Part shown: piece by piece, positions 1 through 64,000 of the stretch | How positions within the stretch are numbered: position 1 is the stretch's first letter | Layout of the letters: every line of letters starts with the position of its first letter | Origin: Enterobacter sp. JUb54 | GTDB lineage: Bacteria; Pseudomonadota; Gammaproteobacteria; Enterobacterales; Enterobacteriaceae | Length of the DNA stretch: 64,000 nt | Direction of reading: 5' to 3' | NCBI RefSeq assembly: GCF_014298075.1 | Contig: NZ_CP060418.1 | Span: forward strand, 1,798,001 to 1,862,000 | Notes under the pieces: model-generated | What the model was told of the DNA's origin: nothing | The model's database searches: none | Seen by the model: only the letters and a program-made list of their open reading frames with translations | Translations under genes and position numbers: made by a program

Positions 1-106
1 CATGGTTTCTCCATTTTACCTACACTTTTGCCCGGTAGAGTAGCCTTGTTCTCGAACTGACCAGAGAACAGATCATTCCATAATCAATGAGTTTTTCCCC
101 GTCGCC
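1..106. other. Left chromosomal flank of the prophage
   Basis: Bacterial DNA to the left of the attachment core. I see no open reading frame of useful size. It ends in a strong Rho-independent terminator (97-125), so it probably holds the 3' end of a transcript (a gene ending outside the window, or a small RNA). I could not match it to a small RNA I remember. Confidence 0.4.
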
Positions 107-125
107 CCCGACGGGGCTTTTTTTT
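97..125 (+). terminator. Rho-independent terminator overlapping attL
   Basis: Perfect 8-bp stem CCCCGTCG (97-104) and CGACGGGG (109-116), loop CCCC, then C and a run of eight T (118-125). The right stem arm and T-run belong to the attachment core, so the phage rebuilds the host terminator on integration. Confidence 0.85.
107..124 (+). repeat. attL core (18-bp direct repeat)
   Basis: CCCGACGGGGCTTTTTTT, identical to 37013-37030 next to the integrase gene. The core is half of a terminator hairpin plus its T-run, comparable to P2 itself, whose core lies in a small-RNA terminator. Exact crossover points cannot be seen. Confidence 0.8.
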
Positions 126-192
126 GGGATTTAATAAATTGAAATAAAAGGATTTATTTCAAAAATGTCCACATATCGACCACATTGACAAG

Positions 193-221
193 AATAGCCC
201 CCTTTCCAGGGGGCTATTTTT
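193..221. terminator. Terminator at the 3' end of ogr
   Basis: Inverted repeat AATAGCCCCC (193-202) / GGGGGCTATT (209-218) with a T-run on the plus strand and a weaker one on the minus strand. It overlaps the ogr stop codon and probably ends the D-ogr transcript before attL. Confidence 0.7.
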
Positions 222-471
222 ATACTGCAAGACTAAGTTGACTGTTCCCGTAATGAGAAGCCGGGAAAGCATCGCCGGGGATAAATCCTGGCGGCAAAGG
301 ATCTGCGCTGGTTGAGCGCTTCGTCACTCTGCGCTCTACGGTGTTAAGTGTCGTGAATGACTCGCTACATTCAAGATTCTGGCATTGATGGTATTGCCGG
401 ATGGTGAACTCGCTTAACCGGCGGCTGGTGCGGGTGCGGGCGTTTGCGCCGCAGTAGGGACAAACAAACAT
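220..471 (-). CDS. ogr: Late-gene transcription activator, Ogr/Delta family
   Basis: Zinc-finger activator of P2 late promoters; it contacts RNA polymerase alpha and binds near -55. The 83-residue protein begins MFVCPYCGAN and has the family metal pattern C4, C7, C30, C35 with the conserved YHQCQN segment. P2 Ogr is 72 residues; the extra length is at the C-terminus. The start at 471 is chosen because GGGAG lies 6 nt upstream, while longer in-frame starts lack family similarity. It lies downstream of D on the same strand, as in P2, and directly next to attL. Its likely targets are the conserved boxes at 1709-1741 and 23418-23450. Confidence 0.92.
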   Translation of the reverse strand: MFVCPYCGANARTRTSRRLSEFTIRQYHQCQNLECSESFTTLNTVERRVTKRSTSADPLPPGFIPGDAFPASHYGNSQLSLAV

Positions 472-514
472 GATGATCTCCCATAGGGAGTTGAACTCAC
501 GCCTATTATGGCCG

Positions 515-1654
515 CTACTGTTCAGTTTCTGCAATCCAGTCGCTTATTTTCGCCTCAAGCTCCATTTTCGTGGTAAATCCGTTATCACCGATCACATGTT
601 CCGCTCTGGCAATTATCCAATCCTGAGTATCGATTTCAGGCTTAAAGCCCGACACGGTCAGATGCATACCCGGGTATAAATCGGCGCGGCCGCGCGCCAG
701 GGTTATCGAAAACTGTGCCGCGCCTTTCTGGAGCTGTATCCATTTTGCCGCAGCTGCGCGCCTGGCCGCCGTTTCGTTCTGATAGGTTTTACGCAAAACA
801 TACACGTTACCTTCAGCGCCCTCCATGTAATCCCCTTCCGGGCGGCTGCTTTTCTCCTCAGCCTTTTTTCTGGCAGTATTTGTTTTTCGCTTAGTGACCT
901 TGACCGGTTTTTTCTTACCGAAATTAAGATCCAGCCAGTACGCCCGCACACCAGTATAAGCATCACGATCGGCAATGCGGAACCTGTGACGATCTCCGCT
1001 GGCACGGGTGATCTCAGCCGATGGCAGCGCCCTACCGGATGCACTGAGGCCGCCCCCAGGCAGGATAAACAGCAGACAGCCATTTTTCACGGTGGCAATA
1101 GCCCCCAACATCTCCGCCATGCGCGTTAAAAACGACATGTCGCTCTCTTCGGTCTGATCCGCATGGTCGATCTCAATGTCGATCAGGGCCTCGCTAATCA
1201 TCGGCATCAGGTCATAACGCCGGGCTATGGCCGATACCACCCGCTCTACCGTCACATCATGCCAGGACACCTCCCGCCTGACGTTCATCTCTTCGCGAAA
1301 ATCAGCACTGTGTGCGGTGATGTCAATAACATCCGGCGGCCCGCTATGCCCCACCTCGTCAACGGTGTAGAGGCCTTTGTAGATCAACGCCTCACCCAGC
1401 CAGCCGATGGACACCGCCAGCTCCGCACCGCGTGGGGGTAAATCCGTTACTCCGTCAGAGTCATCTACTGACAGAGTTAGCTGGTCAGCATCAAAACCGT
1501 TGTTATCTGTAACAGATAGCGAGGTGATTCGGTCGGCCAGTTCAGTCAGGACGCCCCCACCCAGCGTGATACTAAAATCCGGTGTCTTTACGACCTCACT
1601 TAATTTTTCTACATACGCTTCGGCTGTTGTTGTCAGCGTGTCTGCTATCGACAT
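515..1654 (-). CDS. D: Tail/baseplate protein gpD (phage late control gene D family)
   Basis: 379 residues starting MSIADTLTTT. It contains family signatures such as DNRGFDADQ-like (here DNNGFDADQ), the segment VDEVGHSGPPDVIDI and the ADFREEMNVRREVSWHD region. gpD sits at the tail tip and resembles the T4 gp27 hub fold. The start at 1654 follows GGGGGAG closely; an upstream in-frame extension to 1786 runs through promoter DNA and is rejected. In P2 D follows U in one operon. Here D points away from FI-U and is divergent from FI across 154 bp, so it needs its own promoter, probably the shared Ogr box at about 1724. ogr follows on the same strand after 43 bp. Confidence 0.93.
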   Translation of the reverse strand: MSIADTLTTTAEAYVEKLSEVVKTPDFSITLGGGVLTELADRITSLSVTDNNGFDADQLTLSVDDSDGVTDLPPRGAELAVSIGWLGEALIYKGLYTVDEVGHSGPPDVIDITAHSADFREEMNVRREVSWHDVTVERVVSAIARRYDLMPMISEALIDIEIDHADQTEESDMSFLTRMAEMLGAIATVKNGCLLFILPGGGLSASGRALPSAEITRASGDRHRFRIADRDAYTGVRAYWLDLNFGKKKPVKVTKRKTNTARKKAEEKSSRPEGDYMEGAEGNVYVLRKTYQNETAARRAAAAKWIQLQKGAAQFSITLARGRADLYPGMHLTVSGFKPEIDTQDWIIARAEHVIGDNGFTTKMELEAKISDWIAETEQ

Positions 1655-1708
1655 AACTCCCCCGTTTTTTGCTGATGATTCCATGCCCGCGCGCGGGGCT
1701 GAATCCCT

Positions 1709-1741
1709 TTTTGTTGTCAGCGAGCGGGCAGACCGGCAACC
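1709..1741. promoter_or_regulatory. Putative Ogr-binding box of divergent late promoters (D / FI)
   Basis: 33 bp aligned without gaps to 23418-23450 with 26 identities. Both contain TGT-N12-AGA, close to the TGT-N12-ACA element known for Ogr/Delta sites. The dyad is centred at about 1723.5. A -55 spacing puts a plus-strand start near 1779 (30 nt before FI) and a minus-strand start near 1668 (14 nt before D). Identity and spacing are seen; Ogr binding is inferred. Confidence 0.6.
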
Positions 1742-1808
1742 AGGCGACGCCAGCAGACTTAACGTTGAATATTGCCCTGAACTCAAAGAGCAACATGATG
1801 GTGAACTT

Positions 1809-2978
1809 ATGTCTGAAACTCGTTTTCACGGCGTCCGCTCTCGCGAAAATACCGACCTACAGCAGGCAATCAATGACATTGATTCCAGCGTGATTGGTAT
1901 TGTTGCGGTTGCTGATGACGCCGATCCGGAAACCTTCCCGCTCAATACGCCGGTTCTGCTGACACGGGTACGTAACGTCCTCGGCAAGGCAGGTAAAACC
2001 GGGTCACTTTACAAAGCCCTCAAAGCCATTTCCGATCAGTGCAGCCCGCGCGTTGTGATTGTCCGGGTTAAAGAGGCTTCCGGTAACGGCGCCAGCCAGT
2101 CCCAGGCCGTTATTGGCGGAACAGATGGCGACAGCTATACGGGAATGTATGCCCTGCTGACGGCGGAAGCCAAAACCGGCTATCGTCCGCGCATCCTGGC
2201 GGTACCGGACTACGACACCGAGGAGGTAACGTCACAGCTTTGCGTGATTGCCCAGAATCTTCGGGCTTTTGTTTATGCCGGTTGTAACGGCTGCGCGACC
2301 ATGGCGGAGGCTATTGCTTATCGCAAAACCTTCGCTTACCGCGAGCTGATGCTGATCTGGCCTGACTTTATCGCTTACAACCCCCTGACGGATGATAACG
2401 AAACGTTTCCCGCCCCGGCTTACGCCTGCGGCCTGCGCGCCGCTATCGATAACAGCCAGGGCTGGCACAAATCGCTGTCGAATGTTGTGGTGAATAACGT
2501 TCTCGGTATTTCGAAGGATGTTTTCTGGGCATTACAGGCAGAAGACAGCGACGCGAACGAGCTTAACAACAACGAAATCACGACGCTTATCAAGCGTGAC
2601 GGTTTCCGCTTCTGGGGTAACCGCACCACGGACACCGAAACCTACACTTTCGAGGTGTTCACCCGTACCGCGCAGATCCTGGCGGACAGTATCGCGGAGG
2701 CGCAATTTACCTCTGTTGACAGCCCGCTCACTCCGGCCAACGTGAAAGATGTGGTAAGCGGCATCCGCTCTGCTCTCAGCAAAAAAGTCACTGCCGGCCA
2801 GCTTATCGGCGCTGACTGCTGGTTTGATACGCTGGACAACGGCACCACGGATTTGCGCCAGGGAAAACTGATTGTGCGCTATAGCTACAGCCCGGTCCCA
2901 CCGCTTGAAGATCTGACGCTATACCAGACCTTTACTGATGATTTTTACGAACCGGCGTTCGCGTCGCTCGGGGGTTAA
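1809..2978 (+). CDS. FI: Major tail sheath protein FI
   Basis: 389 residues (P2 FI 396), forming the contractile sheath. Family signatures include ADPETFPLNTPVL, the segment GWHKSLSNV, RDGFRFWGNR and the C-terminal YSYSPVPPLEDLT. The start at 1809 (MSETRFHGV) aligns with P2 FI; upstream in-frame codons read into promoter DNA. It is the first gene of FI-FII-E-E'-T-U, which runs on the plus strand here, opposite to D, ogr and the O-to-H operon. The ribosome-binding site is weak (GGTG). Next gene FII starts 2 nt after its stop. Confidence 0.96.
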   Translation: MSETRFHGVRSRENTDLQQAINDIDSSVIGIVAVADDADPETFPLNTPVLLTRVRNVLGKAGKTGSLYKALKAISDQCSPRVVIVRVKEASGNGASQSQAVIGGTDGDSYTGMYALLTAEAKTGYRPRILAVPDYDTEEVTSQLCVIAQNLRAFVYAGCNGCATMAEAIAYRKTFAYRELMLIWPDFIAYNPLTDDNETFPAPAYACGLRAAIDNSQGWHKSLSNVVVNNVLGISKDVFWALQAEDSDANELNNNEITTLIKRDGFRFWGNRTTDTETYTFEVFTRTAQILADSIAEAQFTSVDSPLTPANVKDVVSGIRSALSKKVTAGQLIGADCWFDTLDNGTTDLRQGKLIVRYSYSPVPPLEDLTLYQTFTDDFYEPAFASLGG

Positions 2979-2980
2979 TA

Positions 2981-3496
2981 ATGGCTATTCCTCACAAACT
3001 GCGGCTTTTTAGCTGCTTTGTTAACGGCGACAACTATCTGGGAAAAGTAACCTCCTTCACCCGGCCCAAACTGTCACGAAAGGTAGAGGACTATCAGGGC
3101 GGTGGCATGCTGGGCGCGGTCGGGGTTGATCTCGGCCTTGATGCTGGCGCACTGGATTCCACCGTTGTTTTTGGCGGCGTCATTAAGGCTCTGTTTCTCG
3201 AATACGGGGCAGAAATTGACGGCACGCGACTGCGCTTTGCCGGTGAATATTTCACTGATGGCGAAAGCCAGCTTGTCGAGGTGGAGCTGCGCGGGCGATT
3301 TACTGAACTCGATGGTGGAGATTCAAAACAGGGGGAAGATACGGAGGAAAGCTACACCTTTAAATCCACCTACTACAAATTCTCCATTGATGATCAGCCC
3401 ATTATCGAAATCGACCTGCTGAACTTCATCTATAAAAAGAACGGTCAGAACATGTTCCCGGACCGCATCACTTCCGCCCTTGGCATGGGCAATTAA
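2981..3496 (+). CDS. FII: Major tail tube protein FII
   Basis: 171 residues (P2 FII 172). It begins MAIPHKLRLF and ends in the family segment FIYKKNGQNMFPDRI. It polymerises into the inner tube within the FI sheath. It starts 2 nt after the FI stop, so the two are probably translationally coupled and made in matched amounts. Length and sequence are ordinary for P2-like phages. Confidence 0.95.
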   Translation: MAIPHKLRLFSCFVNGDNYLGKVTSFTRPKLSRKVEDYQGGGMLGAVGVDLGLDAGALDSTVVFGGVIKALFLEYGAEIDGTRLRFAGEYFTDGESQLVEVELRGRFTELDGGDSKQGEDTEESYTFKSTYYKFSIDDQPIIEIDLLNFIYKKNGQNMFPDRITSALGMGN

Positions 3497-3541
3497 TCAT
3501 CTTTCAGAGGGGGGCAAAGATGCCGCCCGGAGATTTTTAAC

Positions 3542-3859
3542 ATGGTTAAAAAAACTAAAAACCTGTTCACGCTTATGCAGCCAGTAGTTCGTAAAGACAG
3601 TGAGATCGGTCAGGTGGAAATCACCAGCGCCATCAGTCAGGCCGGATCGTTGCGCGGCCTGAATCTTATCCGGGTTGCCAACATGGATGCAGACTCCATC
3701 GCAACATTGTTGACGCGTGTCACCGCGCCTGCGCTGACACAAAAAGAAATCAACGAGATGCACACTCTGGACTTTATCGGGCTGGCAGAGCTGCTGGTCC
3801 CTTTCTTGAATCCGCCGGAGCCTGGAGCGTCGAACGGGGCGGAGACGGAGAGCGAGTAA
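3542..3859 (+). CDS. E: Tail assembly protein gpE
   Basis: 105 residues (P2 E 91). It lies between tube and tape-measure genes, the position of the tail assembly chaperone. It contains QVEITSAISQAGSLRGLNL and a C-terminal helix LDFIGLAELLVPFL. It ends at 3859 in the zero frame. A -1 slip at 3799-3805 extends it through an open frame to 4017, giving E+E' (separate entry), the arrangement documented for P2 and many other tailed phages. Confidence 0.92.
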   Translation: MVKKTKNLFTLMQPVVRKDSEIGQVEITSAISQAGSLRGLNLIRVANMDADSIATLLTRVTAPALTQKEINEMHTLDFIGLAELLVPFLNPPEPGASNGAETESE

Positions 3860-4017
3860 TTACCGTTGCGTTTGACCAGATTGACGATTTGGTTGCTGAT
3901 ATTGCCGTTATTTTTAACTGGCCGCCCTCTGAAATTTTCGGCATGGATCTTGGCGAGGTGATAGCCTGGCGCAAGCGGGCGGCGCTTCGAAGTGGTGCCA
4001 GTGATGAAGAGTCTTGA
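3542..4017 (+). CDS. E': gpE+E' frameshift product (tail assembly chaperone)
   Basis: The -1 frame is open from the slippery heptamer at 3799-3805 to the TGA at 4015-4017, giving a product of about 158 residues. Its E' part includes VAFDQIDDLVADIAVIFNW, PSEIFGMDLGEVIAWRKR and the end GASDEES. WPP and W-R-K/R segments of this kind are typical of E' extensions. E' probably recruits the tape measure protein during tail assembly. The E' end overlaps the tape measure start at 4004. The frameshift is inferred from frame structure and the P2 precedent. Confidence 0.82.
3799..3805 (+). other. Programmed -1 frameshift site (slippery heptamer CCCTTTC)
   Basis: In the E frame the bases read gtC CCT TTC, an X XXY YYZ heptamer. 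After slipping, both tRNAs can re-pair (Pro CCU to CCC, Phe UUC to UUU). It is the only heptamer of this form I found just upstream of the E' frame. P2 itself uses a T-rich site, so the sequence differs while the place is the same. Confidence 0.7.
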
Positions 4018-6979
4018 TATCCGCGTTGCGTTCAGCGCGATCGACAGGTTTACCCGCCCCGTTAATGCAGCCCGCCAGAGCGCGGGCGGCCTTTCCGACT
4101 CCCTCAGAAAAACACAATCCACCCTGAAAGGACTCGATAAGAGCAGTGCCACTTTTCAGCGAATGACCGCTGCCGTCGGCAAAACCGATCGTTCAATCTC
4201 ACGAGTCCGTAACCGGTTTGATGGCTTGTCAGAAGCACAACGTAAAAACGGGACGCTGACAGAAAAACAGCAGGTACTGATGACCCGGCTGGGTGAACGC
4301 CTCGACCGACTGACTGCAAAACGCGTGACGGAAGTTGCTCGCCTTCGAGAAAGCGCATCGGCGTTACGTCAGCATGGCGTGATGCTCTCCGGCAGCAGTG
4401 CCACTATCGGTAACGCGATACGCCGTACCGATCAGCTCAGTCAGTCGCTTGAACGGGAAAAGCGCCAGCTGGCTGCGGTGACTCAGGCCCGAAAACGTTA
4501 TGAGGGCGCACAGCAGATGGCCGGAAAGTTGCGCTCTGGCGGTGCTATAGCATTAGGTACAGCAACCGCTGCCGGGTACGGCGCCGGACGCTTCCTGTCG
4601 CCTGCGGTTGGTTTTGATGAGGAAATGTCAAACGTTCAGGCGCTGACGCGGCTCGATAAAAGTGATTCACAGCTGTCCTCCCTGCGTACTCAGGCAAAAA
4701 AACTCGGCGCTGAAACCGCCTTCACCACGCGCGACGCCGCCAGCGGCCAGGCCTTTCTGGCAATGGCGGGCTTCACGCCTGATGCTATCCGTGCCGCCCT
4801 GCCAGGTGTGCTCAATATGGCACTGGCGGGCAGCATGGAATTGGGTGAAACGGCAGACATCGGCTCAAATATTCTTTCACAGTTCGCCCTCGACGCCGGG
4901 GAAATGGACCGCGTCAGCGATGTGCTGACAGGCACATTTACCCGTACCAACACCACGCTTAGCAGCCTCGGCGAAACAATGAAAGTTGTCGGGCCGGTAG
5001 CGGCAGGACTTGGGATTAGCCTGGAAGAAGCCGCGGCGATGACCGGCACACTGGCGCGGGTGGGTATCCGTGGCAGCGAGGCCGGGACGGCAATGCGTCG
5101 CTCACTCTCCCGACTGGCCTCCCCTACTACGGCAGCAAAGAGAGCGCTTAAAGAGCTGGGTGTAGAAACCGCCGACGCAAGCGGGAAGATGCGTCGCCCG
5201 TTCGATATTCTTCTCGATCTACAAAAGCGTGTCTCCCGTTTCGGTGATGTGGACCAGGTTTCCTTTTTCAAAGACATCGCCGGTGAGGAAGGTTTTACCG
5301 GCCTTCAGTCTCTGGTCAAAGGCGCAGGTGATGGCTACCTTCAGTCACTCTATGAACAAATCGCTGAAGCCCATAAAAACCAGGAGGCGCTCGCCGTCGC
5401 TAACAAGAAGAAAGACAACCTTGGCGGCGATTTAAAGGAGCTGGACAGCGCCTGGGAGGCGTTTCGCATTTCTGTGGCTGAGACAGTGGACGGCCCATTG
5501 CGCAGACTGACACAGGGGCTTAGCCGGGTTATTGGCAGCATTCAAAGCTGGGTAGAAGAAAACCCCCGACTTTCACGAACGTTGTTACTTGCCGGTGGTA
5601 CCGCTCTGGCACTAACCGCAGTAATTGGCGGTCTGTCATTAGCTGCTGGTCTGCTGATGGGGCCGCTTGCAAAGCTCAGGCTGGGGTTTGCGCTGCTGTC
5701 TGGCGGGAGCGGAATCGAAGGTACGGTATCAGCGTTCCGCATATTGAGTGCTGTGGGCGGCATTTCACTGGCAAAAATTAGCGGATGGGGTGCTTTACTC
5801 GGCGGTCTGGCTGGACGCGCCAGCGTATTAACCAGATTGATGGTACCACTGCGCGGCGCGTTACTTGGCGCCTTTACCTCTCCGGGGACGGTGATAAACG
5901 CCCTGTCAAAAGGCGTTGGCGGGCTGGCGCTGCGGCTAACCGGGATCCCTGCTCTACTCGGTATTGTGAAAAGTGGAATTACGGCTCTGGGCGGTGGATT
6001 GTCATTCCTGTTGAGCCCAATCGGTTTACTGGGTGCTGCATTCGTGGCGGCTGGGGTACTGATCTGGAAATACTGGGGACCGATTAAAGCCTTCTTTAAT
6101 GGTTTTTTTACCGGTGTGATCCAAGGACTGGCGCCCGTACGAGCTGCATTTTCCAGGCTGTCTCCCGTATTCGGTGTCATTGGAGACGGTGTCAAAAAAA
6201 TCTGGGACTGGTTCAGGAAATTACTGACCCCTGTTGAAGAAAGTCGCGAGGCGCTGAACAAATGCGCCAGCGCCGGGCAGACCTTTGGAGAGGTTCTGGG
6301 TGCTGCCCTTAGCGTACTGCTTTGGCCACTTCAGAAATTAATGGAAGGCGTTGGTTGGCTGCTGGAAAAACTCGATCTCATCCCCGATGGCATTGAAAGA
6401 GCCAGGTTGGAAGCGGCAAGGCTCAGGGCTATTCCGGTCATGTGGGAATGGGATGAAAAATCCGGGCGCATGGTTAAAAGGGAGTGGCAATGGTCATCTG
6501 AAAAGCCTGCAAGCAAAGGCAGCGCCCCGCCGCCCAATGTGCTCGGGGGCAACTCTGGAACAGAGCGGCGGCTGGGCCAAATCGCGGATAACACCAAAGG
6601 CCTTTTAGATGAGGAAAAGCGCAAACGTATCGGGCCGGGTGACATTGTATTTAAAAATCTCCCTCCAGCCTTTGCTGTGCGTGGTGAATGGCAGCAGTCG
6701 AAGCTTGTCCGCCAGTCTGTCAGCGCTCGCCCGGTTATTGCCGCTGGCGAACCATTGATAAAACATACGCAGGCATGGCAACCGGTACGCCGAAATCAAA
6801 GCACCCACACGGCGGCTGCGGCTTCAGGTTATAGTTTTTCCGGTGATATTCATGTTCATCTGCATGACATTCAGAGCAGCAATCCGCGCGAACTAGCACG
6901 ACTTGTTGGCGAGGCTGTCCGCGCGGAAATTGATAAAAAGCAACGTGCTGCACGAGGTTCGTTCCGGGATAACGATTAA
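4004..6979 (+). CDS. T: Tail tape measure protein gpT
   Basis: 991 residues (P2 T 815). It sets tail length and is threaded through the tube. The N-terminus (VAFSAIDRFTRPVNAA) matches P2 gpT. Residues about 20-170 are polar and heptad-like. A tape-measure core follows (FDEEMSNVQALTRL, AAMTGTLARVGIRGSEAGT), then strongly hydrophobic segments at about 520-720 and a C-terminal region with HVHLHD. The ATG at 4004 is preferred over the GTG at 3992 because it overlaps the E' end. U follows 15 nt downstream. Confidence 0.94.
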   Translation: MKSLDIRVAFSAIDRFTRPVNAARQSAGGLSDSLRKTQSTLKGLDKSSATFQRMTAAVGKTDRSISRVRNRFDGLSEAQRKNGTLTEKQQVLMTRLGERLDRLTAKRVTEVARLRESASALRQHGVMLSGSSATIGNAIRRTDQLSQSLEREKRQLAAVTQARKRYEGAQQMAGKLRSGGAIALGTATAAGYGAGRFLSPAVGFDEEMSNVQALTRLDKSDSQLSSLRTQAKKLGAETAFTTRDAASGQAFLAMAGFTPDAIRAALPGVLNMALAGSMELGETADIGSNILSQFALDAGEMDRVSDVLTGTFTRTNTTLSSLGETMKVVGPVAAGLGISLEEAAAMTGTLARVGIRGSEAGTAMRRSLSRLASPTTAAKRALKELGVETADASGKMRRPFDILLDLQKRVSRFGDVDQVSFFKDIAGEEGFTGLQSLVKGAGDGYLQSLYEQIAEAHKNQEALAVANKKKDNLGGDLKELDSAWEAFRISVAETVDGPLRRLTQGLSRVIGSIQSWVEENPRLSRTLLLAGGTALALTAVIGGLSLAAGLLMGPLAKLRLGFALLSGGSGIEGTVSAFRILSAVGGISLAKISGWGALLGGLAGRASVLTRLMVPLRGALLGAFTSPGTVINALSKGVGGLALRLTGIPALLGIVKSGITALGGGLSFLLSPIGLLGAAFVAAGVLIWKYWGPIKAFFNGFFTGVIQGLAPVRAAFSRLSPVFGVIGDGVKKIWDWFRKLLTPVEESREALNKCASAGQTFGEVLGAALSVLLWPLQKLMEGVGWLLEKLDLIPDGIERARLEAARLRAIPVMWEWDEKSGRMVKREWQWSSEKPASKGSAPPPNVLGGNSGTERRLGQIADNTKGLLDEEKRKRIGPGDIVFKNLPPAFAVRGEWQQSKLVRQSVSARPVIAAGEPLIKHTQAWQPVRRNQSTHTAAAASGYSFSGDIHVHLHDIQSSNPRELARLVGEAVRAEIDKKQRAARGSFRDND

Positions 6980-6994
6980 TTAGGAGTAATAAAT

Positions 6995-7462
6995 ATGATG
7001 ATGGTATTCGGACTTTTTGTATTTGAACTCAGGACACTGCCCTATCAGCAATTGCAGCTGTCCCGTAACTGGCGGCACGTCAAGAATGATCGTGTGGGCC
7101 GTAGCGCAAAATGGCAGTACGTTGGCGCAGGTGAGAACCAGCTGACGCTGGGTGGGTTGCTGTATCCTGAAATCACAGGGGGCAATCTGTCTTTGGGTGC
7201 CGTCTCGACAATGGCCTACACCGGGCTTGCCTGGCCGCTGATTGATGGTGTCGGCTCTATTTACGGGATGTATGTCATTACGGGTTTACAGGAGACGCAC
7301 CAAGAGTTCGATCGTTACGGTAAGGCGAAAAAAATTGAGTTCACGCTTTCGTTACAGAGGGTTGATGAAGATATCAGGGAGCGGCTGCAAAGTGCCTCTG
7401 TGAGTGAACTGATGGCAACACTAAAGGATGGTTTTGATACAGAATTTAATGCGATTCATTAG
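6995..7462 (+). CDS. U: Tail protein gpU
   Basis: 155 residues (P2 U 159). It contains FGLFVFELRTLPYQ, GGLLYPEITGGNLSL, GSIYGMYVI and KIEFTLSLQRVDED, all family hallmarks. In P2 it works at the tail tip before gpD in assembly. AGGAG lies upstream of the ATG cluster. Here it is the last gene of the inverted FI-U block: instead of D, it is followed by 144 bp of AT-rich DNA and the convergent end of the SIR2-type gene. Confidence 0.94.
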   Translation: MMMVFGLFVFELRTLPYQQLQLSRNWRHVKNDRVGRSAKWQYVGAGENQLTLGGLLYPEITGGNLSLGAVSTMAYTGLAWPLIDGVGSIYGMYVITGLQETHQEFDRYGKAKKIEFTLSLQRVDEDIRERLQSASVSELMATLKDGFDTEFNAIH

Positions 7463-7606
7463 TTAGTTTCATGACAGCCAGCACACATCGAGAACAATTT
7501 AATAATTCTGCCAAAACCACCAAAAATTCAACCCACCATTATTTAACATTTAACATAATTGAATGCACTACCAATAGATGCTGGGGAGGCTCCCTCCCCA
7601 AAAATA
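7463..7606. other. AT-rich spacer between U and the SIR2-type gene
   Basis: 144 bp between convergent genes. It contains a 7-bp stem (GGGGAGG 7583-7589, CCTCCCC 7593-7599) without a T-run in the correct place on either strand. It must hold the right-hand end of the FI-U inversion; I found no obvious inverted-repeat partner at the left junction. Confidence 0.4.
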
Positions 7607-10600
7607 TCAAGACAAAGCATTTTTAAGTATTTTAATCCTTACTCTGGCGTATTTTATCAAGTCATTTAAGTACGAATCAGTCCTATTAAATTCTATAATA
7701 TTAAGCAGGCTCGCATATCTTTCCTCTGATTCATGGTCATTATTTAAACGCCAGATAAAGGAGCTATAACGAAACATCTTAACAAGGCTATCGTTATCTT
7801 TTCTATCGACAAAAACTGCCCAAAGTATTCTGTGTGTTTTTTTGAGCTGCACATCTATTCTTTGCGTGTAAAAATATGAATAAGCAACACACAAAATATT
7901 AATATCTGAATCAGTAATACTTTCAACCATACTTCTATCTAAAAAAGACAAATTCCTAGCAATAATAACACTATACATCGAGTAAGTATCATCTAGTTTA
8001 AGCAACGCAGATCTATACAATTTTTCATTTTCTTCATAATCATCTTGATGCCTTGCAATTTCCAAAATCGCCTGACTTTTAATGACACTAAAATTATATT
8101 TTTCGGCTTTTCTCAACACCTTCTTCAACTGTAATAATTTCGTCTCGCCAGATGATTTTTCAGCTAAAATTAATTCAGCATGCGTATATGTCGGTGAGTC
8201 AGGCTTACTCAGTTTTTTGGTTTCGTTAGCATACTCTATTGCATCAATTTCATGACCTGAAGCGTTTGAGTAAGATAATGCTATTTGTAAATTAGCAGTG
8301 GCAATTTCATGCTTCTGGAATAGACTAGGTTGTTCTAACGCTAGTAACATCTCGTCAACAGCCTCTATTCTATACCCAAGCATCCTTAGCCCTTTCGACA
8401 AAGAGAAGTGTAACCTACCTAAAGCAATTGTTTCAGAGGACTCTTTAATTAAGGCTTTTATTTCCGTCGCTGAGAATATAAGATCTTTGTAACGCTTATT
8501 ATCCTCTAAAAACTTAAAAAAAGCCAATGCCAAGTTAAAGGTAGCCTTAATTTCTCGCCTCATGTCATTTTCGACAGCAAATCGCAAATAGGCGCAAATC
8601 AATATATGTGCATTTCCTGGCCCTGATTTATTTACATCCTGTAAATAACGTAAGGATGATTGATTAAACTTAATATCTCCAGTTATCCACATATCACCAA
8701 AAGTGAGGTCTAGATACTTCCTGACAATTGAAAAATATTCATCACGTTCAACATCCTGTCTTATATATATACCTACCAAGGGGTTTATCACATGTACTGG
8801 CTCCTTCTCTTTTGTCCCTCTTTCACTTAATACTATTATTTTCTCCGATGTTGTAATAAGACCAGAGTTAGAAATATCTAAAAAATCCGATGTCGTAAAT
8901 GGTGATTTTGGATTGAATCTTTTAAGCCTCGAATATGTATCACCATACTGAAGAATTGACAATACTTTCAATAAAGCATAGTGTCGTGTAGAATCTTTTT
9001 TACTGATATAATTTAACAAAGATTCTTTCAAGCGAAGAGGAATAGGATCATCATCTTTAAACTCATCAAAATCAATACGTTGATTGTATTCGTCTTCTAT
9101 AAGAGTTTCAATACCACTAATTTTTAACTGTAATATTATATTATTTAAACGAGTAGGCAGCCCTGCGGAAAGACGAACTATAGAATCAAAATATGATTGC
9201 GTCAGATAATCTTTATCGCCATCGGGATGCTCCATAATAAAGGATTTTATATCAGGCTCAGATAAAGGTTTTAATGAAATTATAGGATACTCTAAATTCA
9301 CTAATGATGAATCGCCACTATTAATAATCAGAATATTGGGGATAAAATCAAGTAAGACCTTAAGCAGTTTATCGTAATCATTAAACCAAGTTATATTTTC
9401 AAGTGATGTTACTTCTTCAAACAGTATTGCTATGTCATTCCTTTCAGCTGCCAGCACAACAAAAGTGTGTAACCCATGCCCAAACCTCTCCTTAAATTTA
9501 CTGTCGATATCATCCAGACTTGTACAGCCCTGAACATTTATATTATAGATTGTTTTTAAATTTAATGGATTTGCCGGATTCTCTTTAAGAGTATATAAGA
9601 AGCCATTTCTCTCCATCCCCCAATCTGCGACCAGAGAAACAACTCGAGAAACCTTAATGTCATCTGAAAATTGCGACTGCTCAACCAATCTTATATTTTT
9701 GTGTGCCGGGTAACGCTTTAGTGACATGGGTTCGAAAGGAGAAGCCCCGCTCTCCCCATCCCTTATATTCTCCATTGATTTTTTAATCTCAGTCGTAACC
9801 GCATCAAATATATTTTTTTCATTACTCTCAATATTTGATATTTCTTTTACATCAGATGGTGTATTCATAGGAATGAGATGCATTTTTAAACTAGCAAAAA
9901 AATCATTACACTCTATTCCATAGTATGGTCTAAACCTTCCTCTCAAATGTATATTACGGACACGAAGAAACAACTTGTCATATTTCTTTGAAACTATATC
10001 CTCATTGCTCTCAAAGAATGCCCAGATTACATCGGTATTTGCACTGTTATCAAATGCTATTTCCTGAAGTGATTCAATAAATATATCATCCCATCCACCG
10101 TAAGCGATCACTACCAAGGTGGTATCTCTTAACAACTGCAATAGAGATGATTTCAATTGAGGACGTTTTGTTGTCAGTTGCTTTGGTGTATGAAGTGTAT
10201 CAGCCCCCTCCCAGAAACCATGCAGATGAATGACAGGTATACTTCGAGGAATATCACCATTAAAATTAGAAAGACTGCCATCACTATGAAGGATGGTTTT
10301 TAAGGGAATGATGTTATATTTTTTCAACCCTTCCTCAATTAATGGATCGAAATTTGTTGTTATTATACTAGTAACATTTAACGATTCTGATGATATAATT
10401 TCACACAGTGCATCCAATCCTCTCGGAATATTCCATAAATTCAAGTCCGGATTAAAAGCATTTAACACAGCATTTTTTATAATATCATTAACTTCATCTT
10501 GACTAAGATAATCCTTTATAAAATCAAATCCTTCTTGGTACCGCTCCGTTGTATTCGTTGCTTTTATAGTCTCTTCGTACTGTTCGAATAATTGTTCTTT

Positions 10601-10762
10601 TTTTAAAACATCCTCAATCATTTGTACAATTTCTGAAACTGTTGAAACACCATTTGAACCAGGTCCATCAGCAGCCGAAATTGGCGAACCAACTAAAATA
10701 GTGATCGGTTTTTTACTTCTTGTTATCGCACTTAATAGAGCTTTGTCAGAGGCTAGTTGCAT
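7607..10762 (-). CDS. SIR2 / degenerate STAND-like / helical-repeat protein, probable anti-phage effector
   Basis: 1051 residues, AT-rich, at the P2 Z/fun position. Residues about 1-300 look like a SIR2 (NAD-consuming) domain: VGSPIS (24-29), TTNFDP (135-140), HLHG with the putative catalytic His (179-182) and AYGGWDD (220-226). Residues about 370-550 are spaced like a STAND/NB-ARC module (sensor-type LSAGLPTRL at 531-539), but the P-loop position (374-391) reads VADWGMERNG, lacking the GKT, and the Walker B position (ILIINSGD) lacks paired acids. Residues about 680-1050 are helical repeats, probably TPR-like. Known SIR2-STAND systems (Avs5 type) and DSR proteins deplete NAD on phage sensing. 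It could be either branch. AGGGAG precedes the start. Confidence 0.75.
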   Translation of the reverse strand: MQLASDKALLSAITRSKKPITILVGSPISAADGPGSNGVSTVSEIVQMIEDVLKKEQLFEQYEETIKATNTTERYQEGFDFIKDYLSQDEVNDIIKNAVLNAFNPDLNLWNIPRGLDALCEIISSESLNVTSIITTNFDPLIEEGLKKYNIIPLKTILHSDGSLSNFNGDIPRSIPVIHLHGFWEGADTLHTPKQLTTKRPQLKSSLLQLLRDTTLVVIAYGGWDDIFIESLQEIAFDNSANTDVIWAFFESNEDIVSKKYDKLFLRVRNIHLRGRFRPYYGIECNDFFASLKMHLIPMNTPSDVKEISNIESNEKNIFDAVTTEIKKSMENIRDGESGASPFEPMSLKRYPAHKNIRLVEQSQFSDDIKVSRVVSLVADWGMERNGFLYTLKENPANPLNLKTIYNINVQGCTSLDDIDSKFKERFGHGLHTFVVLAAERNDIAILFEEVTSLENITWFNDYDKLLKVLLDFIPNILIINSGDSSLVNLEYPIISLKPLSEPDIKSFIMEHPDGDKDYLTQSYFDSIVRLSAGLPTRLNNIILQLKISGIETLIEDEYNQRIDFDEFKDDDPIPLRLKESLLNYISKKDSTRHYALLKVLSILQYGDTYSRLKRFNPKSPFTTSDFLDISNSGLITTSEKIIVLSERGTKEKEPVHVINPLVGIYIRQDVERDEYFSIVRKYLDLTFGDMWITGDIKFNQSSLRYLQDVNKSGPGNAHILICAYLRFAVENDMRREIKATFNLALAFFKFLEDNKRYKDLIFSATEIKALIKESSETIALGRLHFSLSKGLRMLGYRIEAVDEMLLALEQPSLFQKHEIATANLQIALSYSNASGHEIDAIEYANETKKLSKPDSPTYTHAELILAEKSSGETKLLQLKKVLRKAEKYNFSVIKSQAILEIARHQDDYEENEKLYRSALLKLDDTYSMYSVIIARNLSFLDRSMVESITDSDINILCVAYSYFYTQRIDVQLKKTHRILWAVFVDRKDNDSLVKMFRYSSFIWRLNNDHESEERYASLLNIIEFNRTDSYLNDLIKYARVRIKILKNALS

Positions 10763-10806
10763 AATTCAGTACTCCCTACTATAAAGACAATTCAATAACG
10801 ATACAT

Positions 10807-10812
10807 ATTATA
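10807..10812 (-). promoter_or_regulatory. Possible -10 element of the SIR2-type gene
   Basis: Perfect TATAAT on the minus strand, 45 nt upstream of the ATG at 10762, in AT-rich DNA. No good -35 hexamer stands at 16-18 bp, so this is a weak call. It would give the gene a promoter independent of the late tail operon. Confidence 0.35.
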
Positions 10813-10833
10813 TACTTAGCTTATCAATAATTT

Positions 10834-11037
10834 TTACGCAAGAAACGCAAACCTTAACTTATCATCATGATAAATATAGTTTTTATCCAAATCATAAGTA
10901 TTGAAATTATCCTTATCAAATTGATTCGCCTGTTCAAAAAACAACCACAACCTTACTGATGCTCGGCTTAACCCACCGTCGTCTCCAAATTGCTTTGCTT
11001 CAATGAAGCCGATTTTTTCTATTTGATTACTTCTCAT
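10834..11037 (-). CDS. Possible small protein upstream of the SIR2-type gene
   Basis: A 67-residue frame (MRSNQIEKIGFIEAKQ...) between the tail-fibre gene and the SIR2-type gene, on the same strand as both. It has a few aromatic and charged residues (SVRLWLFFEQANQFD) but no motif I recognise. No Shine-Dalgarno sequence stands at the right distance. It could be a small partner of the SIR2-type protein, or chance in AT-rich DNA. Confidence 0.3.
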   Translation of the reverse strand: MRSNQIEKIGFIEAKQFGDDGGLSRASVRLWLFFEQANQFDKDNFNTYDLDKNYIYHDDKLRFAFLA

Positions 11038-11109
11038 AAAGAAAGCACATTGACGTTCACCTGTGAATACATATAGCTAACTGTCGGGTTAGTGCAAATA
11101 GTATTTTTC

Positions 11110-12207
11110 TTATGTCACACGTTGCCACATGCATAGGGTGAAGTATTCGTTAGTCACATCTACCGCTTTGTTTGTGGACTCAGTCAGGCCTGCTGCATCA
11201 ATGTAGGTTCCCTCAGTCAGCGCAAGCGGGCCGCTTTTCTGGTTGTCTGTTCCATGAGTTGTATTCGGATCCCACGTGGCACCAGGTGATCTGTCACCAG
11301 AACGATGCCAGTGGGGAGGCAGGTTATCGGCTTCGAGTTTCACCTTGTTACTGCCGCCGGTCGCGCCGTATTGAGAGCCGATCCGCACAACCCTTCCATC
11401 AAAGGTTTCGCTTAAATCAGCCCATGTCTGCCAAGGGAAACGAGTCGCCGGGCTTTGTTCTCCTGAGATGACGATCCCGACGTAAAAAATAGCGTCAACA
11501 ATAGCCTTGTATCCGTCCCCATCGCTGCCCAGCCCCAGAGCTTTTAGCGCCTCAGATGGATTGCTCAGATCGGACAGGTTTTTCTCTTTTTGCAATGCGC
11601 CAATAATGCGTGAGTCATTTCCTGCGGCTACCGTTCCCGCCTCTGTGCCAACGTCCCGCGTGGCCGAGTTGCCCAGCTCCAGATTTTCCCTAGCCTCTTC
11701 AGCATCAGTTAGATCCGAGAGGTTCAGCTCGCGCCGCAAATAACGTTTATCGCCTGACTCCTGAGTTAAGGTGGCTAGCGTCGGATCGATAACCAGCTGC
11801 ACATTTGAGCTGTGTGTCAGCGTCAGCACTAGCGTCAAAATGATCTCTTTGATAATGGAATCTGATTGCGCCGGGAGGTATGTCGCCGGGTATGCGCCGT
11901 AAGCGATGAGCGTACCCTTAGCGCTGACCAGCCCCGCCTCTCTGAGCGTCTTACCCGGATAATCCCGGCAGTTGATAACAATCTGACCGCTGATAAATCC
12001 CTCAAAGCTTGAATTAGAGTCAAAGGTTTCACGGCCAAACTGACCAAAAAGCGCCGTCACCGCCGCCAGGTCATCTGGATCGGTCGGTAAAGTCACGCCG
12101 CCGCCATCGCCGATAAGCACTGCGGTAATATCCACAACCTCACCCGCCTGATACGCAGCCTCGATTTCAGCGGCGCCCGCCGTCGTTAGTGTCAGTCCTG
12201 CGGCCAT
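11110..12207 (-). CDS. H: Tail fibre protein (gpH-like, phage tail-collar family)
   Basis: 365 residues. The N-terminus (TTAGAAEIEAAYQAGEVVDI) is a tail-collar fibre domain that binds the baseplate. The middle has two fibre-type repeats (NLSDLTDAEEARENLELG at about residue 160 and NLSDLSNPSEALKALGLG near 210). The C-terminus ends EYFTLCMWQRVT, like many fibre tips. It is much shorter than P2 H (669). GAGGAGG lies 5 nt upstream of the ATG. No gpG-type assembly chaperone follows, as in P2; only the SIR2 cargo region does. Host range may therefore be shared with the repeat extension on gpI. Confidence 0.88.
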   Translation of the reverse strand: MAAGLTLTTAGAAEIEAAYQAGEVVDITAVLIGDGGGVTLPTDPDDLAAVTALFGQFGRETFDSNSSFEGFISGQIVINCRDYPGKTLREAGLVSAKGTLIAYGAYPATYLPAQSDSIIKEIILTLVLTLTHSSNVQLVIDPTLATLTQESGDKRYLRRELNLSDLTDAEEARENLELGNSATRDVGTEAGTVAAGNDSRIIGALQKEKNLSDLSNPSEALKALGLGSDGDGYKAIVDAIFYVGIVISGEQSPATRFPWQTWADLSETFDGRVVRIGSQYGATGGSNKVKLEADNLPPHWHRSGDRSPGATWDPNTTHGTDNQKSGPLALTEGTYIDAAGLTESTNKAVDVTNEYFTLCMWQRVT

Positions 12208-12419
12208 TATGCCTCCTCATTTTTTGTTTCTGGCTCAATGCCGTACACGCCGGCAAGGCGGTCATAAAAATCATCGCTGACGACCCTACTGGCGGTATCA
12301 ATATCGCCTTCATCAATCGAAATTACGCCAGCATCCTGGAGCCTGTTCAGATGCTCCAGGAAAAAATCGTCGGTCTGGCAAAAGTCGATCAAGCTTTTTA
12401 ATTGATTGAATGTCTTCAT
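12207..12419 (-). CDS. Small protein between gpI and gpH, unknown function
   Basis: 70 residues, acidic (MKTFNQLKSLIDFCQTDDFF...). Its ATG overlaps the gpI stop (ATGA) and its end touches the gpH start, so it is translationally coupled on both sides and almost certainly expressed. It is predicted to be mostly helical. I do not recognise the family. Its position suits a fibre or gpI assembly factor, which would compensate for the absent gpG, but that is only inference. Confidence 0.7.
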   Translation of the reverse strand: MKTFNQLKSLIDFCQTDDFFLEHLNRLQDAGVISIDEGDIDTASRVVSDDFYDRLAGVYGIEPETKNEEA

Positions 12420-15400
12420 AATTTATTCGTTATCCAGTTGCCGGGTAAATCGTCGTAATCGTCGAGATCTGCGCAGGAATAAAACGCGTAATAATGCGCA
12501 GTGACATTTGGCACCTTGGCCATAAAGACCAATCCTTTACCGGTCAGCAATGCGCAGCCCCTGAATATGGCCGTGGTGGTGACAATATTCGGGTAGCTCG
12601 CAAGATTAAAAATCGCATTGACGTCACTGCGTAATGACGCGCAGCCGTCAAACAGATAACCCACGGTCGTGACCGCTGTGGTGTTGAGTAATCCCGCCCC
12701 AACGACTTCCAGCGAGCGACATTCCGCAAAGAGATTCGTGAACACCGTGGCATTTACGCTGGCGGCAAAAAGCCCCGCAGGCACTGAACGCAAGTTTTTA
12801 CATCCCCTGAAGGTCTGGCCGTAAGCTGTCACCAGCGGGTTGCCGCTGAACAGGTTTTCCGGTATTTCCGCCACGCCAGTGTTCTGGAACGTCGCGCCAA
12901 ACGCGGTGATAAGTGGGCAAGATGCAAACAGCGTAGGCGGAATGTCCGCCAGTGAAGTGCAGTCGTAGAACGTTGATCCAGCACTGGTCAGCAGGGTGTT
13001 ATGCTCCAGTAAATCCGCAGGCAATACTGCCAGCGCGGTACAGCCGGAGAACGTCAGTGTTAACGAAGTGAGATTGACGCAACCCGCAAGCAGGCCGGAT
13101 GGCAACGCGATCAGTGCGCTACAGTCCTGGAATGTGGATCCCATGCCTTTCAGGGATACCATGTCGCTGAACAGTTCTTTTGGCAGCCCGACCAGCGCGG
13201 AGCACTTATTGAACAGGAACTCGACGGCTGTCACTTTACCGCAACCAGCAAACATATCTCCCGCGAGGGAAACCAGTGAGCGACAGCCGGAGAAGGTGTA
13301 GCCCAAGCTGGTTAACGCACTACATCCACGAAATGCCCCTTCCCCCACAGAAACCAGAGAATGACAGTTCAGAAATGCATAAACGAATGTCGTCACCAGC
13401 GCTTTATCGGCAAAAGCGCCGGCCTCTACTTTGATAAGTGATTCGCAGTTGGCGAAAGCATATGAGTAAGTGGTAACTTTCGTGCAGTCAGCAAAAGACG
13501 GGAGTGCCGTCAGGCTGCTGCAACCATAAAATACGCTGGCGAATGTTGTCGCACTGACGCAACCGCTGAAAATATCATCAGCAACGGTCTCAAGGGAGCG
13601 GCAGCTGTAAAACGCAGAGGCAAATGTTTGCGCCAGGCTGCACCCGGCAAACAAGCCAGCGCCGACTGTTTTCAGTAAACTGCAACCAGAAAAGACCGTC
13701 CCGAAATATGTCACTTTTGACAGGCCAGCAAACAATTCAGCGGGAACAGACAGGAGCTGTGAGCAGCCGCTAAACGCGCCGCCAAAATGACTCGCCTCAG
13801 AGCAGGCATGAAACAGGCCGGCAGGTAATTCTGTCAGCGCGGCACTATTCTGGAATACGCCTGTGAAAATACCCCCCGGAACATCAGCGAACATGTCGCC
13901 ACGCAACGCCAGAAGGTTGCGGCAGCCCCTGAAGCAGTACGAAAAGGATGTGGCTGAAACGCACCCTTTAAATACCCCGGCCCCGACACTTAACAGCGCC
14001 GTGCAGCCATCAAATGCACTGTTAAAACTGACCGCAGATGCGCAGCCACTGAATGTACTATTTCCGGTACTGGTAAGAGCGGTGCATTTTTCGAAAACAG
14101 AGATAAAGTGCGCCACCGCAGTCTGGCCGCTAAACAGCCCATCAGGGAGGATGGCCAGGGCTGTACAGCCGTAGAATGCAGAGGTGAAATCTGTGGCAGT
14201 AGTAAGGCGTGAGAACAGCCCCGACGGTAATTCTTCCAGTGAGGTGCAATCCCTGAATAGGGACGTGCAGCTCTGCACTTTCGGAAGATCATCAAACGCC
14301 CCGGCATGTACTCTGACAAGCCCTATCGCGCCTGAAGAAAAGGAGGTGAGATTATCCCGATTCCCGGTGACATAAATAATTTCACGGACGGTGTTCAGCG
14401 TCACGGAGACGTTCCCCATAGCCCGCTGAAAGCTGGCGGTTTCTGTATTTTTGACCGTTATTGTGTATTCCCTGCCCGCCTCCAGTTCACGGGTCGGAAC
14501 AACCCAGCCATAAATGGCACTGGCCGGATCGAGGCGATACTCCCGGCTGTCGATGCCGTCACCATAGTCAACGGTGAAATCTTCGTCCATGCGAACAAAG
14601 AACAGCGGACGGCTTGCATTATCGATCCGGGTGACGAACTTCATCACCGCAACCACTTTCACACTGATCACCGCGCTAACGCCGTTAGTGGTGGTGACGG
14701 TGACCGAACAGCTCCCCCGCTCCACGGCCATGACCACAATGGCGCCATCGACAATCCGGGCGGTCGCAATTGTTTTATCCGATGTGGTTACCGTAAAGGT
14801 TTTATCTTCCGCGTATTCAGGAAGGATGGTTACCGTGACCGTTTCCGAGTCACCCGGTGCCAGATTCAGCTCGTAGCGGGATAAAATCACCTGCAACGGG
14901 ACAAAGCGAGGCGTGATTTTCTCGGTGGCGTACATGTACCCGGCCGCATATGAGGTTCCCTGAAGCCGGCCAAACACATGCACGGAAAACCAGCTGCGCA
15001 GGTTCCTGGCACGCAACACCGCTAATTTCAGGTCCTGCTGGTCATACTCCGTCACCGGAAGATCGTTTTGATACACGTTCAGGCGAAAGGTATACGGATC
15101 CCCTTTCGGGTTCTGATTGAACCATTCAACAATATCCGTCCCAAAAGGACTGTCTACCAGGGCATGACGGACAGCGGCGACCGTGCCGCGATGGCGATGG
15201 ATGTAATGCGCGCGCTTGATCGCATCGCGTTTCTTTTGTTCTGACCAGTCAATATTCCAGGTATCAACCTGATATTCCCACGCCAGCCACGGCAGGAGCG
15301 CCAGCGGGCAGCTGTCGGGATCTTTCACCCAGCGGATCAGATGTACTGGCAGACTCGCCAGCGCTGCGGCGCTGGCCCTGTCGATGGCCCGCTCTACGGC

Positions 15401-15445
15401 GGTAGCGTTGGGTGGCAGAATGCTGGCGGGATAATTAGCGGTCAT
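12416..15445 (-). CDS. I: Tail protein I fused to Ig-like and BspA-type leucine-rich-repeat domains
   Basis: 1009 residues (P2 I 176). Residues 1-175 are a normal gpI (SILPPNATAVERAIDRASA, LLPWLAWEYQVDTW, IHRHRGTVAAVRHAL). Residues about 185-270 look like a bacterial Ig-like (Big2) domain rich in V/T/S strands. From about 350 to the end there are about 26 repeats of 24-25 residues with the pattern F-x-G-C-x-x-L-x-x-(L/V)-P-x-x-L-F, typical of BspA-type surface leucine-rich repeats. gpI is at the baseplate, so the repeats would project from it, probably as a receptor-binding or adhesive part. The start overlaps gpJ; the stop overlaps the 70-residue gene. Confidence 0.92.
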   Translation of the reverse strand: MTANYPASILPPNATAVERAIDRASAAALASLPVHLIRWVKDPDSCPLALLPWLAWEYQVDTWNIDWSEQKKRDAIKRAHYIHRHRGTVAAVRHALVDSPFGTDIVEWFNQNPKGDPYTFRLNVYQNDLPVTEYDQQDLKLAVLRARNLRSWFSVHVFGRLQGTSYAAGYMYATEKITPRFVPLQVILSRYELNLAPGDSETVTVTILPEYAEDKTFTVTTSDKTIATARIVDGAIVVMAVERGSCSVTVTTTNGVSAVISVKVVAVMKFVTRIDNASRPLFFVRMDEDFTVDYGDGIDSREYRLDPASAIYGWVVPTRELEAGREYTITVKNTETASFQRAMGNVSVTLNTVREIIYVTGNRDNLTSFSSGAIGLVRVHAGAFDDLPKVQSCTSLFRDCTSLEELPSGLFSRLTTATDFTSAFYGCTALAILPDGLFSGQTAVAHFISVFEKCTALTSTGNSTFSGCASAVSFNSAFDGCTALLSVGAGVFKGCVSATSFSYCFRGCRNLLALRGDMFADVPGGIFTGVFQNSAALTELPAGLFHACSEASHFGGAFSGCSQLLSVPAELFAGLSKVTYFGTVFSGCSLLKTVGAGLFAGCSLAQTFASAFYSCRSLETVADDIFSGCVSATTFASVFYGCSSLTALPSFADCTKVTTYSYAFANCESLIKVEAGAFADKALVTTFVYAFLNCHSLVSVGEGAFRGCSALTSLGYTFSGCRSLVSLAGDMFAGCGKVTAVEFLFNKCSALVGLPKELFSDMVSLKGMGSTFQDCSALIALPSGLLAGCVNLTSLTLTFSGCTALAVLPADLLEHNTLLTSAGSTFYDCTSLADIPPTLFASCPLITAFGATFQNTGVAEIPENLFSGNPLVTAYGQTFRGCKNLRSVPAGLFAASVNATVFTNLFAECRSLEVVGAGLLNTTAVTTVGYLFDGCASLRSDVNAIFNLASYPNIVTTTAIFRGCALLTGKGLVFMAKVPNVTAHYYAFYSCADLDDYDDLPGNWITNKL

Positions 15446-16358
15446 GGTCCATCACCACAAGATTGATTTTGACGGCGGTGCAATGAGGCGCTTCTCCCAT
15501 CATCGCCACGACGTCGGCGGCAGGTGAATGCAAATCGACGGTAACAACGCCGTCCTGATGCAGCGCCCCATCTATGCCGGACCGTGCGGCGGTGGCATTG
15601 ATGAGATGTACAGAGGCGGTGTATTCGTTCAGTTCTGTGGTGGCATTTTCCAGCACCGTGGCAGTGTCCACGCCATAAGGGACATAAATGTCAGCGATCA
15701 CCTGATAATTCACAATCACAGCGGAGCGGACATAATCGGCCACGTAATCCGTAATCGGACGCACATCCTCCGGGTTCACTGCTGTCAGCACTTTATCAAG
15801 CAGAACCTGCGGGGCGGTGCCATCCCCGGTACGTGACAACACGTAGAGGAAAACGCGACCCTCCTGGTCGTGCGTCTCCGGGCCATAGGCGCGAACATCG
15901 AGTACATCCGCATCAGCCCCGCGCGCAAAATAGTGATAGGCATTACGGGCGCCAGCCGTGCTCAGGCGCGCCCATGAGAGCAACGTACGGGCGCGCAGCT
16001 CTTCATCGCTTTCGTATATGGCGTCCGCCTCGTCGGTGGCTTCGGTAATCAGCAGGCGTTCCGTGTCAAAATTACCCGCGACCTGATCGAGATCCTCCCC
16101 CAGAGCGCTCGAAAGCAGCACCGCGCGAACGGCTTCATTGATACGTTGCAGCAGATGGATCTCGCGGTATGTAAACGCCTGAGCCAGTGCTGCCATCGGT
16201 TCAGATTCCAGCAGCAGCGCAGCAGACACAGAAGCTTGTTGTTCCGTAGGCATGGCCGCCACGATAAGCGCCCGGATATCAGTCAGCACCGTTTCAAAAT
16301 CGGGCACCTCGACGATATCAGGCTGCGGGATCTGAGATAAATCGACAGACGTTTGCAC
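15435..16358 (-). CDS. J: Baseplate protein gpJ
   Basis: 307 residues (P2 J 302), Baseplate_J family. Signatures include VEVPDFETVLTDIRALIV near the N-terminus, EDLDQVAGNFDTERL and the RPITDYV segment. It forms the baseplate periphery with W and connects to I and the fibres. It overlaps gpI by 11 bp and begins right after the W stop, so W-J-I are tightly coupled. Confidence 0.95.
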   Translation of the reverse strand: MQTSVDLSQIPQPDIVEVPDFETVLTDIRALIVAAMPTEQQASVSAALLLESEPMAALAQAFTYREIHLLQRINEAVRAVLLSSALGEDLDQVAGNFDTERLLITEATDEADAIYESDEELRARTLLSWARLSTAGARNAYHYFARGADADVLDVRAYGPETHDQEGRVFLYVLSRTGDGTAPQVLLDKVLTAVNPEDVRPITDYVADYVRSAVIVNYQVIADIYVPYGVDTATVLENATTELNEYTASVHLINATAARSGIDGALHQDGVVTVDLHSPAADVVAMMGEAPHCTAVKINLVVMDHDR

Positions 16359-16359
16359 A

Positions 16360-16710
16360 CTAGCTCCTTAACCTGATGGTGTTGCTGGTTTCTGTCATGG
16401 TTTCCGTGATGGTGCCGCTCAGCTCAGCGGTCACTGCGCCTGTTTCCGAAAACATCACATTGACGGTGGTCAGGCTGATCCGCGGTTCCCACTGCGCCAG
16501 CGCAATGGCGGTGGCGCCCATCAGCTGCATGCGGGTGACGGCGTTCTGCGGCGCATCGAGCAAATCAGGGATCGCGCTGCCAAAGTCTCGCCGCATCACA
16601 CGGGAGCCGGTTGGCGTGGTCAGGATTTTTGTCACGGACTGCCAGAGCTGATCGTGATCGGTCAGCACGCCGGTGCCATCCGGGTTCATCCCGGTATAAC
16701 TTGCTGTCAT
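16360..16710 (-). CDS. W: Baseplate wedge protein gpW (gp25-like)
   Basis: 116 residues (P2 W 115), GPW_gp25 family, related to the T4 gp25 wedge/lysozyme-like fold that nucleates sheath assembly. It contains MNPDGTGVLTDHDQLWQSV, a PTGSRVMRRDFGS segment and the family RISLTTVNV. Its ATG overlaps the V stop. Confidence 0.95.
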   Translation of the reverse strand: MTASYTGMNPDGTGVLTDHDQLWQSVTKILTTPTGSRVMRRDFGSAIPDLLDAPQNAVTRMQLMGATAIALAQWEPRISLTTVNVMFSETGAVTAELSGTITETMTETSNTIRLRS

Positions 16711-17294
16711 TGCGGACCTCCCGTGGTACTCCCGCCAGACTGCACGCCACCGTGCTTATGTTCATGTACGATGATCCCGTTTGACTGCAACACGCCGCCG
16801 GAGTGGATCACATCACCGGCCATCGTCCCTCCATGGGTCAGTTCGAAAGAGCGCGTTTTGAGGTGTTTTGTGCATTCCACCTCCGGCGTGTCTAACGTGA
16901 CGCGGGTTTCTGCCTGAATAAACGCGGTTTTAATGCCGGTCACGGCCAGTGCTCCGGCATCGTCGGCAGCGTCGTAGTGCAGGCGCGCGCCATCCGGTGC
17001 GGTGATGCTGATTTCCAGCAAGCTGCTACCCGTTGCCGGGTTGTCTGCGCTGTATGCCGAACCAATCACAAACGCGTTTTCAGGGTTGCCGCCAGGGCAA
17101 CCGATCCAAACTTGCTCACCGACAGAGGGCGGCAACCAGATGGTGAATGCTCCTGCACGCGTGACGTTCCAGCGGATCCAGGTCGTCAGCAGCCTGCCGG
17201 AGCGAACACGTACCGCTTTTGCATCAGCGCTGATTTGCTCCACCACGCCCTGGCGCAGAATATTTTCAAGCAGGCGCATCAGTTCTGAGTTCAT
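16707..17294 (-). CDS. V: Baseplate spike protein gpV
   Basis: 195 residues (P2 V 211). N-terminal OB-fold region with WIRWNVTRAGAFTIWLPPSVGEQV, then beta-rich needle sequence and an H-x-H-type metal site (EHKHGGVQSGG) near the C-terminus, as in the iron-binding tip of the P2 spike. It pierces the outer membrane at infection. In P2 a separate promoter drives V-G; here V overlaps S by 4 bp, so it belongs to the same long operon as O-S. Confidence 0.95.
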   Translation of the reverse strand: MNSELMRLLENILRQGVVEQISADAKAVRVRSGRLLTTWIRWNVTRAGAFTIWLPPSVGEQVWIGCPGGNPENAFVIGSAYSADNPATGSSLLEISITAPDGARLHYDAADDAGALAVTGIKTAFIQAETRVTLDTPEVECTKHLKTRSFELTHGGTMAGDVIHSGGVLQSNGIIVHEHKHGGVQSGGSTTGGPQ

Positions 17295-17926
17295 GACTCA
17301 CCTCCCAGGCTGCTGATAGCGGCATTTTCCGTAGCTACCAGATCTGCCGGTGTCATGCCCAGCAGTTCGCGTGCCGGGTACTGCGCATAAGCACCCGGGC
17401 CAACTTCGTCTTTGAGGCCGTACTGGTGTATACGGGCAATGCGTGCGGCGATGCCATCAAATCCTACGGTAACGCCGCCCGCGTCCGGTCTGACCTTCAT
17501 AAAACGCAGGGTGCGCAGGCGGGTAAACATCGGCGTTTTTTTGGTCACTGCCTGCGTCGTTGGCTGGGTTTTAATTTCCAGATAGCGCTCGATATCGGCC
17601 CGGTAAAATATGCGGATATCCCGGCGTTTCTCATCAAACCCTGTGATCGTCCGGCCATATTTACCGCGCCCGCCGCGCCAGTTTTTCAGCGCCCGCACCT
17701 CGTTATTCCAGACGAACTTGATCCCCTGTTGGGTGCGGTAAACCTTACGACGGCGCACGGCATAGCCGCTGCCGTCCGGGTTTTTCTGTGACGCGATGCG
17801 GCGCTGCTGACTGCGGCGCACTGCCAGGCCAATTTTGCGCGCGGTACGGGTGCGCCCCGCCGGGCTGACGCCGTCGAGAATGTCCTGAAAGATTTTATCC
17901 AGCCCGCTGAACATGCGATCGCTCAC
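17291..17926 (-). CDS. S: Tail completion protein gpS
   Basis: 211 residues (P2 S 150), phage virion morphogenesis family. The N-terminus (DILDGVSPAGRTRTARKIG) and the C-terminal RIHQYG and YPARELLG segments match. About 60 residues are extra between them, containing basic stretches (RRRKVYRTQQG, GGRGKYGR). Together with R it completes the tail top before joining the head. Confidence 0.93.
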   Translation of the reverse strand: MSDRMFSGLDKIFQDILDGVSPAGRTRTARKIGLAVRRSQQRRIASQKNPDGSGYAVRRRKVYRTQQGIKFVWNNEVRALKNWRGGRGKYGRTITGFDEKRRDIRIFYRADIERYLEIKTQPTTQAVTKKTPMFTRLRTLRFMKVRPDAGGVTVGFDGIAARIARIHQYGLKDEVGPGAYAQYPARELLGMTPADLVATENAAISSLGGES

Positions 17927-18390
17927 GCTCCGGCCTCCTGAAGCATGCCTTCAAATACCAGCCCCCAGCCAGTTGCGTGAGGTGTCAGCACGCGCGGGCG
18001 CGGCTCCGGCAAATGCTCGGCATATGGCACACCGTTTTCATCCAGCTGCACCAGTACCCGCTGACGCACCGGCAGCTCAAACATCAGATCGGCGGTGTCA
18101 TCGTTGTTAATCAGCGTGGTGAATTTAATCTGCTGGTTTTTATCGGGGTTCAGCAGCAGATCGGGCTGATTAAACCAGAGCCAGGCCATCAGCGGCAGCG
18201 TGAAGTCGTCAATGCTCCCGGCGTAGTTCATGACGAACAGCACCAGAGAATAGCGATACATGAAAGACGACGTTTCACCGGTGGTTTCAATGCCGCCCTC
18301 TTCAACGAACACCGTCCAGGCTTCCGGGTTCGCCCGGCACCAGGTATTTGCCTTTTCGATCGCGGCACGCAGTGTGTTTATCTTCAGCAT
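17923..18390 (-). CDS. R: Tail completion protein gpR
   Basis: 155 residues (P2 R 155). It begins MLKINTLRAAIEKANTWCRA and contains the conserved YSLVLFVMNYAGSIDDFTLP and LLAWLWFNQPDLL-like segment. It overlaps S by 4 bp (ATGA) and follows the LysC stop directly. Confidence 0.94.
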   Translation of the reverse strand: MLKINTLRAAIEKANTWCRANPEAWTVFVEEGGIETTGETSSFMYRYSLVLFVMNYAGSIDDFTLPLMAWLWFNQPDLLLNPDKNQQIKFTTLINNDDTADLMFELPVRQRVLVQLDENGVPYAEHLPEPRPRVLTPHATGWGLVFEGMLQEAGA

Positions 18391-18726
18391 TTATGGCTCC
18401 TTACGGGTGTTCTGGCGCAGACTGTCCCACTGGCGGATCGCTGCTTTGTCGGCATTGCAGGAATCAAGCGCATCAAGCAACCTGTCACTGAATATCGCCA
18501 CCGCGCCCCATGTCACGGGCTCATCCAGCGCCGGTGATGGTGTCTCCTCGGTCAGGCTCTCCGGGACGGGTTCACGGATCAGTTGAATGACCGGTGCGGG
18601 CGGTGCGTTTTTGCAGGCTGCGACTGACAGCGTCAGGCACACGATTAACAGCGCACGTGTCACCGTTGAATGCGGCCTGCATTGCTTCGCGTCGTCGCTC
18701 CCCTTCTGCATTACGCTGTTGCTCAC
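18391..18726 (-). CDS. lysC: Spanin outer-membrane lipoprotein (LysC / Rz1-like)
   Basis: 111 residues as drawn. A basic N-terminus and hydrophobic stretch end in the lipobox LSVAAC. The mature part begins with a proline-rich segment (KNAPPAPVIQL), as in Rz1. It overlaps the LysB frame by about 155 bp out of phase, the usual P2 arrangement. The true start could be the inner ATG at 18711. With LysB it forms the complex that fuses inner and outer membranes in the last lysis step. Confidence 0.88.
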   Translation of the reverse strand: MSNSVMQKGSDDAKQCRPHSTVTRALLIVCLTLSVAACKNAPPAPVIQLIREPVPESLTEETPSPALDEPVTWGAVAIFSDRLLDALDSCNADKAAIRQWDSLRQNTRKEP

Positions 18727-18916
18727 GTGCTTTTACCTCTGCCAGTAACTTATGGGTCTGTATCGCGGTCGCCTGTACTTCCTGAATGACCTGGTCGTAA
18801 CCGGTCGCCGTTTCAGCCAGGAGCTTGTTAAGGGTGCGGGCCTCGATCAGTTGGTCGGTCTGCCACCAGACTGCGGCCAGCAGAATAAGCATCACAATCA
18901 CACTGCCCGCCCTCAT
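18572..18916 (-). CDS. lysB: Spanin inner-membrane subunit (LysB / Rz-like)
   Basis: 114 residues from MRAGSVIVML. One N-terminal membrane anchor (VIVMLILLAAVWW) is followed by a long charged coiled coil (QVIQEVQATAIQTHKLLAEV, KAREQQRNAEGERRRE). The start at 18916 forms an ATGA overlap with the lysozyme stop; a longer start at 18943 is possible but lacks support. It partners LysC. P2 lysA (antiholin) is not seen between this gene and lysozyme. Confidence 0.9.
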   Translation of the reverse strand: MRAGSVIVMLILLAAVWWQTDQLIEARTLNKLLAETATGYDQVIQEVQATAIQTHKLLAEVKAREQQRNAEGERRREAMQAAFNGDTCAVNRVPDAVSRSLQKRTARTGHSTDP

Positions 18917-19458
18917 GACGGCGTACTCAGGCCCAGCAGGCACCAGGCTTTAAAATCATTACGCCGGTTAACCAGCCCGAGGGAGCGCTTACCGCCCGCA
19001 TAGACAAAATCAGTCAGCCTGTTGCACATCTGCGGCCATTGTCTGGCCTGGGCATGCTTCCAGATCGTGGTTCTCTGCTTGCGTCCGTTCTTATCGGTGA
19101 ACCACATCAGCCCGGTGCAGCCCAGATTCAGGGCCGCATCCGTCATGGCCTCAAAGGTGAGCTGCGGCATGTCGGCACCGTGGAAATTGTTATTGATGCA
19201 GTTTTCAGCCCGTTGCAGATCGTTAACCCAACGCCGCGCTATTTCCTGGTTGCTGTATTCGCGGTTTTCCACGCCACCCGTGGAACCAATGCCCACCGTC
19301 AGCACCCCTGCCGTGCAGTAATAAGGCGTGCTGCGGCAGTCTTCCCAACCGGCGATCTTCTGCTGCCCTTCTTTCGACGTTCTGACGCTCCCGGGCGCCA
19401 GCGAAATGCCCAGGACCACAATCACCGCAATTGAACATTTTTTGATGATGTTCTTCAT
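18913..19458 (-). CDS. SAR-type endolysin (phage lysozyme, GH24)
   Basis: 181 residues. The N-terminus has a weakly hydrophobic, glycine/serine-containing segment (CSIAVIVVLGISLAPGS) typical of signal-arrest-release export. The catalytic triad is visible as E-8x-C-5x-T in GWEDCRSTPYYCTAGVLT, where Cys replaces the usual Asp, as in other SAR lysozymes such as those of P1 and P21. P2 K is a cytosolic lysozyme of 165 residues, so this cassette is of a different lysis type. It lies between holin and spanin genes, overlapping both by 4 bp. Confidence 0.92.
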   Translation of the reverse strand: MKNIIKKCSIAVIVVLGISLAPGSVRTSKEGQQKIAGWEDCRSTPYYCTAGVLTVGIGSTGGVENREYSNQEIARRWVNDLQRAENCINNNFHGADMPQLTFEAMTDAALNLGCTGLMWFTDKNGRKQRTTIWKHAQARQWPQMCNRLTDFVYAGGKRSLGLVNRRNDFKAWCLLGLSTPS

Positions 19459-19739
19459 GCCGGTTTGTCTCCGTGCAGTTGCTCCAGCAGCTGCCGTTCG
19501 CGGTCCGACAGGTTGCGGGTTTCAGCCTGGCGGAGAATCTGCTCGATCAAGTCGTTGCGGCGCTGGCTGGCCTGCTCAATGCGGCGGCGATGAATCGCCA
19601 GCCGGACGGCGGAAACAATCCCCAGAAGAAGGCCAGCCAGCGCCAGCTTTTCGCTGACGGTCATCACGCCCACACCGGTCACCAGGGCGGATGTTGCAAA
19701 CGCAAAATATTCGTTAATACGATCCAGAGTCATTCCCAT
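19455..19739 (-). CDS. Holin
   Basis: 94 residues. Two hydrophobic segments (about residues 10-28 YFAFATSALVTGVGVMTVS and 30-48 LALAGLLLGIVSAVRLAI) precede a charged, basic cytoplasmic tail. It sits between tail gene X and the endolysin, the holin position in P2-like phages. The start may be the inner ATG at 19733, which makes an ATGA overlap with the X stop. With a SAR endolysin it may act as a pinholin that collapses the proton motive force; this is inference. Confidence 0.82.
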   Translation of the reverse strand: MGMTLDRINEYFAFATSALVTGVGVMTVSEKLALAGLLLGIVSAVRLAIHRRRIEQASQRRNDLIEQILRQAETRNLSDRERQLLEQLHGDKPA

Positions 19740-19930
19740 AACTGGACGGTTACCCGTTCCACCTCGCTGGTTATCACGGGCATTTCGATCTCCTGCCCGG
19801 CATTCAAAAAAATCTGGTTGCTCAGTCCCGGATTGGCTTCGAGCACCTTCTCCGTGACACCTGCGGTTTTGCCGTAATGACGCCAGCAGAGCTGATCAAC
19901 CGTGTCGTTTTGCAGCGCCCTGACTTTCAT
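19730..19930 (-). CDS. X: Tail protein gpX
   Basis: 66 residues (P2 X 67), LysM-like tail protein X family: VDQLCWRHYGKTAGVTEKVL and NPGLSNQIFLNAGQEIEMP. It starts at the L stop. Required for P2 tail synthesis. Confidence 0.94.
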   Translation of the reverse strand: MKVRALQNDTVDQLCWRHYGKTAGVTEKVLEANPGLSNQIFLNAGQEIEMPVITSEVERVTVQLWE

Positions 19931-20445
19931 CAGAACAACTCCGCATAGATACGGGCTTCTTCCCGGATATCTGAAATACTCCAGCGCCCGTCCCGCCAGA
20001 GATCGTCTATTTGCCTGTCCAGGGCCTCCGCATCCTTGTCGCCCTTTGGCGTGGTGCCGACGTCCCTGTAACCTTCCAGTACGCTGGCGCGCGTGAAGGA
20101 GTAGACCGCGCGCCGGAAGCGATAAACTTTTGCGCTTTCGCCGTTAATCTGCTCGACAGGTTCACCGGCGGAAGTCAGCAGTACAGAAGCCAGCGATTCA
20201 GCGCCTTCCGCTTCTCTTTGCTTACGCCAGTCTTTCAGCTGATCCGCGACATGCAGCGCGGCCTCCGTTGCCATATGCATTAATCGCGATGTTGTAATGT
20301 CACCGGCGATGCGGGCAGCGAGGCGCAGATCGTGGAGTTTTACCGTCGGCCAGAAAGTGCCGATGGCAATCTGTGCGCCGCCGTCGTCCACGTCTGTCAC
20401 ATCACTTTCAGCAGGTCTGACGGGGCGTTGTGCGATAAAACTCAT
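19930..20445 (-). CDS. L: Head completion/stabilisation protein gpL
   Basis: 171 residues (P2 L 169). It contains IGTFWPTVKLHDLRLAARI, a family signature, and the end SDIREEARIYAELF. It completes filled heads before tail joining. 112 bp separate it from M; I see a GC-rich hairpin there (GCGCC/GGCGC near 20517-20532) but no recognisable promoter. Confidence 0.94.
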   Translation of the reverse strand: MSFIAQRPVRPAESDVTDVDDGGAQIAIGTFWPTVKLHDLRLAARIAGDITTSRLMHMATEAALHVADQLKDWRKQREAEGAESLASVLLTSAGEPVEQINGESAKVYRFRRAVYSFTRASVLEGYRDVGTTPKGDKDAEALDRQIDDLWRDGRWSISDIREEARIYAELF

Positions 20446-20557
20446 CGTCGTTTCTCCGGTAGGTCAGGCGGTGGGCGTCCGGTAAAAAGACCGCATTACG
20501 GGCAGATCGCCGGACGCGCCGCCTGTGGCGCGGGGCCAGTTCATTACGCTCAGGCGT

Positions 20558-21415
20558 TTACTTTGTGGCTATTTTCGTTGTCTTTTTTGCCGCCGTTCTG
20601 CGGGTAGCGGCTTTTGTTCCCGTCGCCGCTTTCGCCTGCTTGCGCGTTCGCGTTGTTTTTTCCGCTGCGGGTGTCTCTACTGTGGTGGCGCCGCTGAATG
20701 AAGTCTCATCGACGGCATCATCGCCCGTCACGCTGGTCTGCGGCGCCTTCTTCAAAGCGCTGACCAGAGAGGCGATCTCCCGTTTCACGCCTGCGCCCGG
20801 GTTCAGGCTCATGGCCTCCCGGAAGAGCTTCAACGCTTCGCCTTTGGTTTCCGCGTCTTCCGTGTCACGACGGCAAAACGCCCTCACCTTGCACAGCTTC
20901 GCGCGGACCTCATCCGGCATGTCACTGTCAGCCACAATGTCGGCCAGCTCGTCCAGCATGGCGATATAGCCTGACAAATCGGCTCCGGCGTCCGTGGTGG
21001 CGAGGTTCAGAATGGGATTGCAGATTTCTTCGGTCAGCACCGTGGGTGCCGGGCGGCGATAGTTGTCATCCGGCATGCTCAGGCCATGCTTAACGACATA
21101 GCGCCCGATGCGCAGCGCCAGTGCATAGTCGGAGCAGTCCACCGCCCAAACCATCAGCGTAGTGATAACCGGATCGGCGCGTCCGCTGTCGCCCTCGATA
21201 GTTCCGTCAATCCATCCCTGAAACTCAGGAAGGATGCTGGCCTTTACAGCAGCCTTCGCCTGGCGGGACTGGATCTGGCTCAGCGAGGATTTATGCATAT
21301 GCAGGCGAAAGAGGATCTGCTCATGCGCGGTGCGCGTCTCCGCGTCACGCTCATCACTGATGCCCCGCCTCTCTGCCATGACCTTCTGAAAGTGTCTTTG
21401 TGCCGGTGTCAGCAT
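20558..21415 (-). CDS. M: Terminase small/endonuclease subunit gpM with a lysine/alanine-rich tail
   Basis: 285 residues from MLTPAQRHFQKVMAERR (P2 M 247 begins MLTPAQRHF too). AGGAGA lies 8 nt upstream of this ATG, so longer starts are rejected. The core has WIDGTIEGDSGRADPVITTL-like P2 sequence. The C-terminus adds about 40 residues rich in Lys, Ala, Thr and Arg (RTRKQAKAATGTKAATRR), resembling a histone-H1-like DNA-binding tail. With P it cuts cos and packages DNA. Confidence 0.93.
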   Translation of the reverse strand: MLTPAQRHFQKVMAERRGISDERDAETRTAHEQILFRLHMHKSSLSQIQSRQAKAAVKASILPEFQGWIDGTIEGDSGRADPVITTLMVWAVDCSDYALALRIGRYVVKHGLSMPDDNYRRPAPTVLTEEICNPILNLATTDAGADLSGYIAMLDELADIVADSDMPDEVRAKLCKVRAFCRRDTEDAETKGEALKLFREAMSLNPGAGVKREIASLVSALKKAPQTSVTGDDAVDETSFSGATTVETPAAEKTTRTRKQAKAATGTKAATRRTAAKKTTKIATK

Positions 21416-21464
21416 GGGTTCATTCTCCTGGGCGGGCTTGCTGCCCGCCATGTGATGGGGATTA

Positions 21465-22499
21465 TCAGGCGAATGTCACGCCGTCGATCATGGCAATCAT
21501 GCCGTACTCTTCAATGACATAGTCATCATTGCTGGACTGGTAAGTCGCCACGCGGTTGTAGTGCGGCTCTTCCCGGATAGAGCGACGTAGGGAGCCTTTC
21601 TGGTAGTACACAGAGAGGTTTTTCAGGTTGGTGATGAGTACGACATCTTCAGGAATACCCGGGACAAAGACCGTCGGCAGACCGCCGATCTTTTCCTGGC
21701 TGACAATGAGCTGCGCAGCCAGCAGTTCGGTATTCGGATTGGTCTGGCTGAGCGCGTTCACTTTCGGCAGGTTAACTTTCAGCAGCAGATCGGAAGAGAG
21801 CACGGTGACCAGACCAGGGGTACGGCGGAACCATGGATCCATGAGGCTGTGACGTGCATCGAGCACGGCGGCGTCAATATTGCCGTAGGTGCCTGATGCA
21901 ATTACCGCGTTGTTCTCATCGCGGGAAGTCAGCGTGATACCTGGCATAATGCGCTGCGGTGCTTCATCGCGGATCTTTTGCAGCCAGCCCACGCCGCAAT
22001 CCTGCAATAACGGATACGCAGTGCGATCGGAGTTTTCGGAGTAGTGCGTGCCATTGAAGCCAACCATCTGGCGGTCCAGCCCCAGCTGGCGGGCCATGGC
22101 ATTGCTAATCAGTGACTGAAACTCAGGGTGACCGGCCCACGCATCCAGTTCCGCATAGGAAAGTGCATAATCATAGTTGGTTTTGCGGCAGTGGTAGTTC
22201 TGCGGCTCTTTGTTATGGTTCGGCGCCGGGTTGCGGCGGTTGGTGCCATCCGAGCTGTTATTGGTGCTCGCCATCGGCCCTTTACTGCCGATCTTCACTT
22301 TCTGGCCTTCCTGCTCCTTAACCCCAAAGTGGTTAACCTGCTTCATAAAGTCGTCCGACTCCATGGCGGCCTGTTCCAGCTTTTGCTGAATGGTCGGATC
22401 AACGCTAAAGCGGTTGGCAACGGCTGAAGGTGAAACGCCATTCAGTTGCGCCTGACGCACAATATAATTATCAAATAGTTCGCGGGTCTGGTTTTCCAT
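21465..22499 (-). CDS. N: Major capsid protein gpN
   Basis: 344 residues (P2 N 357). It begins MENQTRELFDNYIVRQAQLN and contains ALSYAELDAWAGHPEF, MARQLGLDRQMVGFNG and EDVVLITNLKNLSVYYQKGS, all family hallmarks. The N-terminal part is removed by the gpO protease in P2. It is adjacent to O upstream and M downstream on one transcript. Confidence 0.96.
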   Translation of the reverse strand: MENQTRELFDNYIVRQAQLNGVSPSAVANRFSVDPTIQQKLEQAAMESDDFMKQVNHFGVKEQEGQKVKIGSKGPMASTNNSSDGTNRRNPAPNHNKEPQNYHCRKTNYDYALSYAELDAWAGHPEFQSLISNAMARQLGLDRQMVGFNGTHYSENSDRTAYPLLQDCGVGWLQKIRDEAPQRIMPGITLTSRDENNAVIASGTYGNIDAAVLDARHSLMDPWFRRTPGLVTVLSSDLLLKVNLPKVNALSQTNPNTELLAAQLIVSQEKIGGLPTVFVPGIPEDVVLITNLKNLSVYYQKGSLRRSIREEPHYNRVATYQSSNDDYVIEEYGMIAMIDGVTFA

Positions 22500-22508
22500 G
22501 ATTACCTC

Positions 22509-23348
22509 TTAAAATTCTGCAAGCTGGGTGCTGCTGGCACCGGTAGCCGCCGGCCGCGCGCTGTAATTCTCTGCTGGCTGGAGCTGAAGTTGACTACGCA
22601 AGGCGTTGAGTTCACTGGTCAGTTGCTGAAAAGTGGTTTTGTCCTGCTGGCGTTCCTGCTCCAGGGCACTGAACCGGTCAATCTGATCGGCCTGAGATTG
22701 CGCCACGGCTTCAACAACCTGATGCAGTTGACTGAAGCGCTGATCGTCAGTCTTCTGGCCCTTATTCAGAATGCCCATCATGCGGTTGAACCAGTTGGCG
22801 CCCTCTTCACTGCGCTGGGCGGCCAGCTCGACCACTTCGGCCTCCAGCGCATCAGAGAACAACGGCGCCTCTGCCTGTTGGTTATTGAAGGCCATCACCT
22901 GAGCACGCTGCTGGGCGGCAAATTTGAGGCGCTCAGTCCCCAGGCTTGCCGGCGTGTCTGTCATCGCCAGGCCAACCACGTACGCCTTACCGTTAAGAGC
23001 AAATTGCGGATGCAGCTCAATGCTGGAGTAGACTTTTTTCCCGTCATCAGTGAGCTGCTTCATACGCGTTGATGCGTCGATTTCGGCATACAGCGCAGTG
23101 CGACCAGAAAGCGGACCGTCAGTGATATCTTCAACGCTTAATGCCGCCACATCCCCCATGGCGCCAAAGTCACTGCCCGGATAAGGGGAAAGGTAGTGCT
23201 CTACATTCACGCGGGCGCCGTAAACATCGGGGTTGTAGTTAGCCGCAGCGTCGCGAAGGTGTTCCGAGCGGATCTCGCGCCCGTCAACCGTCGCGCCAGA
23301 AACCGCAACACGGAATTTTTTACGGGCTGGTTTAGTGGTGCTGGCCAT
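22509..23348 (-). CDS. O: Capsid scaffolding/maturation protease gpO
   Basis: 279 residues (P2 O 284). The N-terminal half is a serine protease: candidate catalytic residues are the Asp in ATVDGREI, the His in NVEHYL and the Ser in VYSSIEL, the P2 D-H-S order. The C-terminal half is helical scaffold ending in glutamine-rich sequence. It is the first gene of the 12-kb minus-strand late operon and diverges from P across 155 bp holding an Ogr-type box. Confidence 0.95.
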   Translation of the reverse strand: MASTTKPARKKFRVAVSGATVDGREIRSEHLRDAAANYNPDVYGARVNVEHYLSPYPGSDFGAMGDVAALSVEDITDGPLSGRTALYAEIDASTRMKQLTDDGKKVYSSIELHPQFALNGKAYVVGLAMTDTPASLGTERLKFAAQQRAQVMAFNNQQAEAPLFSDALEAEVVELAAQRSEEGANWFNRMMGILNKGQKTDDQRFSQLHQVVEAVAQSQADQIDRFSALEQERQQDKTTFQQLTSELNALRSQLQLQPAENYSARPAATGASSTQLAEF

Positions 23349-23417
23349 GTCGTTTATCCTGTTGGTTTGTGTCAGTCACAGCATCATGGCATTGCGTAAA
23401 AGCCCCGCGCCACGCTG

Positions 23418-23450
23418 TTTTGTTGTCGGAGAACGCCCAGACCTGAAACC
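23418..23450. promoter_or_regulatory. Putative Ogr-binding box of divergent late promoters (O / P)
   Basis: Same 33-bp element as 1709-1741 (26 of 33 identical), with TGT-N12-AGA at 23424-23441. At -55 it predicts a plus-strand start near 23488 (16 nt before P) and a minus-strand start near 23377 (29 nt before O). P2 also has divergent late promoters here. Binding is inferred. Confidence 0.65.
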
Positions 23451-23503
23451 CCGCGCCGCCGTGATCGCGCGCGGGTAATCTCCCTGCTCAAAAGGGGGTG
23501 TGA

Positions 23504-25231
23504 ATGATTCAGGATGCGTTTATTCGATTGCGGGCCAAACAGCTCTACTGGCAGGGGTATCCGCCCGCCGAAATATCCCGGCTGATGGGTATCAACTCCA
23601 ATACGGTGTATTCGTGGAAAAAGCGTGATGAGTGGGACGAGACGACACCGATCAAACGGGTCACGCAATCCATTGACACCCGTCTCTGCCAGTTAAGTGC
23701 AAAGGACAATAAAACCGGTGGCGATTTCAAAGAGATCGATCTGTTAACCCGGCAGTTAAAAAAGCTGGATACCGGGCAGAGCACCACCCTCTCTGGCGTT
23801 AATAAAACCAGTCGTCGCAAGAAGAAAAACCATTTCACCGACGAGCAAATAGAAGCGCTGCGCACAAAAATTATTGACTCACTTGCCTGGCATCAGCGCG
23901 GCTGGTACGAACAGCGAGATCAGCGTAACCGGATGATCCTCAAATCGCGCCAGATTGGGGCGACCTGGTACTTTGCCCGCGAGGCACTGCTGGGCGCATT
24001 GAGGACTGATGTTAAACATGACTATCAGCGCAACCAAATCTTCCTTTCAGCATCCCGTAAACAGGCGCTTCAGTTCCGAAACTTTATCCGTAAAGCGGCA
24101 GAAGAGGTGGATGTTGAACTCAAGGGCGGTGAGCAGATTACGCTATCGAATGGCGCAGAGCTGCACTTTCTCGGGACGTCAGCGGCAACCGCGCAGTCTT
24201 ACACCGGCCACCTGCGATTTGATGAGTTTTTCTGGACCGGTAACTTTATCAACCTGCGTAAGGTCGCCGGGGCCATGGCGACGCTAAAGGGATTAACGCG
24301 CACCTACTTCTCCACGCCCTCCAGCGAAAGCCATGAAGCCTATCAGTTCTGGACCGGTGATCGGTGGAATGCAAAGCGGCCTAAAGCGCAGCGTGTTGAT
24401 TTCGATGTGACCTGGAAGAAAACCCATAGCGGCGTGCTGTACCCGGACAAAACGTGGCGGCAGATCGTCACTATTCAGGATGCCATCAACAACGGCTGGG
24501 ACTATACCGACATTGACGAGATCAGGGATGAAAACAGCCCTGATGAATTTGAAAACCTCTACATGTGCGAGTTCGTCAAAGACGGTGAAAGCGCGTTCAA
24601 CCTGAGTCAGTTGCTGGGATGCGGCGTTGACGGATACGACGACTGGCCGGACTGGAAACCTTTCGCTGGGCGCCCTATGGGCCTGCGTGAGGTCTGGCTG
24701 GGTTATGACGCCAACGGCGGCAGTGGTAATGGTGATGCCGGCGCCCTGTCCGTCACCGTCCCTCCCCTGGTGGCCGGAGGGCGGTTCCGCACGATTGAGA
24801 TTCAGCAGCTGCGAGGCCTTGAATTTGAGCAGCAGGCGGCAGTGATCAAGGAGGCAGCAGAACGCTACAACGTCACCCATATCGCCATTGACGGGCAAGG
24901 CATCGGCGAGGCGGTCTGGCAGATTGTTAAAAACTGGTTCCCGGCAGCTATCTGCTACCAGATGAGCCTCTCATCCAAACGCGCTCTGGTCCTGAAAATG
25001 CTGCAGGTGATACGCGCCGGACGCTGGGAATATGATCGCAGCGAGCAAGGCCTGGTCAGAGCCTTTAACGCCGTCCGCAAAGTCGTTACGCCCGGCGGTT
25101 TCATGACGTACGAGACGGACCGGTCACGCGGCGTGAGCCATGGTGATATGGCGTGGGCGACCATGCTTTCGATTATTAATGAACCGCTGGGCCAGGAAAG
25201 TGGCTGCGGTGGTTTCGCGATGGGGTGGTAA
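23504..25231 (+). CDS. P: Terminase large subunit, ATPase gpP
   Basis: 575 residues (P2 P 590). The N-terminus has an HTH-like DNA-recognition segment (GYPPAEISRLMGINSNTVYSW). An ATPase P-loop variant SRQIGATW follows at about residue 148, with the packaging-type segment LRFDEFFW (Walker B region). The C-terminal part has a nuclease-like fold (DGQGIGEAVW). Start at 23504 is preceded by GGGGGTG. It drives DNA into the prohead through Q. Confidence 0.95.
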   Translation: MIQDAFIRLRAKQLYWQGYPPAEISRLMGINSNTVYSWKKRDEWDETTPIKRVTQSIDTRLCQLSAKDNKTGGDFKEIDLLTRQLKKLDTGQSTTLSGVNKTSRRKKKNHFTDEQIEALRTKIIDSLAWHQRGWYEQRDQRNRMILKSRQIGATWYFAREALLGALRTDVKHDYQRNQIFLSASRKQALQFRNFIRKAAEEVDVELKGGEQITLSNGAELHFLGTSAATAQSYTGHLRFDEFFWTGNFINLRKVAGAMATLKGLTRTYFSTPSSESHEAYQFWTGDRWNAKRPKAQRVDFDVTWKKTHSGVLYPDKTWRQIVTIQDAINNGWDYTDIDEIRDENSPDEFENLYMCEFVKDGESAFNLSQLLGCGVDGYDDWPDWKPFAGRPMGLREVWLGYDANGGSGNGDAGALSVTVPPLVAGGRFRTIEIQQLRGLEFEQQAAVIKEAAERYNVTHIAIDGQGIGEAVWQIVKNWFPAAICYQMSLSSKRALVLKMLQVIRAGRWEYDRSEQGLVRAFNAVRKVVTPGGFMTYETDRSRGVSHGDMAWATMLSIINEPLGQESGCGGFAMGW

Positions 25232-25233
25232 CA

Positions 25234-26286
25234 GTGAAAAAGAAATACAGTAAAAAACCGGTAACCAGCACCTCCGGTTCTGACATTGCGGAGTCACTGA
25301 AGGGCGATCCTGAGTTAACAGCATTCAGCTTTGACGGGCCTTATCCGGTGCGTGATATGGCCGACCTGCTGGACAATCTTTATTGCCTGGATAACGGGCG
25401 ATACTATGAAACACCGGTAGATTTTTATGGTCTAGCTAAAGCGCCACGCCAGAGCGCCTGGCATGAGTCTGCTCTGTACTTCAAACGTAATGTGCTGACC
25501 GGCTGCTTTATTCCGCACAAGCTGCTCAATCGCCAGACCTTTTCCGCGTTTGCGCTGGACTGGTTCACGTTTGGCAATGCCTACCTTGAACTGCCGCGCA
25601 ATCGCCTGGGCGGGCCGCTTCCCTTCAGGCATTCACTGGCAAAGTACACCCGGCGTGGAAGTGCAGACCTCGATCAGTACTGGTTCATCCGGCGCTGGAA
25701 AGAGGAACACTCGTTTAAACCGGGTTCAGTGTGTCACGTTCTGAATCCGGACATTAATCAGGAGGTCTACGGTATGCCGGAATATATGGCAGCGCTGCTG
25801 GCGGCCAGTTTGTCACACTCCGCTGACATGTTCCGCAAGCTGTACTACGACAACGGCTCCCACGCGGGGTGTATTGTCTACATCGGTGCGGGACAGGTTG
25901 ACGACAAAAGCATGAAAACAGTCAAAGAGACACTGACCGGTGCGCGTGGGAAAGGGGCATTTAAAAACGTACTGCTGCATGCGCCAGGCGGCGGCAAGGA
26001 TGGCGTTCAGATCCTGCCGTTTCAACAGATCACGGCTAAAGATGAGTTTATCAACATTAAGAATGCCACCAGGGACGACATACTCGCGGCGCACCGTATC
26101 CCGCCGCAGCTGATGGGCGCCATGCCAGCAGGAAATGGATCGTTTGGGGATATCGAGAAGGCCGCACGGGTCTACGCTATCAACGAGCTGACGCCAGTAA
26201 TGGAGGCCCTGAAGGTGGTCAACGAGTGGCTAGGAGAAGAGGTGATCCGTTTCAACCCTTATGCGTTGCTTTCCCCAGAGAAATAA
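25234..26286 (+). CDS. Q: Portal protein gpQ
   Basis: 350 residues (P2 Q 344). It contains GLAKAPRQSAWHESALYFKRN, DWFTFGNAYLELPRN and RIPPQLMGAMPAGNGSFGD, all P2-portal signatures. The GTG at 25234 (MKKKYSKKP) is preferred because GGGGTGG lies 5 nt upstream; a GTG at 25225 overlaps the P stop and is the alternative. It forms the dodecameric channel for DNA entry. Confidence 0.93.
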   Translation: MKKKYSKKPVTSTSGSDIAESLKGDPELTAFSFDGPYPVRDMADLLDNLYCLDNGRYYETPVDFYGLAKAPRQSAWHESALYFKRNVLTGCFIPHKLLNRQTFSAFALDWFTFGNAYLELPRNRLGGPLPFRHSLAKYTRRGSADLDQYWFIRRWKEEHSFKPGSVCHVLNPDINQEVYGMPEYMAALLAASLSHSADMFRKLYYDNGSHAGCIVYIGAGQVDDKSMKTVKETLTGARGKGAFKNVLLHAPGGGKDGVQILPFQQITAKDEFINIKNATRDDILAAHRIPPQLMGAMPAGNGSFGDIEKAARVYAINELTPVMEALKVVNEWLGEEVIRFNPYALLSPEK

Positions 26287-26761
26287 CCGCTAGAGAATTC
26301 ACTTTCTTTGAACAACATCAGACATTTATAACAGGCCAGCGTTTTCGCTGGCCTCATCTTTTCTGCTTAAAAAATCCCGCATCAGCTGCCCTCTACGCAT
26401 CGCTGCTTTTTTTCTGCGCGAGGCATGCCTCTACCTAAAATCACCGCTCACCGTGACGCAGAACCCGTGAAATTGCGTATTCTGCCGCCTTCCCTACCCT
26501 GACCCGCTTGCGGGGGCTTGCCCCCCGTCACCTGCGCGCAGCTAACACTCGTGTTTTTGTGCGCTTGTAGATTAAGCGTCGAAGCGCTCCGCTACAGGCC
26601 GCAACTCAGGTAAACACTTCCATAAAAATTGTGCAAATTTATGCAGAATCTTGCAGTCTTCGAATTGTTTTTTTGGTTGCATGTATAGTATGGTTGGGGG
26701 TTAGATTGGCGAGGTTATCTGGGACAAGGAAGATCTTGCATTAGCATCGGTAGGGATTGAT
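26287..26761. other. Q to cargo-locus spacer, expected cos region
   Basis: 475 bp without a convincing gene. The P2 map puts the cos site here, between Q and old. I see GC-rich dyads at about 26500-26530 (GCGGGGGC / GCCCCCCG) but cannot identify the cut site by similarity. The right half turns AT-rich and holds a TATAGT hexamer (26684-26689), a possible -10 for the next gene, without a clear -35. Confidence 0.45.
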
Positions 26762-28126
26762 ATGAAAAAGAATAGCGTCAATGGCAGAGTGTTTTTTTTG
26801 CGTGCATGGAATCGTCACTTGTATTCTATTTCGCGCGAGCAAAATATAGCTAGAAAACGTAAAACTGGGCACAAAAAAATTGTCATATCAAATGACGCGG
26901 GATTCATATCTAACCCGATAGTGAATTTCATAGATAAAATTGTTCCGATGAAAAAAGGTATCAGTGGAAAAATAATCTCAAAAAACAAAATAATAGTTCC
27001 AAGAAAATTAAGTTTTTATGAAAATCCAGAAGAATCATTGATATTCATTCACTCTGCCAGTAAATTTATTAGCAGAGGAACAAATAAGTCAGTGACCATA
27101 GATTACACCTCAGCTCAATACAAATGTCTTGGTGCTGAATATCTATTAGGCTTAGCCGTGACTGAAGCTCGGCAATCCAATGTAAACTTTTCTGACAAAG
27201 TTATTATTAATGGCACTTACCCGAAAAAAGAAGCTCACCGTGAAATAATTAAATGCATGGGGATCGTGAAGGAAATGGATGAAGCATCCCCAGGCACAAT
27301 TCTTGACTACACAACAAGAAAAGACAACCCTAAACAAAGAGTTTTTAAATTTGATTCAATTGGGAAAGAAGAAGCGTCTGCATTTGCTCAAGATCGTAAA
27401 AATCACACTGCAGAAAAATTCGCCCAATATATTGACGAATGTTTAAACGACCATGATTTACAATTAAAAGAAAATGCCAGCAAATATTTGACATCATGCA
27501 TGGGTGAGTTATTGGATAATGCAGAAAGACATTGTGGTTTATCACAAAGACCACGATGGTTTGTAAGAGGTTACGTAAATAACAACGCTCATTCCCCAGT
27601 ATGTGAATTAACTATAATTAATTTTGGGAATACAATTGCCGAAACATTTGAAGGCTTACCAGAGACTCATTTCTCATTTAATGAGCAAGTTAAGCCTTAT
27701 GTAAAGAAACATATAAATAAACGAGGCATGTTTAGGGAAGGGTTAGTTACCGTAGCCGCACTTCAAGGACGAGTCAGTTGCAAAAACATTACTGATTCAG
27801 ATAGTTCCGGTACAGGTACAATCGAACTGTTGAAATTTTTCCAAGATATGCATGACAATCTTAGAAGAATTCGTGGTAGTTCTATTGAAGAACCAAAAAT
27901 GTCCCTTATATCTGGTAAAACACATATATCTTTTGATGGTCGTTATCGCCTTATTTGTAAAATCGATGAAGAAGATGATGAAAGTGAAACCTACTCATAT
28001 CCATTCAACAACGATAGTCTTGCAACTGAGCCAGATCGCGCTTATCTTAAGGAAATGACGAACGCCTATTTCCCTGGTGTTATGGTTAATATTCGTTTTC
28101 CTTTACAAAAAACGAAGCGTTCTTAA
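26762..28126 (+). CDS. GHKL-type ATPase, first gene of an unrecognised cargo cluster
   Basis: 454 residues, AT-rich, in the P2 tin/old hotspot. GHKL ATP-binding motifs are visible: N-box GELLDNAERH (248-257; E249, N253), a degenerate G1 box IINFGNTI (285-292, Asn where Asp is usual), a G2-like REGLVTVAALQG (325-336) and SGTGT (349-353). Residues about 60-180 contain VTIDYTSAQYKCLGAEYLLG, which could be a STAS-like fold. AGGG stands 7 nt before the ATG. The next gene (STAS-like) starts 11 nt after the stop. GHKL plus STAS pairing recalls anti-sigma kinase/antagonist switches; in this locus a phage-defence or exclusion role is more likely. I do not recognise a named system. Confidence 0.75.
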   Translation: MKKNSVNGRVFFLRAWNRHLYSISREQNIARKRKTGHKKIVISNDAGFISNPIVNFIDKIVPMKKGISGKIISKNKIIVPRKLSFYENPEESLIFIHSASKFISRGTNKSVTIDYTSAQYKCLGAEYLLGLAVTEARQSNVNFSDKVIINGTYPKKEAHREIIKCMGIVKEMDEASPGTILDYTTRKDNPKQRVFKFDSIGKEEASAFAQDRKNHTAEKFAQYIDECLNDHDLQLKENASKYLTSCMGELLDNAERHCGLSQRPRWFVRGYVNNNAHSPVCELTIINFGNTIAETFEGLPETHFSFNEQVKPYVKKHINKRGMFREGLVTVAALQGRVSCKNITDSDSSGTGTIELLKFFQDMHDNLRRIRGSSIEEPKMSLISGKTHISFDGRYRLICKIDEEDDESETYSYPFNNDSLATEPDRAYLKEMTNAYFPGVMVNIRFPLQKTKRS

Positions 28127-28137
28127 GGAATAGGATT

Positions 28138-28482
28138 ATGAACATGTCTAACGTTACTATAGATTTCAATAAGTTAGTTGGTGCTACAACTAAAAAACTG
28201 TTTGCTGGTAGAGCAAACGGACAAGAAGCATACAATTACTTCAACTTGAAACAATTCAATACCGATGGAAAAGATTTGATATACATTCTAATGCCAGAAA
28301 GTATTGTCGTATCTAGCTCATATTTTTTAGGTATGCTTGAAAAGATAATACCTGATTATTCAAAACCTTCCGACTTTTTTAAGGTCACTATTTTAGATGG
28401 TGAACAATATAAGGAAGGAATGCTTTCAGAATTTGATCGGGCAGTTAAAAGAGGCCTCAGGAAAAATGCACCTTTATTTTAA
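28138..28482 (+). CDS. STAS-like protein (DUF4325-type), cargo cluster
   Basis: 114 residues. The segment LFAGRANGQEAYNYF followed by a strand, VSSSYFLGMLEKIIPDY, fits the STAS-like DUF4325 pattern (FGRANG, then serine-rich helix start). Such small proteins often sit next to GHKL ATPases, as here (11-nt gap), suggesting that one controls the other. Its 3' end overlaps the next gene's start by 17 bp. The exact function is unknown. Confidence 0.65.
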   Translation: MNMSNVTIDFNKLVGATTKKLFAGRANGQEAYNYFNLKQFNTDGKDLIYILMPESIVVSSSYFLGMLEKIIPDYSKPSDFFKVTILDGEQYKEGMLSEFDRAVKRGLRKNAPLF

Positions 28483-29233
28483 ACCTGATCGTTTAAAAAA
28501 AATGACAGTTCTACCTGTCATTTTTTTTTCAATCATCGGTTGTGACAGTTCTAATGTAAGCCGTTACGAAAATATCGATGATTTATCATTTTACAATGAT
28601 GCTGTCAGAAATCTACCGTTAGATGGCATGCCAGATAATAATGCCTATAGTGTGCGAAAACCGAAAGAACTTAATTTCTCTCCAAAGTATTTATCAAGAG
28701 AATCATCGGTTGTAGATATGCAGCATTATGAAATTCCAAATGATAAAAAAAGTGATTTTTACAATATTGTAAAAACTCCAGAATCTAAACCTGACTATAT
28801 AGCTATAGCAATATCATTTCTAGCATTATTAGCATCAGTATTGGTCCCAATACATTTGCAACGCAAGCAAAAAAAAGATGCTATACATGATGGTTTTTGG
28901 CTAAGAGAAGTAATTTTCCCAAAAATAAATGAGTTAATGTTTAAAATCTGCTCTGATTTGAAAGACAGTTTTAATATGAATAACAGTGACTTCTCAAATT
29001 TTTATCAAGATACAATCTCTATTAAAATTGAAGAGTTACATGAGACCTTTTCAATATTAAATAGTTTTCCAAATATGCAAACATCAATAAGCGCCCTTGA
29101 AAATATATGTGACGAACTTGACAACAATATTGATAATCATCAGCTAGACCCTTTACAAACAAGAATTTTAGATGTAACGGAATTTAACACGAAATTAATA
29201 AAAGAGCTTGTGCAAATTCATAAGAAAATATGA
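28466..29233 (+). CDS. Lipoprotein-like membrane protein, cargo cluster
   Basis: 255 residues. A basic N-terminus (FKPDRLKK) and hydrophobic segment end in a possible lipobox, SIIGC (Cys26). A second membrane segment is at 111-131 (YIAIAISFLALLASVLVPIHL), followed by KRK-type basic residues and a C-terminal charged helical domain of about 120 residues, probably cytoplasmic. The ATG at 28466 has AGGA upstream and lies inside the STAS-like gene, so translation is coupled. A membrane protein as the last gene of a sensor/switch pair is typical of an effector. No known family was recognised. Confidence 0.65.
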   Translation: MHLYFKPDRLKKMTVLPVIFFSIIGCDSSNVSRYENIDDLSFYNDAVRNLPLDGMPDNNAYSVRKPKELNFSPKYLSRESSVVDMQHYEIPNDKKSDFYNIVKTPESKPDYIAIAISFLALLASVLVPIHLQRKQKKDAIHDGFWLREVIFPKINELMFKICSDLKDSFNMNNSDFSNFYQDTISIKIEELHETFSILNSFPNMQTSISALENICDELDNNIDNHQLDPLQTRILDVTEFNTKLIKELVQIHKKI

Positions 29234-29496
29234 AAATTAACATTTATTATTTTATTTAACACTAATTTAAAATAAGCCCTCAAAAAACATGGTTTCCATG
29301 TCATTTAAGACATGAGGGCAACCTCTCTATGGCACGACTAAAACATCTCAATTAAATTACAATACTTACCCCACTCTGTACATCCATTAAAATAATTAAA
29401 AATCAACTTTAGCACTACTCACAAATAATATTCTCATCATGGATGATGAAAATTTACCATAAGAAACCATACAATTAAGTTCTATCACCTAATGTA
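29234..29496. other. AT-rich spacer between cargo cluster and gpA gene
   Basis: 263 bp between convergent genes. The perfect dyad CATGTC-ATTTAA-GACATG (29297-29314) lies within a longer imperfect hairpin bounded by GCCCTC and GAGGGC, without a T-run. It may terminate or fold the cluster transcript. No gene seen. Confidence 0.5.
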
Positions 29497-31692
29497 TTAT
29501 CTGGCATAACCTTTGAATGTTTCACACAAGCGCCTTATTACGTTTCTTCTTTCTTTAGCAGGTAATTGGGTTACATCCAGCGGCCCTGACTCTGCATCCT
29601 GAACCAATTTTACCGATAATACTTTATCACTACCTATCCCTCCGCCCTCGCTTTTTAAGGGATAGGGACAGTTATTGCCACGAGTCCAAGGGGCGACGGA
29701 GTCGCCCTGGGCGGCGCTTTCAGCGCCTGGGTTAGCGGAAGCCTTCTTCACCATCTTCCAGGTATGGACATGCGTGCATATTTTGTTTTCCTTACCGGTG
29801 ATTGGCGACCAAATGCCATAAATACGAATCCCGTGATCGCCATAGGTTCCTGGTTCGACTGTCGGCTCGTAGGCGGTATGAATGAGGTAATTTTTGCGGG
29901 GAACAAGTACACCGCCCTGCTTCATAATGTAAGTGGCAAAACAGCCAACATCAGCAGCAGCAAGCACAGCGTCCAGTTTTGGATCCATAAGTACCGGAGC
30001 ACCCGGTTTGCTGGTTTTCATTGCACGAGTTGCCTGCGATGCGAACAATCGTAACTCGCGGTACGCCTGGCGGCCTGGAATCCCAAAAAAACGAAATTGT
30101 TGAACACGGTGCAACGATGCCCACGCAGTGACGTGCTCGGCACTATCACGTAGTGATTTACCCGTCTCCTTGCTGACGGTGTCACCCAGCCCACGCCCAT
30201 CGATGTTTTTACTGACGTACTTTGCAATATAACTGGCCGGAGTCCCCTTTCGCGGGTCTATCAGCTTTGACTTGAAACGAGCGCCAGTGTTATTGCCAAG
30301 TTCGGCACGATCTTCTCGGATAGTGAAACGACGCAGCAGCTCTGTGATTGCACGTCGATGTTTTTTGCGCATAAAACACAATAAATGCCAGTGCACAGTG
30401 CCATCGTGATGTGGTTCGGCTACGCGGACGCCGTACCAGCGCAGCTCTTTTTTGTGCATTGCCTTACGGAATGCCGCAAACGTATCAACCAGATAGTCGC
30501 TGCTTTTCCTAACTGTCGATTGATCCCATGTAGGGTTAGGCTTCCCGTTCATCAGTGTGGCGTGGTACTTAGAAGGACAGGTGATGGTATAGAACATGGC
30601 GCAGTCGCCACGCATTTCAGCTATCAATTCCAGGCCTTTGACACAGGCCATCATCTCATTACGACGGTGCGCTGGATTGCTGGCACTTGCAAGCACCACA
30701 TCCTCCATGTTGAGCGTGTCGCCATCTTCGTTAATCAGATCATGGTTGCGGAAAAAATCCATCGCCTTACGGCGTTGTTCCCGCTTCTGCAACAGGATGT
30801 CATGGCTGACATAAGGTGATGCGTGCCGATGAACAAGGCACGCTGCCCGAAGCAACTCTTCCCGCCATTCGTTGCGGAGTTGCCACAGCTTACGTTGCCA
30901 CCAGTCAGCACAACGCATACGGGCTAGCGCGCCCGGTATCAACTCGTAGTTAATCGGGTTGCGGCGATTATGTTTGCTGCGGAGCGCTTCATAACCCGGC
31001 GGGATAACATCGAGGCGTGACACTTCGGCCGCCACACGACGATAGAGCTCCAGTATTACGATGGGAGAAGCTAATTCATCGGTCAGCATCTCACCGCAAA
31101 GCTGGATAAAAATCATATCAATGTGCGCTGCGACCAGCGTTGAAAGCCGCTTAACCTCCCGCTGATTCAGTTCAGCAAGTCGAAGGAGTTGATCAAGGCT
31201 ATCCCTACCAGCCATGGCCTGGAATGACAGCGACGCCTGGTTAGCACGGACCTTGTCAATCCTCACTAATGAGGGAGTAATGACCTCATTCAGATAGGTA
31301 GGCAAATGGCGCGGATCTTCTGATTTTTCCAAATACTTAATCCTTGTTTCCAGCGGCTTGCGCAGGAAACCAGGCAAGCTGGCGACGTCATCACGAATCA
31401 GGGTAAGAGGATCAACACGATGGAGTTCTGCATGTCGCTTAGCTTTCTCAATCAGCGCATCATTCAATTCGTCATAGTGCCAGGGATCGCAATGTGCAAC
31501 AGAAAAGAGGTACTCTTCTGCTGCACGACTCATTGCTTCAGCCTGCTCGCGTTGATCGCTTTTATCCTGCTCATAAAGAGCAATCCAGACGGCCAGCGCA
31601 GATGGTTTCTGTGCAGGCGCATCAACAGCATAAGGGTTTACTGGCTGCTTTCTGGCATTCCAGCTCCATGCCAGGGATGTGGAGTCAGGCAT
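29497..31692 (-). CDS. A: Replication initiation endonuclease gpA
   Basis: 731 residues (P2 A 761). It contains the His-rich metal motif ([14 protein letters not shown]) and the tyrosine motif [12 protein letters not shown], with two Tyr four residues apart as in the P2 joining reaction. It nicks the phage origin, which in P2 lies inside A, and starts rolling-circle replication. AAGGTGAG precedes the ATG. It is the last gene of the early minus-strand operon, 37 bp after the Dam-like gene. Confidence 0.95.
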
Positions 31693-31729
31693 AACTCACC
31701 TTCGAATCTTATTTTGCAAAGCCAACGCT

Positions 31730-32665
31730 TCAACAAGCCGGCGCACCAAACATTTCGGCATATGTCGCATCCCCCATCACCGCCCCACAGTCCGGGCAAC
31801 CTCCACCACCATAACGACCGCAACCACCACACACGCGAAGAACGCCAATCACTTCACCGGCCATATCGCGGGTTTTGGCGCTAACGGAACGTCGAACTCT
31901 GAAGGCGTGGAGATTGAAAGCGGAGTAGATCTGGCGTGTTTCTGGTGTGTCGCTATTCGAGATGACCGAGCGCGTTCCATGCTGGCGATTAACGTCCAGC
32001 AACGCCGTAACCAAAGCGCGGTGATCATCCAGGGTAAATGGCTTGCCGTAAGCGGTAAAATTGGCTGTTTTGCTAGTCGGGATGTACGGCGGATCGCAGT
32101 AAATCACGGAGTCCAGGCGGTTCCTGACAACGTACGGAATAGAAGTACGAAAATCATTACAAAGAAAGAGCGCGTGAGTATCCAGCGCCTTTTCGGCAAA
32201 TAGGCGCATTTCTGCTTCTGGAAAATAAGGTGCCTTATAGCTGCCAAATGGAACATTGAAACCGCCATCCCTGTTGGTGCGATAAAGCCCGTTAAAGCAG
32301 TGGCGGTTCAGGTATAAAAATGATGCAGCCCACCGTACAACGTAATCATCTGCACACTCGTCATCCCACGACAGGTGGTTGAACAACTTGCGCTCTTCGT
32401 AATAGCTATCTTCGTTATTGCCATTTCTGAATACGTTCCTGGCGATCAGTATCAATCTTTCAGGGTCTTCCCTGAGCGCGAGGAAGAAATTGATCAATGC
32501 GCGATTGCTGTCACAAAGCACATAGCGGCGGTATTCCGTATTCATAAAGACTGTGCCACTGCCTACAAAGGGCTCAATCAAGCAATCGGCTTTAGGTAAG
32601 TGCTTCAGCAGCTCCGGCAACACGCGGGTTTTACCGCCAGCCCACTTAAGAGGTGACTTAATCAT
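31730..32665 (-). CDS. DNA adenine-N6 methyltransferase, Dam family, with zinc-ribbon-like tail
   Basis: 311 residues from MIKSPLKWAGGK. Motif I is PFVGSGTVF, the catalytic motif DPPY (IYCDPPYIP) and the target region between them is Dam-like (RTNRDGGFNVPFGSYK). The last 35 residues add C-x2-C-x7-C-x2-C (CGGCGRYGGGGCPDC), a likely zinc ribbon. It probably methylates GATC, protecting phage DNA or tuning replication. The start at 32665 makes an ATGA overlap with the ParE-like stop and has AGGA 8 nt upstream. Confidence 0.92.
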   Translation of the reverse strand: MIKSPLKWAGGKTRVLPELLKHLPKADCLIEPFVGSGTVFMNTEYRRYVLCDSNRALINFFLALREDPERLILIARNVFRNGNNEDSYYEERKLFNHLSWDDECADDYVVRWAASFLYLNRHCFNGLYRTNRDGGFNVPFGSYKAPYFPEAEMRLFAEKALDTHALFLCNDFRTSIPYVVRNRLDSVIYCDPPYIPTSKTANFTAYGKPFTLDDHRALVTALLDVNRQHGTRSVISNSDTPETRQIYSAFNLHAFRVRRSVSAKTRDMAGEVIGVLRVCGGCGRYGGGGCPDCGAVMGDATYAEMFGAPAC

Positions 32666-32901
32666 TTGCGGCATTCCTGGTTATAGGTTTCATGGGTCAT
32701 CAGTCGCCACTGCTTACCACCGTTTTTGCTGAGCAAACGCCAACGGAGGCCAATGCGGATCACGAGATAGGCGTGTGGCTTGACTCGGGTGTAATTACGC
32801 TGTCCACGAGCAAAGCAATTCAGGGCGGCAAGCGCCCTCTTACAAACCGGCAACGGCGCGTTACAAACAACAGACAGATGCGAATGCATGGCGGCCCTCA
32901 T
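32662..32901 (-). CDS. ParE-like-domain small phage protein
   Basis: 79 residues (HSHLSVVCNAPLPVCKRAL ... WRLLSKNGGKQWRLMTHETYN). The strand-rich basic C-terminal part resembles small P2-like proteins that I recall being grouped with ParE-type toxin folds; I cannot verify this. No antitoxin is next to it. It overlaps both neighbours by ATGA, so it is part of the early operon. Confidence 0.7.
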   Translation of the reverse strand: MRAAMHSHLSVVCNAPLPVCKRALAALNCFARGQRNYTRVKPHAYLVIRIGLRWRLLSKNGGKQWRLMTHETYNQECRK

Positions 32902-33464
32902 AGCGATCCAGTGTGTGGAGAGGTCAAGCGCTGCCAGATTTCGCAGACTTGCTCTGCTTGATATCGCGCGTCAGTGAGCGTGTAACATGCCAGGGCGCTT
33001 CTCGCATGAGGCGCATAGTCTGTGGCAGCAGCAAGGTCGAGAAGTGAACGAATGCAGCGGTATTTTGTGCCTTCAGGGAAAATGCCTGACACCTCTAAGC
33101 GATCCACGGCATAACGAAGTGAAACCAGTTTTTCCGGGACATCTTTGAACCATACGAATAACGCCGCGTTCCGGGGACAGGTATTGTCGGCGATGAAAGC
33201 AGCAAGGCTGCAAAGTGCATCTTCTTCAGCTTCGGTTGCGCTCATTACTTCGGCGCGCCAGTGAGAGTCTTTTTTCATCCAATCGAATGCCGTACTAATG
33301 CTGATACGGCCCTTCAAGCTTTCAGATTTACGAATGTCTATCGAAGAATAAAAAACCTTTCCGATCTGCCCTGTTGAGGGTTCAAAAAACACAGCTTCAA
33401 TGGCACACAGAGGTGATGATGGTTTCTTACTAACGTTAATCAAATCGATCATTACGTGATTCAT
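32898..33464 (-). CDS. Exonuclease-fold protein with lost catalytic residues
   Basis: 188 residues. The frame follows the Rv2179c/DUF5051-type DEDDh 3'-5' exonuclease common in P2-like phages (VMIDL...CAI-AVFFEP-TG, then C-terminal DARYQAEQVC). The catalytic positions are altered: D-x-E reads DLI (residues 7-9), the H-x-A-L-x-D region reads CYTLTD, and the Phe-Asp and Arg-Asp positions appear replaced. It may be a non-catalytic binder. ATGA overlaps on both sides place it in the early operon. Confidence 0.72.
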   Translation of the reverse strand: MNHVMIDLINVSKKPSSPLCAIEAVFFEPSTGQIGKVFYSSIDIRKSESLKGRISISTAFDWMKKDSHWRAEVMSATEAEEDALCSLAAFIADNTCPRNAALFVWFKDVPEKLVSLRYAVDRLEVSGIFPEGTKYRCIRSLLDLAAATDYAPHARSALACYTLTDARYQAEQVCEIWQRLTSPHTGSL

Positions 33465-33685
33465 GGTCTACTGCCCTCGCTGGTGATTGTTTCGTGGTTG
33501 GCTATCCACTGCTCAAGTGCTGAATAAATCTCTTCGGGGGTAAGGCCTTGCTCTTTCAGCAGGCCCATACGGATGCGCAGCAATCCTAGTAAGTGGGCGC
33601 GCTCGCCTTTGCGCGCATTGGTGCTGATACCCATAAACTCTGGATCGCTTATTCCGCCTTCCGGCTTTATTGACGTAACCGACAT
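33461..33685 (-). CDS. Small early phage protein (DUF2732-like)
   Basis: 74 residues from MSVTSIKPEGG. A perfect AGGAGG lies 4 nt before this ATG, so the longer frame is rejected. NARKGERAHLLGLLRIRMGLL followed by a short helix resembles the DUF2732 proteins of P2-like early operons. It overlaps the exonuclease-fold gene by 4 bp. Function unknown. Confidence 0.7.
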   Translation of the reverse strand: MSVTSIKPEGGISDPEFMGISTNARKGERAHLLGLLRIRMGLLKEQGLTPEEIYSALEQWIANHETITSEGSRP

Positions 33686-33753
33686 GCAACCTCCTAAAAA
33701 AGGCAAAACGAATCCCCGGCAAAGTGAATGCCGTTATTTTTAAATCGGGTTAA

Positions 33754-34026
33754 TTAATTGTTTGGACGCGGTTTTCTTTTAATCTGCTTAAATATCCTTT
33801 CATGCCAGTAATACATGAAATCAATAAAGGTCATTCGCGCGCGATCGTGATTACCGCGAATGGCTTTTTCGAGCCCGTAAATTATTAAATCTTTAGACGG
33901 GCTTTTTGAAGTAATGGTGATACGAGCACCGTTTTTCAGATGTACAGTGAACCCCTGCTCTGCACTTTCCATCGCCTCTCGGATCAGCATTTCCTGTTCC
34001 CAAGATGTTTTTTCTTCGGTGAACAT
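33754..34026 (-). CDS. Small early phage protein, unknown
   Basis: 90 residues (MFTEEKTSWEQEMLIREAM...). It has an acidic N-terminal helix, a beta-type middle (FTVHLKNGARITIT) and a basic end (KQIKRKPRPNN). GGAG stands 7 nt before the ATG. Same strand and spacing as its early-operon neighbours. No family recognised. Confidence 0.7.
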   Translation of the reverse strand: MFTEEKTSWEQEMLIREAMESAEQGFTVHLKNGARITITSKSPSKDLIIYGLEKAIRGNHDRARMTFIDFMYYWHERIFKQIKRKPRPNN

Positions 34027-34041
34027 GGCGTACTCCGATGA

Positions 34042-34419
34042 TCAGTTAAAGCAAGGGGGCTCCAGCCGCCAGGAGGCTTTTGCTCCCAGTTTCAGGTGTT
34101 GCAAGATCTCCGGGGTAACTTCTACAGTTACCGCCGGCGGCTTGGCAAACACCATAGCCTTCTTCAGTTGCTCAGTGTCGAGTGATAGCAGGTCGTATGG
34201 TTTAGGGATGTCGCCATCGGTCACGGCAATAATGATGTTGCGGAGTTCTTCAAGAGTGCATTCATCATTCTCGCCTTGAAGCATTGCGAAATGATAAAGG
34301 TGGGATACGCCATGGCGTAAGAGCTGAAGAGAGTAATCATGATTCCATTCCAGAAACTCTTTATTGAAATGGAAGCATTGTAAAAGCGAATTAATTTTAT
34401 CTGCATATTCAAGTTTCAT
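34042..34419 (-). CDS. Early phage protein, unknown
   Basis: 125 residues (MKLEYADKINSLLQCFHFNK...). Mostly helical, with aromatic and His residues (HLYHFAMLQGENDECTLEEL). It lies 15 nt before the next early gene on the same strand. GGGGGCG stands upstream of the start. No named family recognised with confidence. Confidence 0.7.
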   Translation of the reverse strand: MKLEYADKINSLLQCFHFNKEFLEWNHDYSLQLLRHGVSHLYHFAMLQGENDECTLEELRNIIIAVTDGDIPKPYDLLSLDTEQLKKAMVFAKPPAVTVEVTPEILQHLKLGAKASWRLEPPCFN

Positions 34420-34434
34420 TTTCGCCCCCAGAGA

Positions 34435-34653
34435 TTAAAAAGCAATGAAGCGCTTTTTATTCATGATTCTGTCAATCGTTCGGCATGCTTCTGATAAAGC
34501 AAAGTCAATGCCGAAATAATGGCCTGTGTGTGTAATTTGATAGCGCTGGCGGTTGTACGGTTTTTTGCGTGGGAGTTTCAGAATAGTAAAACCACAGTAA
34601 AGACTGGTTTTGCTATTCAACTGCACCCCCCCCTTACCAACCCCACTCTTCAT
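34435..34653 (-). CDS. Small basic early phage protein, possibly Fil-like
   Basis: 72 residues, basic (LPRKKPYNRQRYQITHTGHY, then SEACRTIDRIM). GGAG is 7 nt before the ATG. It stands first in the early operon after cox, where phage 186 has fil (cell filamentation). Similarity to Fil is only an impression from memory. Confidence 0.6.
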   Translation of the reverse strand: MKSGVGKGGVQLNSKTSLYCGFTILKLPRKKPYNRQRYQITHTGHYFGIDFALSEACRTIDRIMNKKRFIAF

Positions 34654-34786
34654 ATGAGAACTCCGTCAAACAAAAGATATTCATTGAATTGTTAAGCCAT
34701 TCATGATGGCTTGTTTATGGTATTTTTTTATGGCCTGCATTCCGCCAAGAATGGGCAGGCAACTACACATAAAACAAGGAGTTTCA

Positions 34787-35002
34787 ATGTCTAGTAATGA
34801 AGTTCGTAAGGATCCCTATGTTATCGCCAAGCAATATGGTTACGTCGAAGGCGAATCTGGTATGGCTTTTATTGGCTTTGGCTTCCCGCAAAAAGTCTCC
34901 ATTCCATCCACCGACCGTTTCTTTGTTGGGCTCGCCTTGGATGAGATCGAAGAGTTGGCCGCCATTCTGCAAGATCACGTCAACAGAAATCGTGGCAAGT
35001 AA
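34787..35002 (+). CDS. Small plus-strand protein between cox and the early operon
   Basis: 71 residues (MSSNEVRKDPYVIAKQYGYV...). AAGGAG stands 6 nt before the ATG at 34787, and a strong plus-strand terminator follows at 35019-35041. Both support a real gene, although it runs against the early transcript that must cross it. The sequence is beta-rich then helical (LALDEIEELAAILQDHVN). I do not recognise it. It could be expressed in the lysogen. Confidence 0.72.
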   Translation: MSSNEVRKDPYVIAKQYGYVEGESGMAFIGFGFPQKVSIPSTDRFFVGLALDEIEELAAILQDHVNRNRGK

Positions 35003-35018
35003 TTGCTTGTAGGGTACC

Positions 35019-35041
35019 AGCGCCACCAATGTGGCGCTTTT
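35019..35041 (+). terminator. Rho-independent terminator after the 71-residue gene
   Basis: Perfect 8-bp stem AGCGCCAC / GTGGCGCT with loop CAAT and TTTT. The T-run is on the plus strand only, so it should stop plus-strand transcription and leave the cox transcript less affected. Confidence 0.8.
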
Positions 35042-35106
35042 CATATCGCCACGGTAGAAGATTTGCCCTTGTAATGCACTATCTGATTCAGCAGGTTTGA
35101 GCATTT

Positions 35107-35376
35107 TCATTCTCCCAGTCCAAGCCACATCAACCACCCTTCCCTGATCTCCTTTGGACGACTTTCGTAGGCCAGTTTCATGCCGTTGTTCCAGGCTGGA
35201 AGGTAAACCCAGTACTCGCCCGCACGGCCAGAAGTTGATTGGGGATCGGTCATTTCGATTACAGGTAGCTTCCCTTTTTCGATCATGCCTCTAACTGCTG
35301 CCGGCGTTTTCCCTATAATTTTCGCAAACTCCTGATACGGAATGGCGTCGCTGCTACTGACATTTTTTTTGTTCAT
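35107..35376 (-). CDS. cox: Cox-like excisionase and early regulator
   Basis: 89 residues (P2 Cox 91). The helix-turn-helix is visible in YQEFAKIIGKTPAAVRGMIEKGKLP, followed by a wing-like WVYLPAWNNG. In P2 Cox turns off the C promoter, directs excision with Int and activates satellite P4. It is divergent from the repressor gene across 122 bp with dyad operators, the P2 switch layout. Confidence 0.9.
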   Translation of the reverse strand: MNKKNVSSSDAIPYQEFAKIIGKTPAAVRGMIEKGKLPVIEMTDPQSTSGRAGEYWVYLPAWNNGMKLAYESRPKEIREGWLMWLGLGE

Positions 35377-35417
35377 CTGATAACCTCTTATCTAGATCTA
35401 ACCAATGGGTTTCAATG

Positions 35418-35488
35418 TTCTCTAATGTGCATCAGTGATTTTAGAGAAAATTGAATTTGAGTAGAACATACCGAAAGATATTAGAGGA
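35418..35488. promoter_or_regulatory. Probable repressor C operators in the C/cox switch
   Basis: Three related octamers in the divergent region: TTCTCTAA (35418-35425), its exact reverse complement TTAGAGAA (35441-35448) and TTAGAGGA (35481-35488). P2 repressor uses two short repeats in the same place. TTGAGT (35456) and TATTAG (35480) at 18-bp spacing may form the plus-strand promoter; this is weak. Confidence 0.5.
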
Positions 35489-35498
35489 TCTTGATAAC

Positions 35499-35798
35499 AT
35501 GTCAACCGCTATTAGCGAGAAACTCGCGTTAATCCGCGAGTCCGAGAGGCTAAACAGAAAGCAATTTGCTGAAATTACAGGAGTTCCTTACAGCTCACTC
35601 ACATACTATGAAAGCGGGAGGACTATCCCTCCAACCGATATAGCAATGAAAATTCTCCAGCACCCCCGTTTTTGTAAGTACGCCTTGTGGTTTATGACCG
35701 ATCAGGTATCCCCTGAATCCGGTCAAATCGCACCGGCCCTCGCACACTTTGGGCAAGACTTAACAACCTCGCAGCAATCAGACCAAAAGATTGGTTAA
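35499..35798 (+). CDS. C: Lysogeny repressor C
   Basis: 99 residues, same length as P2 C and nearly collinear: ISEKLALIRESERLNRKQFA, the HTH ITGVPYSSLTYYESGRTIPP, and ESGQIAPALAHFGQDLTTS. The ATG at 35499 aligns with P2 C; a longer frame starts at 35451 inside the operators. GAGG is about 10 nt upstream. The small dimeric repressor keeps the early promoter off. P2 C is not cleaved by RecA, so the prophage may not be SOS-inducible unless another factor is present. Confidence 0.94.
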   Translation: MSTAISEKLALIRESERLNRKQFAEITGVPYSSLTYYESGRTIPPTDIAMKILQHPRFCKYALWFMTDQVSPESGQIAPALAHFGQDLTTSQQSDQKIG

Positions 35799-35806
35799 CA
35801 ATTAAC
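35792..35806. repeat. Short dyad after repressor C
   Basis: GGTTAAC-A-ATTAACC-type palindrome just over the end of C. It could fold in the C transcript or bind protein; no T-run follows. Confidence 0.35.
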
Positions 35807-35913
35807 CGGTCTTACATACATTTCAAATGTCTGTTATTGGTCGAAAAGTATTCATCACATAATGGCAACGCGTTGAAGCCTAAAAGCAAACGCCCCCATC
35901 TGAGGGATTTCTT

Positions 35914-36927
35914 ATGACAATTAAGAAACTCGATGATGGTCGATATGAAGTGGACATAAGACCTGCCGGGCGCAACGGAAAGCGCATCCGCAGGAGGTTT
36001 GACAAGAAGAGTGAAGCAGTAGCATTTGAGAAGCACACCCAGTTTAACCACCATACTAAAGAGTGGTTATCAAAACCGACAGATAAGCGGCATCTGTCTG
36101 AGTTAATACAGATCTGGTGGAATTTGAAGGGAAAGCACGAGGAACATGGACGGATAAATCGCAATAAGATTGAGACGTTCTGCAGGATGACTAACGATCC
36201 TTGTGCATTTCAGATCACGAAGGCGCTGATAAGTCAGTACTACTCAACGAGAAGAAGCCAGGGCATTAAAGCTTCGACCATAAACCGCGATCTTAATAGT
36301 ACAAGTGGCATGTTCACTGCGCTTATTGAGGCCGAATTGTTCTCCGGTGAGCATCCAATTCGGGGCAGAAAAAAGCTGAAGGAAGAAGTACCCGAAACCG
36401 GCTATCTCACCGAAGGAGAGATAGCCCTTTTACTCTCAAAGCTCGATGGCGACAACAGGAAGATCGCGATCCTCTGTTTAAGCACCGGTGCTCGTTGGGG
36501 TGAAGCTGCACGACTCAAGGCGGAAAACATCATACAGAATCGAGTAACGTTCGTTAAAACCAAGAGCAACAAGCTTCGCACTGTTCCGGTATCAGCAGAA
36601 GTCGCGAAACTCATAGCTGGTGGTAAGCGAGGTTTGTTGTTTACCAGTGCGTCGTATACCGACTTCAGGCAGACACTTCGGGAAGTAAAACCAGATCTCC
36701 CGACTGGTCAGTCTACGCACGCCTTGAGGCACAGTTTCGCGACGCACTTTATGATTAATGGGGGAAGCATCATAACGCTACAAAGGATCCTCGGGCACGC
36801 CCGAATTGAGCAAACGATGGCCTATGCTCACTTTGCGCCTGAGTATTTACAGGACGCCATTTCTCTTAACCCCTTAAGAGGTGGCATTGATGCGGAAAAT
36901 GTCCACATTATGTCCACACTTAGGTAG
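35914..36927 (+). CDS. int: P2-type tyrosine integrase
   Basis: 337 residues, identical in length to P2 Int. The tyrosine-recombinase residues are visible: Arg in STGARWGEAARL, HALRHSFATHF (H-x-x-R), GHARIEQTMAYAHF with the nucleophile Tyr. The N-terminal part (KRIRRRFDKKSEAVAFEKHT) is the arm-binding domain. It inserts the phage between the 18-bp cores. It follows C on the same strand, so both may be expressed together in the lysogen. attR is 85 bp downstream. Confidence 0.96.
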   Translation: MTIKKLDDGRYEVDIRPAGRNGKRIRRRFDKKSEAVAFEKHTQFNHHTKEWLSKPTDKRHLSELIQIWWNLKGKHEEHGRINRNKIETFCRMTNDPCAFQITKALISQYYSTRRSQGIKASTINRDLNSTSGMFTALIEAELFSGEHPIRGRKKLKEEVPETGYLTEGEIALLLSKLDGDNRKIAILCLSTGARWGEAARLKAENIIQNRVTFVKTKSNKLRTVPVSAEVAKLIAGGKRGLLFTSASYTDFRQTLREVKPDLPTGQSTHALRHSFATHFMINGGSIITLQRILGHARIEQTMAYAHFAPEYLQDAISLNPLRGGIDAENVHIMSTLR

Positions 36928-37012
36928 GTAAATATGGCTTTCGATGGTGTTGTGTGCCGCGCAACCCGCATTACACTGTTGAAAGCCACAACTACCAGGT
37001 TTAGGTAATGCA

Positions 37013-37030
37013 CCCGACGGGGCTTTTTTT
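37013..37030 (+). repeat. attR core (18-bp direct repeat)
   Basis: CCCGACGGGGCTTTTTTT, identical to 107-124. Here the left terminator arm is replaced by phage sequence (ggtaatgca), so no strong hairpin forms. Host DNA resumes with CCCCGCTGCG. Confidence 0.8.
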
Positions 37031-37161
37031 CCCCGCTGCGATCGCAGGTATTCCCCGAATTAATGTGTTAAATTTGATGTATCTATGTTTACTTTTCGTG
37101 GGTAGCCGTCGCCAGCTGGATCTGCTGGCTGTCTTCACTCGCGATCGGGAGCCGTACATTC

Positions 37162-38175
37162 ATGTCAGATTTTATTCTTGCTCGTGTTTCGCAAACACTC
37201 GCCAACGAACATTCCCTGGAATTATTAGTTCGGCAGTTGCTTGAGATGCTGGAGCTGGTGACCAGAATGGAGTCGACGTATCTGACTCGTATTGATTTTG
37301 AAGCACAGCGTCAGCTTATTATGTATGCACATAACAGCAGCGTTATGCAGATCCCGGAAGGGTTTTCCGTGCCCTGGAATGATTCATTATGCAAACGAGC
37401 CATCGACGATAACTGCCAGTTCAGCAATGATGTCAACCATCGCTGGCGCTCGTGCATTGCCGCTCAAGACCTGGGGATCATGACCTTCTTCAGCATCCCC
37501 GTGCGCCTCGCCGACGGCTCGCTGTACGGCACGCTGTGCGCCACCAGCCGCGACAAGCAGCCCTACAACCTTGAGGGTGAGCAGGTCATGGGGCTGTTTG
37601 CGAATTTAATCTCTCACTATATTGAGAAAGAGACGCTGGTTGACCAACTGCGCGAGGCCAACGTCGCGTTAGAGATGCACTCTTATACCGATGAACTCAC
37701 CGGGCTGGCGAATCGTCGGGCGCTGTTTAAACACCTGACGTCGATATTTCCCCGCGCCCGTGAGCAGCAGCGTAATATCCTGATGGTCTTTATCGACCTT
37801 GACGATTTTAAAGCGATTAACGATCGCTTCGGTCACCAGTGCGGCGACAGCTTCTTGATTCAGATTGGTGAACGCTTAACTGCCCGCCTTGAGCCTGGCG
37901 ATCTGGTGGGACGACTGGGCGGCGATGAGTTTTTAGTGGTTGGCGCCGAGCGGGATGCCGCGCAGCAGCTGGCCTTTGTCGCCACGCTGCGCCAGGCCTT
38001 AAGCGGGGTGTATCATCTCGCCGGCCACCGGATCGATTATCCTGGGGCCAGCTTTGGCGTTATTGACGTTAATCCTCATAACCAGGATGTCGAAAGCGCT
38101 TTACGTGCCGCCGATGATGCCATGTATCAGGATAAAAAATCCCGTCGCAAAGAAACCTTCCTGTATCTTGATTAA
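37162..38175 (+). CDS. dgcP: Diguanylate cyclase DgcP (YeaP-like), GAF-GGDEF
   Basis: 337 residues (E. coli DgcP 341). N-terminal GAF domain (about 20-160) aligned throughout with YeaP: IARVSQSL-like start, LLEMLELVTRMESTYLT, SLCKRAIDDN. The C-terminal GGDEF domain has the intact active site GRLGGDEFLVV. The residues before it do not form an RxxD inhibitory site. It makes c-di-GMP, which promotes biofilm and represses motility; E. coli DgcP is pole-associated. Gene order (dgcP, yoaK, yoaJ, leuE) is close to E. coli. Confidence 0.92.
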   Translation: MSDFILARVSQTLANEHSLELLVRQLLEMLELVTRMESTYLTRIDFEAQRQLIMYAHNSSVMQIPEGFSVPWNDSLCKRAIDDNCQFSNDVNHRWRSCIAAQDLGIMTFFSIPVRLADGSLYGTLCATSRDKQPYNLEGEQVMGLFANLISHYIEKETLVDQLREANVALEMHSYTDELTGLANRRALFKHLTSIFPRAREQQRNILMVFIDLDDFKAINDRFGHQCGDSFLIQIGERLTARLEPGDLVGRLGGDEFLVVGAERDAAQQLAFVATLRQALSGVYHLAGHRIDYPGASFGVIDVNPHNQDVESALRAADDAMYQDKKSRRKETFLYLD

Positions 38176-38191
38176 GGTATGATAGCGCGGC

Positions 38192-38343
38192 TTAGAGCCT
38201 ATCCCAGTAGGCGTAGATTGTTGCAGCCAGTTTGGCCGCGGACAGCGCGGAACCACCGGAGCGTACACGCAGTACGTGAGGATGGTGAGCACTGCCCAGG
38301 ACCAAAATGGCAAATAAAATAGCCTAATGGGATAGGCTCTTAA
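38192..38343. repeat. 152-bp intergenic palindromic repeat (RSA-like)
   Basis: Its ends are near-perfect inverted repeats (TTAGAGCCTATCCCAGTAGG at left, CCTAATGGGATAGGCTCTTA at right). A second internal pair (GTGAGCACTGCCCAGGACC and mates) is partly kept. Both end sequence and length match the 152-bp RSA repeat family I recall in enterobacteria. It lies between dgcP and yoaK. It is non-coding and may fold as RNA. Confidence 0.65.
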
Positions 38344-38390
38344 TGGACTCTTATATTACGGGCAGGATGTCTGGCCCCAGAGGTAACACA

Positions 38391-38492
38391 ATGAGATTGG
38401 GTATTCTTTTCCCGGTGGCCATCTTTATCGTCGCCGTTATTTTTCTCGGTTGGTTTTTTGTCGGCGGTTACGCGTCGCCGGGAGGCGCGTGA
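38391..38492 (+). CDS. yoaK: Small inner-membrane protein YoaK
   Basis: 33 residues: MRLGILFPVAIFIV and onward, one transmembrane helix, ending GGYASPGGA. E. coli YoaK is a 32-residue membrane protein with the same pattern (M-R-x-G-I-x-F-P-V...GWFFxGGYA). AGAGGT is 6 nt upstream. The stop overlaps the yoaJ ATG (TGATG). Function unknown even in E. coli. Confidence 0.9.
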   Translation: MRLGILFPVAIFIVAVIFLGWFFVGGYASPGGA

Positions 38493-38566
38493 TGAAAAAA
38501 AGCACCATTATTATGCTTATCGTCGCTATTATTGCGCTGGCAGGCGTGCAGTTCGGCTGGTGGTAA
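38492..38566 (+). CDS. yoaJ: Small inner-membrane protein YoaJ
   Basis: 24 residues, same length as E. coli YoaJ: MKKSTIIMLIVAII, then a glycine-containing helix ending FGWW. It is one transmembrane helix with a basic start. It is coupled to yoaK by a TGATG overlap, indicating joint translation. Function unknown. Confidence 0.9.
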   Translation: MKKSTIIMLIVAIIALAGVQFGWW

Positions 38567-38697
38567 TCGTATTTTTTACCCGGCTGAAATTGCAGAGTTG
38601 TCTTATCCACTCAATAACTTAACGCTATACACTCACTTCATCAGCCGATTCCGCAGGCCCTTTGCCCGCGGACGGTGGACCAGCGGAGAAGTGAGAG

Positions 38698-38820
38698 ATG
38701 AAAAAACCGATCGTGTTAACGTTGCTACTTACGCTATGCACGCTGTTATCGGGTTGTATCGTGCATGATGGCTATCATCACGGGCGCCACCACCATCATT
38801 ATGATGGTCGCGGTTGGTAA
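38698..38820 (+). CDS. Histidine-rich mini-lipoprotein
   Basis: 40 residues. Signal MKKPIVLTLLLTLCTLLSGC ends in a clear lipobox (LSGC). The mature peptide of about 21 residues has eight His (HHGRHHHHYDG region), suggesting metal binding. GGAG lies upstream of the ATG, and a terminator follows at 38851. It may buffer metals at the envelope; this is inference. I do not know a gene name. Confidence 0.8.
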   Translation: MKKPIVLTLLLTLCTLLSGCIVHDGYHHGRHHHHYDGRGW

Positions 38821-38850
38821 TTGAGGGATTAGCGAGCGAAGCATCAAGCA

Positions 38851-38876
38851 GGGCGAACGTCGGTTCGCCCCGTTTT
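38851..38876. terminator. Rho-independent terminator
   Basis: Perfect stem GGGCGAAC (38851-38858) / GTTCGCCC (38863-38870), then CG and TTTT. It ends plus-strand transcription after the mini-lipoprotein gene; the opposite gene ends just beyond it. Confidence 0.8.
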
Positions 38877-38890
38877 ATCGAGACTGGCAA

Positions 38891-39154
38891 TCAGTCCTGA
38901 CGATCGGAACCTAAAAAGAAGAACCCCAGCGGAATAGAGAACAGCAGCGTGAACACGGTGCTGTAAACGGTCACCATCGCCCCTTGCAGGAAGAACATCG
39001 ACACCGTCCACTCCGAATACGGCATATTGTATTCGCTGACCACGCCGCCGAACGTCGCACGCCCAACCACGGTAAGCGCGATGGCAAACACAATCCCTAT
39101 CGACAAGAAGAATTTCTTGCTGTTTTTATTGCTGATGAGTTTTTGCAGAATCAT
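38891..39154 (-). CDS. DUF2534 family membrane protein
   Basis: 87 residues with two hydrophobic helices (FFLSIGIVFAIALTVVG and the C-terminal VTVYSTVFTLLFSIPLGFFF). The motif RATFGGVVSEYNMPYSEWT is what I recall for enterobacterial DUF2534 proteins. Inner-membrane location predicted; function unknown. GGAA precedes the start. Confidence 0.8.
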   Translation of the reverse strand: MILQKLISNKNSKKFFLSIGIVFAIALTVVGRATFGGVVSEYNMPYSEWTVSMFFLQGAMVTVYSTVFTLLFSIPLGFFFLGSDRQD

Positions 39155-39280
39155 CCGGGTTCCCTTTTGACTGACCGATAATCGGCTGTATATGTAACAT
39201 CAATGCAATAAAAATTGAAGGGTTTTTGTTACAACGCAGTGATTACCACTGGCTGGCCGGAATGGTTACCGGCCTGCCGA

Positions 39281-39919
39281 TCAGGATTGCAGCGTCGCCA
39301 GCCGCGCGGCAAAGCCGACGAAAACAAGGCCAATCAGACTGTTACCGATTTTAGCCAGCTTGGTTTTCGTTTTCACATAGCGCGTCACGAACGAACCGGA
39401 GAGGATCAGGAAGCTCATATACATAAAGCTAATGATCTCCAGCGTCAGCGCCAGAATAAAGAATGCCAGTCCCGGCGTTTTCGCGCTCACGTCAATAAAC
39501 TGCACGAAAAACGAGACATAGAAGAGGATGGCTTTCGGATTAGTCAGGCTCAACGTCAGCGAGCGTTTCAGGATCGCGCTCCCCGGCTCGGCACTGGTGT
39601 CGGCATGCCCGTCCCGCTGGGTCAGCACGGCGTACAACATTTTGCCACCAAGCCACAGCAGGTAAATCGCCCCCAGATAGCGAACGATATTAAATAACAC
39701 CGGCGTGGTCTTAATCAGTGTCGCGACGCCGGCAAAAGCCAGCATCATCAGTACCGCATCACCAATGAACACCCCGGCCGCCGCCAGATAGCCTTTCTTT
39801 ACGCCGTGAGCAATCCCGGTCTTCAGAACAAAAAAGGTATTAGGGCCGGGAACCAGGATGATAAAAATAGCCCCGACCAGGTAGGTTAAATAATTCAGTA
39901 CACCAAACTCAGCGAACAC
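39281..39919 (-). CDS. leuE: Leucine exporter LeuE
   Basis: 212 residues from a GTG start ([12 protein letters not shown]), the same length as E. coli LeuE (YeaS). LysE/RhtB family with six hydrophobic segments and the signature [15 protein letters not shown]; the C-terminus ([21 protein letters not shown] type) is nearly identical to E. coli. AAGGAG stands 6 nt before the GTG, which decides the start; an upstream ATG at 39943 lacks similarity. It exports leucine and analogues; in E. coli it is controlled by Lrp. A GGCCGG/CCGGCC dyad lies after its stop (39255-39274). Confidence 0.94.
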
Positions 39920-40010
39920 GCTGCACTCCTTCGCTTTCAACAAAAAACATGATCGCGCTCACGTTAACGCAACTGCTGCGATTTTGAAAGCGCTTACCGT
40001 GCTTGTTGAA

Positions 40011-40925
40011 TTAGTAGAGTGAACCTTCACCCAGCGGACGCGTTTTGAAACGGCGGTGCACCCACAGATATTGCTCCGGTGCGCGCAGAATCTCTTTTTC
40101 GATCACTTTATTGATATAGCTGGCGGCATCCTGTTTATCTTCACCAGGATAATCGTTCAGCACATCGCTGATATATAAGGTGTAGCCTTTTCTGTCGGCT
40201 TTGCGCACCATGCTGATGCTCAGCATCTTCGCGCCTGACAGGCGAGAGAGCACATAGGTACCGTTAGTGGTCGCCGCCTGCGGGACAGAGAAGAACGGCG
40301 CAAACACGCTGCCTTTCGGGCCGTAGTCCTGATCCGGGGCAAACCATACCGCTTCGCCGGCTTTCAGCGCATGCACCAGGCCAGACAAATTACGCCGATC
40401 GATCATCGCTTTATTCGAACGCAACCGTCCGCGGGTCTGTACCCACTCCATCAGCGGGCTGTTGTGCGGACGATAGGTCGCCATCATTGGCCGACACAGT
40501 CCCATAGTACGACCGCCAAGTTCCAGCGACATAAAGTGTACGCCAACCACCATCACGCCCTGCCCGGCACTCAGCGCTTTGCTGAGATTATCGAAGCCTT
40601 CAACGTCAAACCATTTTTTGACCCGCTCGTCGCTCCAGAACCAGGCCATACCGGTTTCGATAAGTCCCATACCCAGCGACATGAAGTTCTGTTCAATCAT
40701 TTTTTCTCGTGCTTCGGCGGACATGTCCGGGAAACACAGTTCAAGATTGCGTCGGGCAATATGTTCCCGGCGCTTGAGAAAACGGCGTGAGGCCTTACCC
40801 GCGCTGGTACCAATAGTATGGAGAAGTGGATAGGGTAATTGCACGATTAACCAGAGTATGGCGAGGCCAAACCAGGTCCCCCAGTTGCGAGGGTGAAGTA
40901 GACTTTTATTAAAAGCGCAAGGCAT
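40011..40925 (-). CDS. lpxP: Lipid A biosynthesis acyltransferase, LpxL/LpxP type
   Basis: 304 residues (E. coli LpxP 306). N-terminal membrane anchor, the HX4D-type active site in VGVHFMSLELGG (His and Glu, as in LpxL/LpxP), and the C-terminus APEQYLWVHRRFKTRPLGE. It adds a secondary acyl chain to Kdo2-lipid IVA in the inner membrane. Sequence is closest in memory to LpxP, the cold-induced palmitoleoyl transferase, but a second LpxL (laurate) of Klebsiella is an alternative; substrate choice cannot be read off. Confidence 0.85.
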   Translation of the reverse strand: MPCAFNKSLLHPRNWGTWFGLAILWLIVQLPYPLLHTIGTSAGKASRRFLKRREHIARRNLELCFPDMSAEAREKMIEQNFMSLGMGLIETGMAWFWSDERVKKWFDVEGFDNLSKALSAGQGVMVVGVHFMSLELGGRTMGLCRPMMATYRPHNSPLMEWVQTRGRLRSNKAMIDRRNLSGLVHALKAGEAVWFAPDQDYGPKGSVFAPFFSVPQAATTNGTYVLSRLSGAKMLSISMVRKADRKGYTLYISDVLNDYPGEDKQDAASYINKVIEKEILRAPEQYLWVHRRFKTRPLGEGSLY

Positions 40926-41714
40926 GATTTTTCCTGTAAACGTCTATAAATGGGGTAACGCTTAAGGAAAAAACGAAGTCCCTTCATCAGTCGTTAGGCG
41001 GTACGTATAGCAACTATGACAATAGTAATCCGGCTAAATTCACTCGGGCAAGTAAAAAACGCCGCTGGCGTGAAAAAAGCATAATAACGCCACAACTGTA
41101 ACAGAATGTAAAATAAAAAAGAAGCGTTGATTACAATTATTTACCGTGCCAATACTTTATTCGCTAATTATGTCGTTAATCTGATTGCACATTATTAAAT
41201 CAACTTGCATCTTCTGCGATCGTCCGCTACCGCAGGCCCCGCTATGACTAGGCTAGCGGCAGAGACCGCCCGCCCTCACCGTTGTCGATGCGCCAGATCA
41301 TTAAAACAATAAAGGGTGGTCATAAAATAGCTGCGGAATATAGCTACTGGCTATTGTCGCCGCAATTTCATTTGAAAATTTCAGGGCGCGGATCTTTTCA
41401 TTCCTTTTTTATCTATGAAATAAGAATCCCCTCAATTTTATAAATTATGCTTATGCTTTTTACTCTCACAAAATAAACGATCCTTTACTCGATTATAACG
41501 AATAATTATCGTTCTTTACCTTAAACCAGCGAGGATGCCCTGCTGGCGGCCCACTTCATAGTCTGATACACCGAATGCAGATCAATTCATCAATCGCAAC
41601 AATCACTTATTGAAATTATTGCCCGTTAGCGCCTTTTTAGCCGCATTTCAATTGAAATGAGAACCATTCTCATATTAACATAAACCTTATTGATAACTTG
41701 CCTCGAACCCGGTC
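40926..41714. other. 789-bp intergenic region upstream of fecI
   Basis: No gene seen. It is AT-rich, with one GC patch near 41220-41280. A Fur-type palindrome lies near fecI (separate entry) and a second weaker AT dyad, AACGAATAATTATCGTT, at 41498-41514. The length suggests the lpxP and fec promoters plus possibly an unannotated small RNA. Confidence 0.6.
41656..41675. promoter_or_regulatory. Probable Fur box of fecIR
   Basis: Perfect 7-bp dyad ATGAGAA-CCA-TTCTCAT, the core form of enterobacterial Fur sites, about 40 nt before fecI. E. coli fecIR is repressed by Fur-iron; the same control is inferred. Confidence 0.75.
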
Positions 41715-42236
41715 ATGTCTCAGCTTTCCGCCACCAGCACACCTTTGACGCTTGCGTCGCTTTACCAGGCCCATCACGGTTGGCTGAAAACATGGCTTAC
41801 CCGGAAGCTGCAATCTGCCCATGACGCTGACGACGTTGCCCAGGATACATTCTTACGGTTAATGAGTGGCGAGGCGTTAGCCACCATCCGCGATCCGAAA
41901 TCCTTTCTCTGCACCGTGGCAAAACGGGTGATGATCGATCTGTTCCGCCGTAATGCCCTGGAACGCGCCTGGCTGGAGATGATGGCCCAGCTACCTGAGG
42001 AACTGGCCCCGCCCCCGGAATTACAGCAAAGCCAGCTCGAAACATTACAGCAGATAGATGCCATGCTCGATGGCCTGAGCCGCAAAGCCCGCGAGGCCTT
42101 TTTGCTGTCGCAGCTTGAAGGCCTGACCTACGCCGAGATTGCCGTTCGACTGGGGGTCTCAGTCAGCTCTATCAAAAAATATATCGCCAAAGCCACCGAA
42201 CACTGCCTGCTGTTCCGCCTGGAGAACGGCCTGTGA
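41715..42236 (+). CDS. fecI: ECF sigma factor FecI
   Basis: 173 residues, same length as E. coli FecI. Region 2 is [20 protein letters not shown] followed by AQDTFLRLM; region 4 HTH is [20 protein letters not shown]. It directs polymerase to the fecA promoter when ferric citrate binds FecA. Its start may also be read from further inside, but 41715 follows a spaced purine stretch and gives full length. It overlaps fecR by 4 bp (GTGA), so the pair is coupled. Confidence 0.95.
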
Positions 42237-43180
42237 ACACGTCATTAAGCGAGTCCCGTCGTCAGGCGCTACGTTCGGCTTCACACTGGTACGCGGTATT
42301 GAGCGACGGCCGGGCGAATCCGCAGCAGGAGGCGCGCTGGCAGCAATGGTATGAACAGGATCGCGACCACCAGTGGGCGTGGCAGCAGGTGGAGAATCTG
42401 CGCCAGCAGATGGGGCAACTCCCCGGCACGCTTGCCAGCCGCACCCTCAACGACAGCCGCCTGACTCGCCGTCAGGTCCTGAAAGGGGTGATGCTGCTGA
42501 TTGCCGGCGGCAGCGGCTGGCAGATCTGGAACAGCGAGCTGGCCAGCGGGTACCGTGCCGATTACCGTACGGCGAAAGGCATGCCGCTGCGCCATACCCT
42601 CGATGATGGCACCCTGCTCACGCTGAATACCGACAGCGCCGCCGATGTCCGCTTTGATGCCCGCCAGCGGCTGGTCCAGTTGCGCTACGGCGAAATTGCC
42701 ATTACCACCGCGCGCGATAAACAGCAGCGACCGTTTCGCGTGCAGACTCGCGACGGTTTACTCACCGCGCTGGGGACCGAGTTTATCGTCCGTCAGTTTA
42801 CCGCTGAGACACGCCTGACGGTGCAACAGCACGCGGTAGAAGTCGTATTGCCCAACGGCCTGAACACCATTATTCACGCCGGTGAAAGCCAACGCTTTAC
42901 CCGCGAGAGTTTCTCCTCGCTGCAGCCGGTAAACCGCAGCGAAGAGAGCTGGACCGAAGGGGTGCTCAGCTTCCGCGACCGGCCGCTGCGCGAGGTCATC
43001 GCCACCCTCTCCCGCTATCGACCCGGCATTCTGCGCTGCGATCCTGCGGTCGGCGATTTACGGCTGAGCGGCACCTTCCCGCTGGGCAATACCGACGTGA
43101 TTTTGCACATCATCGCCCAAACGCTGCCGGTGAAACTGCAGTTCGCCACCCGCTACTGGGTCACCGTTATCGCCGCCTGA
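42233..43180 (+). CDS. fecR: Anti-sigma/transmembrane signal transducer FecR
   Basis: 315 residues (E. coli 317). Cytoplasmic N-terminus with conserved Trp residues ([30 protein letters not shown]), a membrane segment at about 85-100 ([12 protein letters not shown]) and a periplasmic FecR domain with [17 protein letters not shown]. It carries the FecA signal across the inner membrane to FecI. GTG start overlapping the fecI stop. Confidence 0.95.
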
Positions 43181-43277
43181 GAAAAAAATACAAAAAATTC
43201 TCATTCTCCATTGTCCCTTTTCATCTCCTCGTTCGACTTAACAGATGAAGACAACCAAAAACGATCATGGAGAACAC
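43181..43277 (+). promoter_or_regulatory. Putative FecI-dependent fecA promoter region
   Basis: 97 bp between fecR and fecA. ATTGTCC at 43211 and CTCGTTCGACT at 43227 agree with the E. coli fecA promoter as I recall it. In E. coli FecI uses this promoter only. Element boundaries were not resolved. Confidence 0.55.
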
Positions 43278-45608
43278 ATGACGCCTTTCCGCGTTTTACG
43301 CAAACCGATGCCTCTGGTGATGGCCATCCGTTTAAGCCTGCTGCCGCTCGCGGCGCTGGCCGTGGCACCGGTATTTGCCGCTGCTCAGTTTGACATTGCT
43401 GCCGGGGATTTAGACAACGCACTGAATCAATACGCCGCGCGCAGTGGCATCGCCTTATCGGCGGATGCCAGCCTGACGCGAGGTAAACACAGCAACGGGC
43501 TGCACGGCAGCTATGACGTTGAAGAGGGTCTGCAAACCCTGCTCGACGGCAGCGGCCTGCAGCTGAAATCGTTGGGTAATAATGCCTGGACCCTCGAGCC
43601 CGCGCCGGTCAGCACGGAATCGACGCTGACGGTGGTCGGCGACTGGCTGGGCGACGCTCGGGAAAACGATGTGTTTGAGCACGCCGGCGCCCGCGACGTT
43701 ATCCGTCGGGATGATTTCGCCAAAACCGGGGCCACCACCATGCGCGAGGTACTGAACCGTATCCCAGGCGTTAACGCCCCGGAGAACAACGGGACCGGCA
43801 GCCACGATCTGGCGATGAACTTCGGTATTCGCGGCCTCAACCCGCGCCTTGCCAGCCGCTCCACGGTACTGATGGACGGCATTCCGGTACCGTTCGCTCC
43901 TTACGGTCAGCCGCAGCTGTCGCTGGCCCCTGTGTCGCTCGGCAATATGGATGCTATCGATGTGGTACGCGGCGGCGGCGCGGTGCGCTACGGGCCGCAG
44001 AGCGTCGGCGGCGTGGTGAACTTCGTGACCCGCGCCATTCCGCAGGATTTTGGTATGGCGGCCAGCATTGAAGGTCAGCTCAGCCCGACCTCTTCGCAAA
44101 ACAATCCGAAAGAGACGCACAACCTGATGATCGGCGGCACCGCGGACAACGGTTTCGGCAGCGCCCTGCTTTATTCCGGCACCCGCGGCAGCGACTGGCG
44201 CGAACACAGCGCCACCCGGATCGATGACGTGATGCTGAAAAGCAAATATGCGCCAAACGAAGTGCATACCTTTAACAGCCTGCTGCAATACTACGACGGC
44301 GAAGCGGACATGCCCGGCGGCCTCTCACGCGCCGACTATAACGCCGACCGCTGGCAATCTACCCGTCCCAATGACCGCTTCTGGGGACGCCGCCAGCTCG
44401 CCAGTCTCGGCTATCAGTATCAGCCGGATGCCCAGCATAAATTCAACATTCAGGGTTTCTACACTCACACCCTGCGCAGCGGCTATCTGGATCAAGGAAA
44501 ACGCACTACCCTCTCCCCACGTGAATACTGGGTACGCGGCATCGAACCGCGCTACAGCCAGAGCTTTATGATTGGCCCTTCCGCCCATGAAGTCGGCGTC
44601 GGTTACCGCTACGTGAATGAAGCCACTCACGAAATGCGCTACTACACCACCACCGCCAGCGGCGAGCTGCCGACCACCGCCAGCCCCTACGATCGCGATA
44701 CACGCTCTGGTACCGAAGCGCACGCCTGGTACATCGACGATCGTATTGATATTGGCGACTGGACCATCACCCCCGGAATGCGGTTTGAGCACATCGAATC
44801 CTACCAGGACAATAACCTCAAAGGCACCCACGAGCAGGTCAGCTACAACGCACCGCTGCCGGCCCTGAACGTGCTGTATCACCTCAACGACAGCTGGAAT
44901 CTTTATGCCAACACCGAAGGATCGTTCGGAACCGTACAGTACAGCCAAATTGGCAAGGCTGTGCAAAGCGGCAATGTGGAACCGGAAAAAGCCCGCACCT
45001 GGGAGCTCGGTACCCGCTACGACAACGGCGCGTTAAGCGCCGAAATGGGGCTGTTCCTGATTAACTTTAATAATCAGTACGACTCCAACCAGACCAACGA
45101 TACCGTGACCGCCCGCGGCAAAACCCGGCACAGCGGCCTGGAAACCCAGACGCGCTACGATCTTGGGGATCTCAACCCACGCCTGGAAAACCTGTCGGTC
45201 TACGCCAGCTACGCCTACGTCAACGCCGTTATTCGGGAAAAAGGTGACACCTACGGCAACCAGGTACCGTTTTCACCGAAGCATAAAGGAACCCTTGGCG
45301 TGGACTACAAGCCGGGCCAGTGGACCTTTAACCTCAACAGCGATTTCCAGTCCAGCCAGTTTGCTGATAACGCCAATACCGTGGAAGAGAGCGCCGACGG
45401 CAGCACCGGGCGGATCCCCGGCTATATGCTGTGGGGGGCGCGCGTCGGCTACGACTTTGGCCCACAGATGGCCAATCTCAACCTCGCGCTGGGGGTGAAG
45501 AATATCTTCGACCACGACTATTACACCCGCTCTTACGACGATAACAACAAAGGTCTTTATGCCGGTCAGCCGCGCACGGTGTATCTGCAAGGATCAATGA
45601 AGTTCTGA
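43278..45608 (+). CDS. fecA: Ferric citrate TonB-dependent receptor FecA
   Basis: 776 residues (E. coli 774). Signal peptide ends VFAA; the N-terminal signalling domain follows ([20 protein letters not shown]), then TonB box DALTVVGD-like ([11 protein letters not shown]), plug domain with [20 protein letters not shown], and a 22-strand barrel ending YLQGSMKF. The ATG at 43278 with GGAG upstream matches E. coli; a longer frame from 43245 is rejected. It imports ferric dicitrate across the outer membrane and starts induction through FecR. Confidence 0.97.
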
Positions 45609-45659
45609 TCCGCCAGCCGCAGCGCCGTAATATCGCGGCGCTGCGGGGTGTTGTTGCTT

Positions 45660-45677
45660 GCCCGGCATCTGCCGGGC
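45660..45677 (+). terminator. Hairpin between fecA and fecB
   Basis: Stem GCCCGGCA / TGCCGGGC with a two-base loop, followed only by CTTGTCATTT. It looks like a partial terminator or RNA-stability hairpin that would give more fecA than fecBCDE mRNA. Confidence 0.55.
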
Positions 45678-45699
45678 CTTGTCATTTACAGGAGCTCGT

Positions 45700-46602
45700 A
45701 TGCCGTCCGTTTTGCGTCTTTTCATCGCTATGCTGCTGGTGTTCAGCGGCCCGGTTTTCGCCGTCACGGTTCAGGATGAACACGGAACCGTAACCTTCGA
45801 GCGCACTCCTCAGCGTATCGTGGTGCTGGAACTCTCCTTCGCCGATGCGCTGGCGGCGGTGGACGTCTCGCCCGTTGGGATTGCCGACGATAACGACCCG
45901 TCGCGTATTTTGCCGGAAGTCCGCGCGCACCTGAAACCGTGGCAATCGGTCGGCACCCGCGCGCAGCCCTCGCTGGAAGCCATCAGCGCCCTGCACCCGG
46001 ACCTGATCATTGCCGACAGTAGCCGCCACCGCGGTATCTATGGCGCGTTGCGGCAGATTGCCCCGGTGCTGTTACTGAAATCCCGTAACGAAACCTACCA
46101 GGAAAACCTGCATTCAGCGGCCATTATCGGCAAGGTGATTGGCCAGGAAACCGCCATGACGCAGCGTCTGGCGCTGCATCATCAGCGGATGGCCGATTTT
46201 GCCCGTCAGCTCCCGGCGGGGGCAAACGTCCTGTTTGGCACCTCCCGCGAGCAGCAGTTTACGCTCCACTCCCGCGACACCTATACCGGCAGCGTGCTGG
46301 TTGCGCTGGGGCTAACGGTGCCGCAGGCCATCAACGGCGCGCCGATGGCGACCATCAACCTCGAGCAACTGCTGGCGATCAACCCGCAATGGCTGTTGGT
46401 GGCCCACTACCGGGCAGAAAGCATCGTGCGCAAATGGCAGCAGGACCCGCTATGGCAGATGCTGCAGGCGCAGCAACAGCATCAGGTCGTCGCCGTGGAC
46501 AGCAACAGCTGGGCGCGGATGCGCGGTATTTTTGCCGCCGAACGCATTGCCAGCGACATGGTAAAAATGGTTCACCACCAGGCGGTTGACGTGCCGCAAT
46601 GA
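45700..46602 (+). CDS. fecB: Periplasmic ferric citrate-binding protein FecB
   Basis: 300 residues, same as E. coli. Signal peptide MPSVLRLFIAMLLVFSGPVFA, then a type III binding-protein fold with DLIIADSSRH. GGAG is 5 nt before the ATG at 45700, so a longer start at 45658 (through the hairpin) is rejected. It hands ferric citrate to FecCDE. Its end overlaps fecC. Confidence 0.95.
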   Translation: MPSVLRLFIAMLLVFSGPVFAVTVQDEHGTVTFERTPQRIVVLELSFADALAAVDVSPVGIADDNDPSRILPEVRAHLKPWQSVGTRAQPSLEAISALHPDLIIADSSRHRGIYGALRQIAPVLLLKSRNETYQENLHSAAIIGKVIGQETAMTQRLALHHQRMADFARQLPAGANVLFGTSREQQFTLHSRDTYTGSVLVALGLTVPQAINGAPMATINLEQLLAINPQWLLVAHYRAESIVRKWQQDPLWQMLQAQQQHQVVAVDSNSWARMRGIFAAERIASDMVKMVHHQAVDVPQ

Positions 46603-47597
46603 AGCCTTCTCGTGGTGTCCTGTTGCGCTGGTTTACGCCGCTATTGATGCTGGCCGGTCTGTTCTGGCTGAGCCTGTTTTGCTATTCCGCGATCCCGATT
46701 ACGCCGCTGGATGCGCTACGCGCGTTGCTCGCCCCCGACTCGCCGTCTCTGCCCCAGGCGCTGGTGCTGAATATTCGGCTGCCGCGCAGCCTGGTGGCAC
46801 TGCTGCTGGGCGCCAGCCTGGCGCTGTGCGGAACCCTGCTGCAAACGCTGACCCATAATCCCCTGGCCTCGCCGTCGCTGCTCGGGATTAACAGCGGCGC
46901 GGCGCTGGCGATGTCCCTGACCAGCGCGTTCAGCCCGGCACCGTTGGCCGGCTACTCACTGGCGTTTATCGCGGCCTGCGGCGGCGGTATCAGCTGGCTG
47001 CTGGTGATGACCGCCGGCGGCGGCTGGCGCCATGAGCTGGATCGCAACCGCCTGATTCTGGCCGGGATCGCGCTGTCGGCGCTGTGCATGGCGCTCACCC
47101 GCATCACCCTGCTGCTGACGGAAGATCACGCCTACGGCATTTTATACTGGCTGGCCGGGGGCGTATCGCATGTGCGCTGGGCAGAATTCTGGCAGCTGTT
47201 TCCCTTTACGCTGCTGATTATTCCGCTGGTCTGCCTCTTCGCCCATTCATTGAACTTGCTCAACGTCAGCGATACCGCCGCCCATTCGCTGGGCATAAAC
47301 CTGCCGCGTCTGCGGCTGCTGATTCACGCGGCGGTACTGCTGCTGACCGGCGCCTGCGTGAGCGTTGCCGGTCCGGTGGCGTTTATCGGCCTGCTGATGC
47401 CGCACCTGGCCCGTCTGTGGGTCGGTCACGATCACCGGCTCCTGCTCCCGATGAGCGTGGTGCTCGGGGCGATGTTTATGCTACTGGCCGATGTGATCGC
47501 CCGCGCTCTGGCCTGGCCCGGCGAACTGCCGGCCGGGGTGGTGCTGGCGCTGGCTGGCGCGCCGTGCTTTGTCTGGCTGGTCAGGAGGCGGGGATGA
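46599..47597 (+). CDS. fecC: Ferric citrate ABC permease FecC
   Basis: 332 residues, as in E. coli. About nine hydrophobic segments, FecCD family, with NIRLPRSLVALLLGASLALCG near the N-terminus and the GPVAFIGLLMPHLARLW signature that contacts the ATPase. It overlaps fecB and fecD by 4 bp each. Confidence 0.95.
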   Translation: MKPSRGVLLRWFTPLLMLAGLFWLSLFCYSAIPITPLDALRALLAPDSPSLPQALVLNIRLPRSLVALLLGASLALCGTLLQTLTHNPLASPSLLGINSGAALAMSLTSAFSPAPLAGYSLAFIAACGGGISWLLVMTAGGGWRHELDRNRLILAGIALSALCMALTRITLLLTEDHAYGILYWLAGGVSHVRWAEFWQLFPFTLLIIPLVCLFAHSLNLLNVSDTAAHSLGINLPRLRLLIHAAVLLLTGACVSVAGPVAFIGLLMPHLARLWVGHDHRLLLPMSVVLGAMFMLLADVIARALAWPGELPAGVVLALAGAPCFVWLVRRRG

Positions 47598-48547
47598 AAC
47601 ATCGGCTGTTCAGCCTGCTGCTGTTGCTGATTATCTTAGCCGTGCTGTCGCTGCGGATGGGGGCGATTGCCCTGCCCTGGCATGCCCTGCTCGACGGCTG
47701 GCGCAGCGGCAGCGAATATCATTATGTCCTCACGCAATATCGCCTGCCGCGCGTGGTGCTGGCGCTGATTATCGGCGCGGCGTTGGCCGTCTCCGGGGTA
47801 TTGATTCAGGGGATCGTCCGCAATCCGCTGGCCTCGCCGGATATTCTTGGCGTCAATCACGCGGCCAGCCTGACCTCGGTTGCGACACTCGCTTTCCTGC
47901 CGTCGCTGCCGCTGTTGTGGCTGCCGGTGCTGGCCTTTATCGGCGGCATGGCGGCAATGCTGATGCTGATCGCCCTGGCAGGGTTCACTCGCCCGATGCG
48001 CCTGGCGCTAACCGGGGTCGCGCTCTCCGCGTGCTGGGCCAGCATCACCGATTACCTGTTGCTGTCGCAGCCTCAGGAGATCAACAACGCGCTGTTATGG
48101 CTGACGGGCAGCCTGTGGGCGCGTGACAGCGCCTTCGTCATGGTGGCCCTGCCGCTTCTGGCACTGTTGCTGCCGCTGAGCCTGCTGTTCAGTCGTGACC
48201 TCGACCTGCTGGCGCTGGGCAACGAACGCGCCGGAACCCTGGGGGTGAATATCCGCAGGCTCAACGGCTACGGCCTGGCGCTGGCAGTGGCGCTGGCCGC
48301 GGTAAGCGTCGCGGTGTGCGGCCCGATAGCCTTTGTCAGCCTGGTGGTGCCGCATCTGGTCCGCCGCCTGACCGGGGGCAGCCATCGCTATGTGCTGCCC
48401 TTCTCCGCCCTGGTGGGCGGGCTGGTTCTGCTGCTGGCGGATCTGCTGGCACGGACGATCCATCCCCCGATGGAGCTTCCGGCCGGTGTGTTAACCGCCA
48501 TTATCGGCGCCCCGTGGTTTATCTGGTTACTTGTGAGAATGCGTTAA
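47594..48547 (+). CDS. fecD: Ferric citrate ABC permease FecD
   Basis: 317 residues (E. coli 318). FecCD family: QYRLPRVVLALIIGAALAVSG and GPIAFVSLVVPHLVRRLTGG. The ATG at 47594 overlaps the fecC stop and follows GGCGGGG. It pairs with FecC as the channel. Confidence 0.95.
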   Translation: MKHRLFSLLLLLIILAVLSLRMGAIALPWHALLDGWRSGSEYHYVLTQYRLPRVVLALIIGAALAVSGVLIQGIVRNPLASPDILGVNHAASLTSVATLAFLPSLPLLWLPVLAFIGGMAAMLMLIALAGFTRPMRLALTGVALSACWASITDYLLLSQPQEINNALLWLTGSLWARDSAFVMVALPLLALLLPLSLLFSRDLDLLALGNERAGTLGVNIRRLNGYGLALAVALAAVSVAVCGPIAFVSLVVPHLVRRLTGGSHRYVLPFSALVGGLVLLLADLLARTIHPPMELPAGVLTAIIGAPWFIWLLVRMR

Positions 48548-49315
48548 ATGGAACTAAGAACGGAAAATCTGCGTGCCGGGTATGGCGCCAAACCGATCCT
48601 GAACGGGCTCAATCTGACGCTTCCTGCCGGGAAAATCACCGCCCTGCTGGGGCCGAACGGCTGCGGTAAATCGACGTTACTGAAGTGTTTTTCACGCTTA
48701 CTGGCTCCTACGACAGGCGAGATCTGGCTGGGTGAACGGCCGCTGACGGCCTTGAGCGCCCGGCAGCTGGCTCGCCATCTGGCGCTACTGCCCCAGCAGC
48801 ATCTGACACCTGAGGGGATCACCGTCCGTGAGCTGGTCGGCTATGGCCGCAGCCCGTGGCTGCCGCTGTGGGGACGACTCTCGGAGAGCGACCGGCGACT
48901 TGTCAGCGACGCTCTTGAGCGAACCGGCATGGCGTCGTTTGCAGAACAGCAGCTCAGCGCATTGTCTGGGGGCCAGCGACAGCGAGCCTTTCTGGCGCTG
49001 ATCCTCGCCCAGGATACTCCGCTGGTGTTGCTGGATGAGCCGACCACCTGGCTGGACATCAACCATCAGGTGGAACTGATGAAGCTAATGCGCCAGTTGC
49101 AGCAGGCTGGCAAAACGGTCGTCACCGTGTTGCATGACCTGAATCAGGCAAGCCGTTACTGCGATCATCTGGTGGTACTGAATAGCGGCAAAGTGCAAGC
49201 CCAGGGTTCGCCCGAGAGTGTCCTGACGCCCGCCATGCTGCGCGACGTTTTCAGCCTGGATGCCGAAGTCCACCCTGACCCGATTTCCCAACACCCAATG
49301 TGCGTGGTGAAATAA
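48548..49315 (+). CDS. fecE: Ferric citrate ABC ATPase FecE
   Basis: 255 residues, as in E. coli. Walker A GPNGCGKST, ABC signature LSGGQRQRA, Walker B LVLLDEPTTWLD, and the H-loop VLHDLNQ. It starts immediately after the fecD stop. It drives uptake of ferric citrate through FecCD. It is the last gene of the operon. Confidence 0.96.
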   Translation: MELRTENLRAGYGAKPILNGLNLTLPAGKITALLGPNGCGKSTLLKCFSRLLAPTTGEIWLGERPLTALSARQLARHLALLPQQHLTPEGITVRELVGYGRSPWLPLWGRLSESDRRLVSDALERTGMASFAEQQLSALSGGQRQRAFLALILAQDTPLVLLDEPTTWLDINHQVELMKLMRQLQQAGKTVVTVLHDLNQASRYCDHLVVLNSGKVQAQGSPESVLTPAMLRDVFSLDAEVHPDPISQHPMCVVK

Positions 49316-49708
49316 CCAGCTGGTGTCGCCCGGCCATGCTAATTATCCGTGTGAACCACGAAGAATCTGAAATGGCTATTCTCTGTGCAGCGATCGCCAG
49401 TTCTGTTCTAAAATAGCTAAGGGCTTATCGCGAAAATAGATATGTATCAAAGTGACGCTAAATTAATACCGCGGCCTTCCGCTGTTTATTTTCTTTTTAT
49501 GGACAAAATGATTAACTAGCGGCCATTACAGATTTTTCGCCATGACACGTGTTTTGGCACAATGCGTGTCGGTATTGGGCGTGGGTGAAAATGTACATAC
49601 TCTGGTATTCACTCATCTGTCATTTTATCCTGCACGACAGCGACGTTATCAGGATACCGACAACCAGAATCAAGCTATTTCTCCGGGGCTCGCGAAGGGA
49701 GCAAAACG
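49316..49708. other. 393-bp region upstream of the HD-GYP gene
   Basis: No gene recognised. It holds a 9-bp inverted repeat TGTCGGTAT (49567-49575) / ATACCGACA (49654-49662) and GACACG/CGTGTC (49551-49571 area), which could fold a leader or bind a regulator. Promoter hexamers were not assigned. Confidence 0.5.
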
Positions 49709-50896
49709 ATGCGTCTCGCCTTAAAATCAGCGTTAATACTTACTACGCGCGTTATCCAGGTTATCAACCCGGTATTGCAACTGCATATGCAGCGCACGGC
49801 CTTAATTGCCCTCGAACTGTCGCTGGCCTTAAAGCTGCCGCGTCCGCAGCAGCAGACGATCTTCTGTGCCGCATTGCTTCACGATATTGGGGTGCTCGGC
49901 GACAAGCGGGTCGTCACCACCCTCAATGATATTGATAATATTGAAGATCCCCACCAGCACCGGGGGGCGGAAATGCTTGAGGGGTTATCCTCCCTCGCGC
50001 CGCTGCTGCCGATCATTCGCCACCACCATTTTAGCCCCGACTATAAAGGCAGCCTCGAAGAGCACATCGTCTTTTTTGCCGATGCGTTTGAACGTCTGTT
50101 ATCCACCAGCAATATCACCACCGAGCGGCAATCGGGGGCGATCGTCGAGGCGTTCCGCGCGCTGTATTATCAGATTGACCCCACGCTCTGCCAGACCCTG
50201 TGTCAACTCGCAGAGAAAGAGCATTTCTGGTTGCACCTTCATCCCGGACATATCCAGCGCATGCTGGAAATCATTGGGCCGATTAACGACCTGTACATCG
50301 ATATTGATGGCCTGAAAGATTTTTGCTTATTAATTGCCAAAATTGTCGATACCTACAGCAGTTTCACCGCCAGCCACAGCATTATGGTTGGGGAAATATC
50401 CCGCCAGCTCGCCACCTGTATGCAGCTGCCGGAAATTGAGTGTAAAAAAATCGAAGTGGCGGGCTATCTGCACGATATCGGTAAAATTTATACCCCGCTG
50501 GCAATTCTGGAAAAACAGGGCGAGTTAACCCGCGATGAGCTCCTGCAGGTTCGCGAACATAGCTACATGACCGGGGCGATGCTCAGCGCCTTTAGCGAAC
50601 TCGGCGAAATTATTAACTGGGCCTCAAACCATCATGAAAAACTGGATGGCAGTGGCTATCCCCTGCACCTGAATGAGGATTATCTGCATCTGCCCGACCG
50701 CATTATCGCCGTCGCCGATATTTTCACCGCCCTGACGGAAGACCGTCCCTACCGCGTCGCCATGAGCTACCAGGATGCATTACAGCTGATCGAAAATGAT
50801 GTTATAAAGGGCGCGCTGGATAAGGATGTCTTCTGCACCTTACGCCAGCATGCAGCGGAACTGCATCGCGATATCATCAGGAAACAGCGCCGCTAA
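49709..50896 (+). CDS. HD-GYP domain c-di-GMP phosphodiesterase-like protein
   Basis: 395 residues with two HD-type regions. The first (AALLHDIGVLGDK, HD at 58-59) lacks GYP. The second (about 205-390) is complete: ASHSIMVGEI, HD at 255-256 in AGYLHDIGKI, HHE at 308-310 and GYP at 316-318 in DGSGYPLHL. HD-GYP enzymes degrade c-di-GMP with a metal centre. They are uncommon in enterobacteria, where EAL enzymes dominate. GGGAG lies 8-10 nt before the start. A GGDEF cyclase gene follows after 84 bp on the same strand, so turnover enzymes of both kinds may be co-expressed. Confidence 0.9.
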   Translation: MRLALKSALILTTRVIQVINPVLQLHMQRTALIALELSLALKLPRPQQQTIFCAALLHDIGVLGDKRVVTTLNDIDNIEDPHQHRGAEMLEGLSSLAPLLPIIRHHHFSPDYKGSLEEHIVFFADAFERLLSTSNITTERQSGAIVEAFRALYYQIDPTLCQTLCQLAEKEHFWLHLHPGHIQRMLEIIGPINDLYIDIDGLKDFCLLIAKIVDTYSSFTASHSIMVGEISRQLATCMQLPEIECKKIEVAGYLHDIGKIYTPLAILEKQGELTRDELLQVREHSYMTGAMLSAFSELGEIINWASNHHEKLDGSGYPLHLNEDYLHLPDRIIAVADIFTALTEDRPYRVAMSYQDALQLIENDVIKGALDKDVFCTLRQHAAELHRDIIRKQRR

Positions 50897-50980
50897 TCCC
50901 CTGCCCGCGAGTTGACGGGTCGGGGGTCTATAATAAGCAATAACATCATTTTTTATTCATCTGCACGCAAGGAATTTCCG

Positions 50981-52765
50981 GTGAGAATCGCCACCATGAC
51001 CAACTGGGCGTACGGGATCACCGTGTGCCTGACTATTACCTCCGGCATTGCCATGCTGATGGCTTCCAACGCAGAAAAAAGTGAACGCCAGGCCGTTCAA
51101 CAGATGCAACAATTCGATCGCTTAACCGAAGCGGTGGAAACCGACACCTGGGCCCTCTCCGGCCTCGCTCGCGCGTTCGTTATCAACAAAGACCCGGAAG
51201 TGTTGCAGGAGTATCGCCAGAAAGCGCGGGAGCTTGCCACCATCGAGCAGCGCCTGACGAAACTGAAAGATCAGGGCGCCACCGCCCAGGAGCTGGCGCT
51301 GTTGCGCGACGGGCTACAGATTGCCGATGAGCTTCGCGACGAAGAACAGAGCGCGCTCGCCAGCATCGACCGGGGCGCAGATAAAGAGGCGATCGCCCTG
51401 CTCTACGGCGACACCTTTGAACAGGAACTGGATCGGGTTCAGACCCAGATCGATCACTTTCGCTTGATGCTCGAGGGACGGGCTAACAACGCTATCGTCG
51501 AGGCGACGGAAAAATCGCATACCTGGCGCACGCTATCAGAGGTGATGGTCGCCCTGACAGCATTGATGTTTCTGTTTGTGCTGGGTTTTATCCTGCAGCG
51601 GCGGGTGTTGTACCCGGTCGTTCGCTTAAGCGATGTGGTGCAGCGGCTTGCCTCGCAGGATTATGCCGTCGAAGCGCCCCAGTTTTCTCAGATCGATGAG
51701 ATTGGCGATATGGCGCAGGCGATCCGCATCTTCCGTGAAAACGGCCTGGCGCGTCAGCGTCTGGAGCAAGAGCGCGATGCCGACTGGGCCATCAGGGAGC
51801 TGCTGGCGCGGATGACGCAACGTCTGCAGGGCTGCGAGTCCTTCGACGATGTGGTTAAAGTCGCGGAGCTGTTTGCCCCTAACGTGGCGCCAGGCATTCC
51901 GGGACGGCTGTATATTCTGGAGACCGATCCCTGGCAACTACGTTGTGCCGCCCAGTGGCTCTCTCCACCGGATGAACCCGAGGTATTTTATCCCGACAAC
52001 TGCTGGGCGGTGCGGCGTGGCCAGAGCCATCCGCCGGTGAACGGCGAGCCTGATGTCGCCTGCGACCACCTGCATGCGTCGTCTGTCGGCCAGTCGCTGT
52101 GCGTCCCGTTAATTGCCCAGGGGGAAGCCATCGGCCTGCTGACGTTTAGCAAAGTGACCGCTGAATCCGCCCCGTCTCGCGCCTATCTGGAACTGATGGC
52201 CGAAGCGCTGGGCCTGGCCCTGGCGAACCAGCGCTTACGCAGCGCGCTGCTGGAAAAGGCGCTGTTCGACTCGCTCACCGGGCTACGCAACCGCCACCAT
52301 CTGGATGATGCATTGCATACGCAAATCAGCCTTGCGGTGAATAACCATACCCCGTTGAGCTGCCTGATGATCGATATCGATCATTTCAAAGCGATCAACG
52401 ATCAATACGGCCATGAAGCCGGCGATCTGGTGATCAAAAACGTGGCCGCGATTATTCAACGTGAAGTCCGCGATATTGGTATGGCGTTCCGCTACGGCGG
52501 AGAAGAGTTTCTGGTGCTGCTGGGCGGCAGCAATGAAGAGTCAGCCCGGGCCTGCGCCCAGGAGATTTACAACCACGTGCGCAGCCTGACGTTGCGCTAT
52601 GGTCCGACCGATCTTGGTCAGGTAGACGTCTCCATTGGCATTGCCAGCTTCCCGCAGCATGCCCAGAGCGATAGCCTGCTGCGGGCCGCCGATGCGGCGC
52701 TGTACCGGGCTAAAGAACAGGGCCGCTCGCGCATCGTCAGCTTTGGCATGTTGGAAGCGGGATAA
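50981..52765 (+). CDS. Membrane diguanylate cyclase (helical sensor-HAMP-GAF-GGDEF)
   Basis: 594 residues from GTG (AAGGAA 6 nt upstream). First TM at about 9-25 (GITVCLTITSGIAMLM), periplasmic helical sensor rich in Gln/Glu (about 26-180), second TM (VMVALTALMFLFVLGFIL), HAMP (RLSDVVQRLASQDYAV), GAF-like region (about 280-420) and GGDEF with active site RYGGEEFLVLL. The preceding residues RDIG do not make an RxxD feedback site. It makes c-di-GMP in response to an envelope or cytosolic signal. Its upstream neighbour is the HD-GYP gene. Confidence 0.92.
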   Translation: MRIATMTNWAYGITVCLTITSGIAMLMASNAEKSERQAVQQMQQFDRLTEAVETDTWALSGLARAFVINKDPEVLQEYRQKARELATIEQRLTKLKDQGATAQELALLRDGLQIADELRDEEQSALASIDRGADKEAIALLYGDTFEQELDRVQTQIDHFRLMLEGRANNAIVEATEKSHTWRTLSEVMVALTALMFLFVLGFILQRRVLYPVVRLSDVVQRLASQDYAVEAPQFSQIDEIGDMAQAIRIFRENGLARQRLEQERDADWAIRELLARMTQRLQGCESFDDVVKVAELFAPNVAPGIPGRLYILETDPWQLRCAAQWLSPPDEPEVFYPDNCWAVRRGQSHPPVNGEPDVACDHLHASSVGQSLCVPLIAQGEAIGLLTFSKVTAESAPSRAYLELMAEALGLALANQRLRSALLEKALFDSLTGLRNRHHLDDALHTQISLAVNNHTPLSCLMIDIDHFKAINDQYGHEAGDLVIKNVAAIIQREVRDIGMAFRYGGEEFLVLLGGSNEESARACAQEIYNHVRSLTLRYGPTDLGQVDVSIGIASFPQHAQSDSLLRAADAALYRAKEQGRSRIVSFGMLEAG

Positions 52766-52775
52766 CGGCCAGACG

Positions 52776-52801
52776 GCGATAACTCGTTTATCGCTGTTTT
52801 A
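52776..52801. terminator. Rho-independent terminator between convergent genes
   Basis: Stem GCGATAA / TTATCGC, loop CTCGT, then TGTTTTA on the plus strand. It ends the cyclase transcript and overlaps the 3' end of the opposite gene. Confidence 0.7.
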
Positions 52802-53396
52802 GCAGGTGGGTGGCGATGCCCCATTTCACCAGTGAGAGCTTTCCTTCGGCATAGTCGAGGATCGAGTAGCTGCCGTTGGGATGGGCATAGTGTTGAAAGC
52901 GTTCGGGACCGGCGTGATTCAGGCAGGAGATAACCGCCTGAATCACATGTCCGTGGGACACCACGCAGACGCAGCGCTCGGCCGACGCGCCAATCGCCAG
53001 CAGCGCCGCCAGAGTTCTGCTGGCCGCTGCCGTGAGCGACTCGCCGTGCCGCGGCGTCACGTCAGGATCCGCGGAGTAGATACGGTCAAACAGCCGTTGT
53101 TCGTCCGGGTTTAACTGGGCGTAAATCTTCCCCTCCAACACGCCAAATCCCCGTTCATTCAAGCGGGCATCAAGGCGCGTCGGGCAGGAAAAGTGATCGG
53201 CGAGCTGTCTGGCCGCCGCCACGGCACGGCCAGAGGGGGATGAGATAATTTGCTCTATCTTTTCATCACCCAGTGCGCCGACCAGCGCCGCGATTTGAGC
53301 GCGCCCGCGCTCGGTTACCGGGCTATCAAGCTGGCCCTGGAGGCGATTGACGCGGTTCCATGCCGTTTCGCCATGTCTGACCAACAGGATTTTCAT
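52788..53396 (-). CDS. Histidine phosphatase family protein (phosphoglycerate mutase-like)
   Basis: 202 residues. Catalytic RHGE at residues 7-10 (LLVRHGETAWNRV), the acid-base segment LNERGFGVLEG, and the second His in VVSHGHVIQAV. It resembles GpmB/CobC-type phosphatases. The substrate cannot be told. The start follows CAATG spacing with no better alternative. 28 bp separate it from the next upstream small gene on the same strand. Confidence 0.88.
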   Translation of the reverse strand: MKILLVRHGETAWNRVNRLQGQLDSPVTERGRAQIAALVGALGDEKIEQIISSPSGRAVAAARQLADHFSCPTRLDARLNERGFGVLEGKIYAQLNPDEQRLFDRIYSADPDVTPRHGESLTAAASRTLAALLAIGASAERCVCVVSHGHVIQAVISCLNHAGPERFQHYAHPNGSYSILDYAEGKLSLVKWGIATHLLKQR

Positions 53397-53424
53397 TGGT
53401 TACGCTGATGTGGCCCGTTAGCGG

Positions 53425-53670
53425 CTACTCATTGCCCCACTGATTGAGGAAGTTCGCGATATCATCGATACGCCCGGCGTCAACGGTCGCTTCAAGGGCC
53501 ATCTCATGCTGCGCCGCCTCGTCGATCTCTTCGTTATTCATCAGCCGGGTGATCAGCAGCTGAAAATAACGCGCCAGGGAGTCACGTTCCGCCTCGCTGA
53601 CCGGGTTGGCGGTCTCCGTCGAATACTCGTCGACGATGTCATAATATTTGAGTGGTATTTCATTATTCAT
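53425..53670 (-). CDS. Small acidic protein, unknown
   Basis: 81 residues, very acidic ([20 protein letters not shown]...), probably helical with the end [15 protein letters not shown] is 6 nt before the ATG. It lies between the phosphatase and a cyclase gene on the same strand. It might belong to small connector or antitoxin-type proteins, but no motif supports this. Confidence 0.65.
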
Positions 53671-53790
53671 AACTAGCCCCTGGTTTAATGCCGGTGTGCA
53701 TAACAGCCTCTATTATCAGCCGTCGATAATAGCATTCTTGTCTCTTTTTTTCTGTGCTCTCTGCAAGCCTGGCCTGCACGTGCTGACGCT

Positions 53791-55362
53791 TCAGACGTCG
53801 AACAGCCTCTGGGCCTGACTGACGACAACGGTATTTCGCCCCTTGCGCTTGGCTTCATACAGGGCGAGATCCGCTTTACGCAGGACGGCGTAAACGTCAT
53901 TACCGTTGTCATTGAATCCGGCGACGCCGAGCGAAATAGTGACCTTTTCGCCATGCGGGAAGTCGGCATTTTCGATCGCGGCACGGATATGTTCGGCCAC
54001 CACGGCCGCCTCGGCCACTGCGGTTTCCGGCAGTAACACGATAAACTCTTCGCCCCCAAAGCGGCTGATAATCTGACCGCGAGTAGAGAGCCGGCGTAAG
54101 GTATCAGCGAATGTCACCAGTACCGCATCGCCGCCGTCGTGCCCATACCGGTCATTAATGGTTTTGAAATGATCGATATCAATGGCGATGATGCACTGCT
54201 CCGTCGACGGGTCTAACTGTTTAATCAGCGCGTTAAACCCCCGGCGGTTATACAACCCGGTCAGCGGGTCGGTCATGGTTTCATCGCTGAGGGCATTGAC
54301 CCTGCGGGTCATGGTCTGCAGATGCAGGCTAAGGGCTTCTTTAAGACGCTCCGCCTCTTTGTACCACACGCTGATGTGCGTTAGTTTTTTCAGGGTGGCT
54401 TCGCTGTCGTTGGTTTGGGTAAACTCCGCCAGCTTCTCAAGTGGGGAGGAGATGCGGGCAGCAAACAGCGTCACCACCGTGATCGTTAACAGGACGATAG
54501 CCAGAGTAAACCAGAAGGCATTGACCACCGTCTGCATCAGAATACGCGACACGCTTTCCGAGGCGCCCGAAATGACCACCTTCCAGTCGGCCTGCTTCAG
54601 GCTGGCATAACCCACCAGGCTGCCGCCGCGTTTATCATCGCCAAAAAAATGCCCGCTCTGTTCCCTGACCACCTGCTCCTGCAGTCCGGGGACCGACTGA
54701 TAGCCACCCCCGACTAATTTCGGGTCACGATTGAAGATTATCTTACCGTCATTATTAATCACGCTGACATCGGTGGATTTGTCATAAAAATGCATGCTGA
54801 GGATGTCGCTGAGCATACTTTCTTTTTGCAGATAGATACTGCCGCCAATAAATCCGATGTACTCGCCGGCCTGATTAAATAAGGGCTGAGAGACAAACAC
54901 CACATAGTTGCCGGCAGCCGAGATGAACGGCTCAGAGATAAAGAGTTTCTTTTCCACAATGGCTTTCAGGCTGGCATTCGAATGGAGTTTCACCCCTATC
55001 AGCCCGAGGCTTTCAGGGGAGGCGGCGGCGATCACCGCATGGGCGTTCACAATCACCACCGAGTTGAAAAAACCGGACTGCAGGCGCAGTCGGTCGACTT
55101 CGTTTCTCAGGTATTGCGTATCGGTAAGGCCTTTTATCTGACTCGCGCTGTAGGCCAGTTCGCGTTGTGCGGTCACCAGGTAGCGGTCCGTGGTGTCGGC
55201 CAGCTTGCGGGCGTATGCAAGGTTATTCTCGAGTAAACGGTCTTCGATGTTACCCTTCTGGAAAAGCGTCAAGGCACTGAGCAGCAGCAGAGAAGTCAGC
55301 AGGATCCCTCCGACTGACAACATCAACATCAGAGTGCGCAGATGCAATTTTTTCCTGAGCAT
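53791..55362 (-). CDS. Membrane diguanylate cyclase (dCache-like sensor, GGDEF)
   Basis: 523 residues. TM1 (about 10-32, TLMLMLSVGGILLTSLLLL), a large periplasmic Cache-type sensor (about 35-270) with GEYIGFIGGSIYL, TM2 (VNAFWFTLAIVLLTITVVTL), linker and GGDEF domain with intact SRFGGEEFIVLL. No RxxD inhibitory site precedes it. Cache domains bind small molecules, so an extracellular nutrient signal is likely. It is the third cyclase in the window, divergent from the AtoE-like gene across 474 bp. Confidence 0.92.
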   Translation of the reverse strand: MLRKKLHLRTLMLMLSVGGILLTSLLLLSALTLFQKGNIEDRLLENNLAYARKLADTTDRYLVTAQRELAYSASQIKGLTDTQYLRNEVDRLRLQSGFFNSVVIVNAHAVIAAASPESLGLIGVKLHSNASLKAIVEKKLFISEPFISAAGNYVVFVSQPLFNQAGEYIGFIGGSIYLQKESMLSDILSMHFYDKSTDVSVINNDGKIIFNRDPKLVGGGYQSVPGLQEQVVREQSGHFFGDDKRGGSLVGYASLKQADWKVVISGASESVSRILMQTVVNAFWFTLAIVLLTITVVTLFAARISSPLEKLAEFTQTNDSEATLKKLTHISVWYKEAERLKEALSLHLQTMTRRVNALSDETMTDPLTGLYNRRGFNALIKQLDPSTEQCIIAIDIDHFKTINDRYGHDGGDAVLVTFADTLRRLSTRGQIISRFGGEEFIVLLPETAVAEAAVVAEHIRAAIENADFPHGEKVTISLGVAGFNDNGNDVYAVLRKADLALYEAKRKGRNTVVVSQAQRLFDV

Positions 55363-55836
55363 AAGCCTTCACGGTTGTAGAAGTTTTCCTTATTTTATCA
55401 GCTTTTGCGCCGGGAAGATAAACCGATCTTATCTGCCCTCAGCGGCGAATAGCACGAACCGGTCATCGCGTTCACATTGTCCCAGTCGGATCACAGATTT
55501 CAGCGAAACCGTCGATAACGGGCGATAATCGCACGTATTTTCGATTATCGCCATTGACCGCCGCTCTCCCGCCCTCCTATTGTCAGTAGCGGTTGTGAGC
55601 CCATTACCCTACAGGTTAACGCCGGGCTCAGCGCTCAGGCGCCGGTCTGCGTCAGTCACCCTCTCTCTGAAAATGCATGACTGACGTCATCGCACGTGGA
55701 CTCATCGCAACCGCAACTCGCAACACAACAAGAAATGCCATGCGCACTGCCACCCAGGCTGCTTTCCGACAGACCTGCCTGGCAGATAAAAACATCTGAT
55801 ATTGCAAGGAGCCTCCGGGTAATCCGGTAAATACAC
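55363..55836. other. 474-bp divergent region upstream of the AtoE-like gene
   Basis: No gene seen. The perfect 11-bp inverted repeat GGCGATAATCG (55521-55531) / CGATTATCGCC (55542-55552) with a 10-bp spacer stands about midway and is a good operator candidate for a dimeric regulator. GAGCC near the 3' end precedes the atoE-like start. Confidence 0.6.
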
Positions 55837-57174
55837 ATGAGTAAAATCACCCACTTTTTCACAGAACTGATGCGCCGCTATCTGCCCGATCCTTTTGTCT
55901 TTGCCATTCTGTTAACCCTGCTGACCATGGCGCTGGCTTTTGTGATCGAGGGCCGTTCGCCCTTGCAGACCACCATGGACTGGGGCAACGGTTTCTGGCA
56001 GTTATTAAGTTTCACCACGCAAATGGCGGTGATTCTGGCGATGGGTTACGTTTTAGCCGCCGCCCCGTTGGTGGACCGCTTTCTTAACCGGATCGTCAGC
56101 CACGTGCATACTCCACGTACGGCGATTATTGTTGCTACCCTGGTCGGCTCCATCGGTAGCTATCTGAACTGGGGATTCGGGCTGGTGATTGGCAGCATTA
56201 TTGCCAAAAAGCTGGCCCGCAGTATTCCGGGCGTCCATTACCCATTGATTATTGCGGCGGCATACAGTGGATTCACTTTTTATGGCCTGGGATTTTCCGC
56301 CACTATCCCGCTGCTGATATCGACGCAGAATCACGCCCTGGAAGCGCAAATGGGCATTATTTCATTGAGTGAAACGATATTTTCACTGCCGATGCTGCTG
56401 ACCACCGCCGTGCTGCTCGTGACCCTGCCCCTGCTCAATGCGTCACTCCATCCGCACCAGGGGGAAAAGATCGCCGAATACCATGAACCAGAAGCGCCGG
56501 TCGCCCCCACAAGCAGTGGGCATGACGATCTGACGGGTCACGCCACTTTCGCGGCAAAGTTAAACCACAGCAAGCTCACCAGCTACACCATCGGTACGGT
56601 AGGAATGGTGTATGTGGTCGGGCATTTTGTCAGCGGCGGCGTACTGGACCTGAACATTATCAATTACTTTATTCTTTTCCTCGGCGTGATCTTGCTGGGG
56701 ACGCCACTCAATTATGTCGAGAAACTCAACGAAGGTATTCGCACGATTGGCGGCATTATTCTGCAGTTCCCGTTTTATGCCGGGATCATGGCAATTATGG
56801 CGGCTTCAGGGCTGGTAAAAACCATTGCGGAACTGTTTGTCCAGATCTCAACGCCGGAGACATTGCCGTTCTGGGGGCTGATCAGCTCCTTCTTTATTAA
56901 TTTCTTTGCCCCTTCCGGCGGCGGCCACTGGGTGGTGCAAGGACCCTTTATGATTGACGCGGCGCAATCGATGCAGGCATCGCTGGCCCAGACATCGATG
57001 TCCGTGATGTTGGGGAATGCCTGGAATGATCTGGTTCAACCGTTCTGGCTGCTGCCAGCGCTGGCCATTTCCAGACTGAAATTACAGAGCATTATGGGCT
57101 ACACCGTGGTCATGATGATGTGGGTGGGAGTCGTTTATATGGCGGCCATATTGCTCTGGCCCCATCTGGGCTAA
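55837..57174 (+). CDS. Short-chain fatty acid transporter, AtoE family
   Basis: 445 residues (E. coli AtoE 440), with about ten hydrophobic segments, e.g. VFAILLTLLTMALAFVI and the FINFFAPSGGGHWVVQGPF signature. It is likely an inner-membrane uptake carrier for short-chain fatty acids. The atoDAB genes that normally accompany atoE are not in the window, so it may serve another catabolic route; substrate is inferred. Confidence 0.88.
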   Translation: MSKITHFFTELMRRYLPDPFVFAILLTLLTMALAFVIEGRSPLQTTMDWGNGFWQLLSFTTQMAVILAMGYVLAAAPLVDRFLNRIVSHVHTPRTAIIVATLVGSIGSYLNWGFGLVIGSIIAKKLARSIPGVHYPLIIAAAYSGFTFYGLGFSATIPLLISTQNHALEAQMGIISLSETIFSLPMLLTTAVLLVTLPLLNASLHPHQGEKIAEYHEPEAPVAPTSSGHDDLTGHATFAAKLNHSKLTSYTIGTVGMVYVVGHFVSGGVLDLNIINYFILFLGVILLGTPLNYVEKLNEGIRTIGGIILQFPFYAGIMAIMAASGLVKTIAELFVQISTPETLPFWGLISSFFINFFAPSGGGHWVVQGPFMIDAAQSMQASLAQTSMSVMLGNAWNDLVQPFWLLPALAISRLKLQSIMGYTVVMMMWVGVVYMAAILLWPHLG

Positions 57175-57361
57175 CAACGGCGTAAACCGGTAGTCATCCT
57201 CTAGTCATAATGAGCAGCAAACACCAGCGTCGCACCGCGCGCTCGTGTTTGTTGTTTACCGCTAACCACTCATGAAGGCTTTTTACTTGCCAAAAATACG
57301 CTGTATTATATTGCGCAATAAAAACCCAGGCGAATATAACGCGCGATTAACACGGAATACC

Positions 57362-58405
57362 ATGACGAATACACTCAGTGGCTACGTTTATATCCTCGAG
57401 GTTGCGGATATTGACTTACCGGTCTGCAAAATTGGCATGACCACCCGAGACCCCGTTGCCCGCTGCCAGGAAATAAATAAAAGCTCCACCGGCGATTTTA
57501 TTTGGTCCGTGGCCTATTCGTTCGCGGTAAATGATTGCCAGAAATTTGAGAGCCTGATTCATCACAAGCTCACGCCATTACGCCAGAAGCGAAGAGAGTT
57601 TTTTAATCTCGGCGCTGACGATGCCTGTAAAGCCATCGTGTCGATCCTTGAGTCGCAGCAAGACATAAAAACCATCACTCTCGCCGACGTAGCCCCTTCT
57701 GCAATACAGAATCCTGAGATGAAAACCAAAAAGACAAAAAGGCCGCAGCACACCTTCACCACCCGGCATGATGCCGCCGAATACAGCGCTTTGCTGCAAT
57801 CTTTTTGCACTATCCTGGGAATAAAAGGCCGGCCTTTTGGTCAGCTGAATAAGCCGTTTTTTGGCATGAGCGATGGCCATGAGGGCGTCCAGTGGAATAT
57901 CTCGTTGCGGCCACAGGACAACATTGCCCGGATCGGGGTGAATCTTGAAGGGCTCATGTACAGGAACTGGCCAATCTCGCGGCTTATCCAGTCAGAATTA
58001 TCAACGCCCCGGTTGTTAGACGTTATCCAGGAGCTGGACCCGGCAAATGAAGTGTCGATGACATTTGCCCGGGATGCCTGGCAGGTTGCCTCGAGACCTG
58101 AGATCAAAGAGAAATATATCGGCGGCAAATCCTTCACGCTGAGTGAATTAACCGCCGGGCAATGGCAAGACGTATTAAATGAAGCGCTGGAGTGCCTGGA
58201 TAAAGCTCATCATTATCAAAAGCGCAGCCAGCAAGCGGTCACCGTTATCAAAAAAGATGGCGACCACCAGCTGCGGACCATGCAAGTGTCGCCTCATTTA
58301 ACCATCTGGTCATCATTTACCTTAAGTAGCGCTGATGAACAGACGCTCCGCGCCAGGATTAACCAACTGGATGCAATTTATCGCTGGATGAACCAGGTAA
58401 GCTAA
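57362..58405 (+). CDS. GIY-YIG-type (T5orf172-like) protein
   Basis: 347 residues from MTNTLSGYVYIL. The N-terminal 100 residues follow the GIY-YIG/T5orf172 pattern: YVYILEV, VCKIGMTTRDPVARCQEI, FESLIHHKL and the end REFFNLGADDACKAI. The rest (about 130-347) is a separate domain (GRPFGQLNKPFFGMSDGHEG, then NLEGLMYRNWPISRLI) that I do not recognise. An upstream ATG at 57272 extends into promoter DNA. The protein may be a nuclease or a defence-related factor. It is isolated between transporter and arginase genes. Confidence 0.72.
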   Translation: MTNTLSGYVYILEVADIDLPVCKIGMTTRDPVARCQEINKSSTGDFIWSVAYSFAVNDCQKFESLIHHKLTPLRQKRREFFNLGADDACKAIVSILESQQDIKTITLADVAPSAIQNPEMKTKKTKRPQHTFTTRHDAAEYSALLQSFCTILGIKGRPFGQLNKPFFGMSDGHEGVQWNISLRPQDNIARIGVNLEGLMYRNWPISRLIQSELSTPRLLDVIQELDPANEVSMTFARDAWQVASRPEIKEKYIGGKSFTLSELTAGQWQDVLNEALECLDKAHHYQKRSQQAVTVIKKDGDHQLRTMQVSPHLTIWSSFTLSSADEQTLRARINQLDAIYRWMNQVS

Positions 58406-58417
58406 CGCCTTCTCACA

Positions 58418-59236
58418 TTACCCCAGCAGCCTGTCGATGGCTGGCCGTAGCGCGCGGATGAGCTCAGCAGGCGAAACCGGTTCTGACTGCCGATCCCAGG
58501 CATTCTGAAACTCGGCAATTTCCACGCCGATCACCTCTGACTCTGCCAGCACCGCGCAGGCCTGTTGCAGATCGTTAAGCCCCATGCCGCCCGGATGGTT
58601 ATAGTCGGTCGGCACAATACCCGGTTCGAGAACGTCGCAATCGAGATGCATATAAACCGGACGCTGGTTAATGGCCTCGCGCAATCGCTCAAGGTAACCG
58701 TCGGCGAAGGGAATACAGGTGATAGCCTGCTCGGCGATCAGCTGCTTTTCAAAGGGATCAAGATCGCGCTGCCCCACCAGAATAATCGACCCCAGCGCCA
58801 GACCATCACCGAGCCCGGACTGCCACAGGCCTGCCGGGCCTGATAACGCTAATCCCCCCAGATATCCCGACGCGCTGGACGCCGGCGTGTTGAGGTCGGC
58901 ATGGGCATCAAACCATACCACGCAGGCCTCGGGATGATGCTGTGCCACCACCGGCAAAGTCGCCAGCGAAACCGCGCAGCGGCTGGTCGCGGCGAGCGAA
59001 CGCCCACCAGCGGCGTAAATGGCCGCCAGATGGTTTTGCATCTCTTTTAATGCCGGTAAAGCCGCCTGGAGTTCGGTTGACCAGCCGCGGTTCAGCGCCG
59101 GCTCCGGTTCAGCAATCCCGACCGGCGGTAAATGCGTGATGCGGGAAAGATAATCGGCCAGCGAACGGGCCCCCGGCATCGCCAGATCGTTATGGTCGCC
59201 CGCCCGTCCCTGAAAACAGGTAAGTGTTGTCGTCAT
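58418..59236 (-). CDS. Arginase/ureohydrolase family enzyme with altered metal ligand
   Basis: 272 residues. Metal motifs WFDAHADLNTP and LDCDVLEPG (second DxD) are intact. The first motif, normally GGDHS, reads TSRCAVSL: the His ligand is Cys. Arginase, agmatinase and formimidoylglutamase belong here; which applies is unclear. Divergent from an ArgP-like regulator 101 bp away, which probably controls it in response to an amino acid. Confidence 0.82.
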   Translation of the reverse strand: MTTTLTCFQGRAGDHNDLAMPGARSLADYLSRITHLPPVGIAEPEPALNRGWSTELQAALPALKEMQNHLAAIYAAGGRSLAATSRCAVSLATLPVVAQHHPEACVVWFDAHADLNTPASSASGYLGGLALSGPAGLWQSGLGDGLALGSIILVGQRDLDPFEKQLIAEQAITCIPFADGYLERLREAINQRPVYMHLDCDVLEPGIVPTDYNHPGGMGLNDLQQACAVLAESEVIGVEIAEFQNAWDRQSEPVSPAELIRALRPAIDRLLG

Positions 59237-59337
59237 TATGCCGTCCTGTGTTGTCAGATATTCACCGCAGACAGGTTGATGAATATTTAAAAGTAAGGCA
59301 AATTAATTAAAATCACGATACGTAAGTTTTACTTAAT

Positions 59338-60219
59338 ATGAAATTAAATTACTCGTTCTTAGAAACGTTTATGGAAATCATCCGCGGCGGCAGTTTTGAG
59401 ATGGCGTCCAGAAAGTTGCATATCACCCCTTCCGCCGTGAGCCAGAGAATTCGGGCGCTTGAGGAAGAGATGGGCCAGGTGCTTATCGTCAGAGGCAGCC
59501 CGTGTCGGCCAACGCAATCGGGGAGAGAGCTTTACCGCTATGCGGAAAAAATAGAGTTTCTGGAAAATGACTTTTTCTCCGTTCAGGAGAAAAAACATCA
59601 GGGCAAAGCCGTGGTGGCGGTGAACGCCGATTCCGTTGACGGCTGGTTTTTAACCGCCATCTCCTGCGCTTTTCGCGAATATGGCATCGTGGTGGATATC
59701 CGCATCGAAGATCAGGACTTTTCCGCCACATTGCTCCAGAGCGGGGAAGTGATGGCTGCGGTGAGCGCCGATGACGCTCTGCTTCAGGGATGCAAAGTGG
59801 AGTATCTCGGCACCATGAAATATAAAGCCTACGCCTCGCCCGAGTATTATCAGGCCTATTTTCGCGACGGCGTCAGCGAAGCCGCATTAAGAAATGCGCC
59901 GGTGATTATGTTTAATCATAAGGATGACCTGCAGAACAAATTTATTCAGAGCTTGTTCTCCTCGGATATTACGCCGCCTGCGCAATTTATCCCTTCGACC
60001 TCCGCCTATCTTCTCGCCGTTTCACGCGGACTGGGCTGGGGAATGCTCCCCGAACATCTCTCGGCGCCGCTGTGTGAACAGGGCCGCCTCGTCGACGTCG
60101 CCGCGGATCATTGCGTTGATACTCGCCTTTACTGGCATCGCTGGAGCCTGAAACTCACATTATTAGAACAGCTGAGCGAGTGCGTCCACGCCGCTGCGCG
60201 GCAGGAACTTTATGCCTAG
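59338..60219 (+). CDS. LysR-family regulator, ArgP/LysG-like
   Basis: 293 residues. N-terminal HTH (RGGSFEMASRKLHITPSAVSQ, then RIRALEEEMGQVLIVRGSP) and effector domain with AVNADSVDGWFLTAI, a stretch characteristic of ArgP, which senses lysine/arginine. No regular Shine-Dalgarno is visible. Divergent from the arginase-family gene, the classic layout of a LysR regulator and its target. Target choice is inferred. Confidence 0.9.
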   Translation: MKLNYSFLETFMEIIRGGSFEMASRKLHITPSAVSQRIRALEEEMGQVLIVRGSPCRPTQSGRELYRYAEKIEFLENDFFSVQEKKHQGKAVVAVNADSVDGWFLTAISCAFREYGIVVDIRIEDQDFSATLLQSGEVMAAVSADDALLQGCKVEYLGTMKYKAYASPEYYQAYFRDGVSEAALRNAPVIMFNHKDDLQNKFIQSLFSSDITPPAQFIPSTSAYLLAVSRGLGWGMLPEHLSAPLCEQGRLVDVAADHCVDTRLYWHRWSLKLTLLEQLSECVHAAARQELYA

Positions 60220-60225
60220 ATCTCG

Positions 60226-61113
60226 TCAGGCCTGAGTCAGTTCACGCAGTACCCTGAGCAAGTGCTGCGTAGATTGTTCGTTGTCGTTCTGCCGATAAGC
60301 CAGGCCTAATTCTCGCCATAGCGCCGGTTTTAAGGCGCGAGTGACGATACGGCTATCCGCTGAGGCGGGCGTCCCCGATTCCAGCGGTAACAAGGTCGCG
60401 CCATACCCTGCCCCCACCAGGCTTTTGATCGCATCGTTGTAGTCGAGGGTAATCCGCGGCGTTGGCCGATGGCCCGAGTCGGCAAACCAGTTCCCGGTCA
60501 GCTGCGATAAATGGGTGCCCGAACCGTTCAAAATCAGGGGTTTTTCGCTCAACCACTCCGGCGTCACCACCTCCGGCGTCGGCCAGTTTTGCGGCAGGAA
60601 AGCGACAACCGGGTCCCGGCGCCAGGTCTCAATATTCAGACCGGCGCAGCGCGGTTGCGGCAGCGCCACAATACCGATATCAAGCGCCCCGGATTTCAAC
60701 TGCTCAAGGGTCTGATGCGACGTGAGCACCGCGATGTGGACATCGATACCGGGGTGCGACTGCGCCAGTTTTTCAATCGCCCGCGGCAGCAGATTGGCGA
60801 TCGCGCCGGTCGACGCACCAAATCTGACGCGCCCGGTCAGCCCTCTGGCCTGGCGTGAGATATCGTCGAGCACATAGGCGGCATCCGCCAGCAGGCGACG
60901 CGCATGGGCGACCAGATTTTCCCCAATCGCCGTGGGCCTGACATTCCCGCGGGCGCGGGACAGCAGTTTCGCCCCCACCCGCTGTTCCAGTTCAGAGATA
61001 TGCAGGCTAACCGTCGGCGGCGACAGATGCAGGCGTTGGGCGGCCTCGTTGAACGAGCCGGTCTCGGCTATGGTCATCAGGGTGCGGAGCTGATCGAGGT
61101 TAATCTCACGCAT
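60226..61113 (-). CDS. LysR-family regulator
   Basis: 295 residues. HTH: AETGSFNEAAQRLHLSPPTVS, then LHISELEQRVGAKLLSRARG; effector domain from about 90 (VRFGASTGAIANLLPRAI). Convergent to the previous LysR gene, with 6 bp between stops. It is divergent from the ArgC-like reductase gene 112 bp away, which it likely regulates. Confidence 0.9.
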   Translation of the reverse strand: MREINLDQLRTLMTIAETGSFNEAAQRLHLSPPTVSLHISELEQRVGAKLLSRARGNVRPTAIGENLVAHARRLLADAAYVLDDISRQARGLTGRVRFGASTGAIANLLPRAIEKLAQSHPGIDVHIAVLTSHQTLEQLKSGALDIGIVALPQPRCAGLNIETWRRDPVVAFLPQNWPTPEVVTPEWLSEKPLILNGSGTHLSQLTGNWFADSGHRPTPRITLDYNDAIKSLVGAGYGATLLPLESGTPASADSRIVTRALKPALWRELGLAYRQNDNEQSTQHLLRVLRELTQA

Positions 61114-61225
61114 ACACGTACCTCAGAAAAACTGAATTTGACGTTAGAGTAATTCAACTTTACCAATTCTGAAAGCTGGCACAACATCATGGTTTTCACC
61201 GACGATCCGATCCCAGGAGAGAACG

Positions 61226-62146
61226 ATGACCCACCTGTTTATTGATGGCGAGCAGGGTACGACAGGCTTGCAAATCCACGATCGTCTGCGCCACCGGTCA
61301 GACATCAGCCTCATGACGCTGCCGGTTGCGCAGCGTAAAGACAAGCGCCTGCGGGCTGAGATGTTGAACGGCTGCGATATTGCGATCCTGTGTCTGCCGG
61401 ATGAGGCGGCGCGCGAGTCGGTGGCGATGATTGCAAACCCGCATGTCCGGGTGATCGATGCCAGTTCAGCGCACCGGGTCACCCCCGGCTGGGCCTATGG
61501 TTTTCCGGAGTTGAGCGCCGACCAGGCGGATCGCATCAGAGCGTCAAAGCGAGTGACCAATCCCGGCTGTTATCCTACCGGTGCGATTGGTCTGCTGTTC
61601 CCGCTGGTGAACGCCGGACTGCTGCCCGCCGATTACCCGGTCTGCATTCATGCGGTTTCCGGCTATTCCGGCGGTGGCCGGGCGGCGGTGGATAGTTACG
61701 AAAGCGAGGACACTGCCGGGCCAACGTTTCAGGTGTATGGCCTGGGCCTGAAGCATAAACACGTGCCGGAAATCGCGCGTTACGCCGGGCTCTCTGCCCC
61801 GCCCTTCTTCCTGCCCGCCTACGGCGCCTATCGCCAGGGGATCGTCCTGAGCGTGCCGTTACAACAGCACCTGCTGGCAAAAAACGCCGATGCCGCCACG
61901 ATACATGCCTGCCTCACGCAGCATTACCGCGAGAGCCGCCACGTCAGGGTGCTGGAATCCCTCAGCGCCGACGACGCGCAGCGCCTCAATCCTGAACGAT
62001 TGAATGGCACCAACGACATGGAATTAGGTGTGTTTTCAAACCCCGACAACGGGCAAATACTGCTGACCGCAGTCTTCGATAACCTGGGCAAAGGGGCCTC
62101 CGGCGCCGCCGTGCAGAATCTGGATCTGATGATTGAGGTTCGTTAA
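61226..62146 (+). CDS. argC: N-acetyl-gamma-glutamyl-phosphate reductase, short (type 2) form
   Basis: 306 residues; type 2 ArgC proteins have about 310. N-terminal NAD(P) site [17 protein letters not shown], active-site Cys in [14 protein letters not shown], and the segment [13 protein letters not shown]. It reduces acetylglutamyl phosphate in arginine synthesis. Klebsiella also has the usual argC with argBH elsewhere, so this isolated copy may serve another pathway. AGGAGAG stands upstream. Divergent from a LysR regulator. Confidence 0.88.
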
Positions 62147-62216
62147 TAGTACAGTGAGAGTGGCATGAGGGTGAATGTCCGCGCCATGCCTGGGGCGGAC
62201 GCAACACGCTATTCAT

Positions 62217-62774
62217 TCACTCAATGTGATAAACACCGGCATTCCAGTAAGTGTTTCCGGCACGGCGATGCGCTTTCCAGCCTTTCGATATAAGGGCTCT
62301 CGCGATTAGTCGGTTCATTATACCGTGGCCCATGAGCAATACCGGGCCGTTATATTTATGCACCATACCTATCAGTATATCGGCGGCCTGGTCGGCACGC
62401 CTTTTCGCCATCGCCAGGCTTTCTACCTCGCGGGACATGCCGCAGAGCCACATCATGCGAAATAATATTGCCCAATGCGCAGGATATAACCGCACCCCAG
62501 GAATAAAGTAGACCGGCAGGTCTGCTTCCCGGAACATGTCATCGCTTAAACCCGCATGCCAGCCCAAGGCATTGAGTGATGAAATGGCTCTCGGCAGAGG
62601 GCTACTGATGACCCGTAATGCGTTGAAAGCCAATGCAACGCTTGATTCTGGCGGCGTATCACGGCCAATCTCAGAGAGGTTATATTGTGTAATCCAGTCG
62701 GTCATTTCACGGCTGGTCACTTTCGAATTGCCAATGAAGCTGGGTTTTCCATGACGCATTAAAATAATTTCCAT
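62217..62774 (-). CDS. Histidine phosphatase family protein
   Basis: 185 residues. RHG near the start (ILMRHGKPSF), ISSPLPRAISS, and a second catalytic His in LLMGHGIMNRLIA. Unlike the 52788 protein, it has a membrane-like stretch (YPAHWAILFRMMWLCGMS). Substrate unknown. GAAGG upstream of the ATG. Confidence 0.85.
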   Translation of the reverse strand: MEIILMRHGKPSFIGNSKVTSREMTDWITQYNLSEIGRDTPPESSVALAFNALRVISSPLPRAISSLNALGWHAGLSDDMFREADLPVYFIPGVRLYPAHWAILFRMMWLCGMSREVESLAMAKRRADQAADILIGMVHKYNGPVLLMGHGIMNRLIARALISKGWKAHRRAGNTYWNAGVYHIE

Positions 62775-62946
62775 ATACCTTCTCCGTCCCCCCTAAATTA
62801 CACCCAGATTAACGTGTTGATATCATGCGGTCTACGCCAGGAAAACAGGCCTGTGTGACTGTGTTATGGCTGTCCATGGAACCAGCACGCTCGCCTTTAA
62901 TGACCCCTCCGTCGGTATAACTGAAATATTATGCGCGCCCCGTGAT
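62775..62946. other. Intergenic region between phosphatase and Lrp-type genes
   Basis: 172 bp, no gene seen; contains the promoter of the phosphatase gene (a ribosome-binding GGAGAAGG-like stretch lies at its left end). No clear terminator. Confidence 0.4.
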
Positions 62947-63447
62947 TCAGTCCGGCGATGGCCCACGTTCTAAAAAGGTAGAGAGTGCAATATAACTTCG
63001 CACCGATCGCACCCCATCCACGCTTTGAATTTCCATCAGAAAATTTTCCAGCGATTCGGTATCTGCGGCACGAACCTTAATCAGTACGCATCCGTCACCT
63101 GCTACGGTATGTAGTTCTTCAACTTCCCGTCGGTTGGTAAATTGCAGCAGCGCGCGCGTCGCCTGATAGCTGCTGGTATCCACCACAAGAAACGTCAGCA
63201 ATGTTCTGCCAAGCCGGCAGCCGTCGAGTATCGCCACCGTCCTTTTTATGACGCCATCACGTTTTAGCCGCTTTACACGATCGTGCACCGCCGGCGCCGA
63301 TAGGTTCACAATCTCACTCAGTTCGGAGTAACTGCGACCGGCATCCTCTGCCAGCGCACCTAATATTTTTCGGTCAATTGCGTCGAGTTCAGCAGGTTTA
63401 TGTCTTGCCTGCCTAATACCATCTTTTTCTTTATCAAATGCGCTCAC
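62947..63447 (-). CDS. Lrp/AsnC-family transcriptional regulator
   Basis: 166 residues, longer than usual at the N-terminus. HTH: LDAIDRKILGALAEDAGRSY then SELSEIVNLSAPAVHDRVKR; C-terminal RAM domain from about 90 (VEELHTVAGDGCVLIKVRA). The family senses amino acids as octamers. It is divergent from an MFS exporter across 82 bp holding a near-palindrome, so the exporter is its probable target. Confidence 0.92.
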   Translation of the reverse strand: MSAFDKEKDGIRQARHKPAELDAIDRKILGALAEDAGRSYSELSEIVNLSAPAVHDRVKRLKRDGVIKRTVAILDGCRLGRTLLTFLVVDTSSYQATRALLQFTNRREVEELHTVAGDGCVLIKVRAADTESLENFLMEIQSVDGVRSVRSYIALSTFLERGPSPD

Positions 63448-63461
63448 AAGCCTTTCCTGAC

Positions 63462-63491
63462 TGAATAAAAGTATGAATATAATTTATTTCA
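63462..63491. promoter_or_regulatory. Probable operator between the Lrp-type and MFS genes
   Basis: Imperfect dyad TGAATAAA (63462-63469) / TTTATTTCA (63483-63491), AT-rich with a spacer of 13, matching the kind of site Lrp-family regulators bind. Binding is inferred. Confidence 0.5.
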
Positions 63492-63529
63492 CCTAATAAA
63501 ATTCAGCAAGAACAGCAACTGGAGTTTCC

Positions 63530-64000
63530 ATGCCCATCGCACTTTTAGCACTCGCCGTCGGCGCATTCGGTATCGGTCTGACCGAATTCGTTATCGCCGG
63601 AATTCTCCCCCAGCTAGCCGATGATTTCGCCGTCAGTATCCCATCAGCCGGTACTATGGCCACGTCCTATGCGCTGGGTGTTTTTGTCGGCGCGCCGCTT
63701 ATGACGGTGTTGGGCGCGCGAATACCTCGCAAGACCATGCTGATAACGCTGGCGATAATTTTTACCCTCGGTAATCTCGTTACCGCGACAGCACCGTCAC
63801 TGGCTGTTGCCGTTACAGGCCGTATCATCACCTCCTTTAATCACGGCGCCTTCTTCGGTATTGGATCCATTATCGCGGCCTCGCTGGTTGCACCAGGTCG
63901 CCAGGCCAGCGCTATTGCCTTTATGTTTTCCGGGCTGACGCTGGCCAATCTGGTTGGCGTACCCGCTGGAACCTGGCTCGCTCAGGCCTTCAACTGGCGG
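63530..64000 (+). CDS. MFS exporter, DHA1/YdhP-like (partial, cut by window end)
   Basis: First 157 residues. Transmembrane helices start at LALAVGAFGIGLTEFVIAG. The segment FNHGAFFGIGSIIAASLV and the MFSGLTLANLVGVPAGTWL helix are typical of the YdhP/AraJ group. GGAG stands 6 nt before the ATG. The family exports amino acids, purines or drugs. The Lrp-type regulator next door suggests an amino-acid-like substrate; this is inference. Confidence 0.88.
   Translation, partial: MPIALLALAVGAFGIGLTEFVIAGILPQLADDFAVSIPSAGTMATSYALGVFVGAPLMTVLGARIPRKTMLITLAIIFTLGNLVTATAPSLAVAVTGRIITSFNHGAFFGIGSIIAASLVAPGRQASAIAFMFSGLTLANLVGVPAGTWLAQAFNWR

Follow-up and report, generated by a model that had tools for sequence, protein, structure and literature searches.

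A kinase-STAS gene pair ending in a membrane protein gene: a putative immune switch in the cargo slot of a P2-like Enterobacter prophage

The window, the 64,000-nucleotide stretch of Enterobacter sp. JUb54 DNA analysed here, contains a P2-like prophage, recognisable from its terminase and major head genes, which lie left of three co-directional + strand reading frames, and from an integrase gene (35914-36924) to their right. The three frames code for proteins of 454, 114 and 255 amino acids (Table 1). Genes 1 and 2 are separated by an 11-nt gap and genes 2 and 3 overlap by 17 nt; a longer start at position 28397 is possible for gene 3. The GC content of the trio is 33.5%, compared with 54.6% in the terminase-portal stretch on its left and 51.4% in gpA on its right. 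A first-pass annotation had described three tightly linked AT-rich genes with this gap and overlap, which the reading frames and base composition confirm, and the motifs it had named were all found again (E249, N253, REGL, GTGT, GRANG, VSSSYFLG, Cys26 and a transmembrane (TM) segment at about residues 111-129). The three genes look selected as proteins: six diverged pairs gave pS values of 0.60-0.85 and pN values of 0.12-0.43. As pS approaches saturation, we claim no ratio; dS was incomputable for several pairs, and a seventh pair, being almost identical, is uninformative. Gene 3 is the fastest-changing gene in these comparisons. Scans returned 12 promoter sites, compared with 12.1 in shuffled sequences, and 3 terminator sites, compared with 2.3. 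As these counts are close to those of the shuffles, we claim no promoter for the trio.

Table 1. Features of the trio and the borders of its cargo slot (positions in the window).
Feature	Position	Strand	Remark
P2-type portal gene Q, left border of cargo slot	25225..26286	+	phrog_68, 3.2e-144
Gene 1, STAS-GHKL (SpoIIAB-type) putative kinase, 454 aa	26762..28126	+	
Gene 1 residues 68-184, predicted STAS domain	26963..27313	+	
Gene 1 residues 191-451, predicted GHKL kinase domain	27332..28114	+	
Gene 1 N-box, E249 to N253	27506..27520	+	both invariant in 14/14 aligned relatives
Gene 2, small STAS-like putative antitoxin/kinase substrate, 114 aa	28138..28482	+	
Gene 2 Ser60-Ser61	28315..28320	+	alignment of 26 family rows
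Gene 3, single-pass membrane protein, putative effector, 255 aa	28466..29233	+	
Gene 3 lipobox-like I-I-G-C26, unconserved in family	28532..28543	+	
Gene 3 TM helix, residues 111-129	28796..28852	+	Kyte-Doolittle 2.48
Gene 3 juxtamembrane motif FWLREVIFP	28895..28921	+	W-x-[RK]-x-[VI] in 19/20
gpA replication nickase, right border of cargo slot	29497..31692	-	phrog_91, 9.6e-248

The slot between the portal gene and gpA is presumably also the place of tin and old in P2 itself. Klebsiella phage ST16-OXA48phi5.4 is 87.9% identical to the window from position 23500 to about 26562, and the match ends just upstream of the trio. The pre-gpA slot of this phage (L090 9131-12192) holds a hypothetical gene and a UvrD-helicase gene, possibly another defence cassette, and no trio. 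With unrelated genes in the slot of a relative, we regard the cargo-slot reading as tested, and the earlier placement of the genes in a P2 cargo position is borne out by the conserved borders and the variable content between them. A portal gene and/or gpA of the window type was found at 12 of the 17 trio loci from IMG/VR, and neither was present in the available DNA of L018 and L028-L031. On one P2-like contig (L006), a gene for a 1121-aa protein, of P-loop type as judged by eye (1118-4483), lies between the portal gene and the trio, indicating that the slot can take two cargo units. In the window, a prophage DNA methyltransferase gene (31733-32674, phrog_56) adjoins gpA, and a 337-aa gene just past the integrase (37162-38172), which matches function-less PHROGs, is possible extra cargo. 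As cargo in a P2-like phage, the trio resembles the defence genes described for the P2 cargo slot (Rousset et al., 2022, PMC9122126); neither GHKL nor histidine kinase is mentioned in the accessible main text of that paper.

None of the three proteins had a usable match in Pfam, NCBIfam or PADLOC, PHROGs placed genes 1 and 2 in function-less families, and a search of the sequences of solved structures with all three returned nothing credible. Structure prediction, which had been suggested as a check, yielded a STAS fold and a SpoIIAB-like GHKL fold for gene 1. The GHKL assignment made earlier for this gene thus holds for the fold and the conserved N-box residues E and N, but it was incomplete, as it lacked the additional STAS domain. 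The Asp of the GHKL G1 motif is replaced by Asn in all 14 gene-1 proteins. For gene 2, the length and secondary structure of the model indicate a single compact alpha/beta unit. Profile comparison and a serine motif support the earlier STAS call, but the structural match to STAS domains is weak. None of the 14 gene-2 proteins scored above the Pfam cut-off for DUF4325 (PF14213).

In the accessible text on the VapKSC system (PMC13373217; PDB 9Z7O), a kinase with ssDNA as its proposed activator is proposed to phosphorylate a STAS antitoxin, VapS, and so to free the PIN toxin VapC; protection was demonstrated against one phage, and VapS always has a conserved Ser/Thr at Ser48. The trio has the same kinase-STAS-effector order, gene 1 likewise combines a STAS domain with a following GHKL domain, and gene 2 is a small STAS-like protein whose serine pair lies at and just after the VapS position. 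The partner-switch design proposed by the first-pass annotation therefore fits well, as a published system shares the first two parts. The trio lies outside VapKSC proper because its third gene, in contrast to that of VapKSC, codes for a single-pass membrane protein and not for a PIN nuclease; gene 3 gave no PIN match in Pfam, whereas the PIN protein of a related locus (L036) scores 5.2e-08. In a kinase tree with long branches, the gene-1 family (19 rows, support 100/99) is also separate from the PIN-associated kinases (3 rows, 100/98). The earlier statement that the trio is no named system stands in so far as the searchable literature holds no name for it, but a precedent exists, of which the trio is a variant. 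Among the literature matches listed (journal articles, main texts), there was no membrane-effector version of a kinase-STAS system, and the accessible main text of PMC13373217 does not contain the word transmembrane. The SpoIIAB-SpoIIAA and RsbW-RsbV pairs also differ, as the trio has no sigma factor gene, its third part is a membrane protein and gene 1 has a STAS domain of its own.

The serine pair of gene 2 deserves a closer comparison with VapS. Ser60 is the first residue of a predicted helix and aligns with the VapS serine-motif column; it is conserved in 23 of 26 family rows and replaced by Asn in L123 and L124 and by Pro in Spirosoma. Ser61, one residue past the VapS column, is Ser in 26/26 rows, and in this gene 2 departs from VapS. 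We had considered Ser60 as the sole kinase site and dropped this view after the 26-row count. The shift of the candidate site leaves our assessment of the switch unchanged, since the neighbouring serine is invariant.

The first-pass annotation had asked for a search for conserved co-occurrence, and the outcome supports a conserved trio. Searching IMG/VR with a gene-1 profile returned 17 loci, three of which lie on contigs that had also fed the profiles, and genes 2 and 3 follow directly downstream in 17/17. All 15 loci found with gene 3 in the viral set are on gene-1 contigs. Gene 2 matched at 22 loci, 16 on gene-1 contigs and six on new contigs; all six carry gene 1 and a membrane-protein gene, which matches the gene-3 profile in five and codes in L129 for a membrane protein below detection by that profile (E 0.11). 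In total, 23 viral contigs, several of them near-copies, carry genes 1 and 2, and 22 carry gene 3. Gene 1 was also found in seven plasmid records, including three from Pantoea with identical match statistics, and the gene order is the same at the five plasmid loci opened (Vibrio, Pantoea, Salinivibrio, Providencia and Spirosoma); on the Providencia plasmid, gene 1 is unannotated and lies at the end of the circular record. The trio is rare in genomes, with 1/20 in the genus and 1/394 in the order (the own genome in each case) and 2/369 in the class (own genome included). A scan of genome contigs, able to detect only close relatives, yielded a single locus, from Yersinia aleksiciae. There was no near DNA match in E. 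coli genomes and no gene-1 match among 50,697 phage records, and the gene-3 protein had no match in either plasmid or phage records; a distant DNA search of E. coli with L037, a related trio, was negative. The three genes show correlated distances (0.92-0.96), which is expected for genes that travel together and is no proof of binding.

Two other explanations can be weighed against this distribution. CapK and CapS control immune operons (accessible text of PMC13373217), and the first two genes, a putative STAS-GHKL kinase and putative STAS substrate in a presumed immune setting, might similarly form a transcription control pair acting on a neighbouring gene, with gene 3 as an unrelated passenger. 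We regard this as very improbable: CapS has a winged-helix DNA-binding domain, whereas gene 2, at 114 aa, consists of one STAS-like domain and its model leaves no space for a separate DNA-binding domain; moreover, gene 3 overlaps gene 2 in the window and lies within the trio at all 15 viral matches. On three contigs (L028, L125 and L127), genes of lysozyme type (by eye) are found a short way downstream of the trio, at another usual cargo site. This position, together with that of a related trio near a repressor-type gene in Marinobacter phage AS1, would suit a prophage-regulation or lysis-timing module in which a DNA-damage-responsive kinase acts with a membrane protein that aids lysis or controls induction, with no role in defence. 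Such a role appears quite unlikely to us, as the trio occupies a P2-like cargo slot that a relative fills with unrelated genes, and is also found on plasmids, where the stretches opened contain no annotated phage structural genes and, in two cases, recombinase genes.

In all 14 aligned gene-3 proteins, a TM segment is followed by [FY]W-x-R-x-V-x-x-P; in the larger set of 20, the exception to the shorter motif is the Spirosoma protein. Lys and Arg are more numerous C-terminal of the helix in 14/14, suggesting that the C-terminus is cytosolic. Before the helix, the proteins are on average 23% identical to that of the window, compared with 52% in the juxtamembrane motif. The lipobox Cys26 and TM helix claimed earlier are both present in the window protein, but a lipobox-like Cys occurs in only 7/14 proteins by a loose pattern and is no family trait, and it is unlikely that a lipid anchor at Cys26 is essential to the family. 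STAS/GHKL pairs are classic signal relays, and one might speculate that gene 3 is instead an envelope sensor, the cytosolic part of which controls the kinase/STAS pair, acting in turn on a host or phage regulator in a stressosome-like manner. The layout of 12/14 gene-3 proteins, in which an N-terminal hydrophobic segment or lipobox-like site and an extracytoplasmic stretch precede the TM helix and a cytosolic domain follows it, would suit a sensor. We nevertheless consider this unlikely, because conservation is lowest ahead of the helix, an N-terminal signal is absent from the Spirosoma and L030 proteins, no DNA-binding or sigma-like output gene was noticed beside the trio in an unsystematic inspection of the loci read, and in the published three-gene system to which the trio is related, the output is encoded by the third gene.

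We propose that the trio is a kinase-STAS-membrane-effector switch in a P2-like prophage that works like VapKSC with a membrane protein as its output, a reading we hold to be probable though far from assured. The genes and the fixed order in which they occur, the folds predicted for gene 1 and its conserved catalytic E/N, the serine pair of gene 2, the TM helix and juxtamembrane motif of gene 3 and the cargo-slot position support it; the VapKSC precedent and the cargo position suggest the sensing, phosphorylation, binding of gene 2 to gene 3, membrane toxicity and phage protection that it would entail. At rest, the gene-2 protein would bind the cytosolic part of gene 3 and keep it silent. Infection or DNA damage would activate gene 1, which would phosphorylate gene 2 at the family-invariant Ser61 or at Ser60 in the VapS column. 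Phosphorylated gene 2 would then release gene 3, and the freed protein may damage or depolarise the inner membrane, so that growth stops before a competing phage completes its cycle. If this is correct, P2-like prophages use a kinase-STAS switch, and the trio offers a clear example, open to testing, of a phage defence in which phosphorylation itself frees a membrane effector.

Similar three-part loci can be found through DUF4325, which is present in 6/148 genomes of the order and 53/369 of the class. We read six such loci (L034-L039) and 20 further places, with membrane proteins called by hydropathy (weakest value 1.55, in L079). L035, L037, L076, L077, L079 and L081, the last with two hydrophobic segments in its membrane protein, are complete kinase, STAS and membrane-protein sets; L082 is probably another, with kinase and membrane genes and a STAS part seen as a profile match in an open frame. 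Marinobacter phage AS1 carries a further trio of this kind near a CI/Cro-type regulator (L107 3441-5367), a position that we take to resemble that of rexAB. All of these share the architecture of the window trio, but their membrane partners are mostly shorter and have no detectable kinship to gene 3; shared FW residues are a resemblance only. L071 and L086 have a STAS and a membrane gene with the kinase broken or unseen. PIN sets are present in L036 (called by Pfam), L038 and L072 (by eye), and L073, also called by eye, lacks a whole kinase and lies at a contig end. The remaining loci are fusions or have no evident effector. L034 and L070 are single-chain HTH-GHKL-DUF4325 fusions, and many long open frames at the matches suggest that such fusions may be common in the class. 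In the accessible text on Francisella phage KIRK, a 293-aa protein, a DUF4325 protein and a TM protein are described beside the repressor (PMC7924643).

These loci lead us to a broader and tentative proposal, which we judge possible but somewhat short of probable: an unrecognised class of immune switch, with an anti-sigma-type kinase that exerts direct control over an inner-membrane effector via a STAS antitoxin, occurs in Gammaproteobacteria, on prophages and plasmids, and on at least one plasmid of Bacteroidota. In the wider kinase-STAS cassette, proteins without detectable relation, namely a PIN nuclease and at least two membrane-protein families, would have taken the effector slot on several occasions. 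As part of the same proposal, an orphan STAS protein of the Bacillus phages AR9 and PBS1 may act as an antitoxin mimic against such systems. If this holds, the kinase-STAS switch would be a general control cassette for very different killers, membrane proteins included, and new effectors could be located by a simple rule: a kinase, a small STAS protein, then the effector. The orphan proteins of these jumbo phages are similar to gene 2 (AR9, L032 3468-3776; PBS1, L033 3489-3776), have no annotated kinase adjoining, and are labelled DUF4325 in the AR9 record. The AR9 protein has Pro at the place of Ser60 and retains Ser61; we had considered it kinase-proof and dropped the idea, as the same Pro is found in the complete Spirosoma trio and Ser61 is present.
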